Source of the DNA: Phytoactinopolyspora alkaliphila
Lineage (GTDB): Bacteria > Actinomycetota > Actinomycetes > Jiangellales > Jiangellaceae
NCBI RefSeq assembly: GCF_010550695.1
Contig: NZ_JAAGOB010000015.1
Span: 1-64,000, forward strand
Reading direction: 5' to 3'
Length of the DNA stretch: 64,000 nt
Below are positions 1 through 64,000 of this stretch, one piece after another. The position numbers and the translations under genes are program-made. Within the stretch, counting starts at the first letter, position 1. Every line of letters begins with the position of its first letter. The notes under the pieces are model-generated. The model was given only the letters and a program-made list of their open reading frames with translations. It did not search any database and was not told where the DNA came from.

Positions 1-1309
1 CCATCGCATCAGTGACAGACGCCACGTCGCTGTTCGGGGTCCATTCCTGCGAACGAGTTCGCCCTAAAGCGTCGGTGACCTCGATGACGCGGTCATCTGA
101 GTCGAAGACGAACACCGAATCGTGACCGTTCGGATCGGTCACGGTCGTCTCGTCACCGTCGTAGGCGAACGAGGTCACCGCGGCGTCGCCGCTCTGAGCG
201 TGCTGCGTCAGGTACCGCCTGATCTCGGCGACACGGTCCGAGCCGTCGTAGGAAATCTGGGTGCTGTACCCATTCGGGCTGGTCACCCATTCCAGCAGGC
301 CGTCGCTGTTGTAGCCGTACACAGTGATTACCGCTGGCTGCCCGGGCAACGTCGGCGCGGTCACCGTGCTCAGCCGACCAGCCGAATCGTAACCGTAGAC
401 CGTCTCCCGGCCGCCAGCATCAACAACATGGGTAGCCCGGCGAGAGGTGTCGTGGAAGATGTCCGTGGAGCGATGGGCGGCGTCCCGCATGCCCCAACCC
501 ACCTGGGTACCAGGAAACGGCCCGTCGATATGGACCATGGAATCATTTCCTACATCGTTGCGGTCACGGTCACTGGTCAACGTCCCGCTCGATGTGAACC
601 GCAACCACTCCCCTGTACGCTGGTATTCGACCCTATATCCACCACCACTGAGCTCGGTCAGGTCAGCATTGAGTCCCGGCGGTGCGACCCAATCGCCGTT
701 CGAATCCTGCGTGAACGTCTGCGCGAACCCTGTCGGGCCGTAGAAGGTCGCTTCATCATTGTCGACGTCGAGACGGATATCCGGCCAGGCCGACAACGTC
801 CACCGATCCCGCAACGGCGACGTCGTTGAATCATTCGCCAGACTGTTGTAGTAGCGATCGATCCGGTGAGCGACGCCCGGAGCATCGATCTGCACGTCAT
901 TCGCCTCGAGCAGAAGATTCCCGTTGCCAATGTTCACCCGCAACACAGAACTATCCCATAATTCGAAGTCCTGAAACGAAAAGAACGGCATCGCACCCGT
1001 AGACGACGTTCCGATAGATAAAAGTCCTGCACCAAACCCCTCGCCGTCGCCGTCCTCACTCAATAGCTCTTCACGGAGTAGCTGCTCGAACTCCTCGACC
1101 TCGACAGCGCCATCGACGTCTCGCACCGCTTCATCCGGCGCATCCCACACCGGCAAGTCTTTCAGTTCCAGGGTTTCAACTACTGGACCCGCATCTGCAA
1201 TTTCAGTGTCGACTCCCACCATGGAAACACATAGAGCCACACTTAATGCCGAAAACCCCACCCTCTTATCGAACCCGCGCATACTCAGGCCCACCCTCGT
1301 GCCACCCAT
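1..1309 (-). CDS. Secreted DUF6531/RHS-repeat protein, N-terminal part (runs off the window)
   Basis: The open frame enters at the left edge, so only the first 436 codons are visible. The ATG at 1309 is preceded by GGGGAG; a second ATG lies nine codons inside. The N-terminus has basic residues, a hydrophobic stretch of about 18 residues and a DAG-type cleavage region, so it is probably exported. Around residues 125-170 the motif VNIGNGNLLLEANDVQIDAPG followed shortly by DRYYNS resembles DUF6531, the domain that opens RHS/YD shells. From about residue 300 come YD repeats such as YGYDSAGRLSTVT, FAYDGDETTVTDPNG and DSDDRVIEVTDALGR. RHS proteins encapsulate a variable C-terminal domain, often a toxin. 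That end is outside the window, so the cargo is unknown. It lies downstream of the wall hydrolase gene on the same strand, with 177 bases between them. Confidence 0.85.
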   Translation of the reverse strand, partial: MGGTRVGLSMRGFDKRVGFSALSVALCVSMVGVDTEIADAGPVVETLELKDLPVWDAPDEAVRDVDGAVEVEEFEQLLREELLSEDGDGEGFGAGLLSIGTSSTGAMPFFSFQDFELWDSSVLRVNIGNGNLLLEANDVQIDAPGVAHRIDRYYNSLANDSTTSPLRDRWTLSAWPDIRLDVDNDEATFYGPTGFAQTFTQDSNGDWVAPPGLNADLTELSGGGYRVEYQRTGEWLRFTSSGTLTSDRDRNDVGNDSMVHIDGPFPGTQVGWGMRDAAHRSTDIFHDTSRRATHVVDAGGRETVYGYDSAGRLSTVTAPTLPGQPAVITVYGYNSDGLLEWVTSPNGYSTQISYDGSDRVAEIRRYLTQHAQSGDAAVTSFAYDGDETTVTDPNGHDSVFVFDSDDRVIEVTDALGRTRSQEWTPNSDVASVTDAM

Positions 1310-1486
1310 AACTAACTCCCCACCCCTCGATAGCTTGCCCTCAGCTAACAAAAACTTTGCAACTCTGTGAACCCAGAAACATATAACGAATAAATAACGA
1401 AGAACTCAATGCTGATGATTTGATCATGAACCTAAGTCCTGGCTCATCTCTTGGTCGCCGACTTGACCTGGAAGCATGCGCGTGTC

Positions 1487-2485
1487 TTATGGCTCAAGAC
1501 TCTCAGTCTGGAACCACGATTCTGGGTCAATCGGCGATCCGTTGGCTGTGATGGTCAGGTGCAGGTGTGGGCCGGTCGAGAGTCCTTCGTGTCCGACGGT
1601 TCCGATCTTCTGGCCGGGGTGGACTGTCTCACCTCGGCCCACGGTTGATGTGCTCATGTGTCCGTAGACGCTTGCGTGCCCGTCGGCGTGGGTGATCTCG
1701 ACGGTGTTCGGGCCGGACCAGACCCGGTACCCGGTGTAGGTGACGGTGCCGGCGGCGATGGCGCGCACGGGCGTGCCGGAGGGTGCAGCGAAGTCGAGTC
1801 CGTCGTGGAGTTTCCATTCGCCGGTGATGGGGTGCTCGCGGTAGCCGTATCGGTCGGTGATCCGGTAGGCGCCTTTCCCGATCGGCAATACGGCTGAACA
1901 CGAATGGCCTTCGGTGAGGTCGGCTAGCCAAGCCCGCGCGCGCTGTTCCCACCGGCCGTAGCGTTCCGGGTAGGCGCTTCGCTGCACCGCCTGAGCGGCG
2001 TCGCCGACGGGAATGCGGTGCCATTCCGCGATGTCGAGCAGACCGGGCGGCTCGCTTGCCGCGCCGAGGCTGTTCGGCCCACCGGGGCCGCCGTAGAACG
2101 CCCGGGCGGCGTAGGAGACGTCCATGATCTGGCCTGGTGTCCCCCACCCCATAGAGGGTCGCTGCTGGAACACCCCGAGTGAGTCCCGGTCCCCGTAGTC
2201 GAGGTTACGCACGCCCGACTCGACGGCCGCGGTCACCAGCGCCACGATCAGTCCCCTGCGTGGGACGCCCGCCTTCTGGCCTTCAGCGATGATGATTCGT
2301 GCGACGCGGGACTGCTCGTCGTCCAGGCCAGGTGCCGTGCCTGTTGCGGCGCAGTGCTCGCCCCAGATGTCGCCGTCGGGCTCTTCGTCGTCAAGGTCGT
2401 CACCCAAGACCACGCTGGCGCCCAGTGCCGCCGTAAACAGGAACATCACAGGCACCAGGAAGGCAGCTGCGGCTTTGCCGAGCAT
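1487..2485 (-). CDS. Transglycosylase-like / M23 peptidase wall hydrolase
   Basis: This is a 332-residue membrane-anchored or exported cell-wall hydrolase. Residues 4-27 form one hydrophobic segment. Residues about 50-195 look like a lysozyme/transglycosylase-type domain (TAAVESGVRNLDYGDRDSLG, then GVFQQRPSMGWG), where the Glu in AAVESG is the likely acid. Residues about 205-325 are an M23 LytM peptidase: YGYREHPITG, HDGLDFAAPSGTPV with the zinc His and Asp, and GPHLHLTI with the HxH pair. The ATG directly follows the TAG of the upstream gene, so translation is probably coupled. Such two-domain hydrolases open a path through the wall for conjugation machines in actinobacterial elements. That role is inferred from family and context. 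Confidence 0.9.
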   Translation of the reverse strand: MLGKAAAAFLVPVMFLFTAALGASVVLGDDLDDEEPDGDIWGEHCAATGTAPGLDDEQSRVARIIIAEGQKAGVPRRGLIVALVTAAVESGVRNLDYGDRDSLGVFQQRPSMGWGTPGQIMDVSYAARAFYGGPGGPNSLGAASEPPGLLDIAEWHRIPVGDAAQAVQRSAYPERYGRWEQRARAWLADLTEGHSCSAVLPIGKGAYRITDRYGYREHPITGEWKLHDGLDFAAPSGTPVRAIAAGTVTYTGYRVWSGPNTVEITHADGHASVYGHMSTSTVGRGETVHPGQKIGTVGHEGLSTGPHLHLTITANGSPIDPESWFQTESLEP

Positions 2486-3243
2486 CTACGGTTGCCGATC
2501 TACGACGCGCAGCACGCGGCAGCCGGACCATTCGTCGGCGCACCCGATGAGCATCTGCAGGGACGGGTGCACGGTCTGAGTCTGTGACGTGCCGTCCGGT
2601 TGATCGAACGTGATTCGCTGGTGCCCGGTGACCAGGACCATGGTGGTGCTCGCGCCTGCTGCCGCCAGTTCTGCACTCGTCTGGATGGGTTCGACGCCGA
2701 CCGGTTCGCGCACGTCGAAGTTTGCCCGCTGATGGTGGTCGGCCAGTCGGTCCCACACGTCCGGCGCAGGCACGAGAGCCACGACCCCGGCAAGGTCCGA
2801 GTCGTCAGCGAACGCCGCCATGGCTTGCTCGGTGTTGTCGTCGTCGCCCCCGAGGGTCACCGACCACAAGGCGTCCGCGTAGGCGTCACGATCCAGTCGG
2901 TAGTCCGCGCCGTAGGTGGTTTCAGCGACCCACCGGGCAAGCAGTTCCGGTCGCCTGTGGGAGGCGACGGGATCCGTGGCTCGGTCTGCGAGTCACGGGT
3001 GAGCATTTCAGGTCCCGTTGGGGTCGGGTCCGGCGTAGACGTGGCTGTTGGAGACGATGTCGCCGGATCGGTCGGTCGTTCGCCACCGCCGCCGATGACA
3101 CTCGCAAGCGTCACGGCGAGAAGCGCTGCGGCGACGGCCGCGATAGCTGCGATTCCTCTGAGGTGTCTCACGTCGTCTGTCCGCCTTTCTTCTGGGACGG
3201 CCACGAGGTCGGGGTCATAGGTCGATTCCCTGCCTCGAGGCAC
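2486..3243 (-). pseudogene. Membrane-anchored conjugation-cluster protein with an apparent frameshift
   Basis: Two adjoining frames read as one protein. The first (start 3243) begins MPRGRESTYDPDLVAVPEE, has a hydrophobic helix (IAAIAAVAAALLAVTLASVI) and a Pro/Thr-rich linker. The second frame continues with ELLARWVAETTYGADYRLD and ends at 2486 with RVLRVVDRQP. The second frame has no plausible start for its upstream part; its only candidate is a TTG at 2869. The total length, 758, is not a multiple of three, and the switch lies near 2945. Joined, the product would be about 250 residues: a short cytoplasmic N-terminus, one helix and an exported globular domain. It sits between the wall hydrolase and an unknown gene in one leftward operon. 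Either the gene is broken or one base is wrong in the assembly. Confidence 0.65.
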
Positions 3244-3874
3244 CCGGTGTGACGGTGAGCGGGGTATCTAGCGGTCCCCATTGGCGTCGACGCGCCATCA
3301 CGGTGATGGTCACCAGCAGCGCTCGCGAGGCAGCGTCGTAAGAGAGCTGCCCGTGCTCGACCGCGGCGACCACGCGTTGGCCGACAGCGTCGGCTTCCGG
3401 GCGGATCGTGTCCGCGACGGGACGGAGGATCCGTGCGTCGGTGTGTACGGGTTGCAACTCCCAGCCGAGCTGGTCCAGCCGGTACAACCCATACGTGTCC
3501 GGGTCGAGGTGAAAGGACCCATGCGCGCCGTCGCGCCGCTGCCCCGTGCCGTCGGTGATCACATCCCGGAAGTCGACGCGTACCCGGTCGCCGTTCCAGC
3601 TCAGGCGGTCCAGCGCCGGCTGCGCTTCGCCGGCGGGTGTGGCGTAGCTGGTTCGCTGCATCACGTGTCGTCGTGCCGTGTGCAGGTCAGCTTGGCGAGC
3701 GACGATCGCGGCCATCACGTCGCGGTTCACCAGCGGGCACATCGGATCGCCGTTCGATCTTGTGGACTGATCTGCCCAGGCTGCGACCTCAAAGGCGGTC
3801 AAGTATCCCCCACCACTGCGGTGGTTGGCTCGGACGTGTTCCCACGTGCCCGAGACGAAATGTGCGTCATTCAT
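3215..3874 (-). CDS. Unknown protein of the transfer-like operon
   Basis: This 219-residue product is unrecognised. I start it at the ATG at 3874 (MNDAHFVSGTWEHVRANHRS) because AGAGGTG lies just upstream and the ATG falls 12 bases after the stop of the previous gene. The longer frame into the upstream gene is Arg-rich and looks like out-of-frame read-through. The sequence is soluble, with no signal or membrane helix. It contains a distinct central part (LDPDTYGLYRLDQLGWELQP) and ends in a helical, basic tail. Its 3' end overlaps the next gene by 29 bases. Co-transcription with the wall hydrolase suggests an accessory role, but no function can be assigned. Confidence 0.75.
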   Translation of the reverse strand: MNDAHFVSGTWEHVRANHRSGGGYLTAFEVAAWADQSTRSNGDPMCPLVNRDVMAAIVARQADLHTARRHVMQRTSYATPAGEAQPALDRLSWNGDRVRVDFRDVITDGTGQRRDGAHGSFHLDPDTYGLYRLDQLGWELQPVHTDARILRPVADTIRPEADAVGQRVVAAVEHGQLSYDAASRALLVTITVMARRRQWGPLDTPLTVTPGASRQGIDL

Positions 3875-3885
3875 TCCGGCACCTC

Positions 3886-5604
3886 TCACTCCTTCTGCTC
3901 GGCGTTCTGGTTCAGGCCCAGATGGGCCACTACGTCGGTCCGGCGGATGGCGTGCACCCGCTCGTCGTCGACGACGAGCAATGCCCCGCACGCCGTCGCG
4001 GCGTGCGGGATGGGTGTCTGCGGGGAATCGCGCAGCGTGCCGTGACGGTCGACGGTCACGACCTGACCGGTTCGGCGTCTCCCCCAGATCCGCTCATCGA
4101 CGTGCCGAAGCCAGGTGATGTCTGCTTCGACGATCGGATCGAACGCAGCCGCGACCGGCAGGAGCACCGGCCCAAGGCCGACCATGACCGGCGTATCGCC
4201 AATAGTGGCGACCAATTCAGCCTGCTCAACGTCCGCCCACGCAGCCTTCGCCGACACGAGCGGCTGCCCGTCGGCGGTGTCATGAACGACAACGATGACA
4301 TCGCGTTGCGGGTCCGGTTCACCTGGCTCGTCCCAGACAACCGTCACGGTGTGCCCGGCCATACCTGCAAAGCGTCGTGGCGTCATGCCCTCCGGGCCTA
4401 TCAAGGTGACCCGTTCAGTGAGGCCACTATCGATGGGTGTGCGGTGAAGAGCAGGGCGGCCGTCGGAGGCGACGACGTCACCGTTGATCGCGCCCATCGC
4501 CGTTGCTCCATCCGGAACGGGCACCCATTTCAGGCCCGTGTCGGTCAGAACGCCTGCTTCTGTTGGCTTCTCCGGGTCGGTGACCATGAGCTGGCCGCCG
4601 GCGCGACTCAGCTCAGCTCGCGGGCCAATATTGTCGACGACGGTCGCCGCGTCGCCGACGCCTTTCATGACGATCAGCTCGCGGTGATGCCAGGCGATGA
4701 CGTCACGCCCGGCACGACCGATCACAGCCAGTGCGCTGGTGGGTTCCTGCGCAGAAGACCATCTCTGGGTTCCGGTGCGTGCATCGACAAGCCGCACGTT
4801 CCCATCACTGGTCTGCACGGCGACCGAGCGGCCAGCATCAGCTATCAGCGGTTTCGTGCCTGCAGCGATGCCTACGCTCCATACCGGCTGGAGCGAGCCA
4901 ATGGCGGTACGTCCTATCTCCGCCAACGAAGCCGTCGTCGCCCCGCGGCTGGTGTCACCGCCTGTCGCCTGCAAGGTGAGCAAGCAGACGAGAAGCACCC
5001 CCATGGCACACGCCACCACCGGTGTCACGCCCCGTCCTGCGGGGTAGCGCCCGTCCCCGGCGCGGACGCCACCCCGACCTTCGGTGACAGGCGCCGCCGC
5101 GTCATCTGCCTGGCGGTCAGCGCCCCAAGCAGGCGACCAGCCATTACCGTCGCTACCGTCGTCGCCCTGTACGCGGGCGGCGTTCGGAGCCGAGGCCCCG
5201 ACACGTGGCGCTGCGTCGTCGTAGCCAGACTCATCAACCGACTGCGGATCCCCAGCCCTGTCGTGGACATCCTGCTCTTCTTCGCCAGCGGGTATGGGTT
5301 GCTCAGTGTCCGGGCACAGTGGAGCATGTTCCGGTTCCGGGCGTTCGTTTGTGACGGCCGGCTGAATCAATGGCGAGGTAGTGGTGGGGTTGACGACGTT
5401 GCGGTAGGCGCGGCCGCGCTCGTCGACCGTTCTCACCAGCAACGGGCCGCCCGCAGCCGTCGCCATCGTGGCCAGCAGCGCCCATGCCTCGGATCGATCG
5501 ACGATCCTCTCCCCGTCTGCACAGGCCGGACCCGACTGGGTGGCCGTGGCGTCACCGAGTTCATCCACGGTGATCACCACAGTCACGTCCGGTCGATACG
5601 CCAA
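3886..5604 (-). CDS. Membrane-anchored PQQ-like beta-propeller protein
   Basis: This is a 572-residue protein with three parts. Residues 1-90 form a small cytoplasmic domain (MAYRPDVTVVITVDELGDAT). Residues 90-195 are an acidic, low-complexity linker. A single membrane helix follows (TPVVACAMGVLLVCLLTLQA), and then about 350 exported residues. That last part carries repeats of the quinoprotein/WD type, for example VAVQTSDGNVRLVDARTGTQ, and fits a PQQ-like propeller used as a binding surface. The start is a TTG at 5604, supported by AAGGAGG five bases upstream. It heads the run of genes toward the wall hydrolase. A scaffold role at the cell envelope is inferred only from topology. Confidence 0.8.
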   Translation of the reverse strand: MAYRPDVTVVITVDELGDATATQSGPACADGERIVDRSEAWALLATMATAAGGPLLVRTVDERGRAYRNVVNPTTTSPLIQPAVTNERPEPEHAPLCPDTEQPIPAGEEEQDVHDRAGDPQSVDESGYDDAAPRVGASAPNAARVQGDDGSDGNGWSPAWGADRQADDAAAPVTEGRGGVRAGDGRYPAGRGVTPVVACAMGVLLVCLLTLQATGGDTSRGATTASLAEIGRTAIGSLQPVWSVGIAAGTKPLIADAGRSVAVQTSDGNVRLVDARTGTQRWSSAQEPTSALAVIGRAGRDVIAWHHRELIVMKGVGDAATVVDNIGPRAELSRAGGQLMVTDPEKPTEAGVLTDTGLKWVPVPDGATAMGAINGDVVASDGRPALHRTPIDSGLTERVTLIGPEGMTPRRFAGMAGHTVTVVWDEPGEPDPQRDVIVVVHDTADGQPLVSAKAAWADVEQAELVATIGDTPVMVGLGPVLLPVAAAFDPIVEADITWLRHVDERIWGRRRTGQVVTVDRHGTLRDSPQTPIPHAATACGALLVVDDERVHAIRRTDVVAHLGLNQNAEQKE

Positions 5605-5666
5605 GAAGCCCTCCTTCGCTGAGCCGGCGGCACAGGATTCACAGAACGCGCGGGGCCCGTATGTCG

Positions 5667-6569
5667 TCAGGCAGGAACCGCACAGCGGTGGGTATCAGCT
5701 GCTGCGTTGCGGAACGGTGCCGCGAATCGGTCCACCCGCGCCGCAAACGCCGAAGGAGTGACCGTTCGGCCGCTGCCCTCGCCTTGACACTCACGGCGCA
5801 GCGCCAGCCACGCCGATTCCTCCGGACCGCCGCGGCGAGTGCCGATCAGTAACTCGGCAAGAGCACGGCGTTGGGTGTGGGTGAGCCCGTTGAGCTGCTC
5901 GCACCGATACACGGCCGTATGCATGCGCGACTTGGAATCCGCCGAGGACGCGGCGTCGATGACGCCGAGGATCGCGTCCGCCGCCACGGTGGCTGGCGCT
6001 CCAGCGGCCACCAAGTCTTCATGAACCGTGCGCAACGCCTGATCCCAGTCCGCGGTCACGTCCACGTCCAGGGCGGCGAGGACCTCGTCGCTGACGGGGT
6101 CATCGCTCGCGTTGCCATTGGAACCGGAGCCGAAACGCGTCTCGGCGCAGTCGCCGACGCGGATCATCGTGTGCAGGTGGTGAGCCGGCATCCGTGAGCG
6201 CACCTTGGACTCCAGCAGATGACGGGCATGCCGCTCGGACACGCCCAGCTCGTCTGCCAGCGTCGCCGCGCTCGCCAAATGTCGCATCGCCGTGCGAAGC
6301 AGCGACCACGGCGACCTGGCCCGCAACACGGACTCGGCGTCGGTCTTCAGGAACTCCCACGCCAGCCCGGCCAGGTGATCCGCCCGATGCGGATCCTCGA
6401 TCGCGCCATACGGCGAGATCCATCGACGCGCCACTGATCGCAGCGCATCGATCACCGCACGTCCGGTCGGGCCGTCCCAACCACCATCCGCGGGCATCCG
6501 ACGCAGCGCGGCCCGCAACCCATCGTTGCTGCAGACGTCGCCGACGTGACTGTTCGTAGTCTCACGCAC
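5667..6569 (-). CDS. Cytoplasmic HTH-containing protein of the element
   Basis: I start this 300-residue protein at the GTG at 6569 because GGGAGG stands seven bases upstream. The frame extends further but without a better start. Residues about 115-135 (LADELGVSERHARHLLESKV) have the spacing of a helix-turn-helix. The middle is helical with an acidic patch, and a second helical region begins at CEQLNGLTHTQRRALAEL. I see no enzyme motif. It lies 62 bases upstream of the propeller gene and could regulate or accompany it. It may be a DNA-binding control protein of the element; the family is not recognised. Confidence 0.7.
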   Translation of the reverse strand: MRETTNSHVGDVCSNDGLRAALRRMPADGGWDGPTGRAVIDALRSVARRWISPYGAIEDPHRADHLAGLAWEFLKTDAESVLRARSPWSLLRTAMRHLASAATLADELGVSERHARHLLESKVRSRMPAHHLHTMIRVGDCAETRFGSGSNGNASDDPVSDEVLAALDVDVTADWDQALRTVHEDLVAAGAPATVAADAILGVIDAASSADSKSRMHTAVYRCEQLNGLTHTQRRALAELLIGTRRGGPEESAWLALRRECQGEGSGRTVTPSAFAARVDRFAAPFRNAAADTHRCAVPA

Positions 6570-6849
6570 CGTGAACCTCCCACATCCCTGCGGACACAGA
6601 CGCGGTCCCGGCACTCGCCGGCTTGGATAGGGCTTCTGCGTGGCCGCTCGGTCGCTTTAAAGGCCCGATCACAACGGGCAGCCCTCACCGAGAATCCGAC
6701 CGAACGACTGACCGAGCTCCTTACCGAGGACGACGGCGCAGCTCAGCGGCTGGATAATCCGTCGCGGCCGTCGAGCGGATGATCTGACGTGCCCGCTGAC
6801 CGTGTCCTCCCCAAGGACCATGTCGACGTGTCGGTAAGGCATCCCACAC

Positions 6850-6999
6850 TCACCACTCCCGGCCCACCCGTCGCACGCAATGTCCGTGTCCGGAGGCGTA
6901 ACGACGGTGAGCATCCACCAGCAGCACCCCCAGCCACTGGGCCATCTCCCACTCCAGGTGCACCGCCGCCGACGACTCGCCGTCGACCATGAGGACCAA
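6850..6999 (-). CDS. Small hypothetical protein (46-49 residues)
   Basis: A short frame reads MVDGESSAAVHLEWEMAQWL and then a motif ending CVRRVGREW, with natural-looking composition, whereas the two competing frames in this interval are Arg/Trp/Gly-rich. The start may be the TTG at 6999, which has GGGGAGG about ten bases upstream, or the ATG at 6990. A second possible short frame (ATG at 6842 to the stop at 6669, beginning MPYRHVDMVLGEDTVSG) follows seven bases later. The stretch 6570-7158 holds nothing else I can support. Function is unknown. Confidence 0.4.
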   Translation of the reverse strand: MVLMVDGESSAAVHLEWEMAQWLGVLLVDAHRRYASGHGHCVRRVGREW

Positions 7000-7158
7000 G
7001 CCCGGCCTGCCTCCCCGACCGCCGCGTCAAGAGACAACGCCACCTGGGACCCACTATCCGAGCCCGGCACCATTCCGAGATCGTGACGATGCCGGCCGTC
7101 ATGGCCGCCAACCAGGCCAGAAAGGTCACACCATGCGGAACACGACCGCTCGCTGCGC

Positions 7159-7497
7159 TCAGTCATCGCTCACCGGCCCCACGACATAGGTGCCTTTGGC
7201 CGCCACAACACGGACCAGACCACGAGACGCCAGCACACCCACGGCCCGCCGGACCGTACCCAGCGATACGCCGCAATCCCGCGCGAGCTCCCGCTCTGAC
7301 AGCAGCCGGGCGCCCGGCTTCAGCACTCCTGAGTCGATCAATGCCGTCAGGTGCTCAACAAGCTTCACGTAGACATAGCCAGGGGGACCTGAGTTGGGGT
7401 CGAACAACCCCTCCGCGTCTTCTGAGTCGCGATCATGCTCCCGTGGACCGCGCGCTTCGGCTGTCACGTGGGCGTTCGCCGGTAGATTGGTTGCCAC
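7159..7497 (-). CDS. GntR-family winged-helix regulator (KorSA-like)
   Basis: This is a 112-residue regulator. Residues 1-35 form a polar tail. The remainder is a GntR DNA-binding domain (YVKLVEHLTALIDSGVLKPG, then LLSERELARDCGVSLGTVRR and LASRGLVRVVAAKGTYVV). No ligand-binding domain follows. The GTG start at 7497 is preceded by AGGAGG at eight bases. Short GntR proteins such as KorSA of pSAM2 repress replication and transfer genes of integrative elements. Here the gene is divergent from a small HTH gene, and a 13-bp inverted repeat lies between them, which suits an autoregulated switch. Confidence 0.85.
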   Translation of the reverse strand: MATNLPANAHVTAEARGPREHDRDSEDAEGLFDPNSGPPGYVYVKLVEHLTALIDSGVLKPGARLLSERELARDCGVSLGTVRRAVGVLASRGLVRVVAAKGTYVVGPVSDD

Positions 7498-7621
7498 GGC
7501 CTGAACCTCCTGTCAGGTTCGGTCGAGGCCTCGGCCGGCGTTGCAGTCGCCGAGCCGGGGCCGTCTCTTTGTAGTGCGCCCACCTAAGTCGGAGCGTGCA
7601 CCTGATTTGTGAACTGCTCAG

Positions 7622-7652
7622 CACCACTGTATTGCTGACCAATACAGTGGTG
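7622..7652. promoter_or_regulatory. 13-bp perfect inverted repeat, probable operator
   Basis: CACCACTGTATTG at 7622-7634 and CAATACAGTGGTG at 7640-7652 are exact reverse complements around a five-base spacer. The site is 40 bases before the start of the rightward HTH gene and 125 bases before the leftward GntR gene. Its symmetry and its place between divergent genes fit a dimer-binding operator. The likely ligand is the adjacent GntR protein or the HTH protein, which is inference. A terminator is unlikely because no gene ends here. Confidence 0.6.
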
Positions 7653-7691
7653 CAAGGCTAACTCGACGAGCCGCCCGATACGCTCAAGAAC

Positions 7692-7955
7692 ATGGACAAG
7701 CCGCTGGTCGATCTGGACCGCCTCCGCGCGATCGCCGACCCAGCCGAACGTGCCCTTGCCGCTGGCGAAGTCCTGAACGAGATGCCGAACCTGGCCGAAG
7801 AGCTACGCAAACTTCGCCAGGCGGCCGTCCTGGAACTGCGGGACGCTGGATGGTCATACGCCCAGATCGCTGAACGGCTCGGCCTCCACCGCAATCGGGT
7901 GCAGCAGATCGCCCAAGGCTTCACGAGCAAAGACCGGCGTCGAGCAAACGATTGA
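7692..7955 (+). CDS. Small sigma-like HTH protein
   Basis: An 87-residue helical protein. The C-terminal half (AVLELRDAGWSYAQIAERLG, then LHRNRVQQIAQGF) has the pattern of a sigma-70 region 4 helix-turn-helix. There is no core-binding region 2, so it is not a complete sigma factor. Such small proteins occur beside the GntR repressor in actinomycete integrative elements. Ribosome-binding support for the ATG is weak. It is the only rightward gene at this switch point and is probably controlled by the inverted repeat upstream. Confidence 0.75.
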   Translation: MDKPLVDLDRLRAIADPAERALAAGEVLNEMPNLAEELRKLRQAAVLELRDAGWSYAQIAERLGLHRNRVQQIAQGFTSKDRRRAND

Positions 7956-8170
7956 TCACGCCCTCCAGCCATGTACGCACCGGGTGTGACGAACGAGTAG
8001 GACTCACGGTTGTCGACGGACTGCCCGAGCAGGACCGCGAGCAGTTGCGGGGAGATTTGCCGGGACTGGACAACAGCTGACGCTAGGGTCTTTGTCCTCT
8101 GGTGCTGAGCGAAGCCGATGATGATGATCAGGCGAGAGCCGACTTAGGGATTATGTGAGGGGAAGGTGGC

Positions 8171-8593
8171 GTGCTGAAGACCTGGAAGTGCGATATCTGT
8201 GGCGAAGCCACGGAGAGCGTCGAAGACGCCTACGCCTACTGGAGGGATGACGTACAGGGGAGGGAGGTCGACTTCAAGATCGCGCACAAGATGCGATGCG
8301 ACCCCGGGCCTGAGTTCGTGAACTGTATGGACATCGACGAATTTCTCGGCGACGACGGTCTGACCCGGCTTCTCGCCATGTTGAGTGCCGGTCCGCTGAA
8401 AGGACCACAAGGCGGGGAGGTCCATGTCGCAGACCTCAACGAGTTCGTCGATTTCGTCCGGCGTCTACACACTCCTGGCTACGAGGAGGCTCGTCCCCAC
8501 TTCAGAAGTCACGAAGTGCAAGAGGCCTATTGCGATACAGATGAGGTGTTCCCATACCTCCAGGAGAACCTTGAGCAGATAGCTAAGAGCTAG
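8171..8593 (+). CDS. Hypothetical protein with N-terminal CxxC
   Basis: A 140-residue protein starting at a GTG with GGGGAAGG upstream. The beginning MLKTWKCDICGEATESVEDA looks like half of a zinc knuckle, and a later Cys (KMRCDPGPEFVNC) could complete it. The rest is acidic and helical (VHVADLNEFVDFVRRLHTPG). It has neither membrane segment nor signal. It stands alone between the HTH gene and a convergent lipoprotein gene, so it looks like cargo of the element. Function is unknown. Confidence 0.7.
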   Translation: MLKTWKCDICGEATESVEDAYAYWRDDVQGREVDFKIAHKMRCDPGPEFVNCMDIDEFLGDDGLTRLLAMLSAGPLKGPQGGEVHVADLNEFVDFVRRLHTPGYEEARPHFRSHEVQEAYCDTDEVFPYLQENLEQIAKS

Positions 8594-8709
8594 CTGTTTT
8601 GGCCACCACGCGATCTTCTGGTCAGGACCGACGCCCGGCGAGACGTGTCGCGAGCGTGCTTTCAATTTCGAGAGAGGTGTTTGCCGCTACGCTGGCGTTT
8701 CCCCATGCC

Positions 8710-8744
8710 GAAGCCCCGGCCGAATTCGGGTCGGCCGGGCCTTC
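8710..8744. terminator. Stem-loop between convergent genes
   Basis: GAAGCCCCGGCCG at 8710-8722 pairs with CGGCCGGGCCTTC at 8732-8744 with one mismatch across a nine-base loop. It lies between the rightward gene ending at 8593 and the leftward lipoprotein gene ending at 8765. No T-run follows on either strand, so if it terminates transcription it is of the stem-only kind common in actinobacteria. Confidence 0.45.
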
Positions 8745-8764
8745 GTGGTGGGTGAGGGCAAGGT

Positions 8765-9130
8765 TTACTGGCCGACGATGCCCCTCGCGGCTGCGCGGGT
8801 CTCTAGGGCAAGGCATCCATCAGGTGCCTCAAGGACCATGTTGGCCCAAAGCACAAAATCGGCGCGCATCTCCACTTGTATGAGTTCTTCGCGCCCTTCC
8901 TCGTCGCGGGCCGCCCACCAGGTGAGCGGATCGGAGCTTGTCTTATCGGCATCCCAATCGTCGTACATGCCTTGGATCTTCTCCGCCATCTGATTCTCGT
9001 GCCGTTCAATCACAATGATGGCCTCCTCGCACGGGGAGGCCGGCTCGTCAACCCGTTCCGGCGTGTCGCCACAGCCCGCGAGTCCAACGAGGACCGTGAA
9101 GCCGAGGCCGATGAGAACTCGGATACGCAT
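8765..9130 (-). CDS. Small lipoprotein
   Basis: This 121-residue product has a textbook lipoprotein leader: [20 protein letters not shown] with Cys as the lipidation site. The mature part is acidic and helical ([20 protein letters not shown]). I take the ATG at 9130, four codons inside the longest frame, because GGGGG lies upstream of it. The protein should be anchored on the outer face of the membrane. Small lipoproteins of integrative elements often act in surface exclusion or mating. Nothing in this sequence decides that. Confidence 0.75.
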
Positions 9131-9216
9131 GTCAACCCCCAAATGAAGGCCTCATTCTGACAGGTGCCGGACATCGCCGCTAGGGCACACGAGCCCCAGA
9201 AGCGGAGCTCCTTTTC

Positions 9217-9393
9217 TCATGCGAGCCGGGCCAGCTTCAGCCGCTCGGCGACCAAGCTGTACCCACGCTGCAAGTGTTTCGCGCACAGCAGGATCTCGGC
9301 GTACTCGTCTGCGACCTCGGCCGTGCAACGTTCGCCGTTGCGGCGGAGGTACCGGCACTGTTCGTATGCGCGCTCACAGCCACCACGCCCCGA
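9217..9393 (-). CDS. Tiny Cys/His-rich protein with unclear start
   Basis: The frame ending at 9217 reads CRYLRRNGERCTAEVADEYA, EILLCAKHLQRG and a helical tail. The C-x7-C ... C-x2-H spacing looks like a small zinc-binding fold and the composition is natural. However, the frame opens just after a stop at about 9394 and has no ATG, GTG or TTG before the Cys motif. A GTG in the neighbouring frame, at the end of the upstream gene, would need a one-base shift to enter it. It is therefore either a frameshifted gene or one with an unusual start. Confidence 0.4.
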   Translation of the reverse strand, partial: SGRGGCERAYEQCRYLRRNGERCTAEVADEYAEILLCAKHLQRGYSLVAERLKLARLA

Positions 9394-9688
9394 TCAGGAT
9401 GCCGAGCGCGAGGCTGGTGAGAACGAGCAGCACGTCCCGCAGCCAGGCGAGGTCGGGCCGAAAGGCGGGGGCGTTGACCTCGATGTGGCCGCCCTGCCAT
9501 TCGTCGAACTCGGCCTGCAGCTTACGCATCGCCTCATCCATCTCCGGTGTGTGGGACATGCCGCGAGCACGTTCGGCGTTGTACCGGGCCAGTACTTCGA
9601 ACTTCTCCGGCATCTCGCGGCCGGTGAGCGCGAGTATTTGCGGCCACTGAGCCTGAGTGGCGGCCAGTGCCTGCTCGGCGCCGCGCAT
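9374..9688 (-). CDS. Small protein with C-terminal membrane helix
   Basis: This is a 104-residue protein. Residues 1-80 are hydrophilic and helical, possibly coiled (MDEAMRKLQAEFDEWQGGHI). The last 20 residues (DVLLVLTSLALGILIGAWWL) form a tail anchor. Tail-anchored topology leaves the helical part in the cytoplasm. The ribosome-binding site before the ATG at 9688 is weak. It belongs to the leftward string of small genes of the element. Function is unknown. Confidence 0.65.
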   Translation of the reverse strand: MRGAEQALAATQAQWPQILALTGREMPEKFEVLARYNAERARGMSHTPEMDEAMRKLQAEFDEWQGGHIEVNAPAFRPDLAWLRDVLLVLTSLALGILIGAWWL

Positions 9689-9712
9689 GCCGCGGGTTTC
9701 CAGAACTTCATT

Positions 9713-9991
9713 TCAGCCCTCCACGAGCGCGAGGTTCGGACGGGTGTTGGACGCTGGGTGGGTCGCGGCGCGCTCGAACGCGACCCGCAGTGCACGACGG
9801 ATGTCCTCGACGTCAAATTCGCTCAAGAACACGGCCATGGATCGCTTCTCGGCGCCGGCCTCGTAGGTCAACTCGATCCGGACCTGCGGCTCGAGGGGCT
9901 CGGTCTCGACCCAGGCCGGGCAGACCGACAGCTCGTGGCAGTCGTCCAGCTCGATGATGGTAGTTCCGCTGAGGGTGGTGGGTGTGGTCAT
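9713..9991 (-). CDS. Hypothetical small protein
   Basis: The product has 92 residues and an ATG at 9991 preceded by GGAGAAACC. It looks like a compact beta-sandwich followed by a helix (VFLSEFDVEDIRRALRVAFE). No motif of known function is visible. It is part of the leftward small-gene string and probably shares a transcript with the genes at 10016-11112. Confidence 0.65.
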   Translation of the reverse strand: MTTPTTLSGTTIIELDDCHELSVCPAWVETEPLEPQVRIELTYEAGAEKRSMAVFLSEFDVEDIRRALRVAFERAATHPASNTRPNLALVEG

Positions 9992-10015
9992 GGTTTCTCC
10001 GTTCGGTTCAGTGGG

Positions 10016-10342
10016 TCAGGCTTCGAGGAACATCCACACGTCGCAGTCAGTCGAGTGGGTGTGGACGACGTAGGCGGCGCCATGGTCCGGCCGGTCGAAG
10101 TCGGCGCGAACCTCGACTTGGGCGTGCGCGCAGCAGTCGCCGCGGGGAGGCACGTACGGCAACGTTGTGAGCGTGATGAACGTTGCGTAGTCCGGCTGGG
10201 GCTTCGGCTCCGCCGTGTACAACCCGCACGTGCCGCACGGCTCCCCGTGGGAGCTAGCGACGTCGTTGCACTCACTGCAACTCGCGGGAGTTTCGGTGAG
10301 GCTCTCTGTGCCCGGGTCGGGTAGTTGGTGCTGGTCGGTCAT
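10016..10342 (-). CDS. Cys-rich hypothetical protein
   Basis: This is a 108-residue protein whose ATG at 10342 follows CAGGAG closely. Four cysteines in two CxxC pairs (SCSEC and CGTCG, 16 residues apart) probably bind zinc. A later region (GDCCAHAQVEVRADFD, then HTHSTDCDVW) holds further Cys and His. No enzyme motif is visible. It is a member of the leftward small-gene string of the element. Confidence 0.65.
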   Translation of the reverse strand: MTDQHQLPDPGTESLTETPASCSECNDVASSHGEPCGTCGLYTAEPKPQPDYATFITLTTLPYVPPRGDCCAHAQVEVRADFDRPDHGAAYVVHTHSTDCDVWMFLEA

Positions 10343-10355
10343 CGTGATTCTCCTG

Positions 10356-10535
10356 TCAGCTGGCCACGCTGCGGGCGCAGTCGCGGCAGAGGTGGTCGGC
10401 GGGCGGTTCAGTGCCAGGTGCCCACGGCCAGCCGCACATCCGGCATTCGTTCGCGGTGCTGGCGGCGTACTCGTCCTTGCGTTCCCTGAGCAGGCGGTTA
10501 CGGACGACGATGGCTCTGGCGCCGTTGGTGACCAT
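10356..10535 (-). CDS. Small zinc-ribbon protein
   Basis: This is a 59-residue protein starting MVTNGARAIVVRNRLLRERK. It carries CRMCGWPWAPG and, 15 residues on, CRDC, which is a classic two-CxxC zinc ribbon. It lies in the same frame as the preceding broken gene, five codons after that gene's TAG. Read-through fusion is therefore conceivable, but a separate start is simpler. Its 3' end is 13 bases before the next gene start. Small zinc ribbons often bind nucleic acid; the role here is unknown. Confidence 0.6.
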   Translation of the reverse strand: MVTNGARAIVVRNRLLRERKDEYAASTANECRMCGWPWAPGTEPPADHLCRDCARSVAS

Positions 10536-10550
10536 GCCGGTGGCGGTCCG

Positions 10551-10812
10551 CTATTCCACGTCGTCGATGAAGCCGCCGACAGCGTTCTCGATCGCCTCGA
10601 TGAGGGCGTCGTCGTCGATGCGTCCTTCGTCGTAGTCGCGTTGCAGTTGTGCCCATGGCCGGGTCTTGGATTTGGGATGAATGACTGAGGGGAGAGCAGG
10701 TTCCGGCTTCGCCGGGGCCCGTCGACGTGTTCTTGTCGGCCTGCTCGACGCGGTCGTAGCTACCTAGCGGCGCCGGGATGTCCTGAATGCTCAGTTGCTC
10801 GTTGGTGCTCAT
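10551..10812 (-). pseudogene. Small helical protein gene with an apparent frameshift
   Basis: The ATG at 10812 overlaps the stop of the upstream gene (ATGA) and starts MSTNEQLSIQDIPAPLGSYD. The natural-looking C-terminus (TRPWAQLQRDYDEGRIDDDA, then LIEAIENAVGGFIDDVE) is in another frame that has no start codon of its own. The interval of 262 bases is one more than a multiple of three. The switch lies near 10695, by a run of four C. The gene is either broken or carries an assembly error. The product is helical and acidic, with no known motif. Confidence 0.5.
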
Positions 10813-10958
10813 GCCGCCGCCCCGCATTCCTCGCGGAGGCGTTTCCGGTCGATGGCAAGCCGGACGATCCGGGCTGCGCGGGCCAGCGTGGGCGGATCGT
10901 CGACGGCGCGAGTCTGAGACTCCTGGCACGGTGGGTCGGTCGCGATGCGGTCAGCCAT
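10809..10958 (-). CDS. Very small hypothetical protein (49 residues)
   Basis: The frame starts MADRIATDPPCQESQTRAVD and ends RKRLREECGAAA. Its ATG overlaps the end of the upstream gene by eight bases, and its TGA overlaps the ATG of the next, so the three genes appear translationally coupled. The product is soluble with a basic helical C-terminus. Function is unknown. The longer frame upstream is ignored because it overlaps the coupled neighbour. Confidence 0.5.
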   Translation of the reverse strand: MADRIATDPPCQESQTRAVDDPPTLARAARIVRLAIDRKRLREECGAAA

Positions 10959-11112
10959 CGAGCGCCGCCAGCTCGGCCTGGGCTGCCTCGATGGCCTCCT
11001 CGGCGCGAATCCGTAGGAACTCGCGTCGAAGACGCTCGATCTCGGCCTCATCGGCGCCATGACTGACCGCGCTGGCCAGATAGGCACGGGCCCTTGTCGA
11101 GCGTGGGTCCAT
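10951..11112 (-). CDS. Very small helical protein (53 residues)
   Basis: It starts MDPRSTRARAYLASAVSHGA and continues as one amphipathic, possibly coiled-coil helix (EIERLRREFLRIRAEEAIEA). It is the first gene of the leftward small-gene string. The 570 bases upstream hold no gene but many palindromes, so its promoter should lie there. Ribosome-binding support is weak. Its helical character would allow dimerisation or protein binding. Function is unknown. Confidence 0.55.
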   Translation of the reverse strand: MDPRSTRARAYLASAVSHGADEAEIERLRREFLRIRAEEAIEAAQAELAALDG

Positions 11113-11422
11113 CGGGCCAAATTTTGCCGATCGGCTACTTGCGCGTAGGCGTGATTGCACTACCATCCGAGGTAGTCCTTCCTGTGGAGGTTGGGCGCTG
11201 CCCCGGCCTTGCTGTCGCGTCTCTCGCCAAAGATTCCGCGATAGCAGGCCGGGCTTTTGCATCTGGGCGCTAGGCCCGACGCTTCGAGATACTAGGGCCG
11301 GGATACGCCTCACACAACCTCAACACGCACATCGGTCGGCGAACCCCGATACCTCCCGTGACCTGCGGTATAGGGGTGTACCACAAGATTCCGACAAGCC
11401 GCGCCCTTAGCACTTTCCACAG

Positions 11423-11530
11423 GGTTATCCATAACCGCTGGCGTTCCCACGATGTTGCCTACAGACACGTCTAGACACGTACAGTCCGGACTAGAGCGTT
11501 ACTCGCACATACGTATACGTACATATTCGT
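11423..11530. promoter_or_regulatory. Cluster of palindromes and short direct repeats, possible origin or control region
   Basis: The gene-free stretch 11113-11680 contains an inverted repeat GGTTAT-CC-ATAACC (11423-11436) that includes TTATCCATA, one base off a DnaA box. It also has AGACACGT twice at ten-base spacing (11463, 11473), the palindrome AGTCCGGACT (11483-11492) and the 12-base palindrome TACGTATACGTA (11510-11521). Packed symmetric sites of this kind occur at replication or transfer origins and at regulator-bound promoters. Which of these applies here cannot be decided from sequence. Confidence 0.4.
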
Positions 11531-11680
11531 AGCCACTCCCGTCAGACATCGGCCCCATCTCGGACACGGGCTGGGGACGTTTCATGCAGCCTGTCCACAG
11601 GTTCGAGATGTTCGCTGTGAGCAGAATCGACTGCTCACATTCTGAGATTCGGTGGCTAAGGTCACACGGTCGCGCAAGGG

Positions 11681-12218
11681 GTGTTCAGCGCCACCCGAGC
11701 CCACCAGACGCTGGTCGGCCAGCACCTCGGCCATGCCGAGCCGACGCCCCCTGCCGACCAGCTGATCGAAACGCTGGAACCCCGACTGACCTGTGCGATC
11801 AGCTTCGCCACCCGCCTGCTCCCGCCGGAGGACCGGACCCGAGTCAACGAGGAGTTCGACGCCGAAGTCTGGTCCAGCCTGTCACCCAGCACCCAGCACG
11901 CTGTGCACTCACTGGCCGCGCAACTGGAGGGTTCATGGACCGTGGAAGAGTTGACCGGCCCTCGTCTATTCGATCCCCAAGCTCCAGCTCGGGCTGTCGG
12001 CTGACGCGGCCCCCACCCCTGAGCTGAAGAAGGCACAACGCGAATTCTTCAAGTTCCTTTATCGCCTGTTGTGCGGTGCCGATACGGGACCACGGCTGCC
12101 GACACTATTCCTGTCCATCGGACCAGCCAAGACACGCGACCTGGTCATCGACGACACCAACGACCCCGGACCAGGCACGTCGCAACCAAGGGTGGCAACC
12201 GTCCCCAGGAAGCACTAA
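11681..12218 (+). pseudogene. Remnant of a class I lysyl-tRNA synthetase (C-terminal domain)
   Basis: Two frames join into a recognisable LysRS-I C-terminus. The first gives LIETLEPRLTCAISFATRLL and AQLEGSWTVEELTG. After one surplus C in GGCCCTCG (near 11963) the next frame continues VYSIPKLQLGLSADAAPTPE, then LKKAQREFFKFLYRLLCGAD and TGPRLPTLFLSIG, to the TAA at 12216. The family is usually over 500 residues, with HIGH and KMSKS motifs in the missing N-terminal part, so about two thirds of the gene is absent. What remains is the anticodon-binding helical cage. It is non-functional as a synthetase. It lies upstream of the excisionase gene, so it is probably carried or captured DNA. Confidence 0.75.
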
Positions 12219-12344
12219 GAGCCACAACCAGGACATCCCACCCAACACTGAATCGCGCCGCTCCAGCAGCGTGCACAAACGAACGTCTCCCTCTCAGCAA
12301 AGGCCCACACGTCGATTGGGCCCGCGGAGAGAGGACAACACGCC

Positions 12345-12557
12345 GTGGCCACTCAATCAGCTCACACCCTGCGTTCCCATCGGCATCTCACCGTGGCGGA
12401 CATCTGCGAAGAGCTCGGCATCTCGCGGTCCACGTTCTACGAGTGGCGCGTCAAGAACACCGCGCCACCGTGCATCAAGCTCCCCAATGGCGAACTCCGC
12501 GTCCGCCGCGCAGATCTCGACGCCTGGATCGAGTCATGGACGGAGCACACCGTCTGA
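12345..12557 (+). CDS. xis: Excisionase-like HTH protein
   Basis: A 70-residue MerR/AlpA-like DNA-binding protein: LTVADICEELGISRSTFYEW is a winged HTH, followed by a basic beta-strand and a helix (ELRVRRADLDAWIESW). The GTG start has GAGAGGAC upstream. Its TGA overlaps the ATG of the integrase by one base, so the two are co-translated. In this position such proteins are recombination directionality factors that drive excision. Assignment rests on fold and position. Confidence 0.8.
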   Translation: MATQSAHTLRSHRHLTVADICEELGISRSTFYEWRVKNTAPPCIKLPNGELRVRRADLDAWIESWTEHTV

Positions 12558-13933
12558 TGCTCACCAGCTACAACGCCCGCGTCTGGAAAACCACCGTTCG
12601 CAAGGGCACCCGAGTCACCACCTATTACGTGCGCTGGGGCGTAGACGGCCGGGCATTCAACCGGTCTTTTCGAAAACGAGCGCAAGCGGATAGCTTCCGC
12701 TCCGAGCTGGTGTCAGCTGCCCGCAAGGGCGAGGCATTCAATGTGAACTCCGGCCTACCAGAATCGATGCAACAGGCCGACAAGGAGATTTCTTGGTATG
12801 AGTTCGCCTGCGACTACGTCGACGCCAAATGGCCCAAGTCGGCGGCCACCACTCGCCGCACCATCGCCGAGGCAATGACCGCCGTCACCTGTTCGATGTT
12901 CACCACCGACCGCGGTCAACCCGACGGCGTACAGCTTCGGTCCGCAATAAAACGGTACGCGTTCAACACCAGCCGCCGAGCCAGCCCCGACATCCCCGAC
13001 ATCCCCGAACAGGCTACGCAAGCGCTGCGCTGGGCCAGCCGACACACCCGTCCAGCAGCAGACCTCAACGACCCACAAGTCCTACGGAAAATTCTCGACG
13101 ACCTGGCCATACGCCTAGACGGCACCCCGCGGGCACCGAGTGTGGTTTCCAGGTGGCGACGAATCCTGCACAACGCCGTCGAGTACGCCATCGAACGCAA
13201 GATCCTCACCACCAATCCCATACCGGCGCTCAAATGGAAACCACCTCGCACCGTTCAGGCCGTCGACCGCCGCCGCGTCGCCAACCCCAGCCAAGTACGA
13301 GCATTACTCACCGCCGTTGACAAGCGTGCACCTCACCTGGTCGCCTTCTACGCCTCCTTGTACTTCGCCGCCCTGCGTCCGGAAGAAGCCGCCGCGTTAG
13401 CCAAGCAGAGCATCGATGGGCCGGCTGAGGGCTGGGGCAAGATTCACCTCGAGAACGCCAAGCCTCACGCTGGCAGCGAGTGGACCAACTCCGGAGATGA
13501 ACGCGACAATCGCCAACTCAAGCAACGCGCGATCGGCGAGACCCGCACCGTACCGTGCCCGCCGGAACTCACCGCACTGCTACGTCGCCACATCAAACGG
13601 TTCGGTACCACAGCGGACGGGCGACTCTTCGTCGGCGAACGCAACACCGACCACCTTCCGGCCCTCAGCGTCACCCGAACATGGGCTCATGCCCGAGAGT
13701 CCGTCTTCGGCGAGAATGCCGGAACGTCTCACGTCGCGGCCAGACCCTACGACCTACGCCACGCAGCCGTCTCGACATGGCTCAACGCCGGCGTCCCGGC
13801 AACCCAGGTCGCCGAATGGGCAGGCCACTCCGTCGACGTCCTCCTCAAGATCTACGCAAAGTGCATCGACGGCGACGCAGCGCGCAACCAAGCCAAGATC
13901 GACAACGCTCTGGGGCGCTCGATCGGCGACTAA
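12557..13933 (+). CDS. int: Tyrosine recombinase / integrase
   Basis: This 458-residue integrase catalyses site-specific recombination between the element and the tRNA-Glu gene. Residues 1-60 form an N-terminal arm-binding domain, residues 80-220 a core-binding domain, and the rest the catalytic domain. The catalytic residues visible are Arg in FAALRPEEAAALAK, YDLRHAAVSTWLNAG (with Tyr where many relatives have His), His in AEWAGHSV and the nucleophile Tyr in LLKIYAKC. The ATG at 12557 overlaps the excisionase stop; an in-frame ATG at 12536 is the alternative. The gene ends 118 bases from the 3' end of the tRNA gene, the usual place for the attachment site. Confidence 0.92.
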   Translation: MLTSYNARVWKTTVRKGTRVTTYYVRWGVDGRAFNRSFRKRAQADSFRSELVSAARKGEAFNVNSGLPESMQQADKEISWYEFACDYVDAKWPKSAATTRRTIAEAMTAVTCSMFTTDRGQPDGVQLRSAIKRYAFNTSRRASPDIPDIPEQATQALRWASRHTRPAADLNDPQVLRKILDDLAIRLDGTPRAPSVVSRWRRILHNAVEYAIERKILTTNPIPALKWKPPRTVQAVDRRRVANPSQVRALLTAVDKRAPHLVAFYASLYFAALRPEEAAALAKQSIDGPAEGWGKIHLENAKPHAGSEWTNSGDERDNRQLKQRAIGETRTVPCPPELTALLRRHIKRFGTTADGRLFVGERNTDHLPALSVTRTWAHARESVFGENAGTSHVAARPYDLRHAAVSTWLNAGVPATQVAEWAGHSVDVLLKIYAKCIDGDAARNQAKIDNALGRSIGD

Positions 13934-14004
13934 AACTTCAACACGTATTCAACAAGAACAGTCGGAGAAACCCGTTTCCAGCCGGAGACAGCCGGACACA
14001 CGAA

Positions 14005-14044
14005 GAGCGCCCCTCACTCGCGTTTCCGCAGGTGAGGGGCGCTC
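14005..14044 (-). terminator. 13-bp perfect stem-loop downstream of tRNA-Glu
   Basis: GAGCGCCCCTCAC (14005-14017) and GTGAGGGGCGCTC (14032-14044) pair perfectly around a 14-base loop. On the minus strand it lies six bases after the CCA end of tRNA-Glu and is followed by TTCGTG, so it probably ends tRNA transcription. It could also end integrase transcription from the other side. It sits at the junction between element and chromosome. Confidence 0.65.
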
Positions 14045-14050
14045 TACCAG

Positions 14051-14126
14051 TGGTAGCCCCGACGGGATTCGAACCCGCGCTACCGCCTTGAGAGGGCGGC
14101 GTGCTAGGCCGCTACACAACGGGGCC
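14051..14126 (-). tRNA. tRNA-Glu (anticodon CTC)
   Basis: Read on the minus strand, GGCCCCG and CGGGGCT form the acceptor stem (one G-U pair), followed by A and an encoded CCA. The anticodon arm is CCGCC-CTCTCAA-GGCGG with anticodon CTC, which reads GAG. The T arm is GCGGG-TTCGAAT-CCCGT. Every stem is intact. The 3' end faces the integrase gene 118 bases away, so the terminal part of this gene is the probable attachment site, restored by the element after insertion. Confidence 0.95.
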
Positions 14127-14364
14127 TTTGCAGTGCATCGACGCGGTGCGTCGCAGTTCGGAACTCTACCCGACCTTGCCTCAGCTCACCAAACTGGGCG
14201 CAAACGCAGTGTTCGGAAGGGCCGGCCCATCCGCATCAGCCTCCGTTGAGGGGCAACGCGGAACGCGGCACGACGTCGCGTCACCAGCGCGTCGCGATCC
14301 CACTCTCGACCGACAGCTGGCGTGAGGCTAGGCTGGAGATCACGCTCTTCATTCGGAGGCACAG

Positions 14365-14658
14365 GTGCTGCTCGCGCTCATGACCACGTTCGTCGTGGTC
14401 TTCGGCGCCGGTCCGGATTCCGCGACTTCGGGCGAGCTGACGGCAGGGCTGCTGTCGATGGTCGCGTTTGTCGTCGTGGCTGCCGTGCTTGCCCGGGTGG
14501 CGTTCCAGCTCCCAGGCGTCGACGCGACTGCGGCCACTGTGCGGTCACGGTCCCTCCGACGTCTCGCCGCTCGCCTCGGAACCGTCGTCGTCCGCGATCC
14601 TGACGCGCCCGGCCGCACGCGTCCACGAGCACCCGGCTGCGCGGTCGTCCCCGCGTAG
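14365..14658 (+). CDS. DUF6412-type small membrane protein
   Basis: The product has 97 residues and a GTG start at 14365, with GGAGG about eight bases upstream. Two hydrophobic segments are visible (MLLALMTTFVVVFGAG and LSMVAFVVVAAVLARVAF), followed by a basic, proline-rich tail. I recognise it as the DUF6412 kind from its layout and its place just before a YidC homologue. Function is unknown. A membrane partner of the neighbouring insertase is a reasonable guess only. Confidence 0.7.
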   Translation: MLLALMTTFVVVFGAGPDSATSGELTAGLLSMVAFVVVAAVLARVAFQLPGVDATAATVRSRSLRRLAARLGTVVVRDPDAPGRTRPRAPGCAVVPA

Positions 14659-14769
14659 CGGCGTCGGCCACCTCACCTTTACCTGAGCCCACTCTTTGAG
14701 GCCTTTCGACGGCGTATGCGCGAGGACATCGTCCGCGTCCCGTCGGTTCTCTCAAGAGAGTTGGTCCTC

Positions 14770-15513
14770 GTGTACACGTTCGGCCCCATCGCGTTCCTCA
14801 TCGGCCTGGCATCCTCCATCGTCTCGGTTCTCATCGGCCTGCTGAGCCCGTTGGCCGGCACCGCCGCGCCCGCGTTGTCCATCGTCGTCCTCACCGTCCT
14901 GGTCCGAGCAGCGCTGGTGCCGCTGGGGTGGATCCAGATGCGGGCCGAGTTCGCACGCCGCCGGCTGGCACCTCGCCTCGCCGAACTGCGTCGGAAATAC
15001 GGGAGTCACCCGGTGCGGCTGCGTGAAGAAGCCATGCGCCTGTACCGGGACGAGGGTACGTCGCCGCTGGCCGGCTGCCTGCCCGCGCTGCTACAGGCTC
15101 CGGTTTTCCTCGCCGTTTATGGCCTGTTCTTGTCCCCCACCGTGTCGGGCGAGTCCAACACCCTCCTGGAGGGGACGCTCTTCGGCGTTCCGCTCGGGGA
15201 GCGCCTCGTGGCGCTGACGGGTGACCTGATCGCGATGGCGCCGTTCGCTGGGCTCGGCGCCGCCCTGGTCGCCGTCGCCTGGCTGCAGCGCCGCACGACG
15301 CCGCCGCTGACGGCCGAGCCGGACAAGCCGACGGTCGACACCATGCGGAGGGTCACCGGCGTCCTGCCGTTTCTCGTGGTCGTCGCCGTGCCGATTGCGC
15401 CGCTCGCCGCACTCGTGTACCTGGTTACCACGACGACGTGGACGCTGGTCGAACGCGTCGTCCTCCGTCGAGTGATGGCGACCCGACAGCCACCCGCCCG
15501 GCCGGGCTCGTAA
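14770..15513 (+). CDS. YidC/Oxa1-family membrane protein insertase (short paralogue)
   Basis: This is a membrane insertase homologue of about 247 residues. Residues 1-65 give an N-terminal helix and the first core helix. A cytoplasmic basic hairpin follows (EFARRRLAPRLAELRRKYGS), then the family motif GCLPALLQAPVFLAVYGLF and three more helices. The Arg in VLTVLVRAALVPLGW corresponds to the conserved groove arginine of YidC. I choose the GTG at 14770 (VYTFGPIAFLIG), which has AGAG upstream and aligns with the short type. An ATG at 14716 would add 18 residues. It lacks the large periplasmic domain of proteobacterial YidC, as expected. It is probably co-transcribed with the DUF6412 gene. Confidence 0.82.
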   Translation: MYTFGPIAFLIGLASSIVSVLIGLLSPLAGTAAPALSIVVLTVLVRAALVPLGWIQMRAEFARRRLAPRLAELRRKYGSHPVRLREEAMRLYRDEGTSPLAGCLPALLQAPVFLAVYGLFLSPTVSGESNTLLEGTLFGVPLGERLVALTGDLIAMAPFAGLGAALVAVAWLQRRTTPPLTAEPDKPTVDTMRRVTGVLPFLVVVAVPIAPLAALVYLVTTTTWTLVERVVLRRVMATRQPPARPGS

Positions 15514-15726
15514 CACCATGCACTGCGCCGATTTCCTCGCATGCCAGGTGAGCGCCTGGATTTCGACCGTCACCGGCCTGGACAGGTGGCTGTGCAGGTG
15601 TGGCCTACCGACGGAGAGCAACCTGTGCGGCAATGCCCGCGTTGAGCAGCAGTGCTGAGCCCCGCAACGCTAGCCGCGGGAGCCTCCACCGTTCACGAGC
15701 ATCGACTATTTCGACGGCCCATCGGG

Positions 15727-15927
15727 TTACCGGAGTCGACAATCGTCATTGCTCGTCCCGAAACGCAGGCGGAAATCATCGCTGTTCGACTCGTCGATGC
15801 TGGAGGACCCCTGACCTGAAGCCTGTTCCACGTGAGCAGACGCGGCGAGCGCCGAGAACACGCTGAGTGCGGCCGCCATGGTCAGCGCCGCCCCCACGTT
15901 GACAATGTTCCTGAATGCCATTCTCAT
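15727..15927 (-). CDS. Small secreted protein
   Basis: The ATG at 15927 has GAAGGG five bases upstream. The 66-residue product begins MRMAFRNIVNVGAALTMAAA and continues to an AASA-type cleavage site near residue 31. A mature part of about 35 polar residues is left (SSSIDESNSDDFRLRFGTSN). There is one Cys close to the C-terminus. It stands alone; nothing recognisable lies between it and the tRNA-Gln gene at 16240. It may be a secreted peptide or a cell-surface accessory. Function is unknown. Confidence 0.6.
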   Translation of the reverse strand: MRMAFRNIVNVGAALTMAAALSVFSALAASAHVEQASGQGSSSIDESNSDDFRLRFGTSNDDCRLR

Positions 15928-16239
15928 CGACCCTTCTATCAACCGGAGAGACCGTACTGTTCTTCATCGCAGCCAGAGGCGCTACCGCCTCTGTGCTTCA
16001 TGATCAACAACAGGGTGACGTGCATACTACGCCGTCCGCACGACGGTGTGAATAGGCCAGATGAAAACTCGCATGAATCCGACCAAAGGGCGCGGTCACC
16101 TGTACCACTCGCGCCATGTCATAGCGCAGCCGTCACCGGGCGCCGACGCACGGGAGGCTAGGCGGCCGCACGCATGGAAGTTGCCCACGGCTTGTCGGAA
16201 AAACGGAACGCGATGTCCCTGATCAACGCAGAATTGTTG
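15928..16239. other. Intergenic stretch without recognisable feature
   Basis: Between the small secreted protein gene and tRNA-Gln I find no coding frame of natural composition and no strong stem-loop. The promoter of the secreted-protein gene should lie here but shows no clear -35/-10 pair. Confidence 0.5.
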
Positions 16240-16311
16240 CTGGGGTACCAGGACTCGAACCTAGACTAAGTGAACCAGAATCACTCGTGCTGCCAATTAC
16301 ACCATACCCCA
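16240..16311 (-). tRNA. tRNA-Gln (anticodon CTG)
   Basis: On the minus strand TGGGGTA pairs with TACCCCA as the acceptor stem, with G as discriminator and no encoded CCA. The anticodon arm is AGTGA-TTCTGGT-TCACT with anticodon CTG, which reads CAG. The T arm is CTAGG-TTCGAGT-CCTGG. It lies 88 bases beyond the 3' end of gltX on the same strand. In actinobacteria GluRS also mischarges tRNA-Gln for amidation by GatCAB, so the pairing makes biological sense. Confidence 0.95.
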
Positions 16312-16398
16312 CGGTTTCGGGCGGGATCACCGCCCGATCGCCCGGTAAGAATAGCCGCTGAGCGCGCTGCTCACCAAACCGGCACGACGCGACCTAGG

Positions 16399-17940
16399 TC
16401 ACGCCTTGGCATCGGTCAGCGGCAGTGCCGCGTCGATCCGGGCGAGCGTGCGTTCCCGGCCGAGCAGCTCCATGGACTCGAACAGCGGCGGGGACACCCG
16501 GCGGCCGGTGACGGCAACCCGGACGGGGCCGAACGCCAGCCGGGGCTTGAGCCCCAGACCCTCTACCAGAGCAGCCTTCAGCGCATCCTGGATGGGTTCA
16601 GTGGCCCACGTCTCCAGCTCACCCAGGGCGGACCTGGCGGCCTCCAGGACGGAGCGAGCATCGGCCGTCAGCACCTTGGCCGCGTCCCCCGCGTCAAGCT
16701 GGAACGCGTCGTCGGCGGCGAACAGGAAGCCGAGCATGCCCACCGACTCGTCGAGCACGGCCATCCGCTCCTGGACGAGCGGCGTAGCCGCGCGCAGCAC
16801 CTCCACCGACTCCGGCGTGGGCGGGTGCTCCAGCAGCCCGGCGTCCTGCAAATGCGGCACCATCCGCTCGGCCAGCTCCTCGACCGGGAGCCGGCGCAGC
16901 CAAATGCCGTTGATCGCTTCGGCCTTCTTCAGATCGAAGCGGGCGGCGTTCGAGTTCACCCTGGTGATGTCGAAGGCCTCGGCCATCTCCTCCATGGAGA
17001 AGACCTCCCGGTCCTCGCCGATGGCCCAGCCGAGCAGCGCCAGATAGTTCAGCAGCCCCTCCCGGAGGAAGCCGCGGTCGAGGTAGAGCTGCAGCGACGA
17101 CTCTGGCTCCCGCTTGGACAGCTTCTTGCCGCCTTCGCCGGTAACCAGCGGCAGGTGGCCGAACCGTGGCAGCGGACCGGACGCGATGCCCAGGTCACGC
17201 AGCGCTTCATGCAAGACGAGCTGGCGCGGCGTCGAGGAGAGCAGGTCCTCGCCGCGCAGCACGTGAGTGATGCCCATCAGGGCGTCGTCCACCGGATTGA
17301 CCAGCGTGTACAGGGGGTGTCCGTTCGCCCGCACCAGGACGTAGTCGAACAGGTTGTCCTGGTCCACGCTGATCTCGCCACGGATCAGGTCGGTGAACCT
17401 GACCGTCTCGTCGGGGGTGCGCATCCGCAGCACCGACTCGCGTCCCTCGGCCTGGAAGGCGGCGATCTGCTCCGGCGTCAACGAGCGGCAGTGCCCGTCG
17501 TAACCGCTCGGCTTCCCGGCGGCCCGTGCCGCCTCGCGTCGTTCCTCGAGTTCGGCGGTGGTGCAGTAGCACGGATAAGCCTTGCCGGCCTCGGCGAGCT
17601 TGCGAGCCACGTCGTCGTAGAGCTCGCGGCGCTGCGACTGCCGGTACGGGCCGGCGTCACCGCCCACCTCGGGGCCCTCGTCCCACGTCAGTCCGAGCCA
17701 GCGAAGCGACGCGAGCAGAGCCTCGTAGGACTCCTCGGAATCGCGCGAGGCGTCGGTGTCCTCGATCCGGAACACGAACGTGCCGCCGTAGTGCCGGGCG
17801 AACGCCCAGTTGTACAGCGCCGAGCGAATGAGCCCGACGTGCGGGTTACCCGTGGGCGACGGGCAGAACCGGACTCGGACGTCTTTCGGGGCGACGTCGC
17901 CGAGCACAAATGCATCCGACGAGTTGACGCCGTCAGTCAC
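16399..17940 (-). CDS. gltX: Glutamyl-tRNA synthetase
   Basis: This 513-residue class I synthetase charges tRNA-Glu (and, in bacteria without GlnRS, tRNA-Gln) with glutamate. The HIGH-type motif is [17 protein letters not shown] near residue 30, and the KMSKS-type motif is KLSKRE near residue 270. The catalytic Rossmann fold is followed by the helical anticodon-binding domain from about residue 320. A Cys pair typical of the zinc-binding insertion is partly present (YPCYCTTAE). I start at the GTG at 17940, preceded by GAAGGTGG; an in-frame GTG at 17949 overlaps that site. It is transcribed toward tRNA-Gln. Confidence 0.97.
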
Positions 17941-18033
17941 TGAAACCACCTTCGATTAAGTCGATACGTCCGCGCGGTGGGCGCGCGGACCCGCCAGCAT
18001 GCAGGGTAACGCGCCCGCGCCGGGCCTTGCCGA

Positions 18034-18083
18034 TGATCATCGACGATCGCGCACATGATGATGCTCGAGGCCGTCGATGATCA
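18034..18083. repeat. TGATCA hairpin, copy 1 (12-bp arms)
   Basis: TGATCATCGACG (18034-18045) and CGTCGATGATCA (18072-18083) are perfect inverted repeats around 26 bases. The outer end coincides with the TGA of the FAH-family gene. The same arm beginning TGATCA recurs at three further operon ends in this window (27305, 30489, 38846). It may work as a stem-type terminator for the leftward gene, but it also looks like a dispersed family. Confidence 0.7.
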
Positions 18084-18881
18084 TGGGGAGGGGGCGTCGT
18101 CGTCGGGTGCGACGACCTGGTTGGACAACAGGCCGATCCCCTCGATCGAGACGACGACGTGGTCGCCGGCCTGGATCGGGCCGACGCCGGCCGGCGTCCC
18201 GGTGAGGATCACGTCGCCCGGCAGCAGCGTGAAGGCGGAGCTGATGTAGGAGACCAGGGTGGGCACGTCGAACACCATCTGCGACGTCCGGCCGACCTGA
18301 CGCGCCTCGCCGTTGACCACGCAGCGCACCGACAGGTCCGCCACATCCAGATCGGTCTCGATCCAGGGACCGAGGGGGCACGACGAGTCGAAACCCTTGG
18401 CGCGGGCCCACTGGCCGTCCTTGCGCTGCAGGTCGCGCGCTGTGACGTCGTTGGCGCAGGTGTAACCGAGAATGACCTCGGGCACCCGCTCCCGCGGGAC
18501 GTCCTTCGCGATCCGCCCGATCACCACCGCGAGCTCCGCCTCGTGATGGATCTCGTCCGACGCCGGGAACATGACGATGGGATCGTCCGGCCCGATCACC
18601 GCGGTGTTCGGCTTGAGGAAGAGCAACGGCTCCTCGGGCACGTCGTTCCCCAGTTCGGCGGCATGGTCGACATAGTTGCGACCCACCCCGATCACCTTGC
18701 TTCGCGGGATCACCGGCGCCAGCAGGCGGACCTCGTCGAGGGCGAGCTTCTCACCCGTCAGCTGCACCGGTTTGTACAGCGGATCGCCTTCCAGCACCGC
18801 CAGCACCGTCTGGCCGTCCTGATCCTCACCAACCGCGCCGAATCGGGGATCGTCACCCGTCGTGAACCTCGCTATACGCAC
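18081..18881 (-). CDS. Fumarylacetoacetate hydrolase-family protein
   Basis: This is a 266-residue FAH-superfamily enzyme; members hydrolyse or decarboxylate 2-oxo acids with a divalent metal. Metal-site motifs are visible: IHHEAELAVVIG with the ExE pair, and VGRNYVDHAAELG upstream. The C-terminal motif GDVILTGTPAGVGP is diagnostic of the fold. I start at the GTG at 18881 (VRIARFTTGDDP), the usual beginning of the family, although the ribosome-binding site is weak. It is the gene upstream of gltX on the same strand, separated by the TGATCA hairpin, so it probably has its own transcript. The substrate is unknown. Confidence 0.88.
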   Translation of the reverse strand: MRIARFTTGDDPRFGAVGEDQDGQTVLAVLEGDPLYKPVQLTGEKLALDEVRLLAPVIPRSKVIGVGRNYVDHAAELGNDVPEEPLLFLKPNTAVIGPDDPIVMFPASDEIHHEAELAVVIGRIAKDVPRERVPEVILGYTCANDVTARDLQRKDGQWARAKGFDSSCPLGPWIETDLDVADLSVRCVVNGEARQVGRTSQMVFDVPTLVSYISSAFTLLPGDVILTGTPAGVGPIQAGDHVVVSIEGIGLLSNQVVAPDDDAPSP

Positions 18882-18988
18882 GCAACGGAGGCTATCTCGC
18901 CACGCTGCCGAATACCGAACCGGTCCGCGGCGCATATTCACTGACCGGTCCGTGGGGCGAGACCGGACGTGTCTCCTACGCTGGACCG

Positions 18989-19843
18989 GTGCGGTACGTG
19001 AGTGAGCCGGAGTGGCGTGCGCGGATGGAGGCGTACGAGCAGCGGGTCGACGCCCTGATCGCGCCCCATCTGGCGCGGCAGCACAGCGGACGCAAGCATC
19101 CCGTACACGACTTCCTTTTCACCTACTACAACAATCGCCCCGCTCACCTGCGCCGATGGCATCCAGGGCCGGGCGTCGTCTTGGCTGGTGAACCGCCGCA
19201 CTCCGGATGGCGCGGCTATGTCCAGACCCCGGACGGGACCGTCGTCGATCCGGATTTCGTCGAGCGCCGCCGGAACCTCGTCGAGGGAACGCGTCGCCTG
19301 CTCTCCGCCACCGCGTCGCGCCCCGCGTTCACCGGTTGTTTCGGCCTGCACGAGTGGGCCATGGTGTATCGCACCGCGGCGGGCGGCGTCCGGCACGAGG
19401 ACTGGCCGCTGCGGCTCGGACACCAAGGCACGGACGAGGTCGTCGAAGCGCACCAGATCCGCTGCTCGCATTTCGACGCGTTCCGGTTCTTCACCGACGA
19501 CGCGCGTCCGCGGAACTCGCTCCAGCCGACCAGCGGCACCCGGGAGACGCACGAGCAACCCGGCTGCCTGCACGCCAACATGGATCTCTACAAGGTCTGC
19601 TTTCGGCTGGCTCCGCTCATCCCGAGTGAGCTGACCCTGGAGGCGTTCGAGCTGGCCGGCGAGATCCGCGAACTGGACATGCGCGCCTCCCCCTACGATC
19701 TGGCCGGCCTCGGCTACCAGCCGATCCGCATCGAGACCCGCGAGGGCAAGGCCGAGTACGCCGCGGCACAGCGCGCCTTCGCCGACCGTTCTGCGGCTCT
19801 GCGCGGTCGCATCCTCGAGGCCTTCGCCCCGCTGCCGCTGTGA
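18989..19843 (+). CDS. Conserved actinobacterial protein, often labelled 3-methyladenine DNA glycosylase
   Basis: This is a 284-residue soluble protein starting at a GTG (VRYVSEPEWRARMEAYEQRV). Conserved-looking blocks include HPVHDFLFTYYNNRP, CFGLHEWAMVYR and HANMDLYKVCFRLAPL. Proteins of this layout are widely labelled as a DNA glycosylase in actinobacteria. I see neither the helix-hairpin-helix of the AlkA type nor Tag zinc ligands that would prove it, so the label is family habit. It stands alone between two leftward genes. Confidence 0.65.
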   Translation: MRYVSEPEWRARMEAYEQRVDALIAPHLARQHSGRKHPVHDFLFTYYNNRPAHLRRWHPGPGVVLAGEPPHSGWRGYVQTPDGTVVDPDFVERRRNLVEGTRRLLSATASRPAFTGCFGLHEWAMVYRTAAGGVRHEDWPLRLGHQGTDEVVEAHQIRCSHFDAFRFFTDDARPRNSLQPTSGTRETHEQPGCLHANMDLYKVCFRLAPLIPSELTLEAFELAGEIRELDMRASPYDLAGLGYQPIRIETREGKAEYAAAQRAFADRSAALRGRILEAFAPLPL

Positions 19844-19880
19844 AACGGCGGCGCTCCGAATGGGGCAGGGCTACGCGACG

Positions 19881-20927
19881 CTACGGGACGCGGTGAAGCC
19901 ACTCCTCGGTCGCGAACTTCGTGGACACCAGGTCCTTCGCCCGCGCTAGCGTCGCGTCCCCGAGCGTGCCGCCGACCAGCCCGTACCGGGAACGGAAGGT
20001 CCCCACCATCCGGTCGATGACATGGGCCCGCGCCATGCCGGTCTGGCTGCGCAGCGGGTCCACCCGCTTGTTCGCGCTCTTGGTGCCCTTATCGGACAGC
20101 TTCTCCCGGCCGATGCGCAAGACCTCGAGCATCTTGGCCGCGTCAATGTCGTAGGCCATGGTGGTGTGGTGCAGGACGACGCCGCCGGCCAGCCTCTTCT
20201 GCGCGGCACCGGCGATCTTCCCCGCGGGCGAGGTGATGTCGTTGATCGGCTGATACGACGCCGCGATCCCGAGATCGTTCAGCGCACCGACCACCCAGTC
20301 GTCGAGGAAGGCGTACGAGTCGACGAAGGACAGCCCGGACACCAGGGACTCCGGCACGTACAGCGAGTAGGTGATGGTGTTCCCCGGCTCGACGAACATC
20401 GCGCCGCCGCCGCTGATCCGCCGCACCACCGTCACGTCGTGCTTGCGCGCGCCGTCCAGATCCACCTCGTTGCGTACCGACTGGAAACTACCGATGATCA
20501 CGGCATTGGACGCCCACTCCCACACCCGCAGCGTTGGCGGCCGCTCCCCCGACCCGACCTCCTCGGCCAGGACTTCGTCGAGCGCCATCTGCAACGCCGG
20601 CTCGTAGGGCTCGCCCGGCAGGAATTCCCACGCGTGATCGGTCCAGGTAGTCGCGCCCGTCACCGCCCGGCGAACGGCCACGGCAACGGCGTCCGCGCTG
20701 AAACCGAGCATCACGGCGCCGTCGAGCGCCGAGCGCACCCGTGCTGACAGCTCGGCGGCTGACGCTGCGACGGGCACCCCTGCAAGGGCGGCGTTGATCC
20801 GTTCCAGTGCGTCGTCGGGTTCGAGGAAGAAGTCACCACTGATGGTGGCCTTGCTGATCACGTCACCGACGACGACGAGGTCCGCGACGACGAGCTTGCC
20901 GCCCGGCACCTTGTATTCACCATGCAC
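19881..20927 (-). CDS. lplA: Lipoate-protein ligase with N-terminal accessory domain
   Basis: This 348-residue enzyme attaches lipoate or a similar acid to E2 and GcvH proteins. Residues 1-105 (HGEYKVPGGKLVVADLVV) correspond to the accessory domain that lies at the C-terminus of E. coli LplA. Residues 110-340 form the catalytic domain, with VVRRISGGGAMF and the lysine-bearing GKIAGAAQKRLAGGVVLHHT. The circularly shifted domain order is usual in actinobacteria. An internal octanoyl-transferase role is also possible for this superfamily. It is convergent with the preceding glycosylase-labelled gene. Confidence 0.88.
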   Translation of the reverse strand: MHGEYKVPGGKLVVADLVVVGDVISKATISGDFFLEPDDALERINAALAGVPVAASAAELSARVRSALDGAVMLGFSADAVAVAVRRAVTGATTWTDHAWEFLPGEPYEPALQMALDEVLAEEVGSGERPPTLRVWEWASNAVIIGSFQSVRNEVDLDGARKHDVTVVRRISGGGAMFVEPGNTITYSLYVPESLVSGLSFVDSYAFLDDWVVGALNDLGIAASYQPINDITSPAGKIAGAAQKRLAGGVVLHHTTMAYDIDAAKMLEVLRIGREKLSDKGTKSANKRVDPLRSQTGMARAHVIDRMVGTFRSRYGLVGGTLGDATLARAKDLVSTKFATEEWLHRVP

Positions 20928-21063
20928 GCCTGGTTCAACCCGGCCACCCTGGGCAGTGTTCCCCCTCGCCGTGAGCCCCGATACGCACGCGAGGTCCCGG
21001 CGCGCCGTCGCCTACGCTCCGGGATCGCCTGCGCACACGTGCGCGGGGCACTACTGTGTCGTC

Positions 21064-21783
21064 ATGCGAGCCTGGCGGCGTTCGGCGACGGTGGCGAGAG
21101 GGTGGCATCTGGCCACCCTGCTCGTCATCGTCCTCTCCCTCGGTGCCCAGCTCGTCATGGTGATCCGCGGCATCGAGGTCCTGGTGCCCGAGGGCGAAGA
21201 GCTGGCGCCCACGCCCACCCGCGTTGTCAACTTCTTCAGCTACTTCACTGTGCAGAGCAACATCCTGCTGGCCGTCGCCGCGGCCGTCCTAGTCAAGAAT
21301 CCACGCTACGACGGGCCGGCCTGGCGGGTGCTGCGGCTGGCCGGCCTGATGGGCATCACGGTCACCGGGATCGTCTTCGTCACGCTCCTACGCCCCATCG
21401 TGGAGCTGGACGGGCTCGCCGCCGCCACCAACGTCGGCTTCCACTACCTGTCACCGCTGCTCGGCGTGGCAGGCTGGGCGCTGTTCGACCCTCATCAGCG
21501 ACTCGGCCGCCGTGTCCTGCTGTGGACGCTGATCTGGCCGCTGGCCTGGCTGGCCTACACGCTGATCCGCGGCGCCGCCCGGGACTGGTATCCCTATCCG
21601 TTCATTGACGTTGTCGAGCTCGGCTACGGGCGCACCCTGGCCAACGCGCTCGGGGTGACCGTCCTCATGCTCGTCGTGGGTGGCGCGTTCCTCCTCGGAG
21701 ACCGGCGCCTCACCGACCCGACCGGGCTGGCAGACGACACACCTTCTGGCCCGGAGTCGGTGCCGGAGCACCCGGTCAGCTGA
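21064..21783 (+). CDS. Pr6Pr-family membrane protein
   Basis: This 239-residue integral membrane protein has about six helices: LATLLVIVLSLGAQLVMVIR, then segments around residues 50, 85, 120, 155 and 185. The motif FFSYFTVQSNILLAVAAAVL and the block LLRPIVELDG are typical of the Pr6Pr family. I start at the ATG at 21064, since the frame upstream runs antisense into lplA. Some family members occur near stress or light-response genes. No function is shown here. It stands alone between divergent and convergent neighbours. Confidence 0.8.
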   Translation: MRAWRRSATVARGWHLATLLVIVLSLGAQLVMVIRGIEVLVPEGEELAPTPTRVVNFFSYFTVQSNILLAVAAAVLVKNPRYDGPAWRVLRLAGLMGITVTGIVFVTLLRPIVELDGLAAATNVGFHYLSPLLGVAGWALFDPHQRLGRRVLLWTLIWPLAWLAYTLIRGAARDWYPYPFIDVVELGYGRTLANALGVTVLMLVVGGAFLLGDRRLTDPTGLADDTPSGPESVPEHPVS

Positions 21784-21906
21784 AACGTCACCACGCTGAC
21801 GCGCACGACGACGGGCCGTTCCCGGCGAAGGGGGACCGGCCGGGACGTCGCCGAGCCCCAAGCCGGAGCATCAGCCGATCTGAGGCCTGGCCTATCGATG
21901 TCTCCG

Positions 21907-22953
21907 TCAGAAGCCGGCGGCCAGCCGGTGGGTGAGTTCGGCGGCGGGGACCTCCAGGCAGCCGCTGGTGTTCTGTCCCGCCCAGAGCGGGGAGAAGTCG
22001 CCGCTGCCGCGTCGTTCCGCTTCCGCCTGCAACAGTGCCACCGCCGGCGTCGCGAGCGGGTAAGGCGGTGCCTCTCCGCGCATCGGTCCCAGTTCCCGGA
22101 TGAGGCGGTTGACGATCCCCCGCGCCGGTCGACCGCTGAACAGGTTGGTCAGCGCCGTGTGCCGAGCCGCCTGCGTGGTCAGTGCGGCCCGGTGCACCGC
22201 ACTGGTGGTCGCCTCGGGACACAGCAGGAATGTGGTTCCGGCTTGAACCCCGGCCGCGCCAAGGGCCAGCGCGGCGGCCACACCGCGGTGGTCGGCGATA
22301 CCTCCGGCGGCGATCACCGGCACGTCAACCGCCTTCACCACCTGCGGCAGCAGCGCCAATGTCCCCACCTGCGTGGTGAGGTCGGTGGACAGGAACATGC
22401 CGCGATGCCCGCCGGCCTCGCTGCCCTGCGCCACCACGGCGTCGACCGCGCGCTCTTCCAGCCAGCGAGCCTCCTCCACCGTGGTGGCAGAGGCGAGGAC
22501 GACGCTGCCCCAACCCTTGACCCGTGCCACCAGATCCGGAGATGGCAGCCCGAAATGGAAGCTCACCACCGCCGGGGCATCCTCGGCAAGCACATCGGCG
22601 AAGTCCGGGCCGAACGGCACCCGCGCCGCGCCAGGCGAAACCTGATTCGGGTCGATCCCGAACTCCCGGTAATAGGGTTCCAGGACCACCCGCCACATCG
22701 ATTCGCGCTGCGCGGCCACGGCCGGCTGGGCATGGCAGAAGAAGTTCACGTTGACCGGCCCGCTGGTCTGTTCTCTTACGCGAGCCAGCTCCGACCGCAG
22801 CCCGTCCGGCGTCAGCCTGGCCGCGGGCAGCGAACCGAGGCCACCGGCGTTCGACACGGCGGCCGCCAGCGCGCTGCCCTGAGAACCGGCCATCGGCGCC
22901 TGGATGACCGGCACGTCGACGCCCAGCAGGCTCCGCAATGTCATGGCCGACAC
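21907..22953 (-). CDS. Nitronate monooxygenase-like flavoprotein
   Basis: This 348-residue TIM-barrel FMN enzyme belongs to the NMO/2-nitropropane dioxygenase family. Evidence is the N-terminal motif VIQAPMAGSQGSALAAAVSN, the phosphate-binding VAQGSEAGGHRG near residue 175, and VPVIAAGGIADHRGVAAALA. Family members oxidise nitronates such as propionate 3-nitronate, a toxic plant metabolite. The start may be the GTG at 22953 (GGGTGG upstream) or the ATG at 22944. It ends 29 bases before the end region of cimA on the same strand, so it could be the distal gene of that transcript. Confidence 0.85.
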   Translation of the reverse strand: MSAMTLRSLLGVDVPVIQAPMAGSQGSALAAAVSNAGGLGSLPAARLTPDGLRSELARVREQTSGPVNVNFFCHAQPAVAAQRESMWRVVLEPYYREFGIDPNQVSPGAARVPFGPDFADVLAEDAPAVVSFHFGLPSPDLVARVKGWGSVVLASATTVEEARWLEERAVDAVVAQGSEAGGHRGMFLSTDLTTQVGTLALLPQVVKAVDVPVIAAGGIADHRGVAAALALGAAGVQAGTTFLLCPEATTSAVHRAALTTQAARHTALTNLFSGRPARGIVNRLIRELGPMRGEAPPYPLATPAVALLQAEAERRGSGDFSPLWAGQNTSGCLEVPAAELTHRLAAGF

Positions 22954-22982
22954 GTTACGCCACCCGCCGGGTCTCGATCAGT

Positions 22983-24602
22983 TCAGGACATCCGTTCGGC
23001 TCCCTGCCGGAGCAGTCCGTAGGTGACGCCGTCGACGAGCGCCTCCCACGATGCCTCGATGATGTTGGCCCCCACGCCGACGGTCTCCCACGAACTCTCC
23101 CCGTCGGCCATCTCCACCAGCACGCGGGTCACCGCGTCGGTGCCGTGCGCGGCGTCGAGGATGCGCACCCGGAAGTCGATCAGCTCGATCTTGTCGATCT
23201 CCGGATAGAGCGTGCCGATGGCCGTACGCAGCGCATGGTCGAGTGCGTTGACCGGGCCGTTGCCCTCGCCCGTGATCACGGCCCGCTCGCCGCCGGCACG
23301 AAGCTTGACCGTCGCCTCGCTGGCAGCCTCGACACCTGGGCGTGATTCGGTGATGACCCGCCACGCCTCCACCTCGAAGAACCGCCCGCGCTCGCCTTCG
23401 ACCTCTTCGCGCAGGAGCAGTTCGAACGACGCGTCGGCGGCCTCGAAGGTGTAACCGGCGGCTTCCATCTCCTTGACCCGCTGGGTGATCCGGCCGACCA
23501 GGTCGCGGTCGTGTGACAGGTCGAAGCCGAGCTCGCGGCCCTTCAGCTCGATGCTGGCCCGGCCGGCCATGTCGGAGACCAGCATCCGCATGTCATTGCC
23601 GACGTGTGACGGATCGGTGTGCTGGTATAGATCCGGGTCGACCTTGATGGCGGAGGCGTGCAGCCCGGCCTTGTGCGCGAACGCGCTGGCCCCGACGTAG
23701 GGCTGGCGCGAATAGGGCACCGTGTTGGTCAGCTCGGAGATCGCATGCGCGATCCGCGTAGACTCCTGCAGCGCGCCGGGAGGCAGCACCTGGCGCTGCC
23801 GCTTGAGCTCGAGATTGGCGACGACGGTGAGCAGGTCGGCGTTTCCGGTACGCTCCCCCGTGCCGTTCACCGTGCCCTGCATGTGGGTGGCGCCCGCGGC
23901 CACGGCCGCGAGCGAGTTGGCCACCGCGCAGCCGGTGTCGTTGTGCGCATGGATGCCGAGGCGCATACCGGTGGCCGCGGACACCTCGCCGACGACGGCG
24001 TGGACGTCGTCGGGCAGCATCCCGCCGTTCGTGTCGCACAGCACGACGACATCGGCGCCCGCTTCGGCGGCTGCCCGGATCACCTCGATCGAGTACTCCG
24101 GGGTGGAGCGGTACCCATCGAAGAAGTGTTCGGCGTCGACGAAGACCCGGCGGCCTTCACCGGCCAGGAACGAGACCGTGTCCCGGATCATCTCCAGGTT
24201 TTCCGCGAGGGTGGTGCGCAGGGCGCGCTCGACGTGCCCGACGTGGCTCTTGGCGACGAGCGTGACCACGGGCGTCTCCGCGTCCACCAGCGCCCGCACC
24301 AGCTCGTCGTCGGCGGCCCTGCCACCGGCCTTCCTGGTGGCGCCGAACGCCGCGAGGGTGGCGCTCTTCAGGTTCAGTTCCGTGCGCGCCCGCCGGAAGA
24401 ACTCGGTGTCCTTGGGCACGGCGCCCGGCCAGCCGCCTTCGATGAAGCCGACCCCGAGCTCGTCGAGATGCCGGGAAATGGCCAGCTTGTCCTGTACCGA
24501 CAGGGAGAGCCCCTCTTGCTGGGCTCCGTCACGCAGCGTCGTGTCGTAGACGTGGAACGCCTCGGCGTCCAGCCTCGTCGCCTGCTCCGGTGTGCTGGTC
24601 AC
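22983..24602 (-). CDS. cimA: (R)-citramalate synthase
   Basis: The 539-residue enzyme condenses pyruvate with acetyl-CoA to citramalate, the first step of the threonine-independent isoleucine route. The HMGL-like catalytic barrel shows YDTTLRDGAQQEGLSL near the N-terminus, HAHNDTGCAVANSLAA with metal ligands, and NGTGERTGNADLLTV. The last 130 residues form a LeuA-type allosteric domain. The length and the QQEG variant of the first motif separate it from LeuA. A terminator-type hairpin and a tiny possible leader frame lie upstream, so expression is probably attenuated. leuB and ilvE, which complete branched-chain synthesis, are nearby. Confidence 0.93.
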   Translation of the reverse strand: MTSTPEQATRLDAEAFHVYDTTLRDGAQQEGLSLSVQDKLAISRHLDELGVGFIEGGWPGAVPKDTEFFRRARTELNLKSATLAAFGATRKAGGRAADDELVRALVDAETPVVTLVAKSHVGHVERALRTTLAENLEMIRDTVSFLAGEGRRVFVDAEHFFDGYRSTPEYSIEVIRAAAEAGADVVVLCDTNGGMLPDDVHAVVGEVSAATGMRLGIHAHNDTGCAVANSLAAVAAGATHMQGTVNGTGERTGNADLLTVVANLELKRQRQVLPPGALQESTRIAHAISELTNTVPYSRQPYVGASAFAHKAGLHASAIKVDPDLYQHTDPSHVGNDMRMLVSDMAGRASIELKGRELGFDLSHDRDLVGRITQRVKEMEAAGYTFEAADASFELLLREEVEGERGRFFEVEAWRVITESRPGVEAASEATVKLRAGGERAVITGEGNGPVNALDHALRTAIGTLYPEIDKIELIDFRVRILDAAHGTDAVTRVLVEMADGESSWETVGVGANIIEASWEALVDGVTYGLLRQGAERMS

Positions 24603-24680
24603 TTCTCTCCCCGATCCTCGCGTGTGTTTTCGACTCTAGCCTCTTCGGGTGCGCCGGCTCGCAGCCGTCAGAAACGCAAA

Positions 24681-24709
24681 AAACCCCTCGCAGAGGATGC
24701 GAAGGGTTT
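24681..24709 (-). terminator. Rho-independent terminator upstream of cimA (probable attenuator)
   Basis: On the minus strand AAACCCTTCGCA pairs with TGCGAGGGGTTT (24681-24692 with 24698-24709, one G-U pair) around a five-base loop, and T residues follow at once. It stands 78 bases before the cimA start, inside the leader, not behind any gene. A second possible stem, GCGCGCC/GGCGCGC at 24710-24716 and 24737-24743, is adjacent and could act as a pause structure. Placement and shape fit transcription attenuation. Confidence 0.7.
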
Positions 24710-24743
24710 GCGCGCCTGGCGGTGTTGCTCGGTGCCGGCGCGC

Positions 24744-24770
24744 TTACATAATGATCATGTTGAGAGACAT
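24744..24770 (-). CDS. Possible leader peptide MSLNMIIM
   Basis: A nine-codon frame including the stop lies 34 bases before the terminator stem. It contains Leu and two adjacent Ile codons, which would suit control of an isoleucine-route gene by ribosome stalling. There is no clear ribosome-binding site and the frame is very short, so this is suggestive only. Confidence 0.3.
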   Translation of the reverse strand: MSLNMIIM

Positions 24771-24938
24771 CGTAACGAAGCATGCCACACGCCCGGCGAT
24801 TCGGCCACAGAAACGTCCGCATCCTGGGACGGCTGTCCCGCGGGTCGTCGGGGCCAGGCGTCGTCGTGATCATGCGCCGGGGTCGCGATGATGTGAGGGG
24901 GTTCGCGATCAGATGACTGAACGGCACATCGCGGGGCG

Positions 24939-25076
24939 GCTTGGTCACCTGATCGTTTTGCGTCCACATGCTGGCGGCGATCAGATGATGCACCACGGTC
25001 ACACTCGGCGCTCTTGTACACCTGATCGCTCCCGCGGAAACGATCAGGCGACAAATCGACGATCAGGTGACCAAGC
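24939..25076. repeat. GATCAG-type mosaic palindromic element, copy A
   Basis: GCTTGGTCACCTGATCG (24939-24955) and CGATCAGGTGACCAAGC (25060-25076) are perfect 17-bp inverted ends. Inside lie further GATCAG or CTGATC motifs at about 24979, 25021 and 25041, including an inner stem CCTGATCG/CGATCAGG. One more GATCAGATGA stands just outside at 24907. The right end matches the left end of the element at 59455 over 21 of 22 bases. It sits between ilvE and cimA. Confidence 0.7.
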
Positions 25077-25097
25077 GGGGTGAGGTGGGTGGCGCTG

Positions 25098-26195
25098 TCA
25101 GACCAGGCGGCGCATCCAGGCGTGCTTGTCCTCGGCTCGGCCGTACTGGAGGTCCAGGAGCGCGGTGCGGATCTCCTGGGTGACGGGGCCTGGCTCGTCG
25201 CCCATGTGCAGCTCGCCGCCGTTCCAGGCGAGCCGGCCCAGCGGCGTCACCACGGCCGCCGTACCGCAGGCGAACACCTCGGTGATCTCCCCCGACGCCA
25301 CGCCGTCACGCCACTCGTCGATGGAAACGGGGCGCTCCTCCACCTTGTGATGGAGGTCGCCCGCCAAGGTGATGATGGAGTCCCGGGTGACCCCCTCGAG
25401 GATGGTGCCGGTGAGCGACGGGGTGGTGATCGAGCCGTCCGCCCGCACGAAGTAGAGGTTCATCCCGCCCAGCTCCTCCACCCACTTGCGCTCCAGCGCA
25501 TCCAGGAAGCACACCTGGTCGCAGCCGTTGGCGATCGCCTCCTGCTGGGCGACGAGGCTGGCGGCGTAGTTTCCGGCGCACTTGGCCGCACCGGTCCCGC
25601 CCGGCGCCGCGCGCGTGTACTCGGCGGAGAGCCAGATGCTCACCGGCTTCACACCCGAGGCGAAGTACGCGCCCGCCGGTGACGCGATCAGGCCGTAGGT
25701 CACGTGGTTGGCCGGGCGCACCCCGAGGAACACCTCGGAGGCGAACATGAACGGCCGCAGGTACAGGCTCGTCTCCCCACCTCCGGGCACCCACCCCGCG
25801 TCGGCGCCGACGAGCAGGTCGATCGACTCGACGAACGCCTCGACCGGCAGCTCCGGCAGGGCCATCCGCGCGGCGCTGCGCTGGAACCGGGCGGCGTTGG
25901 CCTCCGGGCGGAAGGCCCAGATGGAGTCGTCGTCGTGCCGGTAGGCCTTCAGACCCTCGAAGATCGACTGCGCGTAGTGCAGAACGGCCGTGGCCGGGTC
26001 CAGGGACAACGGCGCGTACGGCCGGAGGCCGGCGTCGTGCCAGCCGGCATCGGGCGTCCACACCGCGGTGACCATGTGGTCGGTGAACGTGGTCCCGAAG
26101 CCGGGAGCGGCCAGGATCTCCGCCCGGCGCTCGGCCGGTACCGGCGTCGACGAGAGAGTCGTCGAGAACTCCACTGCCGGTGCGGTCGGTGCCAT
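25098..26195 (-). CDS. ilvE: Branched-chain amino acid aminotransferase
   Basis: This is a 365-residue fold-type IV PLP enzyme that transfers amino groups between glutamate and the 2-oxo acids of Leu, Ile and Val. The PLP lysine lies in GTGAAKCAGNYAASLVAQ, the phosphate cup in LEGVTRDSI, and the substrate arm includes SIFEGLKAYRHDD. The ATG at 26195 follows GAGGAAGGGATC. The length matches BCAT-II proteins. It is upstream of cimA, with repeat element A between them, so they are probably separate transcripts. Confidence 0.95.
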   Translation of the reverse strand: MAPTAPAVEFSTTLSSTPVPAERRAEILAAPGFGTTFTDHMVTAVWTPDAGWHDAGLRPYAPLSLDPATAVLHYAQSIFEGLKAYRHDDDSIWAFRPEANAARFQRSAARMALPELPVEAFVESIDLLVGADAGWVPGGGETSLYLRPFMFASEVFLGVRPANHVTYGLIASPAGAYFASGVKPVSIWLSAEYTRAAPGGTGAAKCAGNYAASLVAQQEAIANGCDQVCFLDALERKWVEELGGMNLYFVRADGSITTPSLTGTILEGVTRDSIITLAGDLHHKVEERPVSIDEWRDGVASGEITEVFACGTAAVVTPLGRLAWNGGELHMGDEPGPVTQEIRTALLDLQYGRAEDKHAWMRRLV

Positions 26196-26353
26196 GACGT
26201 GATCCCTTCCTCAAGGAAGCCGTGAGTACAGCGTGCTGCCTGCACGCGGGACGGGCGGCTGGTGGGTCCCAAGATAGTAGGACGTCCAACCAGAAGCCAC
26301 CGCGAGCGGTCACCGAGGTATGTGTTCGCGCGTGGACGACGTTCAGCTGTGGC

Positions 26354-27202
26354 TTACTCGTCGATCAGGGAGGCGCGTTCGCCAGCGGCATCGGATGCCG
26401 CCTCAAGGATAGTCGAGCCGTCGCGGCCATGTTCGGCGGGTTGCCATTTCCCTTCCGCGATCAGCACCTCGCGGAGCACGTCCGGCCGGTCCGTGATGAT
26501 GCCGTCGACGCCCAGACGCACCAGCCGCCGGATCAGGTCGGCGTCGTCAACCGTCCAGACGATGATCCGCAGCCCCAGGTCATGTGCACGCCCGACGAGC
26601 CGGTCTGCGAACACGGGCAGCCGGCCGAGCCGCATCGGAAGGTGAACGAAGCCGCCGGTCACCAGCCTTCGCGGGGTGGCTAACCGGGCCCGCTCGCACG
26701 CCAGCCAGCCCACGAGTGAACGCCATCCGAGAGCGCAGGAAAGCTCCGGTCCGGCAGCGTCGCGAAGCCGCACCAGCCAGCTGTCCCAGGCGCCGGACGC
26801 ACACACCCGATGCGCCGAGTCCGTGGCACGGAGCACCCGAGCCAGCGGCTCGACGGCGGCCTCGTCCTTCACGTCGATGACGAAGCTGGCGTCCGGGAAG
26901 CCGGTGAGCACGTCCTCGAGCCGGGCGATCGGCTCCCGCCCCAGCACGGCGAGACGCTGGATCTCGGCCCACGTGTGCTTGCTGACGAGCCCACGGCCAC
27001 TCGTGACGCGGTCGAGGCCGGCGTCATGAAAGGCCAGGCACACCCCATCCGACGTGACTCGGACGTCCGTCTCGAGATACCGGAATCCGAGCGCGTAGGC
27101 ACGGCTGAACGCCGCCAGCGTGTTCTCCGGCGCCAAGCCGGCGCCGCCCCGGTGGGCAACAGCCAGGAACGTCCGGTTCTCGCCATACCGAGGCCTGGTC
27201 AC
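26354..27202 (-). CDS. Glycerophosphodiester phosphodiesterase
   Basis: This GDPD has about 282 residues and cleaves glycerophosphodiesters to glycerol 3-phosphate and an alcohol. Its catalytic motifs are AVAHRGGAGLAPENTLAAF near the N-terminus, YLETDVRVTSDG with the metal Glu and Asp, and CLAFHDAGLDRVT with the second catalytic His. The late motif IIVWTVDDADLIRRLVRLGV closes the barrel. I start at the GTG at 27202, as upstream codons add a Pro/Arg-rich tail; ATG starts further up are possible. There is no signal peptide, so it is cytoplasmic. Confidence 0.88.
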   Translation of the reverse strand: MTRPRYGENRTFLAVAHRGGAGLAPENTLAAFSRAYALGFRYLETDVRVTSDGVCLAFHDAGLDRVTSGRGLVSKHTWAEIQRLAVLGREPIARLEDVLTGFPDASFVIDVKDEAAVEPLARVLRATDSAHRVCASGAWDSWLVRLRDAAGPELSCALGWRSLVGWLACERARLATPRRLVTGGFVHLPMRLGRLPVFADRLVGRAHDLGLRIIVWTVDDADLIRRLVRLGVDGIITDRPDVLREVLIAEGKWQPAEHGRDGSTILEAASDAAGERASLIDE

Positions 27203-27304
27203 GGCACCACCATGCCAGCGTTTCGGGCCGCAGCGGTTCCTCGGCACCGGAACTTCACCGGCGTTCATCCGCATTTCATCCACGGCCCGGCCGCCGCCCA
27301 CCGG

Positions 27305-27354
27305 TGATCATCAACGATTGCCGACGCCATAACAGGGGCATTCGTTGATGATCA
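27305..27354. repeat. TGATCA hairpin, copy 2 (13-bp arms)
   Basis: TGATCATCAACGA (27305-27317) and TCGTTGATGATCA (27342-27354) are perfect inverted repeats around 24 bases, flanked by CCGG on both sides. It lies 26 bases beyond the end of leuB on the leuB strand. The arms begin with the same TGATCAT as the copies at 18034, 30489 and 38846. Confidence 0.75.
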
Positions 27355-27380
27355 TGGCCGGTAGGACGGTGCTGGATCCT

Positions 27381-28418
27381 CTAGCTCGAGACGCGTGCCG
27401 CGAGCGCGTCGCCGATCTCGGAGGTGCGGCGCGGAGCCGAACCGCGCTCGGCGAGGTCCGCGGTGACCGCGTCGTTGATCCGCGCAGCGGCGTCGTCCAG
27501 GCCGAGGTGCTCCAGGAGCAGCGCGACCGAGGACACCGTGGCCGTCGGGTCCGCGATCCCCTGGCCCACGATGTCCGGCGCCGAGCCGTGCACCGGCTCG
27601 AACATGGACGGAGACGTGCGGTCCGGGTTCACGTTGCCGCTCGCCGCGAGACCGATGCCTCCGGATATGGCGGCAGCCAGGTCCGTGATGATGTCGCCGA
27701 ACAGGTTGTCGGTGACGATCACGTCGAAGCGGGACGGGTCCGTGACCATGAAGATGGTGGCCGCATCGATGTGCAGGTAGTCCACGGTGACGCCGGGGTA
27801 CTCCTCGCCCACCCGCTCGACGGTGCGCCGCCACAGGTGACCGGCGTGGACGAGGACGTTGTGCTTGTGGATGAAAGTGAGCTTGCGCCGCGGCCGGTCC
27901 TGGGCGCGCCGGAACGCGTCCCGCACTACGCGCTCGACGCCGAACGCCGTGTTGACGCTCACCTCGTTCGCGATCTCATACGGGGTGCCGACGCGCAGCG
28001 CGCCGCCGTTGCCGACGTACGGCCCTTCGGTTCCTTCACGAACGACGACGAAGTCGACCTCACCGGGGTCGGCCAGCGGTGTCTCGACACCCGGCACGAT
28101 CCTGGACGGACGGAGGTTGACGTAGTGGTCGAAGGCGAAGCGCAGCTTGAGCAACAGGCCACGCTCGAGAACCCCGCTGGGGACACCGGGGTCACCCACG
28201 GCTCCCAGCAGGATGGCGTCGTGCCCGCGCAGCTCTTCCAGGACCGTGTCGGGCAGCGTCTCGCCGGTGGCGTGCCAGCGGCGAGCGCCCAGGTCATATT
28301 CCGTCGTGGAGACCTTCGCGTCGGCGAGCACGGCATCGAGAACCTTGAGGCCTTCGTTGACCACCTCGGGCCCGATACCATCGCCCGGAATGACGGCGAG
28401 GTTGATGTTCTGCGTCAT
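27381..28418 (-). CDS. leuB: 3-isopropylmalate dehydrogenase
   Basis: This 345-residue enzyme oxidises 3-isopropylmalate (and, in the citramalate route, 3-methylmalate) with NAD. The motifs are [20 protein letters not shown] at the start, the Lys/Arg substrate-binding region [10 protein letters not shown], the metal Asp cluster [17 protein letters not shown] and the NAD-specific [14 protein letters not shown]. The ATG at 28418 is preferred over a GTG three codons earlier; both have weak ribosome-binding sites. The TGATCA hairpin follows its stop. Confidence 0.95.
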
Positions 28419-28481
28419 GACCGCCAACGCTATCGCTCACGTCCGAATGGCGGTACGCCACTCTCACGATGCGGACGCGAT

Positions 28482-29522
28482 TCAGCCGCCCGCCAGCCAC
28501 GCCGCAGGGTTCTCGACGAGTATCCGGTGAAGAGCCTCGTCGGTCACGCCGGCGCGCCGCAGCCGCGGAACGATGCTCCGCAGAATGTGGGCGTACCCGT
28601 GCCCGCCCTTCGCCGCCAGCTCGTGGACGAAGCAGATGTCCTGCGACACCAGGATCTGACCGTCCAGTCCGCTGTCGAGGAGCTCGGTCAGGGCGCGGAT
28701 ACGCTGCGCGTCGGACGGCAGCTGCGTGTCGAGGTGCGGGTAGTAGCAATCCCGCCCGAAGCAGTCCATGCTCAACATGAATCCGTGCCTGGCGACGTCC
28801 CGATAATGCCCCGTCGCGTCGCCAAACCGGTTGTCCAGGTGACACAGGGCGGTCCGTGCCGGGTCCAGCGCCGCGGCCTCGGCCGCGATCGCCGTCGCCC
28901 GGACGCCTTCCGGGCTCCACGGGGTGTGGATGGCCACGGCGCAGCCGGTCTCCGCCTGCACCTTCCCGGCCGCCGCCAGGAGCCGCTGCTCGAACGGCAA
29001 CAGCGGCTCGGACACGCCGAGCTCCCCGATCATCCCGGCCCGGACATCGCTCCCGGCGATGCCTGCGGTCAGCTCCTGCCGCAGACGGTCGGCGATCGCC
29101 TCCACCGGCCACTCGGCAACCTCAGCCGGGTACGAGCCGGGAATGTAGAAGCCGGTGCCCGCGACGATGTGCACTCCCGTGCGCTCGGACACCTCCACCA
29201 GCAGGTCCGGCTGAGGGCCGATACCCGCGACGGTCTGGTCGACGACGGTCCGGCCGCCGGCGGCCGCGAACTGGTTCAGTTCGGTGACCGCCAGCTCCAC
29301 GTCGTCGTGGACGAGGTTGGCCCGGGAGTTCATCGGATGCGTCCGCAGCCACCACAGCCGGTCCTGGGCGACCGGCACCCAGCCGTCCTCACCCGCATCG
29401 TCGGGTTCGTCGTCCGCCCGCGTGTAGTACGTGCCGAGATCGAACACCACGTGCTCGTGCGCCATGGTGGTACCCAGCTCGCTCGCCGGAACCGGGCCTC
29501 GCACGGTCATGACATCCGCCAC
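28482..29522 (-). CDS. Phosphotriesterase-family metal hydrolase
   Basis: This 346-residue amidohydrolase-fold protein has the HxH metal pair in TMAHEHVVFDLG. The bridging position seems to be Glu (MIGELGVSE), as in the E. coli PHP protein, where the true phosphotriesterases carry a carboxylated Lys. Further His residues lie in CAVAIHTPWSPEG and CHLDNRFGDATGH, and the last metal Asp is in VSQDICFVHELAAKGG. It is probably a lactonase or esterase rather than an organophosphate hydrolase. It lies 63 bases upstream of leuB. A decayed IclR-type regulator remnant lies upstream, which suggests a former catabolic unit. Confidence 0.82.
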   Translation of the reverse strand: MADVMTVRGPVPASELGTTMAHEHVVFDLGTYYTRADDEPDDAGEDGWVPVAQDRLWWLRTHPMNSRANLVHDDVELAVTELNQFAAAGGRTVVDQTVAGIGPQPDLLVEVSERTGVHIVAGTGFYIPGSYPAEVAEWPVEAIADRLRQELTAGIAGSDVRAGMIGELGVSEPLLPFEQRLLAAAGKVQAETGCAVAIHTPWSPEGVRATAIAAEAAALDPARTALCHLDNRFGDATGHYRDVARHGFMLSMDCFGRDCYYPHLDTQLPSDAQRIRALTELLDSGLDGQILVSQDICFVHELAAKGGHGYAHILRSIVPRLRRAGVTDEALHRILVENPAAWLAGG

Positions 29523-29651
29523 GGTCTCACTCCTCGTACTGCGCTGATGGGTGCGCTGATGGCTGTGCTGACGGCTGAGCCCAGCCAGCCGTCATGGACG
29601 GCCTGGCCGGTGACCAGTGTCTCCGACGGGGTCAACGACGCGGCGGCGGGG

Positions 29652-29900
29652 TCACCGCCTCGTCGACGCCAGCGACTCTTCGCTTTCCGGGGCGAGCTCT
29701 CCGGTGGCGCCTGACACGCTCGCCGCGCCGAGAACGTCGTCGTCCAATCGCAGCGGCACCGCGACACATCGCAGTCCGTACGCGTTCTCCTCGTCGTCGA
29801 CGAGGGTATCCACCGGCGCGGATCCGGTCCAGGGTGCGGCGCAGCGCCTCCCGGGTGCTGACGCGATAATCCGCACCAGCTGCAGCCCCCGGGACAGGGC
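29652..29900 (-). pseudogene. Remnant of an IclR-family regulator (C-terminal effector domain)
   Basis: Two frames join: DYRVSTREALRRTLDRIRAGGY, shown here in pieces as DYRVSTREALRRTL and DRIRAGGY, then after a one-base shift near 29815 TLVDDEENAYGLRCVAVPLR, DDDVLGAASVSGATGEL and the stop at 29652. The DDEEN...GLRCVAVP...LGAASVSG pattern is the IclR effector domain. The DNA-binding half is missing. It lies 129 bases upstream of the phosphotriesterase-family gene on the same strand and was probably its regulator. Confidence 0.6.
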
Positions 29901-29932
29901 ATGCGGGTGGTAAGGGGCCGCGCGTCATTCTT

Positions 29933-29971
29933 CGGCAACGGCCCGCGCCACATGGGCGCGGGCCGTTGCCG
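29933..29971. terminator. 17-bp perfect stem-loop
   Basis: CGGCAACGGCCCGCGCC (29933-29949) pairs fully with GGCGCGGGCCGTTGCCG (29955-29971) around five bases. No T-run follows on either strand. It lies between the IclR remnant and a tiny leftward frame, so it could end transcription of the latter. Confidence 0.5.
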
Positions 29972-30001
29972 TCAAGCTGTGCTGTGATCGATGTGTGCTG
30001 A

Positions 30002-30085
30002 TCAGTGGCCTGTCTCGCCGCCGTTGTCGCGACGATCCATAGCCTCCTGCAGGGCTTGCTGTGCTTTTTCCTGTTCTTCAGTCAT
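30002..30085 (-). CDS. Possible 27-residue helical peptide
   Basis: The frame MTEEQEKAQQALQEAMDRRD plus NGGETGH has natural, highly helical composition, with AGGA nine bases before the ATG at 30085. It ends 31 bases before the 17-bp stem-loop. The upstream 400 bases (30086-30488) contain no convincing gene, only a short inverted repeat TGCCGCCA/TGGCGGCA near 30200. The evidence is weak because of the size. Confidence 0.35.
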   Translation of the reverse strand: MTEEQEKAQQALQEAMDRRDNGGETGH

Positions 30086-30488
30086 GAGGACCATTCCTGC
30101 CGGTAACCCGCTGCGCGGGTGTGGATCTGTGGGCTGCGGACATCCGCCCTGACGAGGTGGGGCTCCGACGGTGGTGGGTGACACGGTTGGCGAAGCATGC
30201 CGCCATCCGTGGTCATGCGCTTGTGGCGGCATACCCGGCGAATGAGCGACGAACCGCTGAACGCTCCGGGTCACGGATGTCAGCAGCGCCCTCGTCACGA
30301 GGAATCGGCCAGCTGGACACGCTCGACTCCGCGACGGGGTGCCGGCCTATCGGACCTCGTCGCGGCAGCTAAGAATGCGTACCAACCACTGCATGACTCA
30401 AAGCACGTTACGCCCCTGTCCGCGTTCTGTCTCGCGGGCCGGCACCGGATCTCACATTTCGAGACCCCACACCCGCCGCCGGCCGCCT

Positions 30489-30576
30489 AAATGATCATGT
30501 AAACCAGGTTTTCTCGTGCTCTACCAGGCCTGCAGGCATGGTGAAGCACGAGAAAACCTGGTCTACATGATCATTT
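30489..30576. repeat. Long TGATCA hairpin, copy 3 (32-bp arms)
   Basis: Two 32-base arms (30489-30520 and 30545-30576) are inverted copies with a single mismatch. Both end in AAATGATCATGTA and contain CCAGGTTTTCTCGTGCT. The 24-base loop is itself nearly symmetric around CCTGCAGG. The whole 88 bases can fold into one long hairpin. It lies 38 bases beyond the end of serA. It is by far the largest of the four TGATCA hairpins. Confidence 0.85.
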
Positions 30577-30614
30577 GGCATCGGGCGGTGCGGGTTGCTC
30601 GTGGAGTTCGGTTT

Positions 30615-32204
30615 TCAGCCGTCCAGGTCGACCGTACGGCCCCACTCGGCGCCGATGGCCTCGACGATGTTGTCCAGCACCATGCTGGGGATGGCCTGGT
30701 CGACCGTCATGGCAACCAGCGCGTGCCCGCCAAGGGTGTCCCGGCTGACCTGCATGCCGGCGATGTTGATCTCGCCCTCGCCGAGGATGCGCCCCACGGT
30801 TCCCACCACGCCAGGCCGGTCGACGTACTGGAAGAACGCCATGTGCTCGCTGGGGAAGGCCTCGATGTCGAACCCGAGGACCTCGACGATCTTCTGCACG
30901 TGCTTGGTGCCGGACAGCGTGCCCGACACCGAGACGCTGCGCCCGTCGGCCATCACACCGCGCACCGTGACCAGGTTGCGGTAGTCCGACGAGTCCTCGT
31001 TGGTGACCAGGCGCACCTCCACGCCACGGTCGGCGGCGATCACCGGCGCGTTCACGTAGGAGACCTGCTCATCGACGACGCCGGCGAACACACCCTTCAG
31101 CGCGGCCAGTTCCAGCACCTTGACGTCCTGCGCGGCGATCTCGCCGCGCACCTCGACGTCGAGCTGAGTGGCGATGCCACCGGCCAGCGCCGTGAACACC
31201 CGGCCCAGAGTCTCGGCCAGCGGCACTCCCGGGCGCACGTCCTCGGCGATGGCGCCACCCTTGACGTTGACCGCATCGGGGACCAGCTCACCGGCCAGCG
31301 CCAGGCGAACCGACTTGGCCACCGAGATTCCGGCCTTCTCCTGGGCCTCGTCGGTGGAGGCGCCCAGGTGGGGCGTCACGACGACGGACTCGAAGTCGAA
31401 CAGCGGCGACTCGGTGCACGGCTCCGAGGCGAACACGTCGATTCCCGCGCCGGCCACCCGGCCTTCCTTCAGCGCGACGGCCAGTGCGTGCTCGTCCACG
31501 ATCCCGCCGCGCGCGGCGTTGATGATCCGCACGGTCGGCTTCACCTTGGCGAGGGCCTGCTCACCGATCAAGCCGAGCGTCTCGGGAGTCTTGGGCAGGT
31601 GCACGGTGATGAAGTCGCTCGCCTTGAGCAGCTCGTCCAGGGAGACGCTGCGCACTCCCAGCTGTGCGGCCCGCGCCGTGGACACATACGGGTCGTAGGC
31701 GATCAGCTCGGCGCCGAACGTGGACAACCGCTGCGCCACCAGCGCGCCGATACGGCCCAGGCCGACGATGCCGATGGTCTTCTCATATATCTCGCTGCCC
31801 GTGTACTTGCTGCGCTTCCACTCGCCACCCTTGAGTGCCTGGTTGGCGGGCGCGATGTTGCGAGCTGTCGCCAGCAGGAGCCCGACGGCCAGCTCCGCCG
31901 CACTGGTGATGTTCGAGGTCGGCGCGTTGACGACCATGACGCCCGCCTGGGTGGCGGCCTTCACGTCGACGTTGTCCAGGCCGACGCCGGCCCGAGCGAT
32001 GACCTTGAGCTTCGGGGCGGCTGCTATGGCCTCCGCGTCGACCTTCGTGGCACTGCGGACCAGGATGGCGTCCGCGTCGGCGATGGCGGGCAGCAGCGCG
32101 GAGCGGTCCGCGCCGTTGGTCTGCCGGACCTCGAAATCCGGTCCCAGCGCGTCAACTGTGGCGGGCGAGAGTTCTTCGGCGATCAGTACGACGGGCTTGC
32201 TCAC
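30615..32204 (-). CDS. serA: D-3-phosphoglycerate dehydrogenase
   Basis: This 529-residue enzyme catalyses the first step of serine synthesis. Its order is a substrate-binding and Rossmann part (VGLGRIGALVAQRLSTFG as NAD motif), catalytic Arg in INAARGGIVDE, His in VVTPHLGASTDEAQEKAG, then the intervening domain from about residue 315 and a C-terminal ACT domain (VGTVGRILGEGEINIAGMQV) for serine feedback. This is the long actinobacterial form. The GTG at 32204 (VSKPVVLIAEE) has GAGGGTG upstream, so the longer frame is rejected. It appears monocistronic. Confidence 0.96.
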   Translation of the reverse strand: MSKPVVLIAEELSPATVDALGPDFEVRQTNGADRSALLPAIADADAILVRSATKVDAEAIAAAPKLKVIARAGVGLDNVDVKAATQAGVMVVNAPTSNITSAAELAVGLLLATARNIAPANQALKGGEWKRSKYTGSEIYEKTIGIVGLGRIGALVAQRLSTFGAELIAYDPYVSTARAAQLGVRSVSLDELLKASDFITVHLPKTPETLGLIGEQALAKVKPTVRIINAARGGIVDEHALAVALKEGRVAGAGIDVFASEPCTESPLFDFESVVVTPHLGASTDEAQEKAGISVAKSVRLALAGELVPDAVNVKGGAIAEDVRPGVPLAETLGRVFTALAGGIATQLDVEVRGEIAAQDVKVLELAALKGVFAGVVDEQVSYVNAPVIAADRGVEVRLVTNEDSSDYRNLVTVRGVMADGRSVSVSGTLSGTKHVQKIVEVLGFDIEAFPSEHMAFFQYVDRPGVVGTVGRILGEGEINIAGMQVSRDTLGGHALVAMTVDQAIPSMVLDNIVEAIGAEWGRTVDLDG

Positions 32205-32421
32205 GTGGTGTACACCCTCTTCTAGTGTCGGCTGGCTCTGCATGATCATCTGGGCGAGCGCGACACTGGGCCCGGTCGCAGACGATTGTAACGTCTATGT
32301 GTCAGATCGAGTAGTGACATACAAAACCTCCGCACACAAATCCTTCTCACGTGGTGGGCGAGTTCATCTCACCACCTGAATCCAGGCACCCACGGAGTTC
32401 TCTGTCCAGGGACGGTCCGGT

Positions 32422-33087
32422 TCACACCGTTGGCCAGCGTTCACCCCGGTACGACGCGTCCCAGAACATCCACTCGAACCTCGACGCCCGGGCATACGCC
32501 TGGTGCATCGCCTCGAGCGGCGCACCGCCGGCCGCTGCCTGCTGATCCACCAGTTCCTCCGCGCGCCTCGTGTCCTCCGCGAACTGCGGGTCGCCGTAGG
32601 TCGACAGCCACGGCGCGTACGGATGGCCGGGATTGTCGTCGAGCACGCCCGCCAGGTGCCCACCGACCTCGGCGTAGATCCGGAAGCACGGGAGCAGGCC
32701 GGCCATCGCCACCGCGGGCGGGGCCAGCGACGCGTCCGCGTGCAGTGTGTTCACATATGCCAGGCACGTGGGTGTCGGCTCGGCAGCCAGCTCGTCGATC
32801 TCCTGGCCCGCCTCGCTCAGCAACGACGCGTGCAGCATCCGCTCCGCTTCAACCGCACCGGCGGCGAACCTGGCGATGGTGGCGGCGCCGTCCGGCTCGG
32901 GCCACCTGGCCGCGGTGGTCGCCAGCGCCCTGGAGTACCGGGAGAGGTAGTGCGCGTCGTCCACGATGTAGCGCAGGAACACCTCTCGGTCCAGGGAGCC
33001 GTCGCCGAGCTCCCGCACGAACGGGTGCTCGAGGATCGCTTCGTACCACGGCTTGGCCCGCTCCCATGCGTCAGCGGAGAATCCCAT
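32422..33087 (-). CDS. tenA: TenA-family thiaminase II / thiamine salvage protein
   Basis: This is a 221-residue all-helical protein that in its family hydrolyses aminopyrimidine breakdown products of thiamine. The beginning reads AWERAKPWYEAILEHPFVRE. The central LPCFRIYAEVGGHLAG and the C-terminal FEWMFWDASYRGERW are typical, with Glu residues of the active site. The usual active-site Cys is not in its classical place. The ATG at 33087 has GAGGA upstream. It is the last gene behind the TPP riboswitch, 75 bases after thiD. Confidence 0.85.
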   Translation of the reverse strand: MGFSADAWERAKPWYEAILEHPFVRELGDGSLDREVFLRYIVDDAHYLSRYSRALATTAARWPEPDGAATIARFAAGAVEAERMLHASLLSEAGQEIDELAAEPTPTCLAYVNTLHADASLAPPAVAMAGLLPCFRIYAEVGGHLAGVLDDNPGHPYAPWLSTYGDPQFAEDTRRAEELVDQQAAAGGAPLEAMHQAYARASRFEWMFWDASYRGERWPTV

Positions 33088-33162
33088 TGCTGTCCTCACT
33101 CCTTGTCGATATGGATGCGTCGTTCGGATGCGCCGTGCCGATCGGCTGGCCGGCGGACGTGT

Positions 33163-33978
33163 TCAGTTCGCCCTCCGGGGACCGGTCCATAGCGCGTGAA
33201 AATGGTGCACCGGTCCGTAGCCGCTCCCGACGTGCAGAGAGTCGGCGGCACGCAGCGCTTCGGTCAGATACGCCTTGGCGTCGGCGACGGCGTCGATCAA
33301 GGGCTTGCCGTTGGCCAGGCCGACCGCGATGGCCGAAGCGAACGTGCAGCCTGTCCCATGGGTGTTCTTCGTCGGCACCCGATCTCCCCGCAGCTCGTGC
33401 GCGCCCTCCGCGTCCACGAGCACGTCAATCGCCTCGGGCCCTTCATGGTGCCCGCCCTTCACCACCACCGCGGACGCGCCGAGGTCACGAAGCATCGCGC
33501 CCGCCTCCGCCATCTGCTCCGGCTGGATATCGCTCCAGCCGAGCAGTGCGGCCGTCTCCGGGAGGTTGGGCGTGATCACCGCGGCCAGCGGCAGCAGGCG
33601 GTCGCGGATAGCGGCTGCCGTCTCCTCCGAGACCAGGCGGTCACCCGAGGTCGCCACCATCACCGGATCCACGACCAGCCTGCGGATGCGATAGCGCATG
33701 ACCGTCTTCACAACGGCGTCGACGACCTCCGGGCTCCCCAGCATGCCGGTCTTGACCGAGTGCACATCCAGGTCCTCGAACAAGGTGGTGAGCTGCTTCT
33801 CGACGAACTCACCGGACACCGGCACGACGCCGGTGACTCCCCTCGTGTTCTGTGCGGTCAACGCTGTGAGCACCGCGGCGCCGTAAGCGCCGAGGGCGGA
33901 GAACGTCTTCAGGTCAGCCTGGATGCCGGCACCACCGGACGGGTCGGAGCCCGCGACGGACAAGACGGTGGGAATCAT
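33163..33978 (-). CDS. thiD: Hydroxymethylpyrimidine (phosphate) kinase
   Basis: The 271-residue ribokinase-fold enzyme phosphorylates HMP to HMP-PP for thiamine synthesis. It shows VLSVAGSDPSGGAGIQADLK at the N-terminus, VVVDPVMVATSGDRLVSEE and the anion hole TKNTHGTGCTFASAIAVGLA. The ATG at 33978 follows GAAGGAAATGAGG; it starts 26 bases after the end of thiE, so they are one operon. Confidence 0.95.
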   Translation of the reverse strand: MIPTVLSVAGSDPSGGAGIQADLKTFSALGAYGAAVLTALTAQNTRGVTGVVPVSGEFVEKQLTTLFEDLDVHSVKTGMLGSPEVVDAVVKTVMRYRIRRLVVDPVMVATSGDRLVSEETAAAIRDRLLPLAAVITPNLPETAALLGWSDIQPEQMAEAGAMLRDLGASAVVVKGGHHEGPEAIDVLVDAEGAHELRGDRVPTKNTHGTGCTFASAIAVGLANGKPLIDAVADAKAYLTEALRAADSLHVGSGYGPVHHFHALWTGPRRAN

Positions 33979-34004
33979 GCGTGCCTCATTTCCTTCGGTG
34001 ATCG

Positions 34005-34673
34005 TCAACCCGCTGCAGGCGTCTGGGCACCAGCACGGGCACGCAAGGTCTCGTCCACCGCGGCGCGCAGGCTCGCCGCCGCGGCACGCGGATCGCCGAC
34101 GCCGAACACGCCGGACACCACGGCGACGCCGTCAGCACCCGCGGCGATCACCTCTGCGGCGCGCTCCGGTGTGTTGATGCCGCCGATCCCGACCAGGGGC
34201 AGCCCGGTGGCTTGTCGCAGGGCCGCGACGCCGGGCGGCCCGAGCGGATGCGCGGTGTCGGCCTTGGTCGGCGTCGACCAGACCGGACTGGCCGCCACGT
34301 ACGAGCACGCCGCCGTCTGATCGGAGGCCAGGTGCTCGGGGCTCTCGACCGACCAGCCCACCACGGCTTGTGCGCCGAGCGCGTCCCGGGCCCTGGCCGG
34401 CGTCGCGTCACTCACGCCCACGTGTACGCCGGCGCCGGCCTGCCGGGCCACGTCCAGCCGGTCGTTGACCACGAGCGTCACCCCATACTCACGCAGAGCG
34501 GTCCGCAGCCGGAGCGCCTGGCGCAGCAGCTCGTCATCGCCGGCCTGCTTGTTGCGCAGCTGCACGACGGTCGCCCCGCCCTCGACGGCGGCCACGCACA
34601 TCTCGACCAGCCGGTCCTCGGGGGTCAGGGCCGGGTCGGTCACCACGTAGAGCCGGACGTCGAGAGTACTCAT
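34005..34673 (-). CDS. thiE: Thiamine-phosphate synthase
   Basis: This 222-residue TIM barrel joins HMP-PP and thiazole phosphate. The motifs are GGATVVQLRNKQAGDDEL, LVVNDRLDVARQAGAGVHVG and SYVAASPVWSTPTKAD with PLGPPG, then VGIGGINTPERAAEVIAAGA. Its ATG overlaps the stop of thiM (TGATG), so translation is coupled. Confidence 0.95.
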   Translation of the reverse strand: MSTLDVRLYVVTDPALTPEDRLVEMCVAAVEGGATVVQLRNKQAGDDELLRQALRLRTALREYGVTLVVNDRLDVARQAGAGVHVGVSDATPARARDALGAQAVVGWSVESPEHLASDQTAACSYVAASPVWSTPTKADTAHPLGPPGVAALRQATGLPLVGIGGINTPERAAEVIAAGADGVAVVSGVFGVGDPRAAAASLRAAVDETLRARAGAQTPAAG

Positions 34674-35479
34674 CACGAGATCCGGGTGCCCTCGAGGACG
34701 GTGGCCTCGTCCAGCATGTGCAGCTCGTCGAGCAGCCGCCAGCGCAACGTTCCCGGCCCGGGTGCGTCCACCGCAGCCCGGGCGCCGGCCAGGCCGAGCA
34801 CCGCCAGCGCCGCGGCCGTGGCAAGGAAGAGATCATCCACGACGGCCGCGAACGCCCCGGTGACGGCGCTGGCGGCACAGCCCATGGCGGTGACCCTGGC
34901 CATGAGTGGGTGACCGCCGGCCACCTGGACGCTGCGCCGCCCATCGGTGACGACGTCGATCTCGCCGGTGACCGCTACGACGGCACCGGTCTTCGTGGCG
35001 AGCTCACCCGCAGCGTCCACGGCATCGGACGAGGAGTCGGTGCTGTCCACGCCCTTGCCGCGGCCGGCGGCACCGGCCAGGGCGAGGATCTCGCTGGCGT
35101 TGCCGCGGATCACGGCGGGACGAAGCGCCAGCAGGTCCGACGCGGTCCTCGTGCGGTACGACGTGGCCCCCACCGCCACCGGGTCCAGCACCCAGGGAAT
35201 CCCACGGTCACGGGCGACCGTCGCGGCGTCCAGCATCGCGGCGACCCACTCGGGCGACAGGGTGCCGATGTTGACCACGAGGGCGCCGGCGATGCCGGCG
35301 AACTCGGCGGCTTCGTCGCGGGCGTGGACCATCGCCGGTGACGCACCGGCCGCGAGGAGCACGTTTGCCGAGAGGTCCATGGCCACGTAGTTGGTGATGT
35401 TGTGCACGAGCGGGCCACTGCGCCGGACGGAATGAAGGGCCGCCCAGACGTCGCCCGGCGCGGGTGTGCCCGGAACCAT
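34673..35479 (-). CDS. thiM: Hydroxyethylthiazole kinase
   Basis: This 268-residue ribokinase-fold enzyme phosphorylates the thiazole alcohol in salvage. It shows GPLVHNITNYVAMDLSANVL, LDPVAVGATSYRT, IRGNASEILALAG and the ATP/anion motif VTAMGCAASAVTGAFAA, in which Cys takes the family's catalytic place. The ATG at 35479 has AAGGAG upstream. It is the first gene behind the TPP riboswitch. The operon contains no thiC or thiG, so its role is salvage. Confidence 0.95.
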   Translation of the reverse strand: MVPGTPAPGDVWAALHSVRRSGPLVHNITNYVAMDLSANVLLAAGASPAMVHARDEAAEFAGIAGALVVNIGTLSPEWVAAMLDAATVARDRGIPWVLDPVAVGATSYRTRTASDLLALRPAVIRGNASEILALAGAAGRGKGVDSTDSSSDAVDAAGELATKTGAVVAVTGEIDVVTDGRRSVQVAGGHPLMARVTAMGCAASAVTGAFAAVVDDLFLATAAALAVLGLAGARAAVDAPGPGTLRWRLLDELHMLDEATVLEGTRIS

Positions 35480-35545
35480 CACGTACTCCTTCCTGGCCGG
35501 GAGGGAGACGAGACGGCCACGTCCTGCTGCTCGGTCCGTGGACCG

Positions 35546-35622
35546 TGTCGGCTCCCTGCGCCGGCATGACCCGGATCAGGTTCGGCGGGTGTGTTCTCAG
35601 CCCGTGAGGGCACCCCGGCCGA
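35546..35622 (-). promoter_or_regulatory. TPP riboswitch (THI element)
   Basis: On the minus strand the sequence reads GGGGTGCCC, then GGGCTGAGA, then GAACCTGATCCGGGT and ATGCCGGCGCAGGGAG, the conserved cores of the TPP aptamer. It lies about 70 bases before thiM. Between it and the gene is a Shine-Dalgarno AAGGAG, so control could be by hiding the ribosome-binding site. It should switch off thiM-thiE-thiD-tenA when thiamine pyrophosphate is high. Confidence 0.95.
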
Positions 35623-35672
35623 TCGGTACTCGTCCCAACCTACCGCAGAACGCGTCGACCGGGACAAGGATG

Positions 35673-35745
35673 CCCGTGGTGCGCTGAGCACTCGCGTTAA
35701 ACCGGTTGCACCATCCCGGCTCACCAGCGCTCAGCGCACCACGGG
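35673..35745. terminator. 17-bp inverted repeat behind lacZ
   Basis: CCCGTGGTGCGCTGAGC (35673-35689) and GCTCAGCGCACCACGGG (35729-35745) are perfect inverted repeats with a 39-base loop that contains AACCGGTT. It begins two bases after the lacZ stop. There is no T-run. It probably ends lacZ transcription. The long loop resembles the TGATCA hairpins in plan but not in sequence. Confidence 0.6.
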
Positions 35746-35747
35746 GC

Positions 35748-38819
<3,072 letters not shown>

Positions 38820-38845
38820 TTACCGCTCACAGCCGTCCCCTCCGA

Positions 38846-38895
38846 TGATCATTGACGTTCGCGCACCCGATCGGGTCAAGGAAAGCCAATGATCA
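38846..38895. repeat. TGATCA hairpin, copy 4 (9-bp arms)
   Basis: TGATCATTG (38846-38854) and CAATGATCA (38887-38895) are perfect inverted repeats around 32 bases. It lies 17 bases beyond the end of phoD and about 100 bases upstream of lacZ. It has the same outer arm as the copies at 18034, 27305 and 30489, and the same inner GTTCGCGCAC-like segment as part of copy 1 (GATCGCGCAC). Confidence 0.65.
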
Positions 38896-38912
38896 CGGGA
38901 GAGGGAGCGCGG

Positions 38913-40478
38913 TCAGGCCTGTTCAGCCCCCGGGCGGCCGTTCTCCACCACAAAGCTGGCGCGCGTACTGATGGGGGCATCCGGCTCTGAAACGTACGGA
39001 ACGACCCGGAAATCGTTGACGAGCTCGTCCGGTGTGACGGTGACCCGGCTGTATCCGCGCTGGAAGTTACAGAACTTCATGTGCGGGTTGGCCGCGAGGT
39101 ATCCCTCTCCGACGGGGAGCATGTCCGCACCGTCGCGACCGCTGCTGATCGACGTTCCGACGATCTCCGTGCCGACCACGGGCGAGTTGGGAACGTTGTA
39201 GTCGGCCTTCAGATCCATGACGTAGTTGCTGTGCCGGTCGCCGGTGACCACAACGAGATTGTCGACCTCGCGCTCGTGCGCCTCCGTGAGCAGTCGGTCG
39301 CGCTCGACGACGTAGGCGTCCCACGAAGACGGGAACCACTGCTCGACGTCCGGGTCGGGGTTGCGGTCCAGCTGGGCCATCGGCATCTGGTTACCGATGA
39401 TCTGCCAGCGCGCCGACGACGACGAGAACCCATCGATCAGCCAGTCGGCCTGACGTCCACCGAGCATAGTGGCGTTCGGGTCGAACCGACCGTCCCGGGC
39501 CGATTGGTACTGCCGTGAGTCGAGCATGGTGAAGTCGGCCAGGACACCGTACGCGAGCCGACGGTGGATGCGGACATCCGGGCCGGATGGCATCTGGTCG
39601 TGCCGCAGCGGCAGATTCTCGTACATCGCCTGGAAGGCCATGGCCCGGCGCTGCCGGAACACGGCAGGGTCCTGGTCCGGCCTCGAGGGGTCGGCGCCTG
39701 CCCAGTTGTTCACGATCTCATGGTCGTCGAACGTGGTCAGCCACGGACAGCTGGCGTGTGCAGCCTGGAGGTGCACATCGGCTTTGTACAGCGCGTACTG
39801 CAGGCGGTAGTCGGTCAGATCGTGGCACTCGCCCAGCATGTACTCCGGCAGCGGGTTGCCGTCGTGGTCGGTGGTGAAGCCGTACGACTGCTCGTAGATG
39901 TAGTCGCCGAGGTGTACCACGAGATCAAGGTCCTCGTTGACCATGTGCTGGAAGGCGGTGTAGTGGCCCCCGTGATAGCTCTGGCACGATGCGAAGGCGA
40001 ACGACAAGGAGTCCGGCATCGCTCCAGGCGCAGGTGCGGTGCGAGTGCGTCCGATCGGCGAGATCTCTGATCCCACCCGGAACCGGTACCAGTAATGGCG
40101 GCCCGGCTCCAGGCCGTGAACTTCCGGGTGCACCGAGTGGCCCAGTTCCGGCGTCGCGAATGCCACCCCAGCGCGTATGACCGAGGAGAAGCGTTCGTCC
40201 GCGGCCACCTGGTACTGGACAGGGATGGCACGGTCCGGCATACCGCCCATGCCGTCGGGCGCGAACGGTTCGACCGCCAGCCGGGTCCACAGGACCACGC
40301 TGCCGGGAGCCGGATCGCCCGAGGCCACACCAAGGGTGAACGGGTTGCCCCGCAGACGGGGCGCGGCCGAGGAAGCGCTCCACCAGCCGGTGCCCAGCAT
40401 GACGGCGGCTGCGCCCGCGCTGGAGTAGCCCAGGAACCGGCGGCGGCTGATCGAGCGAGGTCTGCCGGGTGAGTTCAT
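38913..40478 (-). CDS. phoD: Tat-exported PhoD-family alkaline phosphatase
   Basis: This is a 521-residue secreted phosphodiesterase/phosphatase. Residues 1-38 are a twin-arginine signal (SRRRFLGYSSAGAAAVMLGT). A fibronectin-like N-terminal domain follows (VHGLEPGRHYWYRFRVGSEI), then the PhoD catalytic domain with LVVHLGDYIYEQSYG, WLTTFDDHEIVNNWAG and VVVTGDRHSNYVMDL as metal-binding motifs. It should need Fe and Ca and release phosphate from esters or teichoic acids. The ATG at 40478 has AAGGAG upstream. It is divergent from the LacI-type gene and may share its operator region. No PHO box is evident to me. Confidence 0.92.
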   Translation of the reverse strand: MNSPGRPRSISRRRFLGYSSAGAAAVMLGTGWWSASSAAPRLRGNPFTLGVASGDPAPGSVVLWTRLAVEPFAPDGMGGMPDRAIPVQYQVAADERFSSVIRAGVAFATPELGHSVHPEVHGLEPGRHYWYRFRVGSEISPIGRTRTAPAPGAMPDSLSFAFASCQSYHGGHYTAFQHMVNEDLDLVVHLGDYIYEQSYGFTTDHDGNPLPEYMLGECHDLTDYRLQYALYKADVHLQAAHASCPWLTTFDDHEIVNNWAGADPSRPDQDPAVFRQRRAMAFQAMYENLPLRHDQMPSGPDVRIHRRLAYGVLADFTMLDSRQYQSARDGRFDPNATMLGGRQADWLIDGFSSSSARWQIIGNQMPMAQLDRNPDPDVEQWFPSSWDAYVVERDRLLTEAHEREVDNLVVVTGDRHSNYVMDLKADYNVPNSPVVGTEIVGTSISSGRDGADMLPVGEGYLAANPHMKFCNFQRGYSRVTVTPDELVNDFRVVPYVSEPDAPISTRASFVVENGRPGAEQA

Positions 40479-40560
40479 CGTGACTCCTTACCAGAGGGCC
40501 GGCCCAGATCCGGCCGTATGCCGCGAAATGCTGTCCGCATTAGTGGGCACCTGTCAAGGT

Positions 40561-40576
40561 TCTAATACAAATTAGA
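40561..40576. promoter_or_regulatory. Operator candidate O1
   Basis: TCTAATACAAATTAGA has perfect six-base arms (TCTAAT/ATTAGA) and a four-base centre. It stands four bases from a TTGACA-like -35 on the minus strand (40552-40557) that could serve phoD. It shares its left half and symmetry with O2, exactly 100 bases away. Confidence 0.55.
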
Positions 40577-40626
40577 TTTGCTGTCTACGGCCCATACTCT
40601 TTCGAGAGTAGGGGTCTATGCATCTC

Positions 40627-40655
40627 TTGACAGAGCGCAGACACATCCCTAGATT
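40627..40655 (+). promoter_or_regulatory. Sigma-70 type promoter of the LacI gene
   Basis: TTGACA (40627-40632), a 17-base spacer and TAGATT (40650-40655) form a strong consensus promoter 34 bases before the GTG start. O2 begins six bases after the -10, so a bound repressor would block initiation. Confidence 0.65.
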
Positions 40656-40660
40656 AGCCG

Positions 40661-40676
40661 TCTAATTCGAATTGGA
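40661..40676. promoter_or_regulatory. Operator candidate O2
   Basis: TCTAATTCGAATTGGA is a 16-base near-palindrome with the CG centre typical of LacI-family operators and one mismatched pair. It covers the expected transcription start of the regulator gene and shares TCTAAT with O1. Confidence 0.6.
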
Positions 40677-40688
40677 AGGAACTCAGAC

Positions 40689-41720
40689 GTGACGGGTCGG
40701 CCACGGCAAAGTGACATCGCGAAGCTCGCGGGCGTCTCACAGACGACGGTCTCGCTGACGCTCAACGGCAAGACGGCCGAGCACGGAATCAACAACGAGA
40801 CCGAGCAGAAGATCATGGCGGCTGCCCGTCAGCTTGGCTACGTACCCAACGTCACGGCCCGGGCATTGCGCGGCGGACGGAACGGCCTGATCGGCGTCCA
40901 CGCGTTCGAGCCACTGTTCCCCACCAGTAAGGAGTCCTACTACGAGGAGATCATGATCGGCATCGAGCAGCAGGCCATCCGGTCCGGGCAGGACCTCGTC
41001 CTGTTCACCTCGATGCACCAGGACGAGGGCCCGGCAAGCATCTTTCACGAGGGGCGCAACCGGCTGCGCATTGCCGACGGCGCCATCATTCTGGGCTTCG
41101 ACGAGCACGACGACGAACTGGCACGACTGGCGGCAGAGGGCTTTCCTTTCGTCTTCATCGGCCGGCGGGAGAAGGCAGCCGCACTGATGCCCTACGTGAC
41201 AGCCGACTACGTCACCGCGGTCTCTGACCTGATGAGGCTGATCCACCGGCACGGACATCGCCGCGTCGCCTATATCGGCGTGCCAGACAATGTCATGCCC
41301 CGACTCGAACGGCGGCACAGCTTCCGGATGGCCTGCACCGACCTGGATCTGACCATCGTCGACTCGACGCTCGCCAACTACGGCGAGCTGGATCCAGGAT
41401 GGCTGGAGCGCCTACTCGACGGCGGCACCACCGCGTTGCTGGTGGAGAGCACATCACACCTGGAAGAGATTGCCGCGCTCTGCGCCGGCGCGGGTGTCGA
41501 AATCCCGGACCGGCTTTCTGTCGTGGGGCTGGACTCGATCAACAACAGCCCGGCGATCAGCCGCCGCTGGACCCACTTGACGGTTCCCCGGCTGCCCATC
41601 GGTGCCCGAGCGGTCGAACTCCTGCTCGAGGTCCTGGACGGCCAGCACGAGCTCACGTACCACGAGCGGCTGCCCTGTGGCTTCGAACCGGGAGTGACAC
41701 TCGCCCGGCCGCCAGCGTGA
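40689..41720 (+). CDS. LacI-family transcriptional regulator
   Basis: This 343-residue repressor has the LacI HTH (IAKLAGVSQTTVSLTLNG) and hinge helix (GYVPNVTARALRG) at the N-terminus. A periplasmic-binding-like effector domain follows, which contains ADGAIILGFDEHDDELARLA and LSVVGLDSINNSPAISRRWT. The GTG start has GGAAGGA upstream. It heads the sugar ABC operon and probably controls it, itself and perhaps phoD through O1/O2. The inducer should be the sugar imported by the adjacent transporter, or a product made by the FAD enzyme. Confidence 0.93.
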   Translation: MTGRPRQSDIAKLAGVSQTTVSLTLNGKTAEHGINNETEQKIMAAARQLGYVPNVTARALRGGRNGLIGVHAFEPLFPTSKESYYEEIMIGIEQQAIRSGQDLVLFTSMHQDEGPASIFHEGRNRLRIADGAIILGFDEHDDELARLAAEGFPFVFIGRREKAAALMPYVTADYVTAVSDLMRLIHRHGHRRVAYIGVPDNVMPRLERRHSFRMACTDLDLTIVDSTLANYGELDPGWLERLLDGGTTALLVESTSHLEEIAALCAGAGVEIPDRLSVVGLDSINNSPAISRRWTHLTVPRLPIGARAVELLLEVLDGQHELTYHERLPCGFEPGVTLARPPA

Positions 41721-41835
41721 AGTCGCACCGAATCCCCGCGGGCCTCTACTCCGGCCAGTCAGCCCAGATCGTCGGCCGCAGGTCCGCCCTGCACAGCCGA
41801 AACACCTCACTTCGCCCATACGGAGGATCATCACG

Positions 41836-43140
41836 ATGAGAAGAGTCCGGAACGTACCCACCGGCGTGCTGGCCGGCTGCCTGGCCGTGTCCCTGGTGGC
41901 CGCGTGTGGCGGCGACACCGCCACCGATGAAGGCGGCGGCACGCTGACCGTCTGGTTCCCCGGCAACAGCGAAGCGGAGATGGCGCTGGTCAACGAGACC
42001 ATCGTTCCTGCGTTCGAGGAAGAGACCGGCGCCGACGTCGAGGTGACCTATGTCGACTGGGCGGACATGTCACCGAAACTCAACACCGCCTTCGCCGCCG
42101 GCACGGCCCCGGACGTCATCGGTCACGGCGTCGCCGCCACAGCGGACCTGGCACACAACGATCGGATCGAGGACCTCACACCCTACGTCGAGGAGCTCGA
42201 CGCCGCTCTGCGTGAGGACATGAGCGCCGCTCTTCCGGGCGGCGAGATCAGCGGGAACCAGTACATCATTCCGCTGATGATGACGCTGCGCATGATCGTG
42301 TACAGCGGTGCGGATTTCGAGGAGGCCGGACTGGACCCGGACGCACCACCGCAGTCCTGGGAAGACGTGAAGGCCGCTGCTGAGCAGCTGACGGTACGCG
42401 AGGGCGACAAGATCACGCGCGCCGGCCTCGTGGTCCCCAGTGACCCGATCGGGGCGCAGCAGGCGTTCGGCACATTCCTGTGGTCCAACGGCGGCGAGTT
42501 CCTTGATGAGGATGGCACCACGGTGCTCATGGACTCTTCCGAGGCCGTGGACGCACTCGAGTACTACGTCGGCCTCTATCAGGGCTCCGACGCCGTCGAC
42601 AACACGCTGGGCGCCACCTGGGCGAGCTCGCCCGATGCCCAGCAACCCATCGCGACAAGCCAAGCGTCGATGCAGCTCAGCAATGCCGGTGATATCGGCA
42701 AGTATCAGGACGCGGCGCCGGATCGAGACCTGCGGCTCATGATGCCACCGGCGTTCGAAGGCCACGAGCCACGCGCGTTCGGTGGCCCCGCCAACGGCCT
42801 CATGATCAACAAGGACAGCAGTCAGAAGGAACTGGCGTGGGACTTCATCGCCTACATGATCGACCCTGACATCAACCTCGACTACGCCGAGGCGCTGGGC
42901 GCGCTGCCTGTCCATGCCTCCGCGGTCGACTCGGATTACGTGTCCTCCAACCCCGAGCTCGCCAAGGCCGTCGAGGCGCTGCCAGCCAATCATCCCAACC
43001 CCAACGTTCCCGGCTGGGTCCAGATGCGCGACGCCATGGGCCAGCACCTGGAGCGTGCCCTGCACGGCGAGGTCGGTGCCGCAGAAGCACTGGAGCGCGC
43101 CACGGCCGAAGTGGAAAAGATCGTTGACGCCGGCTCCTGA
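41836..43140 (+). CDS. Sugar ABC transporter substrate-binding lipoprotein
   Basis: This 434-residue family 1 (carbohydrate) solute-binding protein is secreted. Its leader is GVLAGCLAVSLVAACGGD with lipobox VAAC. The mature protein starts LTVWFPGNSEAEMALVNETI and ends with a helical lobe including NVPGWVQMRDAMGQHLERAL. It should deliver a sugar or oligosaccharide to the two permeases that follow. Residues that would fix the ligand are not recognisable. No ATPase gene is present in the operon, so a shared MsiK-type ATPase elsewhere is expected. Confidence 0.93.
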   Translation: MRRVRNVPTGVLAGCLAVSLVAACGGDTATDEGGGTLTVWFPGNSEAEMALVNETIVPAFEEETGADVEVTYVDWADMSPKLNTAFAAGTAPDVIGHGVAATADLAHNDRIEDLTPYVEELDAALREDMSAALPGGEISGNQYIIPLMMTLRMIVYSGADFEEAGLDPDAPPQSWEDVKAAAEQLTVREGDKITRAGLVVPSDPIGAQQAFGTFLWSNGGEFLDEDGTTVLMDSSEAVDALEYYVGLYQGSDAVDNTLGATWASSPDAQQPIATSQASMQLSNAGDIGKYQDAAPDRDLRLMMPPAFEGHEPRAFGGPANGLMINKDSSQKELAWDFIAYMIDPDINLDYAEALGALPVHASAVDSDYVSSNPELAKAVEALPANHPNPNVPGWVQMRDAMGQHLERALHGEVGAAEALERATAEVEKIVDAGS

Positions 43141-43162
43141 CTCGTCGCCCGCGGCGGACAGG

Positions 43163-44083
43163 GTGGCGGTCATCAAGCCGCGCCCGAACCGCCGCGGGCG
43201 GCCCGCCAGGCAGCGGTTGCACAGCCGCCAGGCCAGGTTCGGTCTCCTATTCGTCGTCCCTGCCACGCTGTACGTGGCGATCTTCCAGCTGGGGCCGGTG
43301 CTTTACGGCCTGGTGTTGAGTTTCAGTCAGTACAGTCCCCTCAGCAGGTCCGGCCCGCAGTTCATCGGCCTGGACAACTATCGCGGCCTCTACGGTGATC
43401 CGGAGTTCGCCCGCGCCATGGCGATCACGGGCCGATACGTCCTGCAGGTGCTTCCCCCTACGGTCGTCATCGCACTCGGTCTCGCGTTACTGTCCAACCG
43501 CGCGTTCCGCGGCGTGGGGCTGTTCCGGACAGCCATGTACGTCCCGCACGTCATATCACTCACGGCCGTGAGCATGATCTGGCTCTGGATCTACTCGGAC
43601 CAAGGACTGGTCAACGAGGTTCTGGCGTTCTTCGGCATGTCCGAGCAACGGTGGCTGGCAACCGAAAGCGGCGCGCTGAACGCCGCATCGGCTATGCGGG
43701 TATGGAAGGCGTTGGGCAGCAATATGGTGCTCCTCCTGGCCGGCCTTCAGACCGTGCCGAAGGATCTCTACGAGGCGGCACGTGTCGACGGCGCCAACGC
43801 CTGGCAGCAGTTCCGTGCCGTCACGCTGCCAGGGTTGCGTCCGATGCTTACCTACGTGGTGGCCATGGACATCATCTACCTGGCGCAGGGCTTCACCGAG
43901 ATCTTCGTGCTGACCCAGGGTGGCCCGTACGGCAGCACCACCACCGTGAACTACCTGATCTACACCGAGGCTTTTCAGTACAACGACATGGGGAGCGCCT
44001 CGGCCATGGCCTTCGTCCTGTTTGCGTTCATCGCCGGTCTGTCGATCATCGCCATCCGAGTGGGCCAGGGAAGGAGACCGTGA
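43163..44083 (+). CDS. Sugar ABC transporter permease (MalF type)
   Basis: The 306-residue permease has about six helices, beginning ARFGLLFVVPATLYVAIFQL. The EAA loop is KDLYEAARVDGANAWQQFRA, and the late motif YLIYTEAFQYNDMGSASAMA is typical of carbohydrate uptake 1 systems. The GTG at 43163 with a GGACAGG upstream gives a start 22 bases after the binding-protein gene. It forms the channel with the next gene. Confidence 0.92.
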   Translation: MAVIKPRPNRRGRPARQRLHSRQARFGLLFVVPATLYVAIFQLGPVLYGLVLSFSQYSPLSRSGPQFIGLDNYRGLYGDPEFARAMAITGRYVLQVLPPTVVIALGLALLSNRAFRGVGLFRTAMYVPHVISLTAVSMIWLWIYSDQGLVNEVLAFFGMSEQRWLATESGALNAASAMRVWKALGSNMVLLLAGLQTVPKDLYEAARVDGANAWQQFRAVTLPGLRPMLTYVVAMDIIYLAQGFTEIFVLTQGGPYGSTTTVNYLIYTEAFQYNDMGSASAMAFVLFAFIAGLSIIAIRVGQGRRP

Positions 44084-44085
44084 CC

Positions 44086-44961
44086 ATGCTCCTCACCCGC
44101 CGGGCGCGCCGATCGCGGCCATGGCCGCGGATCGCTGTCCTAGCCTTCGTGACCGCCCTTGTACTGCTGCCCTTTCTGTGGATGATCAGTCTGGCCTTCA
44201 CCAAGGAGGGCCAGGCGATGTCGGGGATCAGCCTCATACCGGAACAGCCGACACTGGAGAACTTCTCCGTCGCAGTCCAGGCTGCGAATCTCCGCCAGGC
44301 CTTCGCCAACTCCACCATCGTCACCACCGTCGCGGTGGCCACCAACTGCGTAGTGCCGGTGATCGCCGGGTACGCCTTCGCGCATCTGCCGTTCCGCGGC
44401 AGCAAGGTCCTCTTCTACATCCTGGTCTCCACTGCGGCGATTCCGGTGTCCGTGACGTTGATCCCGCTGTTCCTGATGGCGAAGAACTTCCCGTTCGCCG
44501 GCGGGAACGACGTGTTGGGGCAGGGCGGGAGCGGGCTGCTCGACTCGGTGGGTGGACTGATGCTGCCGTATCTGGTCGCCACCATGAACATCTTTCTGTC
44601 CCGGCAGTACTTCGCCGGGATGGACAGGGACTTCGCCGAGGCAGCACGGATCGACGGCGCAAGTGAGCTGCGCATCTTCACGCGCGTCTACCTGCCGATG
44701 GCCCGCCCTCTGATAGCCCTCGTGGCAGTGTTCTCCTTCACCGGCGTATGGGACGACTTCCTGTGGCCGCTGGTTGTGTCGACGTCCGCCAAGAGCACCA
44801 CGGTTCAGCTGGCCATCACCACCTTCGCTTCGACCGGAAATGTCAAGTACGGCGCTCTTATGGCGGCGACCATCCTGGTCAGCGTTCCGGTCCTGCTGGT
44901 GTTCCTGTTCAACCAACGAGGGTTCATCGCAGGACTGTCGGAAGGCGGCATCAAGGGCTGA
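44086..44961 (+). CDS. Sugar ABC transporter permease (MalG type)
   Basis: This is a 291-residue six-helix permease. Its EAA loop is RDFAEAARIDGASELRIFTR, and the WDDFLWPLVVS block is usual for MalG-like subunits. The ATG at 44086 has AAGGAG nine bases upstream and follows the previous stop by two bases. An in-frame GTG at 44080 lies too close to that site. Confidence 0.92.
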   Translation: MLLTRRARRSRPWPRIAVLAFVTALVLLPFLWMISLAFTKEGQAMSGISLIPEQPTLENFSVAVQAANLRQAFANSTIVTTVAVATNCVVPVIAGYAFAHLPFRGSKVLFYILVSTAAIPVSVTLIPLFLMAKNFPFAGGNDVLGQGGSGLLDSVGGLMLPYLVATMNIFLSRQYFAGMDRDFAEAARIDGASELRIFTRVYLPMARPLIALVAVFSFTGVWDDFLWPLVVSTSAKSTTVQLAITTFASTGNVKYGALMAATILVSVPVLLVFLFNQRGFIAGLSEGGIKG

Positions 44962-45020
44962 ACAGTGGCCATGACCTGGCCTGGCAATCACACGAGACGC
45001 ACCCGAATACGAGGAAACAC

Positions 45021-46640
45021 GTGCCACATCAGACTTCAGACATACTCATCGTCGGCGGGGGGCTTGGAGGAGTCGGCGCCGCCCGCGCCGCCCTCCTGCT
45101 CGGCCGATCGGTGACGCTCACCACGTCGGGCGACTGGCTCGGCGGGCAGCTCACCGGCCAGGGTGTACCTCCCGACGAGCACCCGTGGATCGAGCTCGAC
45201 TTCATATCGGCGGGCTATCGCGAACTCCGCACCGGCATCCGGGACTTCTACCGCCGCAACTACCCGTTGACGCCGGCGGCCCGGGCAGACGAGCGGCTGA
45301 ACCCCGGCCGAGGCTTCGTCTCAGCGCTGTGCCACGAACCACGAGTGGGCGCCGCCGTCCTCGAAGAGCTGCTCTCCCCATGGGTGGCCAGTGGAGCCCT
45401 GACCATCCTTTGGCACCACGAGCCGGTAGCGGCCTGCCGAGCGGGCGACCGTGTGACGTCGGTGACCTTCCATGACCGGCAGGCGAACGTGCGCAGGGAG
45501 GTGACCGGCACGTTCGTGCTCGACGCCACGGAACTCGGGGATGTGCTCCAGCTCGCCGGGATTCCACACGTGGTCGGCGCGGAGTCGCGCGCTCAGACCG
45601 GCGAGATGCACGCGCCCGACGACGCGGACCCCATGGACCAGCAGGCCATCACCTGGTGCGCCGCCGTCGAGTACCGCGCAGGCGAGTCCCATGTGATCGA
45701 CGAGCCCGAGGGATACCGGTACTGGCGGGACACGGCGGACCCGCGGTGGCCTGGCCCACAGCTGTCCTGGACCGATGTCCATCCCGTCACCCTCGAACGA
45801 AGGGACCGGCCGCTCTTCCTGGGCGATCCCGACGACGCCGCACACCGTGACGACCGTGACCTGTGGCACTACCGCCGGATACTGGCACGCCAGCATTTCG
45901 ATCAGACCTTCACCGGTGGCGACGTCACACTGATCAACTGGCCACAGACCGACTACTGGGAGCTGCCGATCGTCGGCGTCGACGAGCAGACGCGCCGCAC
46001 GGCGCTCCGGCGCGCGCGGGATCTGACGCTCTCTTTCGTGTACTGGATGCAGACGGAGGCGCCGCGCTCCGACGGCGGTCACGGATACCCCGAGCTGCGG
46101 CTGCGCGGCGACGTGCTCGGCACGGCGGACGGCCTCGCCAAGGATCCGTACGTGCGAGAGTCGCGGCGGATCAAGGCGCTGTTCACGGTGACCGAAGCCC
46201 ACATCGGATGCGCCATGCGCGGTCCGCAAGCGGGCTCGGAGATCTTCGAGGACAGCGTCGGCATCGGCTACTACCGGATCGACCTGCACCCGTCCACGTC
46301 CGGACGCAACTACGTCGACATTGCCTCCTTCCCGTTCCAGATCCCGCTCGGTGCCCTGATCCCGGCGACGGTGTCCAACCTCCTTCCCGCGAACAAGAAC
46401 ATCGGCACCACACACATCACCAACGGTGCGTACCGGCTGCATCCGGTCGAGTGGTCGATCGGTGAGGCCGCGGGCGCTCTCGCCGCGCACTGCCTGGACA
46501 CCGGCCGTACACCGGCCCAGATCCGGAACGACGGCGCTGATCTGCGCACGTTCCAGGGCGTGCTGGCTGACGCGCTCGGCGTCGGGTTGGCGTGGCCCGA
46601 TGACATCCGGCGCACCGGATCGCCCGACAGCCAGGGCTGA
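45021..46640 (+). CDS. FAD-dependent oxidoreductase of the sugar operon
   Basis: This is a 539-residue protein of the FAD_oxidored type. The Rossmann motif is ILIVGGGLGGVGAARAALLL. TTSGDWLGGQLTGQGVPPDE and FVLDATELGDVLQLAGIPHV are characteristic, and the C-terminal LLPANKNIGTTHITNGAYRL contributes to FAD binding. There is no signal peptide. The GTG at 45021 has GAGGAA upstream. It is the last gene of the LacI-controlled operon, so it should act on the imported sugar or its product. The actual substrate is unknown. Confidence 0.88.
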   Translation: MPHQTSDILIVGGGLGGVGAARAALLLGRSVTLTTSGDWLGGQLTGQGVPPDEHPWIELDFISAGYRELRTGIRDFYRRNYPLTPAARADERLNPGRGFVSALCHEPRVGAAVLEELLSPWVASGALTILWHHEPVAACRAGDRVTSVTFHDRQANVRREVTGTFVLDATELGDVLQLAGIPHVVGAESRAQTGEMHAPDDADPMDQQAITWCAAVEYRAGESHVIDEPEGYRYWRDTADPRWPGPQLSWTDVHPVTLERRDRPLFLGDPDDAAHRDDRDLWHYRRILARQHFDQTFTGGDVTLINWPQTDYWELPIVGVDEQTRRTALRRARDLTLSFVYWMQTEAPRSDGGHGYPELRLRGDVLGTADGLAKDPYVRESRRIKALFTVTEAHIGCAMRGPQAGSEIFEDSVGIGYYRIDLHPSTSGRNYVDIASFPFQIPLGALIPATVSNLLPANKNIGTTHITNGAYRLHPVEWSIGEAAGALAAHCLDTGRTPAQIRNDGADLRTFQGVLADALGVGLAWPDDIRRTGSPDSQG

Positions 46641-46642
46641 TA

Positions 46643-47485
46643 CTACTGCAGTGATGCCGCGTGATCCGGGACATATGTCTGCATCTCCCGCGGCGGCCTC
46701 TCGTAGCCTGTGGACGCAGGCCGTGGCGGCAGTTCGATCGGCGGCAGCCGAACTTCGGAGTAGGCGAAGGTCGAGAGGAGATGAGCGATCATGTTGATCC
46801 GGGCCCGGCGCTTGTCGTCGCTCTCGACCACGCGCCACGGCGCCTCCGGGATGTCGGTATGGGTGAACATGTCGTCTTTGGCGCGGGAGTACTCCTCCCA
46901 CCGGTTGATCGCCTCGACGTCCATCGGTGAGAGCTTCCAGCGACGCATCGGATCCTCCAGCCGAGACCGGAAGCGTCGTTCCTGCTCGTCGTCACTGACC
47001 GAAAACCAGTACTTGCGCAGTTCTATGCCGTCGTCGACCAGCAGCCGCTCGAAGATCGGGCATTCCCGGAAGAATCGTAAGTACTCCTCCCGGCTGCAGA
47101 ACTCCATGACCCGTTCGACGCCCGCTCGGTTGTACCAGCTGCGGTCGAACAGCACGATCTCGCCGGCGGCGGGTAGATGCTCGACGTAGCGCTGGAAGTA
47201 CCACTGTGTGCGCTGACGCTCCGTCGGGGCCGGCAAGGCGACGATCCTCGCGAACCGCGGATTCAGGTACTCGGTGACCCGCTTGATCGTGCTCCCTTTG
47301 CCCGCTGCGTCCCGGCCCTCGAAGACGATCACGACACGCGCGCCTTCGGCCCGGACCCATTCCTGAAGCTTGACCAGTTCTCCCTGGAGCCGATACAGCT
47401 CCTTCTTGTAGATCTTCTTAGGAAGCCGCGCGGCCCGGGCACCGGCATCGTCCTTCGTGGGCGCCGTGCTGTCCTTCTTCGCCAC
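46643..47485 (-). CDS. ppk2: Polyphosphate kinase 2
   Basis: This 280-residue P-loop kinase transfers phosphate between polyphosphate and nucleotides. Walker A is VFEGRDAAGKGSTIKRVTEY, the Walker B/lid region is LFDRSWYNRAGVERVM, and the conserved RRWKLSPMDVEAINRWEEYS follows. The one-domain length fits class I PPK2 enzymes, which make GTP or ATP from NDPs. The GTG at 47485 with GAGGAGG upstream is the start. It converges with the FAD gene, with only two bases between the stops. Confidence 0.92.
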   Translation of the reverse strand: MAKKDSTAPTKDDAGARAARLPKKIYKKELYRLQGELVKLQEWVRAEGARVVIVFEGRDAAGKGSTIKRVTEYLNPRFARIVALPAPTERQRTQWYFQRYVEHLPAAGEIVLFDRSWYNRAGVERVMEFCSREEYLRFFRECPIFERLLVDDGIELRKYWFSVSDDEQERRFRSRLEDPMRRWKLSPMDVEAINRWEEYSRAKDDMFTHTDIPEAPWRVVESDDKRRARINMIAHLLSTFAYSEVRLPPIELPPRPASTGYERPPREMQTYVPDHAASLQ

Positions 47486-47605
47486 GTCGTACCTCCTCGT
47501 GCCACCCCGGCCCGCCCGGTGGCACCACCCTAGCGAGCGCGCGCATGCTCGGCTGCCCAGGCGCACGGATAGGCCGTGACGCCCGGGCAACTGTGTCCGC
47601 GGCCG

Positions 47606-49888
47606 TCAGCCAGGCAGCTCGATACCGCGCAGCAGGCCGTCCTGATCACCGAGCACCAGTGTCGAGTCCACGATCACCGGCGTGCTGAACGTGTTGGCCG
47701 GCCCCACCTGCCAGCGGTGCAAAATCTCGCCGGTAGCGAGGTCGATCCCGGCCAGCAGGCCGGTCGTGGCCACGATCCAGGCCGTGTCGCCTACTACTAC
47801 CGGTCCGGCGTTAAGTGCCCGGGCGCCGAGCTCGGTTCTCCATTCGGCCTCGCCGGTGCGCGGGTCGACCAGCTGAATGCCGCCCCACTCGTCGACGAGG
47901 AGCAGACTGTCCTCAGCCACAAACGACGGCGGATACATGCACCCAGCGCTGATCTGCCAGCTCAGCTCACCGGTCTCCCGCCGCACAGCGAACGTCGTGG
48001 TGACGGTCGCGAACATGACGAGTCCGTCCGGCAGGAGCTCGACGGTGTCGTCCCATGGCCCGTAGATGAGGCGGCCGTACTGGTCGGTCCGGTCGGTGAC
48101 GCTGAACGACCACACCCGCTCACCGCTCGCCGCGTCGAACGCGTACCCGTGCCCATCGCCGCCGCCGGTATAAACCAGATCGCCGTCACATGCCGCCCGT
48201 CCGGCGAAGATGCCGCCCACGTCCGACGACCAGACCGGCGCGCCGTCCGCGGACGTGACCGCGTGCAGGGCCGAGCCGGCGGAGAACAGCACTGCCTCGG
48301 TCTGGCCGATGGTGGCCGGCTGTGGTGTGCTGAGGACCGGGTCGCCGGCGTCGGCGCTCCACAATTGCTCACCGGAGCCGGCGTCCAGGGCGTAGAGGCG
48401 ATGGTCCGCCGACGGCACGAAGACCGCGCCGCCGTCCTCGGAGAAGGCCGCCGCCCGGTAGACGGCTCCAACCTCGCGGCGCCACCTCACCTTGCCCCGG
48501 ACGGCGTCGACGGCCGCCACCTCGCCACCGCTTGATCCAGCGACGACGACGCCGTCACGTTCCGCGAGCGCACCCTGGACGGCACCCGGCATCCGCAGGG
48601 TCCAGCGCTCCGTCGGCATGGCGGCGGAGGAGTCGGCGGGCTTCGTCTCGAAGAGTTCGGCCGCCTCATAGGTGGCGCCGTCGTCGCCGACCACACGCAG
48701 CTGCATACGATGCCGGCCGGGCGGCAGGTCCGCGGTATCGAGTCGGCCGGACCACCAGCGGCTTCGGCCCTCGGCAGTCAGGTCGATCCACGTGCCCGCA
48801 CTGCGCCCACCGAACACGTGCTGCGGGTAGACCTGGGCGCGCACCACGGCCGGCCGGGCGTCGCGTCCGGCATCCACGCGAACCGTCATGCCGTCCCGGC
48901 CGGCGCGGTCGATCACCACCTTGCGTGGCGCGAGGAGACGGCCCTCACCGTCTCCGCTCAGCGGGATGCTCGTGAGCTCGCTGCGCGTCTCGGTACCCGC
49001 CACGTCCACCGTCACGGAGGTGACCTCCAGTACCGGATGGCCGTCGTCCACGTGACGTTCCACCCAGTAGTAGACGGCGTTGCGGCCGGCCGCGCCGGTC
49101 ACCTGCGTAAAGCCGTTGAATCGGTAGACGCCTTCACGGTGGACGTGCCCGGCGAACACCGCCCGGACCGGGAGCCCCGCAACCGTCTCGAAGAAGGCGT
49201 CCTGGTCGTTGACGTAGTAGTGGTCGGCGCCGAACGGGAAATGCAGGAACAGGATGCTCGGTCCCGCAGATCGCAGGTCCGCGGCGAGCCAGTCGAGATG
49301 CTCCGGCCCGAAGTTGGCCGGCTCCTGCAGCAGCTGTGTGGGGTCCAGTCCGACCAGGTGCAGCCCGCCGGCGTCGAACGAGTACGGCGCGGGCCCGAAG
49401 AGCTCCCGGTACACCTGAGCCGCTTGCGCGTCCCACCGGACGTCGTGGTTTCCCGGCACATGCCTGATCCGGTCCACCACATCGCCGGGTATGGTCGCGA
49501 GGTACGCGTCGTAGGCGCTGCGGCCGCCGAAGTCGGTGATGTCGCCGCAGTTGAGCACGAAGGACGGCTCTCTCCGGCTGATCGACGCCAACACCACAGA
49601 CAGCAAATCCATCCGCGCGGGCTGCTCCGGGTTGGCGTGGGTGTCGGTGACCACGGCGAATCGTAGATCCGCCTCGCCCTCGGGCTGTCCGTCCGCCGCG
49701 TGCGCGCGGCTGGCGAAGGAGGGCGCTCCCCCGATGACGGCCGGCCCGCCGACGATCCCAGCTCCGGCCAGCGCGAGGAGCCTGCGCCGGCTCAGTGTGC
49801 CTGGCGCCGCGGCGCCGATTCGAGCTCGCCGATGGTTGGACTCGTCGTCGTTGGTCGTGGCGGCGGACTGATCCGGTCGGGTCGTCAT
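47606..49888 (-). CDS. Tat-exported metallophosphoesterase fused to a PQQ-like propeller
   Basis: This is a 760-residue exported protein. A Tat signal lies at residues 30-65 (LSRRRLLALAGAGIVGGPAV). The calcineurin-type phosphoesterase has all metal motifs: VTDTHANPE, NCGDITDFGG, PGNHDVRWD and FAGHVHREGVY. A beta-sandwich follows at about residues 300-420. From about residue 430 come PQQ-like propeller repeats (ALDAGSGEQLWSADAGDPVL, AFDAASGERVWSFSVTD, GIDLATGEILHRWQVGP). The combination suggests a surface-bound phosphatase in which the propeller binds a partner. It is monocistronic. Confidence 0.9.
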   Translation of the reverse strand: MTTRPDQSAATTNDDESNHRRARIGAAAPGTLSRRRLLALAGAGIVGGPAVIGGAPSFASRAHAADGQPEGEADLRFAVVTDTHANPEQPARMDLLSVVLASISRREPSFVLNCGDITDFGGRSAYDAYLATIPGDVVDRIRHVPGNHDVRWDAQAAQVYRELFGPAPYSFDAGGLHLVGLDPTQLLQEPANFGPEHLDWLAADLRSAGPSILFLHFPFGADHYYVNDQDAFFETVAGLPVRAVFAGHVHREGVYRFNGFTQVTGAAGRNAVYYWVERHVDDGHPVLEVTSVTVDVAGTETRSELTSIPLSGDGEGRLLAPRKVVIDRAGRDGMTVRVDAGRDARPAVVRAQVYPQHVFGGRSAGTWIDLTAEGRSRWWSGRLDTADLPPGRHRMQLRVVGDDGATYEAAELFETKPADSSAAMPTERWTLRMPGAVQGALAERDGVVVAGSSGGEVAAVDAVRGKVRWRREVGAVYRAAAFSEDGGAVFVPSADHRLYALDAGSGEQLWSADAGDPVLSTPQPATIGQTEAVLFSAGSALHAVTSADGAPVWSSDVGGIFAGRAACDGDLVYTGGGDGHGYAFDAASGERVWSFSVTDRTDQYGRLIYGPWDDTVELLPDGLVMFATVTTTFAVRRETGELSWQISAGCMYPPSFVAEDSLLLVDEWGGIQLVDPRTGEAEWRTELGARALNAGPVVVGDTAWIVATTGLLAGIDLATGEILHRWQVGPANTFSTPVIVDSTLVLGDQDGLLRGIELPG

Positions 49889-50044
49889 AGCGGCACCTTC
49901 CCGTGGTCTAGGAGTGGTCCATTGACCCTAGAAGGTGTGATCGATCTGTCAACGGCCTTGCGGCAAACGCCTCCGGACCCATCGGTGAAGAATGGGATGT
50001 TGGCCGCATCTCGAGCGGCACGCTACATGCGGGCCCGTAACTGA

Positions 50045-50073
50045 TTGACGTAGATTTCAGACGTAGGTAACTT
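50045..50073 (+). promoter_or_regulatory. Promoter/operator of namZ-rpiR
   Basis: TTGACG, a 17-base spacer and TAACTT form a promoter 58 bases before namZ. The bases ATTGACGT, CGTAGGTAA, TT and CCAAC at fixed spacing are shared exactly with the promoter at 52282. This exceeds what a sigma factor alone needs, so a common regulator site probably overlaps. Downstream to 50125 is a C-rich stretch with repeated CCCACGCC of no clear meaning. Confidence 0.65.
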
Positions 50074-50130
50074 GCCAACGCCCACGCCAGACCCACGCCC
50101 CCACGCCCACGCCCACCCCGAGGATCCTCC

Positions 50131-51306
50131 GTGGACTTGCGAACACGCATCGGAGCCGAGAGGCTCTGCGCCGAGCCGACGTTGCTGAACGCCGAGCGCA
50201 TCGGACTGGTGACGAACTACACCGGCGTCATGCCCGACCTCCGGCGCAGCATAGACGCCCTCGTGGCGGCCGGCGTGCCGGTCACCGCGCTCTTCGGCCC
50301 CGAGCACGGGTTGCGGGGCACCACGCAAGCCGGAGAGAGCGAGCCGGCCACCAGCGACCCGGAAAGCGGCCTGCCGCTGTTCGACACGTACCAGCATTCC
50401 GGCGCCGACCTGGACGCACTGGTGTCATCGGCCGGTATCGACGCGCTGCTGCTCGATCTCCAGGACATCGGGACCCGCTTCTACACCTACATCTGGACCA
50501 TGTTCGATTTGCTGGTCTCCGCCGCCCGGCTGGACGTCCCGTTCGGCGTCCTGGACCGGCCGAATCCGCTCGGCGGTGGGTCGGTCGAAGGCCCTCTGCT
50601 GGATCCGTCGTTCGCGAGCTTCGTCGGGCGCACCCCCATCCCGGTTCGCCACGGCCTGACCATGGGAGAACTCGCCCGCCACTTGAACTCGGCTGCCGTC
50701 CCCCGAGCCGCCGGCCGGCCCGCCGAGCTCACGGTGGTCACCATGACCGGATGGGCGCGGCACACATACTTCGACGGAACCGGACTGCCCTGGGTGATGC
50801 CCTCCGTCAACATTCCGACGCCGGACACCGCGCTCGCCTACCCGGGTACCGGTCTGTTCGAGGGCACCAACCTGTCCGAAGGCCGGGGCACCACCCGCCC
50901 GTTCGAGCTGATCGGCGCGCCCTACGTCGACGGGAAGTGGGCCGCGGCGCTGAACGAGCGTGGGCTTCCGGGCGTCCGCTTCCGCGATGTCTCGTTCACG
51001 CCGACCTTCCACAAGTACGCCGGCGAGGTACTGCGTGGCGTGCAGCTTCACGTGAGCGATAGGGACGCCTTCAGGCCTGTGCGCACGGCGGTCACGATGC
51101 TGCACACGCTGCGGCTGCTGTATCCGGACGAGTTCGGCTGGCGGGCCGACGGGCCGGGCTTCAGCGGAACTCACTTCGTCGACCTGCTGTGGGGCAGCTC
51201 AGCTCTGCGCGACACCGTGGACGCCGGCGAGGATCCGGAACAGCTGCTTCACGGCACCGAAACCACGTATCCGAGCTGGGCCGGCGATGAGGTGCTTCTC
51301 TATTGA
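50131..51306 (+). CDS. namZ: Exo-beta-N-acetylmuramidase, NamZ type (DUF1343)
   Basis: This is a 391-residue DUF1343 protein; characterised members such as NamZ of Bacillus subtilis cut terminal MurNAc from peptidoglycan fragments. The motifs are LFGPEHGLRGTTQAGE, LLLDLQDIGTRFYTYIWTMF, FGVLDRPNPLGGGSVEGPLL and TGLFEGTNLSEGRGTTRPFE. There is no signal peptide, so it should act inside on imported fragments. The GTG at 50131 has GAGG upstream. It shares a transcript with the RpiR-type regulator 47 bases downstream. Confidence 0.9.
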   Translation: MDLRTRIGAERLCAEPTLLNAERIGLVTNYTGVMPDLRRSIDALVAAGVPVTALFGPEHGLRGTTQAGESEPATSDPESGLPLFDTYQHSGADLDALVSSAGIDALLLDLQDIGTRFYTYIWTMFDLLVSAARLDVPFGVLDRPNPLGGGSVEGPLLDPSFASFVGRTPIPVRHGLTMGELARHLNSAAVPRAAGRPAELTVVTMTGWARHTYFDGTGLPWVMPSVNIPTPDTALAYPGTGLFEGTNLSEGRGTTRPFELIGAPYVDGKWAAALNERGLPGVRFRDVSFTPTFHKYAGEVLRGVQLHVSDRDAFRPVRTAVTMLHTLRLLYPDEFGWRADGPGFSGTHFVDLLWGSSALRDTVDAGEDPEQLLHGTETTYPSWAGDEVLLY

Positions 51307-51353
51307 GAAGCGCGACACCAGTGGCAGATCCACCTGATCGAAGAGAGGCGAAC

Positions 51354-52259
51354 ATGGTGACCGACGCAGCGTCACGGGGGTGGTCCGGCGGCGTGCGACA
51401 GCATGTCCGCGCGCTTGTGCCCACCCTCGCACCAGCCGAACGACGGGTGGCCGAGGCCTTGCTCGCGGACCCGTCCGTCGTCGTCGAAAAGACGATCACC
51501 GAGGTGGCGCAGGCCTGCCAGACGTCCGAGACCACGGTGGTCCGGTTCTGCCGCACGGCCGGGTTCCGTGGCTACCCGGAACTGCGCCTCGCCGTCGCGA
51601 CGGAGCTGGGGCGGGATCATGCGCGACGCCCGCAGGACCGGGCACCTGGCACCGACATCGGCCGCGACGACACCCTCGAAGACCTGGTCCGCAAAGTCGC
51701 CTACACCGACACCCGGGCCATCGAGGAGACCGTCGACGAGCTGGACCTCGGTACGCTCGCACAGGTGATCGAGGCGGTGGCCACCGCTCGCCGGATCTAC
51801 CTGTTCGGACTCGGCGCGAGTACGTTCGCAGCGCAGGATCTCCAGCAGAAACTCCTGCGCATCGACCGGGTGGCGCTGTTCATCACCGACCCGCACCTGA
51901 CCCTGGCCTCATCCGCCTTGATGACCGGCGACGACGTCGCGATAGCCCTGTCGCACACCGGAGACACCGCCGAGGTGGTCACCTGGCTGGGCGAAGCCCG
52001 GCGCCGGGACGCCACCACCATCGCGATCACCAACTACGCGAAGTCGCCGCTGAGCACCCACGCGCAGCTGACCCTCATCACCGCCGCGCAGGAGTCCCGG
52101 TTCCGGTCCGGCGCGATGGCCAGCAGGATCGCTCAGATGGCAGTGATCGACTGCGTCTACCTCGGCGTCGCACAGCGCACCTACGACGCATCGGTGGCCG
52201 CGCTGACCACCACGCACGACGTGGTCCACCCGAGTCACACCCCTCCTCCATCCCCGTAA
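51354..52259 (+). CDS. RpiR/MurR-family regulator with SIS domain
   Basis: This is a 301-residue regulator. The HTH_6 domain at residues 15-95 includes TEVAQACQTSETTVVRFCRT, and the SIS sugar-phosphate domain at 130-265 includes RIYLFGLGASTFAAQDLQQK and IALSHTGDTAEVV. MurR of E. coli belongs to this family and senses MurNAc 6-phosphate. The ATG at 51354 has GAGAGG upstream; the frame could begin earlier at 51303. Its place between namZ and the deacetylase unit suggests that it controls both, with an amino-sugar phosphate as effector. Confidence 0.9.
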   Translation: MVTDAASRGWSGGVRQHVRALVPTLAPAERRVAEALLADPSVVVEKTITEVAQACQTSETTVVRFCRTAGFRGYPELRLAVATELGRDHARRPQDRAPGTDIGRDDTLEDLVRKVAYTDTRAIEETVDELDLGTLAQVIEAVATARRIYLFGLGASTFAAQDLQQKLLRIDRVALFITDPHLTLASSALMTGDDVAIALSHTGDTAEVVTWLGEARRRDATTIAITNYAKSPLSTHAQLTLITAAQESRFRSGAMASRIAQMAVIDCVYLGVAQRTYDASVAALTTTHDVVHPSHTPPPSP

Positions 52260-52281
52260 TCAGATCTCAACCAGGCAACCA

Positions 52282-52310
52282 TTGACGTGGCACGGCTGCG
52301 TAGGTAAATT
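52282..52310 (+). promoter_or_regulatory. Promoter/operator of the deacetylase-transporter unit
   Basis: TTGACG, 17 bases and TAAATT, 58 bases before the GTG of the deacetylase gene. It matches the promoter at 50045 at all positions of ATTGACGT, CGTAGGTAA, TT and CCAAC, while the inner ten bases differ. The distance to its gene is also nearly the same as at namZ. Confidence 0.65.
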
Positions 52311-52368
52311 TCCAACCGAGTCGAACTTCTGTAACCTTTTGCCGCATGGCGAGACGAGGGCGGACACG

Positions 52369-53067
52369 GTGAGAACGCGCACCATCATGGCCATAGGCGG
52401 CCACATCGGAGACATGGATCTGGCCGCTGGACCGATCCTCGCCCAAGCTGTCAGAGACGGCGGCCGCGCTGTCCTCGTCGCGCTGACCCCGGGAGAACGG
52501 GGCCATCCCCGCCTCGGTGTGGACGAGTACCGCGAGCAGAAGATCGCCGAGGGCACAGCGTTCGCCGCCGCCATCGGCGCCGAGTTCCATGTCTTCGACG
52601 ACATCTCCGACGGGTTCCTGCAGCCCACGGACGACGTCGCCGCCCGCCTCGCCCGGCTGATCCGCGCGACCAAGCCGGACACGCTGCTCGCACACTGGCA
52701 GCACAGCATCCACACCGACCACGAGCACGCGTCCACCCTCGCCGAGCGCGCCCGGTTCCTGGCCGGCCTGCCCGGCTGGGCGCCAGCGGACGGCGAGCGG
52801 CACGGCGTCACGCGCCTCCTGTACACGGAGAACTGGGAGGACGATCGTGGGTTCGCGGCGGACTCCTACGTCCCCATCTCCACCGAGGCGTTCGACGCGT
52901 GGCACGCCGCCATCAGCGGTCAGGCCTTCGCCCGCGGCGAGACGTACGGGTTCCGCTACATCGACTACTACACCGCTCAGCTCACCATGCGCGGATGCCT
53001 GGCGCGCACCGGCCGAGCCGTCGCTCTGTCCAGTGGCGACGGCAGCCGCTTCACGGTCATCGACTGA
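52369..53067 (+). CDS. PIG-L-family deacetylase with altered metal motif
   Basis: A 232-residue LmbE/PIG-L protein; the family removes acetyl groups from GlcNAc-type sugars with zinc. The N-terminal metal motif, usually AHPDD, reads AIGGHIGDMDLAAG. The third ligand lies in HWQHSIHTDHEHASTL. VALTPGERGHPRLGVDEYRE follows the usual fold. The GTG at 52369 has GAGGGCGG upstream; the ATG at 52387 is an alternative. It is first in the unit with GNAT and peptide transport genes. A role in de-acetylating muropeptide sugars is inferred from context. Confidence 0.85.
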   Translation: MRTRTIMAIGGHIGDMDLAAGPILAQAVRDGGRAVLVALTPGERGHPRLGVDEYREQKIAEGTAFAAAIGAEFHVFDDISDGFLQPTDDVAARLARLIRATKPDTLLAHWQHSIHTDHEHASTLAERARFLAGLPGWAPADGERHGVTRLLYTENWEDDRGFAADSYVPISTEAFDAWHAAISGQAFARGETYGFRYIDYYTAQLTMRGCLARTGRAVALSSGDGSRFTVID

Positions 53068-53081
53068 GCCGGAGGCCATTG

Positions 53082-54074
53082 ATGAACGACGTCACATACC
53101 GCACCTTCGCGCGCGGAGACACCGGCCCGCTCGTCGAGCTGATCGCGCGCGGCATGCCCCACGACGCCGTGTCCCGCGATTGGTTCACCGAGTTCGTTCT
53201 CCTCGACCCCAACTTCGATCCGGACGGCCTGATCGTCGCCGCCGACACCACGTCAGGCCGGCCTGTGGGCTTCGTCTACGCGGTGCGTGGCACGGGTAGC
53301 ACGGGCATACCGGTCGACCCGGACGGCGGGTGGGTGACCATCGGCGTCGTCGATCCGGATGTTCGCCGGTGCGGCATCGGCACCGAGCTGATCAGCCGTG
53401 CCACCGAGTTCCTGCGCTCGGCTGGTGCGGCCTGGACGGTCTACTCCGGCTACCCGCCGGCGTATTTCCTGCCCGGTCTCGACGCCGAGCTGTACCCGGA
53501 CGGGCTGCGCCTGCTCGAGCGAGCCGGGTTCCGCACCGTGTCCCGGCCGGTGGCCATGTCCCTGAGCCTGAGCGGTTTCACCGTGCCCGACGCCGTCAGT
53601 GACCTACGCGCCACCCGCGAGGCCGAGGGCTACACATTTGGACCTGCCACCGGCGACGACCTACCCGATGTCATGGCCTTCGCCCGGGACGAGATCGCCT
53701 CGGACTGGGGTGAGGTCATCCGCTCGGCTGTGGTCCGCTCCGGGCGGCCGGAACGCGTGGTACTGGCCCGGACGCCCGACAACGCCGTCGCCGGCTTCGC
53801 CATCTACGGCGCCTACCGCGGCGTCGTCGAACGGTTCGGACCGTTCGGCGTCGCTGAGCAGCTACGCGGACTCGGCCTCGGCAAGATCATCCTGCACGAA
53901 ACGCTGCGGAACATGCGCGACGAGGGCGCCACCGACGCCTGGTTCCTCTGGACCGGCCCGGAGACCCCGGCCGGCCGTCTCTACCTCAGCACCGGCTTCT
54001 CCATCACCCGAACCTTCCATGTCATGCGGGCGGACCTGAGTCTGTCCGGCGACAACGAGGAGACCAACCGATGA
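53082..54074 (+). CDS. Tandem GNAT acetyltransferase
   Basis: This 330-residue protein has two GNAT domains. The first (residues 1-165) has VTIGVVDPDVRRCGIGTELI as acetyl-CoA loop. The second (185-320) has FGPFGVAEQLRGLGLGKIIL and LSTGFSITRTFHVM. The duplication is like that of mycothiol synthase, but the sequence is not that enzyme. ATG at 53082 with GGAGG upstream; its stop overlaps the next ATG (ATGA). It follows a deacetylase by 14 bases, so acetyl removal and transfer may be linked on one substrate. Confidence 0.87.
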   Translation: MNDVTYRTFARGDTGPLVELIARGMPHDAVSRDWFTEFVLLDPNFDPDGLIVAADTTSGRPVGFVYAVRGTGSTGIPVDPDGGWVTIGVVDPDVRRCGIGTELISRATEFLRSAGAAWTVYSGYPPAYFLPGLDAELYPDGLRLLERAGFRTVSRPVAMSLSLSGFTVPDAVSDLRATREAEGYTFGPATGDDLPDVMAFARDEIASDWGEVIRSAVVRSGRPERVVLARTPDNAVAGFAIYGAYRGVVERFGPFGVAEQLRGLGLGKIILHETLRNMRDEGATDAWFLWTGPETPAGRLYLSTGFSITRTFHVMRADLSLSGDNEETNR

Positions 54075-55756
54075 CCATCCGACGAACCACAACAGCCGTG
54101 GCCACCGGCGTGATCGCCGGCGCTCTGCTGCTCAGCGCCTGCGGGGGCGGTGACGACGGCAGCGGCGGCGAGGGTGGCGGCAGCGGCGACGGCCAGCCCG
54201 GCGGCGAGGTCAGGCCCGTCACCATCCACGCCACCAGCGCGAATCAGTTCGAGACGCAGTTCAACCCGCTGCTCGCGACGTACAACCAGGGCACTCGCGG
54301 ATTCATCTACGAGCCCCTGACGGTGTTCACCGCGATGGACCCCGGCAACGGCAAGCCGTGGCTGGCCGAGTCGATGGAGTTCAACGAGGACGGCACCGCG
54401 GTGACGTTCAGTCTCCGCCCGGACGTCACCTGGTCCGACGGTGAGGCGTTCACGGCCGACGACGTCGTGTTCACCTTCGAGACCATGCGTGACGAGCCCG
54501 CGACGAATGCCGGCGCGCTGCCGATCGCGTCCGCAAGCGCCGTCGACGACCTCACCGCCGAGGTGACCTTCGACAGCCCGGTATTCGCACTCGAGCCGTC
54601 GATCGGCAACATCACTCCGGTGCCGGAGCACATCTTCGCCGACGAGACGGTGGCGGAGTTCACCAATCCGGAGCCGGTCGGCACGGGGCCGTTCGTTCTC
54701 TCGGACTTCACCCAGCAGCTGTATACGCTCGAGGCGAACCCCAGTTACTGGAACGCCGACGAGGTGGATGTCCAGGAGGTGCGCTATCCGGCCTCTACGA
54801 CCCAGACATTCAACACGTCCCTGCAAGCCGGCGAGTTCGACTGGTCCGGCGGCTTCGTCGCCAATATCGACCAGATCTTCGTCGGCCAGGACCCGGAGCA
54901 CAACCACTACTGGTATCCGGGCGACGGGCTGGTGAACCTCCTGGTCAACCTTCAAAAGGAACCATTCTCCGATGTGGAGTTGCGCAAGGCGATCAGCCTT
55001 GCGATCGACCGTGAGGCACTCTCCACCACCGCCATGCAGGGCTACAACCCGCCGGCACACCCCACGGGCCTCCCTCTGCCGGCCTTCGAGTCCTTCCTCG
55101 AACCGGACCGGGCCGGTGACACCTTCACGCGCGACGTCGAGCAGGCGAACAGCATTCTGGACGCGGCCGGATACGAGGAAGGCGACGACGGCGTGCGGGT
55201 CGCCCCGGACGGTGAGCGGATGTCCTACGACCTGCACATCCCGTCCGACTGGGTGGACTGGGTGTCCATCGCCACGTTGCTCCAGGAACAGCTTGCCGAC
55301 ATCGGCATCGAAGCGGCACCGCAGGGCGTCTCGTTCGAGGCGTGGTTGCAGGGGCGCAACTCCGGAACGTACAGCATGACCATCGCCTCCGCGGTGGGCG
55401 GCGCGTCGCCGTACTTCCTGTATCGCGCCTTCATGAGCTCGGAGTACCAGGTGGAGCCCGGTGAGGACGCCGCCCAGAACTTCAACCGCTGGTACGACGA
55501 CACCACCGACGACTACTTCGACGCGTACGAGGCGAGCGACGACGAGGCGGAGCGGCTCGAAGCGATCCACGGCCTGCAGGGGATCGTCGCCGAGCAGCTT
55601 CCCCTGATCCCGCTGCTGCAGAGCCCCAACTGGTTCCAGTACCGCACCGAGTTCTGGGAGGGCTGGCCGAGTGAGGACAACCCGTACGCGCTGCCCGCGC
55701 CATACCAGTACCCGGACAACCTTCTTGTCATCACCAACCTGACGCCAGCCGGCTGA
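54071..55756 (+). CDS. Peptide ABC transporter substrate-binding lipoprotein
   Basis: The 561-residue family 5 binding protein (DppA/OppA/MppA relatives) has the leader VIAGALLLSACGGG with lipobox LSAC and a Gly/Ser-rich linker. The core shows ESMEFNEDGTAVTFSLRPDV, TWSDGEAFTADDVVFTFETM and LRKAISLAIDREALSTTAMQ. Family members carry peptides, muropeptides or oligosaccharides. The context here with NamZ favours a muropeptide or chitobiose-like ligand. Coupled to the GNAT gene by ATGA overlap. Confidence 0.93.
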   Translation: MTIRRTTTAVATGVIAGALLLSACGGGDDGSGGEGGGSGDGQPGGEVRPVTIHATSANQFETQFNPLLATYNQGTRGFIYEPLTVFTAMDPGNGKPWLAESMEFNEDGTAVTFSLRPDVTWSDGEAFTADDVVFTFETMRDEPATNAGALPIASASAVDDLTAEVTFDSPVFALEPSIGNITPVPEHIFADETVAEFTNPEPVGTGPFVLSDFTQQLYTLEANPSYWNADEVDVQEVRYPASTTQTFNTSLQAGEFDWSGGFVANIDQIFVGQDPEHNHYWYPGDGLVNLLVNLQKEPFSDVELRKAISLAIDREALSTTAMQGYNPPAHPTGLPLPAFESFLEPDRAGDTFTRDVEQANSILDAAGYEEGDDGVRVAPDGERMSYDLHIPSDWVDWVSIATLLQEQLADIGIEAAPQGVSFEAWLQGRNSGTYSMTIASAVGGASPYFLYRAFMSSEYQVEPGEDAAQNFNRWYDDTTDDYFDAYEASDDEAERLEAIHGLQGIVAEQLPLIPLLQSPNWFQYRTEFWEGWPSEDNPYALPAPYQYPDNLLVITNLTPAG

Positions 55757-55777
55757 CGAGGACGCGGCAGCTCTCTT

Positions 55778-56755
55778 ATGCGCTACCTCCTGCGCAAACT
55801 GGTGCTCTACGCGTTCATCGCGTGGGCCGCCGTGACGATGAACTTCCTCATCCCGCGGCTGATGCCCGGGGACCCGGTCACCCTGCTCGTCGACCGGGTC
55901 CAGGGACAAGTGGATCCAGCCGCGGTCGAGGCCCTGCGGGAGGCGTTCGGTCTCAGCGACGCGAACATCCTGCGGCAGTACATCGACTATCTGGGGTCGC
56001 TGTTCAGCGGCGATCTCGGGCTGTCCATCACCTTCTATCCGGTGCCGGTGGCCGACGTCGTCTCCGGTGCGATGCCGTGGACCATCGGGCTGATCGGCGT
56101 CACCACCGTGATCGGATTCGTGATCGGGACCGGTCTGGGCGTGCTGCTGGCCTGGCGGCGCGGCAGCTGGACCGACGGGTTCCTGCCCGGGCTGACCTTC
56201 CTCAACGCCATCCCGTACTTCTGGATGGCGCTGGTTCTCGTCATGATCTTCGCGGTGAACCTCGGCTGGTTCCCGGTCTCGGGTGCCCATACTCCGGGCC
56301 TGCGACCCGGCTGGAACGGTGAGTTCATCACGTCGGTGTTGTGGCACGCGCTCCTGCCCGCGATCACCATCGTGCTGGCCTCGTTCGCCAACTGGGTGAT
56401 CGGCATGCGGAACATGATGGTCACCGTTCTGGGCGAGGACTACGTGACGATGGCCGAGGCCAAAGGGCTGCCCGAGCGGACGGTCATGGTCCGCTACGCA
56501 GCTCGCAATGCGATCCTGCCGAGCATCACCGGCTTCGCGCTGTCCCTCGGCACGGTGGTGGGCGGCTCGATGCTGACCGAGGTGATCTTCAACTACCCCG
56601 GCGTCGGATACACCCTGTTCCAGGCGGTGAAGAATCAGGACTTCCCGCTCATGCAGGGCATGTTCCTGTACATCTCGGTCGCCGTGATCATCGCCAATCT
56701 GATCGCCGACGTGGTCTACGTCTTCTTGGATCCCCGCACCCGGCAGGAGGCATGA
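55778..56755 (+). CDS. dppB: Peptide ABC transporter permease (DppB type)
   Basis: This is a 325-residue permease with six helices, starting MRYLLRKLVLYAFIAWAAVT. It includes LIPRLMPGDPVTLLVDR and the EAA-loop region EDYVTMAEAKGLPERTVMVR. The end overlaps the ATGATG start of the next gene. It forms the pore with the permease half of the following fusion protein. Confidence 0.93.
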   Translation: MRYLLRKLVLYAFIAWAAVTMNFLIPRLMPGDPVTLLVDRVQGQVDPAAVEALREAFGLSDANILRQYIDYLGSLFSGDLGLSITFYPVPVADVVSGAMPWTIGLIGVTTVIGFVIGTGLGVLLAWRRGSWTDGFLPGLTFLNAIPYFWMALVLVMIFAVNLGWFPVSGAHTPGLRPGWNGEFITSVLWHALLPAITIVLASFANWVIGMRNMMVTVLGEDYVTMAEAKGLPERTVMVRYAARNAILPSITGFALSLGTVVGGSMLTEVIFNYPGVGYTLFQAVKNQDFPLMQGMFLYISVAVIIANLIADVVYVFLDPRTRQEA

Positions 56756-58620
56756 TGTCCCGCCGTCTGATTCCGGCATCGGGCAAAGTCCGGGCCGGCC
56801 TGATCATCGTCGCGTTTTTCCTCCTGCTGGCCGCGTTCGGGCCGATGGTGGCCCAGCACTCCCCCACGGCCAGCGGCCCGCACCTGTTGCAGCCGCCGTC
56901 GGCCGAGCACTGGATGGGGACCACGCAGCTGGGACAGGACGTGTTCGCCCAGTTCGCCCACGGCGCCCGGATATCACTGGCGGTCGGCCTGATCGCGGCT
57001 GTGGTCGCCAAGATCATCTCCATCCTGGTCGGCGTGATCGGCGGGTACTTCCGCGGCCTGACCGACGAGGCCCTCTACATCCTCACCGCCGTGTTCCTGG
57101 TGATCCCGGCGATGCCGCTGCTGATCGTGCTGACCGGCTATCTGCCCAGCCGCGGCGTCGAGTCCGTGGCTGTCGTCATCGCCATCACCTCGTGGGCCGG
57201 ATCCGCGCGGGTGTTGCGTGCGCAGACACTGTCCCTGCGGCGGCGCGACTTCGTCGAAGCGGCCCGGGCCACCGGCGAATCCCGGTGGCGGATCATCACC
57301 AGTGAGATCATGCCCAACGAGCTACCCCTGATCGCGTCCGGCTTCCTCTTCTCCGTCATCGCCGCGATCCTCGCCGAGGCGGGCCTGTCCTTCCTCGGGC
57401 TCGGCAGCCTGACTACCACCAGCTGGGGGTCGATGCTCTACTTCGCGCAGAGCTCCCAGGCGTTCCTCTTCGGCGCATGGTGGTGGTTCGTCCCGCCAGG
57501 CCTGGCGATCGCCCTGATCGGCGCCGGACTGGCGCTGATCAACTTCGGGGTGGACGAGTATGCCAACCCGCGGCTGCGAACCGGCAAGAAGCGGCGCGAC
57601 CGGTCCAAGGGCCGGCGCGCCCAAGCCCTGACCGTCGCTGGCAGTGGCCTGGCCGCCGCTGAGACGGTGCCTGCCGGCTCCGGCAGCGCAGAGGAGGTCG
57701 CCGGCGCGAGTACCTCAGCAGGCGGCCGCATCGGTGAGTCGGCTCTGACCGATTCAGGCGACGATCTCGACACCGCTCCAGCGGCGATCCGGCACAACCC
57801 CGTGGCCGGCGAACCGGTGATCGAGGTGCGCGACCTGAACGTGGAATATCCGACCGAGCACGGCGTCGTCCATGCCGTACAGGATGTCTCGGTCACCCTG
57901 CACCGCGGCGAGATCCTCGGCTTGGCCGGCGAGTCGGGAAGCGGCAAGAGCACGCTCACCAACACGATCACCCGGTTGCTGCGCAGCCCGGCTCGGGTGA
58001 CCGGCGGTTCGGTGCTGTACCACCGCCATGCCGGACGTGAGCCGATCGACGTGCTCACGCTTTCGGCGCCGGCCCTGCGGGCGTTCCGCTGGGCGGAGAT
58101 CTCCGTGGTCTTCCAGAGCGCCATGAATGCCCTCAACCCGGTGCTCACGGTCTATGCCCAGTTCGACGACGTCCTGCGGGTGCACCGGCCACGCATGTCC
58201 GCCCGCGAGCGGATGGCGCTGGCCCGCACCATGCTGGAGAAGGTCGGCATCGACCCGGACCGGGTCCGCTCCTACCCGCACGAGCTCTCCGGCGGGATGA
58301 AACAGCGGGTGGCCATCGCCATCGCCCTCGTGCTCGATCCGGACATCATCATCATGGACGAGCCCACCACCGCCCTCGACCTGCTGGTCCAGCGTGAGGT
58401 GCTCGACCAGATCATGTCGCTGCGGGACGAGTTCGGGTTCGCGATCATCTTCACCACACACGACCTCGCTTTACTGCTGGAGATCGCCGATTCCGTCGCG
58501 GTGATGAGATCCGGGCGCCTGGTCGAGTACGGACCCGCGCTCGACGTCTACCGGGCTCCAGGCCACCCGTACACGCGGATGCTCCTGCAGTCGCTGGCGG
58601 ACTTGGGAGCGAAGCTATGA
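56755..58620 (+). CDS. Peptide ABC transporter permease-ATPase fusion (DppC-DppD)
   Basis: This single 621-residue polypeptide joins two usual subunits. Residues 1-285 are a DppC-type permease (EAARATGESRWRIITSEIMP as EAA loop, then LAEAGLSFLGLGSLTTTSWG). Residues 285-365 are a basic then Ala/Ser/Gly-rich linker. Residues 365-621 are the ATPase, with Walker A GESGSGKSTL, signature ELSGGMKQRVAIAIAL, Walker B IIIMDEPTTALD and switch His in TTHDLALLLE. The start may be either ATG of ATGATG; the second has better spacing from AGGAGG. A frame break or missing stop was looked for and not seen. Confidence 0.92.
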   Translation: MSRRLIPASGKVRAGLIIVAFFLLLAAFGPMVAQHSPTASGPHLLQPPSAEHWMGTTQLGQDVFAQFAHGARISLAVGLIAAVVAKIISILVGVIGGYFRGLTDEALYILTAVFLVIPAMPLLIVLTGYLPSRGVESVAVVIAITSWAGSARVLRAQTLSLRRRDFVEAARATGESRWRIITSEIMPNELPLIASGFLFSVIAAILAEAGLSFLGLGSLTTTSWGSMLYFAQSSQAFLFGAWWWFVPPGLAIALIGAGLALINFGVDEYANPRLRTGKKRRDRSKGRRAQALTVAGSGLAAAETVPAGSGSAEEVAGASTSAGGRIGESALTDSGDDLDTAPAAIRHNPVAGEPVIEVRDLNVEYPTEHGVVHAVQDVSVTLHRGEILGLAGESGSGKSTLTNTITRLLRSPARVTGGSVLYHRHAGREPIDVLTLSAPALRAFRWAEISVVFQSAMNALNPVLTVYAQFDDVLRVHRPRMSARERMALARTMLEKVGIDPDRVRSYPHELSGGMKQRVAIAIALVLDPDIIIMDEPTTALDLLVQREVLDQIMSLRDEFGFAIIFTTHDLALLLEIADSVAVMRSGRLVEYGPALDVYRAPGHPYTRMLLQSLADLGAKL

Positions 58621-59429
58621 ACGACGACGTGATCCTCGAGGCCAGGAACCTCGTGAAGGAGTTCCGCACGGGCACCGGCGTCGGGCCACGCGGGGCGGCC
58701 AGGACCTTCCGAGCCGTGGACGACGTATCACTCGAGCTGCGACCAGGCAAGGTCACCGCGCTGGTAGGGCAGAGCGGCTCCGGGAAGAGCACCGTGGCCA
58801 GACTGATGGCGCAGCTATACCCGCTCACGTCCGGGGAGATCCGCCTGGACGGGCAGCCCACGGCAGCGACCCGCGGCCGGGCCTTCACCCGGTACTGCGG
58901 ATCGGTGCAGATGATCCTGCAGGATCCGTTCTCTTCCCTGAACCCGTTGCACCGCGTGAGCCACGTTCTCGGGCGGGCGCTGCGCATCCACGGGAACGCG
59001 GGCGCCGACGTCACAGAGGCCAGCCTGCGGCTGCTGGAACGGGTCAACCTCACCCCGCCCGAGCGCTATCTCGACCGGTTCCCGCACGAGCTGTCCGGCG
59101 GTGAGCGCCAGCGGGTGTCGTTCGCCCGGGCACTGGCCGCCACTCCGCGGGTGCTGCTCGCCGACGAGCCGGTGTCCATGCTCGACGTCACCATCCGCAA
59201 GGAGATGCTGGACCTGCTGGACCGGCTCCGGCGCGAGTCCCAGCTGGCCGTCCTGTACATCACCCATGACCTGGGCAGCGCCGAGGCGTACTCGGACGAG
59301 ACACTCGTGATGTACCGCGGCAAGGTGGTGGAGCGCGGATCGTCCCGGGCCCTGATCTCCGACCCGCAGCACGAGTACACCCAGCGGCTCCTCGCCGCTG
59401 CTCCCGACCCCCGCCGCCGCCTCCCCTGA
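58617..59429 (+). CDS. dppF: Peptide ABC transporter ATP-binding protein (DppF type)
   Basis: This is a 270-residue ATPase: Walker A VGQSGSGKSTVARLM, signature HELSGGERQRVSFARALA, Walker B LLADEPVSMLDV and switch His in YITHDLGSAEAYSDE. The C-terminal peptide-transport extension is short (QHEYTQRLLAAAPDPRRRLP). The ATG overlaps the previous TGA by four bases. It pairs with the ATPase half of the fusion protein. It ends the operon; repeat element B begins 26 bases later. Confidence 0.94.
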   Translation: MNDDVILEARNLVKEFRTGTGVGPRGAARTFRAVDDVSLELRPGKVTALVGQSGSGKSTVARLMAQLYPLTSGEIRLDGQPTAATRGRAFTRYCGSVQMILQDPFSSLNPLHRVSHVLGRALRIHGNAGADVTEASLRLLERVNLTPPERYLDRFPHELSGGERQRVSFARALAATPRVLLADEPVSMLDVTIRKEMLDLLDRLRRESQLAVLYITHDLGSAEAYSDETLVMYRGKVVERGSSRALISDPQHEYTQRLLAAAPDPRRRLP

Positions 59430-59454
59430 CCACCTTTGGCCACCTGGTCCCTTG

Positions 59455-59677
59455 GTCACCTGATCGTCGATATGTCGTCTGATCGCCCGCTCGGGGATGA
59501 TCAGATGGACAAACTGGGGCCAGGGGTGCAGGTTTGCCCTCTGGTCGCATCCCACGATGTGGGCGCTTCTGGATCAGATGGCATACCTGCAGCTGACACT
59601 GCGGTTGCGTCATCTGATCCGTACGCGTCCGCATGCTGTGACGACGTGATCAGATGACACATCGACGATCAGGTGGC
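59455..59677. repeat. GATCAG-type mosaic palindromic element, copy B
   Basis: Inverted ends of 22 bases lie at 59455-59476 and 59656-59677 (20 of 22 positions pair; core CACCTGATCGTCGAT). Inside are CTGATC or GATCAG motifs near 59478, 59500, 59572, 59613 and 59650, some paired as local stems. No coding frame of natural composition is present. It resembles copy A at 24939 in end sequence and motif density but differs in length and inner order. Confidence 0.7.
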
Positions 59678-59764
59678 AAACATGCGCGGCGGCCGCGTGC
59701 CTATTCCATCCCGGGCCGCGGAGGCCTATGCTGAAACGAGAGATTCAGCCTAGCTTGGGGGGCA

Positions 59765-60124
59765 ATGATGGCAAATCTCGAGAGGAAGTCATTCGACCAG
59801 CCCGATGAGTCGCGCACTCCGGAGAAGACCAAGGTCGACGTGATTCGCCTCGGCGGCACGAGCGTCGCCCGAATCACCTTCCAGCCGGGCTGGAGATGGG
59901 ACGAGTGCATCAAACCGGTCGCAGGCACCGACTCCTGTGAGGCCCGGCATGTGGGTGCGCTCATCTCCGGCCAGCTACACGTGGTCCACGACGACGGCTC
60001 CGAAGCCGATCTTGGACCCGGAGAAGCCTACGTGATCGAGCCGGGACACAACGCCTGGGTCGTCGGAGACCAGGAGGCCGTCGGTCTCGAGTTCGAGAGC
60101 GCCGAATCCTACGCCCGGGACTGA
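59765..60124 (+). CDS. Cupin-domain protein
   Basis: This 119-residue single cupin barrel has the two cupin motifs around GWRWDECIKPVAGTDSCEAR (motif 1 region) and EAYVIEPGHNAWVVGDQEAV (motif 2). The metal His set is incomplete by eye. GGGGGG lies just before the ATG. An inverted repeat GCTGAA/TTCAGC at about 59730-59749 could be an operator. Single-domain cupins of this size bind small ligands or act as isomerases. It converges with the exporter genes. Confidence 0.8.
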   Translation: MMANLERKSFDQPDESRTPEKTKVDVIRLGGTSVARITFQPGWRWDECIKPVAGTDSCEARHVGALISGQLHVVHDDGSEADLGPGEAYVIEPGHNAWVVGDQEAVGLEFESAESYARD

Positions 60125-60139
60125 GCCTTTTCCCAGGGC

Positions 60140-62134
60140 TCATGATTCGGATTCCTCCACAGCGGGTGCGGTGAACTGGCTGGCGTACAGCTCGTAGTAC
60201 GCCCCGCGCGCGCTGAGGAGTTCGCTGTGCGTGCCCTGCTCCACGATGCTGCCCTCCTGCATCACGAGGATCACGTCAGCGTCGCGGATGGTGGACAGCC
60301 GGTGCGCGATCACGAAGCTGGTCCGGTTGCTGCGCAACGCCGACATGGCCTTCTGCACGAGGAGCTCGGTGCGGGTGTCGACGGAGCTGGTCGCCTCGTC
60401 GAGAATGAGGATCTCCCGGTCCGCTAGGAACGCCCGCGCGATGGTGATCAGCTGTTTCTCGCCCGCGCTGACGTTGTCGCCCTCCTCGTCGATCACCGTG
60501 TCGTAGCCGTCGGGCAGCGAATGCACGAACCGGTCGACGTACGACGCCCGGGCGGCGGCGAGGATCTCCTCCTCAGAGGCGGCCGGGTCGCCGTAGGCGA
60601 TGTTGTCCCGGATGGTGCCTCCGAACAGCCAACTGTCCTGCAGGACCATGCCGATGCGGGATCGCAGGTCGGCTCGGCTCAGGGCGGTGACGTCCACTCC
60701 GTCCAGCGTGATCCGCCCGCCCTGCAGTTCGTAGAAGCGCATGATCAGGTTGACCAGTGTGGTCTTGCCGGCGCCGGTGGGTCCCACGATCGCCACCGTG
60801 GTGCCGGGCTCGGCCACCAGCGACAGGCCCTCGATCAACGACTTCTCCGGGTCGTAGCTGAAGGAGACGTCCTCGAACTCGACGCGGCCGCGCGGCACGG
60901 TGATCTCGGCCGCATCCGCTGGGTCGGGCACCTCCTCCGGTGCGTCCAGCAGCTCGAACACACGCTCCGCCGACGCCACACCGGACTGCAGCAGGTTCGC
61001 CATCGCCGCGAGCTGCGTCAGCGGCTGAGTGAACTGCTGGGAATACTGGATGAACGCCTGCACCTCGCCGAGGCTCATCGAACCGGACGCCACGCGCAGG
61101 CCGCCCACCACGGCGATCGCCACGTAGTTGAGGCTGCCGAGGAACATCATGACCGGGCGGATCAACCCGGAGATGAACTGCGCTTTGAAGCTGGCCTCGT
61201 ACAGCTCGTCGTTCTTGTCCCGGAACGCGGCCTCGGCCTCGTCCTGCCGGCCGAACACCTTGACCAGGGCATGACCGGTGTAGGCCTCCTCGACCTGGGC
61301 GTTGAGCCCGCCGGTGTGCGTCCACTGGGCGACGAACTGCTTCTGCGAACGCTTCGCGATCACCGCGGTGACGAGGACTGACACCGGCACCGTCACCAGC
61401 GCGATCACGGCGAGAATCGGGGAGATGACCACCATCATGGTCAGCACACCCACCACTGTCAGGAGCGAGGTGAGCATCTGGCTCATCGTCTGCGTCATCG
61501 TCTGCGAGACGTTGTCGATGTCATTGGTGACCCGGCTGAGCACGTCACCACGTGGACTGGCGTCGAAATGCCGCAGCGGCAACCGGTTGAGCTTGGTCTC
61601 CACGTCGGCACGCAACCGCAGCATGGTGCGCTGCACGATCTCGTTGAGCACGTACGCCTGAAGCCACGCGAACAGCGACGCCCCCACGTACAGCGCCAGC
61701 ACCCCGAGCAACACCCATTTCAGCGCTTCGAGGTCGACGCCCTGACCAGGGGTGAGATCCATGCTGGCGACCATGTCCGCGAACGTGCCCTGGCCGGCGT
61801 CGCGCAGCTGCTCGACCGCCTCCGATTTGGAGGCTCCCTCGGGCAGCTGACGTCCGATCACACCGGAGAAGATCAGGTCAGTCCCGTACCCCAGAATCCG
61901 GGGCCCGAGGACGTTCAGCGCGACACTCACGACGCCCACCACGACGACGAGCAGCACTCCGCGACGCTCGGGGCGCAGCCGTCCCAGAAGCCGCTTCGCG
62001 GACGGCCCGAAATTCATCGGCTTCCGCGGCGGAGCACCCATGCCACCGAACCCCGGCCCGCCCGGTCCGCGTCCGCCGGGCATCGGGCTCGCAGGCCGCG
62101 CCGTCGCGGCTGCCGTGCTGGACCCGGTGCTCAT
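60140..62134 (-). CDS. ABC exporter half-transporter, canonical ATPase site
   Basis: This 664-residue half-transporter has a long Pro/Gly-rich N-terminal tail (about 45 residues), six helices, and an ATPase with GPTGAGKTTLVNLIMRFYEL, signature NVSAGEKQLITIARAFL (a variant of LSGGQ), Walker B EILILDEATSSVDTRTE and switch His in FVIAHRLSTIRDADVIL. The ATG at 62134 overlaps the stop of the partner gene, with GAGGAGG upstream. Together they form one heterodimeric multidrug-type exporter. The substrate is unknown. Confidence 0.93.
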   Translation of the reverse strand: MSTGSSTAAATARPASPMPGGRGPGGPGFGGMGAPPRKPMNFGPSAKRLLGRLRPERRGVLLVVVVGVVSVALNVLGPRILGYGTDLIFSGVIGRQLPEGASKSEAVEQLRDAGQGTFADMVASMDLTPGQGVDLEALKWVLLGVLALYVGASLFAWLQAYVLNEIVQRTMLRLRADVETKLNRLPLRHFDASPRGDVLSRVTNDIDNVSQTMTQTMSQMLTSLLTVVGVLTMMVVISPILAVIALVTVPVSVLVTAVIAKRSQKQFVAQWTHTGGLNAQVEEAYTGHALVKVFGRQDEAEAAFRDKNDELYEASFKAQFISGLIRPVMMFLGSLNYVAIAVVGGLRVASGSMSLGEVQAFIQYSQQFTQPLTQLAAMANLLQSGVASAERVFELLDAPEEVPDPADAAEITVPRGRVEFEDVSFSYDPEKSLIEGLSLVAEPGTTVAIVGPTGAGKTTLVNLIMRFYELQGGRITLDGVDVTALSRADLRSRIGMVLQDSWLFGGTIRDNIAYGDPAASEEEILAAARASYVDRFVHSLPDGYDTVIDEEGDNVSAGEKQLITIARAFLADREILILDEATSSVDTRTELLVQKAMSALRSNRTSFVIAHRLSTIRDADVILVMQEGSIVEQGTHSELLSARGAYYELYASQFTAPAVEESES

Positions 62135-63864
62135 GCGGCCTCCTCGGCGGTGAGTTGCGACTCGACGATCTCGGCATAGGCCGCGCAACTCGCGAGCAGC
62201 TCGTCGTGCGAACCACGGCCGACGACGGCACCGTCGTCGAGCACCAGGATCTGGTCCGCGTCGATGATCGTGGCGATCCGCTGGGCGACGATCACCACCG
62301 CGGCGTTCGACGTGTGCGGGCGCAGTGCGGCCCGCAGCCGCGCGTCGGTCGCCACGTCCAGTGCGGAGAACGAGTCGTCGAACAGATAGACGTCGGGTTT
62401 GCGGACCAGGGCGCGGGCGATCGCGAGCCGTTGCCGCTGCCCGCCCGAGACGTTGGTACCGCCCTGCGAGATCGGCGAGTTCAGCCCGTCGGGCATCGCT
62501 TCCACGAAGTCACGAGCCTGAGCGATCTCCAGCGCACGCCAGAGCTCGTCGTCGGTGGCTTCGGGGTTGCCGTAGCGCAGGTTGGTGGCGACGGTGCCGG
62601 AGAACAGATACGCCTTCTGCGGCACCAGTCCCATCCTGCGGCGCATCAGAGCGGGCTCGATGTCCCGGACGTCGACGCCGCCGAACCGGACCACACCGGA
62701 TGTCGTATCGATGAGCCGGGGAATGAGACTGATCAGGGTGGTCTTGCCGGCGCCGGTGCTGCCGACGACGGCGAGGGTCTGCCCCGGCTCCACCCGCAGG
62801 TTCACGTCCCTGAGCACGGGCTCCTCGGCCCCGGGAAAGGCGAAACTCGCGCCGTCGAACTCCAACACCGCGTGGGCTGGCAGCTCCGTCACCGGATCGG
62901 CCGGGCTCACGACCGACGACTCGGTATCGAGGACGCCCGCGATGCGCTCTGCCGACACCGCCGCCCGCGGCACCATGACGACCATGAACATCGCCATCAT
63001 CACCGACATCAAGATCTGCATGAGGTAGGTGAGGAAGGCGGTCAGCGCACCGACCTGCATGGAGCCGTTGTCGACGCGCATACCGCCGAACCACAGGACC
63101 GCGACGCTGGACGCGTTGAGCACCAGCATCACGAACGGGAACATCAGCGCCATCAACCGGCCCGCGCGAAGCGCTGTGTCCGTCAACGCCGTGTTGGCGC
63201 CGGCGAACCGCTCCGTCTCGAACGGTTCGCGCACGAACGCGCGCACCACCCTGATGCCCGTGATCTGCTCGCGCAACACCCGGTTCACCCCGTCGATGCG
63301 GTCCTGCATGGCGCGGAACTGCGGCACCATCCGCCGGGCGATCAGCAACACGCCGACCAGCAGGACCGGCACGCTGACGGCCATCAGCCAAGACAGCTCC
63401 ACATCCTGGCGGAGCGCCATGATCACGCCGCCCACGCCCATGATCGGCGCCATCACCAGCATGGTGGTGGACATCATCACAAGCATCTGGACCTGCTGGA
63501 CGTCGTTGGTGCTGCGGGTGATCAGCGACGGAGCACCGATCTGACCGACCTCCCGGGCCGAGAACATGCCCACCTGGTGGAAGACGGCGCCGCGCACGTC
63601 CCGGCCGAACGCCATCGCCGCGCGGGCGCCGTAATAGACGGCCGCGACGATGGTCACCACCTGGACGAGGGTCACGACGAGCATCCGCGCGCCCGTGGAC
63701 ATGATGTACGACGTGTTCCCCTGGGCGATGCCGTGATCGATGATGTCGGCATTCAAGCTCGGCAGGTACAAGGCCGCCAACGTGCCAATGAGCTGCAAGA
63801 CCACCACAGTTACAAGCCATGGCCGATACGGGCGGAGATAGGTCCGCAGAAGACGGATCAACAT
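62131..63864 (-). CDS. ABC exporter half-transporter, degenerate ATPase site
   Basis: A 577-residue half-transporter: six helices, then Walker A VGSTGAGKTTLISLIPRL, signature TNVSGGQRQRLAIARALV, Walker B VYLFDDSFSALD and switch region VVIVAQRIATIIDADQIL. The catalytic Glu after Walker B is Asp and the switch His is Gln. These are the changes found in the non-catalytic subunit of heterodimeric exporters such as TM287/288. The ATG at 63864 has AGGAG upstream. It is translated before and coupled to the canonical partner. Confidence 0.93.
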   Translation of the reverse strand: MLIRLLRTYLRPYRPWLVTVVVLQLIGTLAALYLPSLNADIIDHGIAQGNTSYIMSTGARMLVVTLVQVVTIVAAVYYGARAAMAFGRDVRGAVFHQVGMFSAREVGQIGAPSLITRSTNDVQQVQMLVMMSTTMLVMAPIMGVGGVIMALRQDVELSWLMAVSVPVLLVGVLLIARRMVPQFRAMQDRIDGVNRVLREQITGIRVVRAFVREPFETERFAGANTALTDTALRAGRLMALMFPFVMLVLNASSVAVLWFGGMRVDNGSMQVGALTAFLTYLMQILMSVMMAMFMVVMVPRAAVSAERIAGVLDTESSVVSPADPVTELPAHAVLEFDGASFAFPGAEEPVLRDVNLRVEPGQTLAVVGSTGAGKTTLISLIPRLIDTTSGVVRFGGVDVRDIEPALMRRRMGLVPQKAYLFSGTVATNLRYGNPEATDDELWRALEIAQARDFVEAMPDGLNSPISQGGTNVSGGQRQRLAIARALVRKPDVYLFDDSFSALDVATDARLRAALRPHTSNAAVVIVAQRIATIIDADQILVLDDGAVVGRGSHDELLASCAAYAEIVESQLTAEEAA

Positions 63865-63948
63865 GAATGGCTCCTGTGAGCGATGCGGATCGAGCTGTGC
63901 CGAAGATGCAGTGGCGAGCCTGGTGATACCACCGGCGCCCGATCGGGG

Positions 63949-64000
63949 TCAGGGTGACGGGTCGTCGCTGTGCTGGGATGGATCACCGGCCAGGCGGCGC
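63949..64000 (-). CDS. C-terminal tail of a gene extending beyond the window
   Basis: On the minus strand a frame enters from the right edge and ends RRLAGDPSQHSDDPSP followed by TGA at 63949. It would lie 85 bases upstream of the exporter pair on the same strand, where regulators of such exporters are often found. Too little is visible to identify it. Confidence 0.35.
   Translation of the reverse strand, partial: RRLAGDPSQHSDDPSP

Follow-up and report, generated by a model that had tools for sequence, protein, structure and literature searches.

Why does the end of a class I lysyl-tRNA synthetase (LysRS-I) gene lie next to an integrase gene in Phytoactinopolyspora alkaliphila, and does this mean that integrative elements carry such genes from one genome to another? 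The window analysed here is the whole stretch of 64,000 nucleotides from contig NZ_JAAGOB010000015.1. A previous sequence-only reading of it had described a decayed LysRS-I directly upstream of xis-int and had proposed that carriage by an integrative element, for instance as a self-resistance synthetase, would explain the patchy spread of this enzyme.

A truncated LysRS-I split over two frames

The last ~155 residues of LysRS-I are found at window positions 11684-12146 (+), where the homology shifts from frame +2 to frame +3 at a one-base frame break near 11957. The locus is composed as follows.

11684..11956, + strand: first part of the LysRS-I remnant (start of the C-terminal region), frame +2, homology clear from about 11711
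11958..12146, + strand: second part of the LysRS-I remnant (C-terminal end), frame +3
12147..12218, + strand: tail of the open frame up to the stop, 24 codons without LysRS homology, the LysRS alignments stopping at 12146

Compared with the limits first proposed (11681-12218), clear homology to the Thermocrispum protein thus begins about 30 bases later and stops 72 bases earlier. Using LysRS-I proteins of other actinomycetes as tblastn queries, we obtained matches at 11726-11956 (frame +2) and at 11958-12146 (frame +3), the best E-value for the C-terminal region being 5e-28; a separate alignment gives the same shift between frames. The LysRS-I of locus L089 is 35% and 63% identical to the two parts (joint E 2e-24), while that of Thermocrispum (L105) reaches 49% over 82 aa (E 5e-18) and 68% over 62 aa (E 7e-25); the Thermocrispum sequences taken together are 46-49% identical to the first part over these 82 aa (E 1e-18 to 5e-18), and the second part is 73% identical to the LysRS-I of genome G464. 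The NCBIfam LysRS-I model NF001968 matches the second part at positions 479-521 of 528 with 19.5 bits (E 2.7e-4), far under its cut-off of 648 bits. The first part by itself matches neither NF001968 nor Pfam, and a search of solved structures with this part alone gave no meaningful match. The tblastn matches in two frames and the match to NF001968 identify a LysRS-I C-terminal region and confirm the decayed gene end with a single-base frame break that had been read upstream of xis-int.

The remnant does not form a continuous open reading frame. The frame break may be a sequencing error; the truncation is not explained in this way. The longest possible peptide has 107 residues (from 11681-12004), and the fragment most likely does nothing today.

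The missing catalytic part and the host's own synthetase

In model searches, the N-terminal two thirds of LysRS-I were absent both at the locus and elsewhere in the draft host genome. The catalytic-domain family PF01921 has no match over its cut-off in this genome, the sole match scoring 19.9 bits against a cut-off of 27 on a different contig from the fragment, and no LysRS-I catalytic domain with the class I signature motifs was recognised there. Truncated and frame-broken, the fragment is not the intact synthetase that self-resistance would call for. It had been suggested to check the host for an intact chromosomal LysRS-I: at E<=1 the LysRS-I model finds in the host genome this fragment only (E 0.0045), and the host possesses instead an intact class II LysRS (G000:C12:638147-639604, 505 bits, over cut-off).

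The host's family is represented by 22 genomes, the host being one of them, and none matches the LysRS-I model at E<=1e-3. As this threshold misses the host's own fragment, we also used the fragment itself as the query: its second part matches 83 of 393 genomes sampled from the class, the host and 82 others, none of which belongs to the host's family. With class II LysRS intact in the host and LysRS-I found in no other searched genome of its family, the fragment is, judging from these comparisons, foreign to the host lineage, and we rejected a LysRS-I of the host's own as its source. A close match to the host's LysRS, lying outside the element in relatives, would have spoken against a foreign origin; we saw nothing of the kind.

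An integrative island at a tRNA-Glu gene

The fragment sits about 200 bp upstream of xis-int in an integrative island located at a tRNA-Glu gene. The relevant features are the following.

1487..6614, - strand: gene block in common with the island of genome G004, an M23 peptidase and proteins of unknown function (protein identity, Pfam)
7159..7497, - strand: GntR-type regulator (Pfam PF00392, 52.8 bits)
12346..12558, + strand: small gene read as xis (excisionase), where homology to the relatives' elements begins
12560..13933, + strand: tyrosine integrase of the island (Pfam PF00589 27.9 bits, cut-off 27.1; PHROG integrase 97 bits)
14051..14126, - strand: tRNA-Glu(CUC), which serves as attachment gene at the island's right end (ARAGORN)

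Around xis, blastn homology starts at 12347 for L081 (genome G001) and at 12376 for L082 (genome G004). The gene at 12346..12558 matches neither Pfam nor PHROG; it is a putative excisionase, so read from its position and from a like-placed helix-turn-helix gene beside the integrase of NZ_CP109278.1. We searched for relatives of the integrase by scoring four candidates per genome and reporting matches at E<=1e-30. Within the host's family, they occur at 90% identity in G001 and at 81% in G004 (both of the host's genus) and at 60-65% in five genomes of another genus, and tRNA-Glu stands just beyond the integrase in all six of these seven relatives that were fetched with flanks. In the host itself, a 24-base piece of the 3' part of tRNA-Glu is repeated exactly at G000:C33:192984 and 204644, each time just after an integrase remnant and as part of a longer alignment (90% and 95%); a fourth copy, with two mismatches, is on contig 29. 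Both remnants, with the tRNA-Glu piece after each, lie in the segment G000:C33:191757-204667 (L083). The tRNA-Glu integrase remnants of the host look like an array of elements which entered one tRNA gene successively.

To the left, the proteins of the block 1487..6614 are 52-64% identical to those encoded left of the same integrase in G004 (L082), with the exception of a 572-aa protein at 38%; one of the proteins of unknown function has a sub-cut-off PQQ_2 match. The counterpart of this block in G004 also stands to the left of the integrase, so that the fragment has island DNA on both sides. As the contig stops short of the island's left end, the evidence for a position inside the island consists of this block, xis-int and the tRNA repeats. 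The placement in a mobile element, which the sequence-only reading had already given, is borne out by this block, by xis-int and by tRNA-Glu. Further left, at 2-1351 (-), there is an RHS-repeat/DUF6531 protein, truncated by the start of the contig.

One could imagine that the host lineage once had a chromosomal LysRS-I, of which all was lost except the fragment, and that the island inserted beside it. The position of the island's left end outside the window would leave room for this, but the 22 family genomes show no LysRS-I model match at E<=1e-3 and the fragment is flanked on the left by genes in common with the G004 island and on the right by xis-int, so that we regard this scenario as extremely improbable.

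The zone left of xis-int differs among the host, G001 and G004: it contains pieces of a Mutator transposase in G004 (Pfam) and defence-like genes in G001. In L081 (G001:C15), positions 7754-14306, left of the 90% identical integrase, encode a Ppl-like defence protein (358 bits), a PDC-S01-like protein (257 bits) and a protein kinase.

According to the accessible part of PMC3218068, actinomycete integrative and conjugative elements (AICEs) have a tyrosine integrase, insert at the 3' end of a tRNA gene and carry variable cargo. The island resembles them in these three respects: its tyrosine integrase stands beside a tRNA gene whose 3'-end repeats are present, on another contig (C33), and a plasmid record with the same integrase family also has a small helix-turn-helix gene beside the integrase. 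It may differ in its other functions: no replication initiator or FtsK-like translocase was recognised among 18 of the window ORFs left of the fragment scanned with Pfam, the island's left end being off the contig.

The fragment belongs to a Thermocrispum-type clade

We scanned the genome_contigs collection (84,980 species) for the second part by pattern, which reaches close relatives only. Three loci were returned, in Streptomyces sp. 7-21 and in two Thermocrispum species, and a good match to both parts (46-49% and 68%) is given by Thermocrispum alone. A Streptomyces-type source was considered and rejected: Streptomyces sp. 7-21 gives the best match of the three on the second part (69%) and only 36% on the first. 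In the family of Thermocrispum, 29 of 249 genomes searched have LysRS-I, and LysRS-I of the same type (at least 61% identical to the query) is present in the two Thermocrispum (L105, L106) and in G573, G460, G464 and G406. These two species and four genomes of the same family form a small, deep clade, and its members are, as a group, the closest relatives of the fragment (44-49% and 65-73% identity to its two parts). In the 397 genomes of an order-wide sample, the LysRS-I of G464 found a match in 17, only the two Thermocrispum genomes being at about 60% identity, and no further member of this type appeared.

In a tree of 37 C-terminal regions, for which the two frames of the fragment were joined as one peptide, the fragment groups with the six Thermocrispum-type sequences with a support of 100/99. 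An AU test designed after the tree had been seen rejects the grouping of the fragment with Streptomyces sp. 7-21 and the six sequences that cluster with the latter (p 7e-4); a grouping with L095 and L097 was also rejected. The branch of the fragment is long (0.72 changes per column). Because of this length and of the post hoc set-up of the AU test, the donor may be described by its type only, and an older residence of the fragment is possible.

The Thermocrispum-type genes are much longer than the fragment (that of G406 is split over two contigs), and such neighbours as were inspected look chromosomal, unlike the island setting of the fragment. In Thermocrispum they are a W/Y-type tRNA synthetase, a BrkB/YihY-type protein and PCMT; in G573 they are lipoate genes. 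Unlike the host, Thermocrispum has no class II LysRS over the cut-off. L141 (G464:C79, 4376-10950) contains the LysRS-I that best matches the second part; about 110 bases upstream of it, in the same orientation, lies a tRNA-Lys(UUU) gene, and about 4 kb downstream there is a gene for a W/Y-type tRNA synthetase.

Do integrative elements carry LysRS-I?

The fragment adjoins an integrase, and the Thermocrispum-type genes have different neighbours in different genomes, which fits gene movement. Moreover, class I LysRS is argued, in the available portion of PMC1475646, to be less sensitive to lysine analogues. The island could thus have carried an intact and useful LysRS-I, for example an analogue-tolerant synthetase, which died in this host. 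Related elements with an intact LysRS-I beside the integrase, which it had been suggested to look for, were not found among the carriers examined. Outside the host, the nearest LysRS-I and integrase on one contig are about 128 kb apart (G039, among the class-sample genomes with both matches). An integrase match at E<=1e-20 exists in 17 of 30 LysRS-I genomes, in none of them near LysRS-I on the same contig; in both comparisons the positions were paired by eye from match lists in genomes that are largely drafts, so that a neighbour on a separate contig escapes notice. We also applied a panel of six integrases, which detects only relatives of its own members, to 38 loci with LysRS-I or pieces of it. 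It recovered nothing but the panel member that comes from L139, where about 7 kb separate a Pfam phage integrase from LysRS-I and this interval contains glutamine-synthetase, lipoyl-synthase-like and lipoate-ligase-type genes. In the host's relatives, the related integrases at tRNA-Glu adjoin other genes, and the genomes concerned show no LysRS-I match. The proposal that the integrative element carries LysRS-I and so explains its patchy spread, perhaps as a self-resistance synthetase, is not supported.

Phage records contain a single LysRS-I, from a halovirus (listed in two records), and none of them matches the second part of the fragment; viral contigs, scanned by pattern once for each query and thus for close relatives only, gave no confirmed relative of the integrase or of the Thermocrispum LysRS-I. 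Six plasmid records have a LysRS-I, and we inspected two. NZ_LR134453.1 (L101), a 26-kb Tsukamurella record labelled 'plasmid 11', includes ftsH, folE, tilS and panC, and its LysRS-I gene adjoins one for Lsr2; it has the appearance of chromosomal DNA under a plasmid label and was rejected as a case of plasmid carriage. The Enterococcus gilvus gene, on a 919-kb plasmid and likewise rejected, is 33% identical to the Thermocrispum LysRS-I. In the literature, among open-licence papers, no title or visible abstract start reports LysRS-I on an actinomycete integrative element. Altogether, a former intact cargo appears unlikely. The wider idea that Thermocrispum-type LysRS-I genes move between actinomycetes as cargo of tRNA-site integrative elements, with the window holding a dead specimen, seems to us quite improbable.

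As only the 3' end of the gene is kept, and it points towards xis-int, the fragment might also be the scar of an insertion into the 3' end of lysRS-I; the accessible text of PMC4701971 indeed describes Streptococcus ICEs with tyrosine integrases, some of which insert in the 3' end of lysS. The integrase here is however at tRNA-Glu, pieces of which recur after two more integrase remnants, and the direct repeats given there for ICEs measure 12-54 bp, against 463 bp here. The panel placed no integrase at a LysRS-I 3' end in the 38 loci, although unrelated ones would be missed. We consider such a scar very improbable.

We therefore favour, with a probability of roughly 0.85, the explanation that the fragment is a pseudogene, the functionless remains of a Thermocrispum-type LysRS-I gene which was laterally acquired by the integrative island. 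The source would have been the chromosome of a Pseudonocardiaceae-like donor, from which the island or its ancestor took up either the gene or no more than its 3' part; the variable zone to the left of xis-int presumably received it through illegitimate recombination. Truncation and the frame break would have followed: the present host has a class II LysRS, so that the captured piece would have been under no selection and would have decayed in a host which did not need it.

LysRS-I alone or beside class II LysRS

LysRS-I had also been said to be often a second copy. We searched 40 carriers for class II LysRS: 19 have one over the family cut-off, one (G464) has a partial one, and 20 have nothing over the cut-off, although draft genomes may miss such genes. 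Among the first 13 (ten class-sample carriers and the three pattern-scan loci), class II LysRS is over the cut-off in 5 and not in 8, one of which (G374) has a sub-cut-off match of 120 bits. The other 27 are the remaining carriers from the Thermocrispum-family search, for which matches were reported at E<=1e-60; 14 have class II LysRS, one is partial and 12 are without it over the cut-off. The statement is therefore half right, LysRS-I being in many of these carriers not a spare. Both states have long been known: PMC1475646, in its available portion, mentions two Streptomyces species that have LysRS1 and no LysRS2, and B. cereus and T. pallidum as having both classes.

That portion of the paper also describes laterally transferred bacterial LysRS1 with a stage at which LysRS1 and LysRS2 coexist. 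Our case is alike in that LysRS-I reached a LysRS-II lineage laterally; it differs in that the newcomer is dead and lies in an island, whereas no vehicle is named in that portion. What this single dead copy shows is limited to the arrival of LysRS-I DNA in an island of a LysRS-II lineage. If it were true that integrative elements carry LysRS-I, they would constitute a concrete vehicle for the inferred transfers of bacterial LysRS-I and for the swaps between LysRS-II and LysRS-I.
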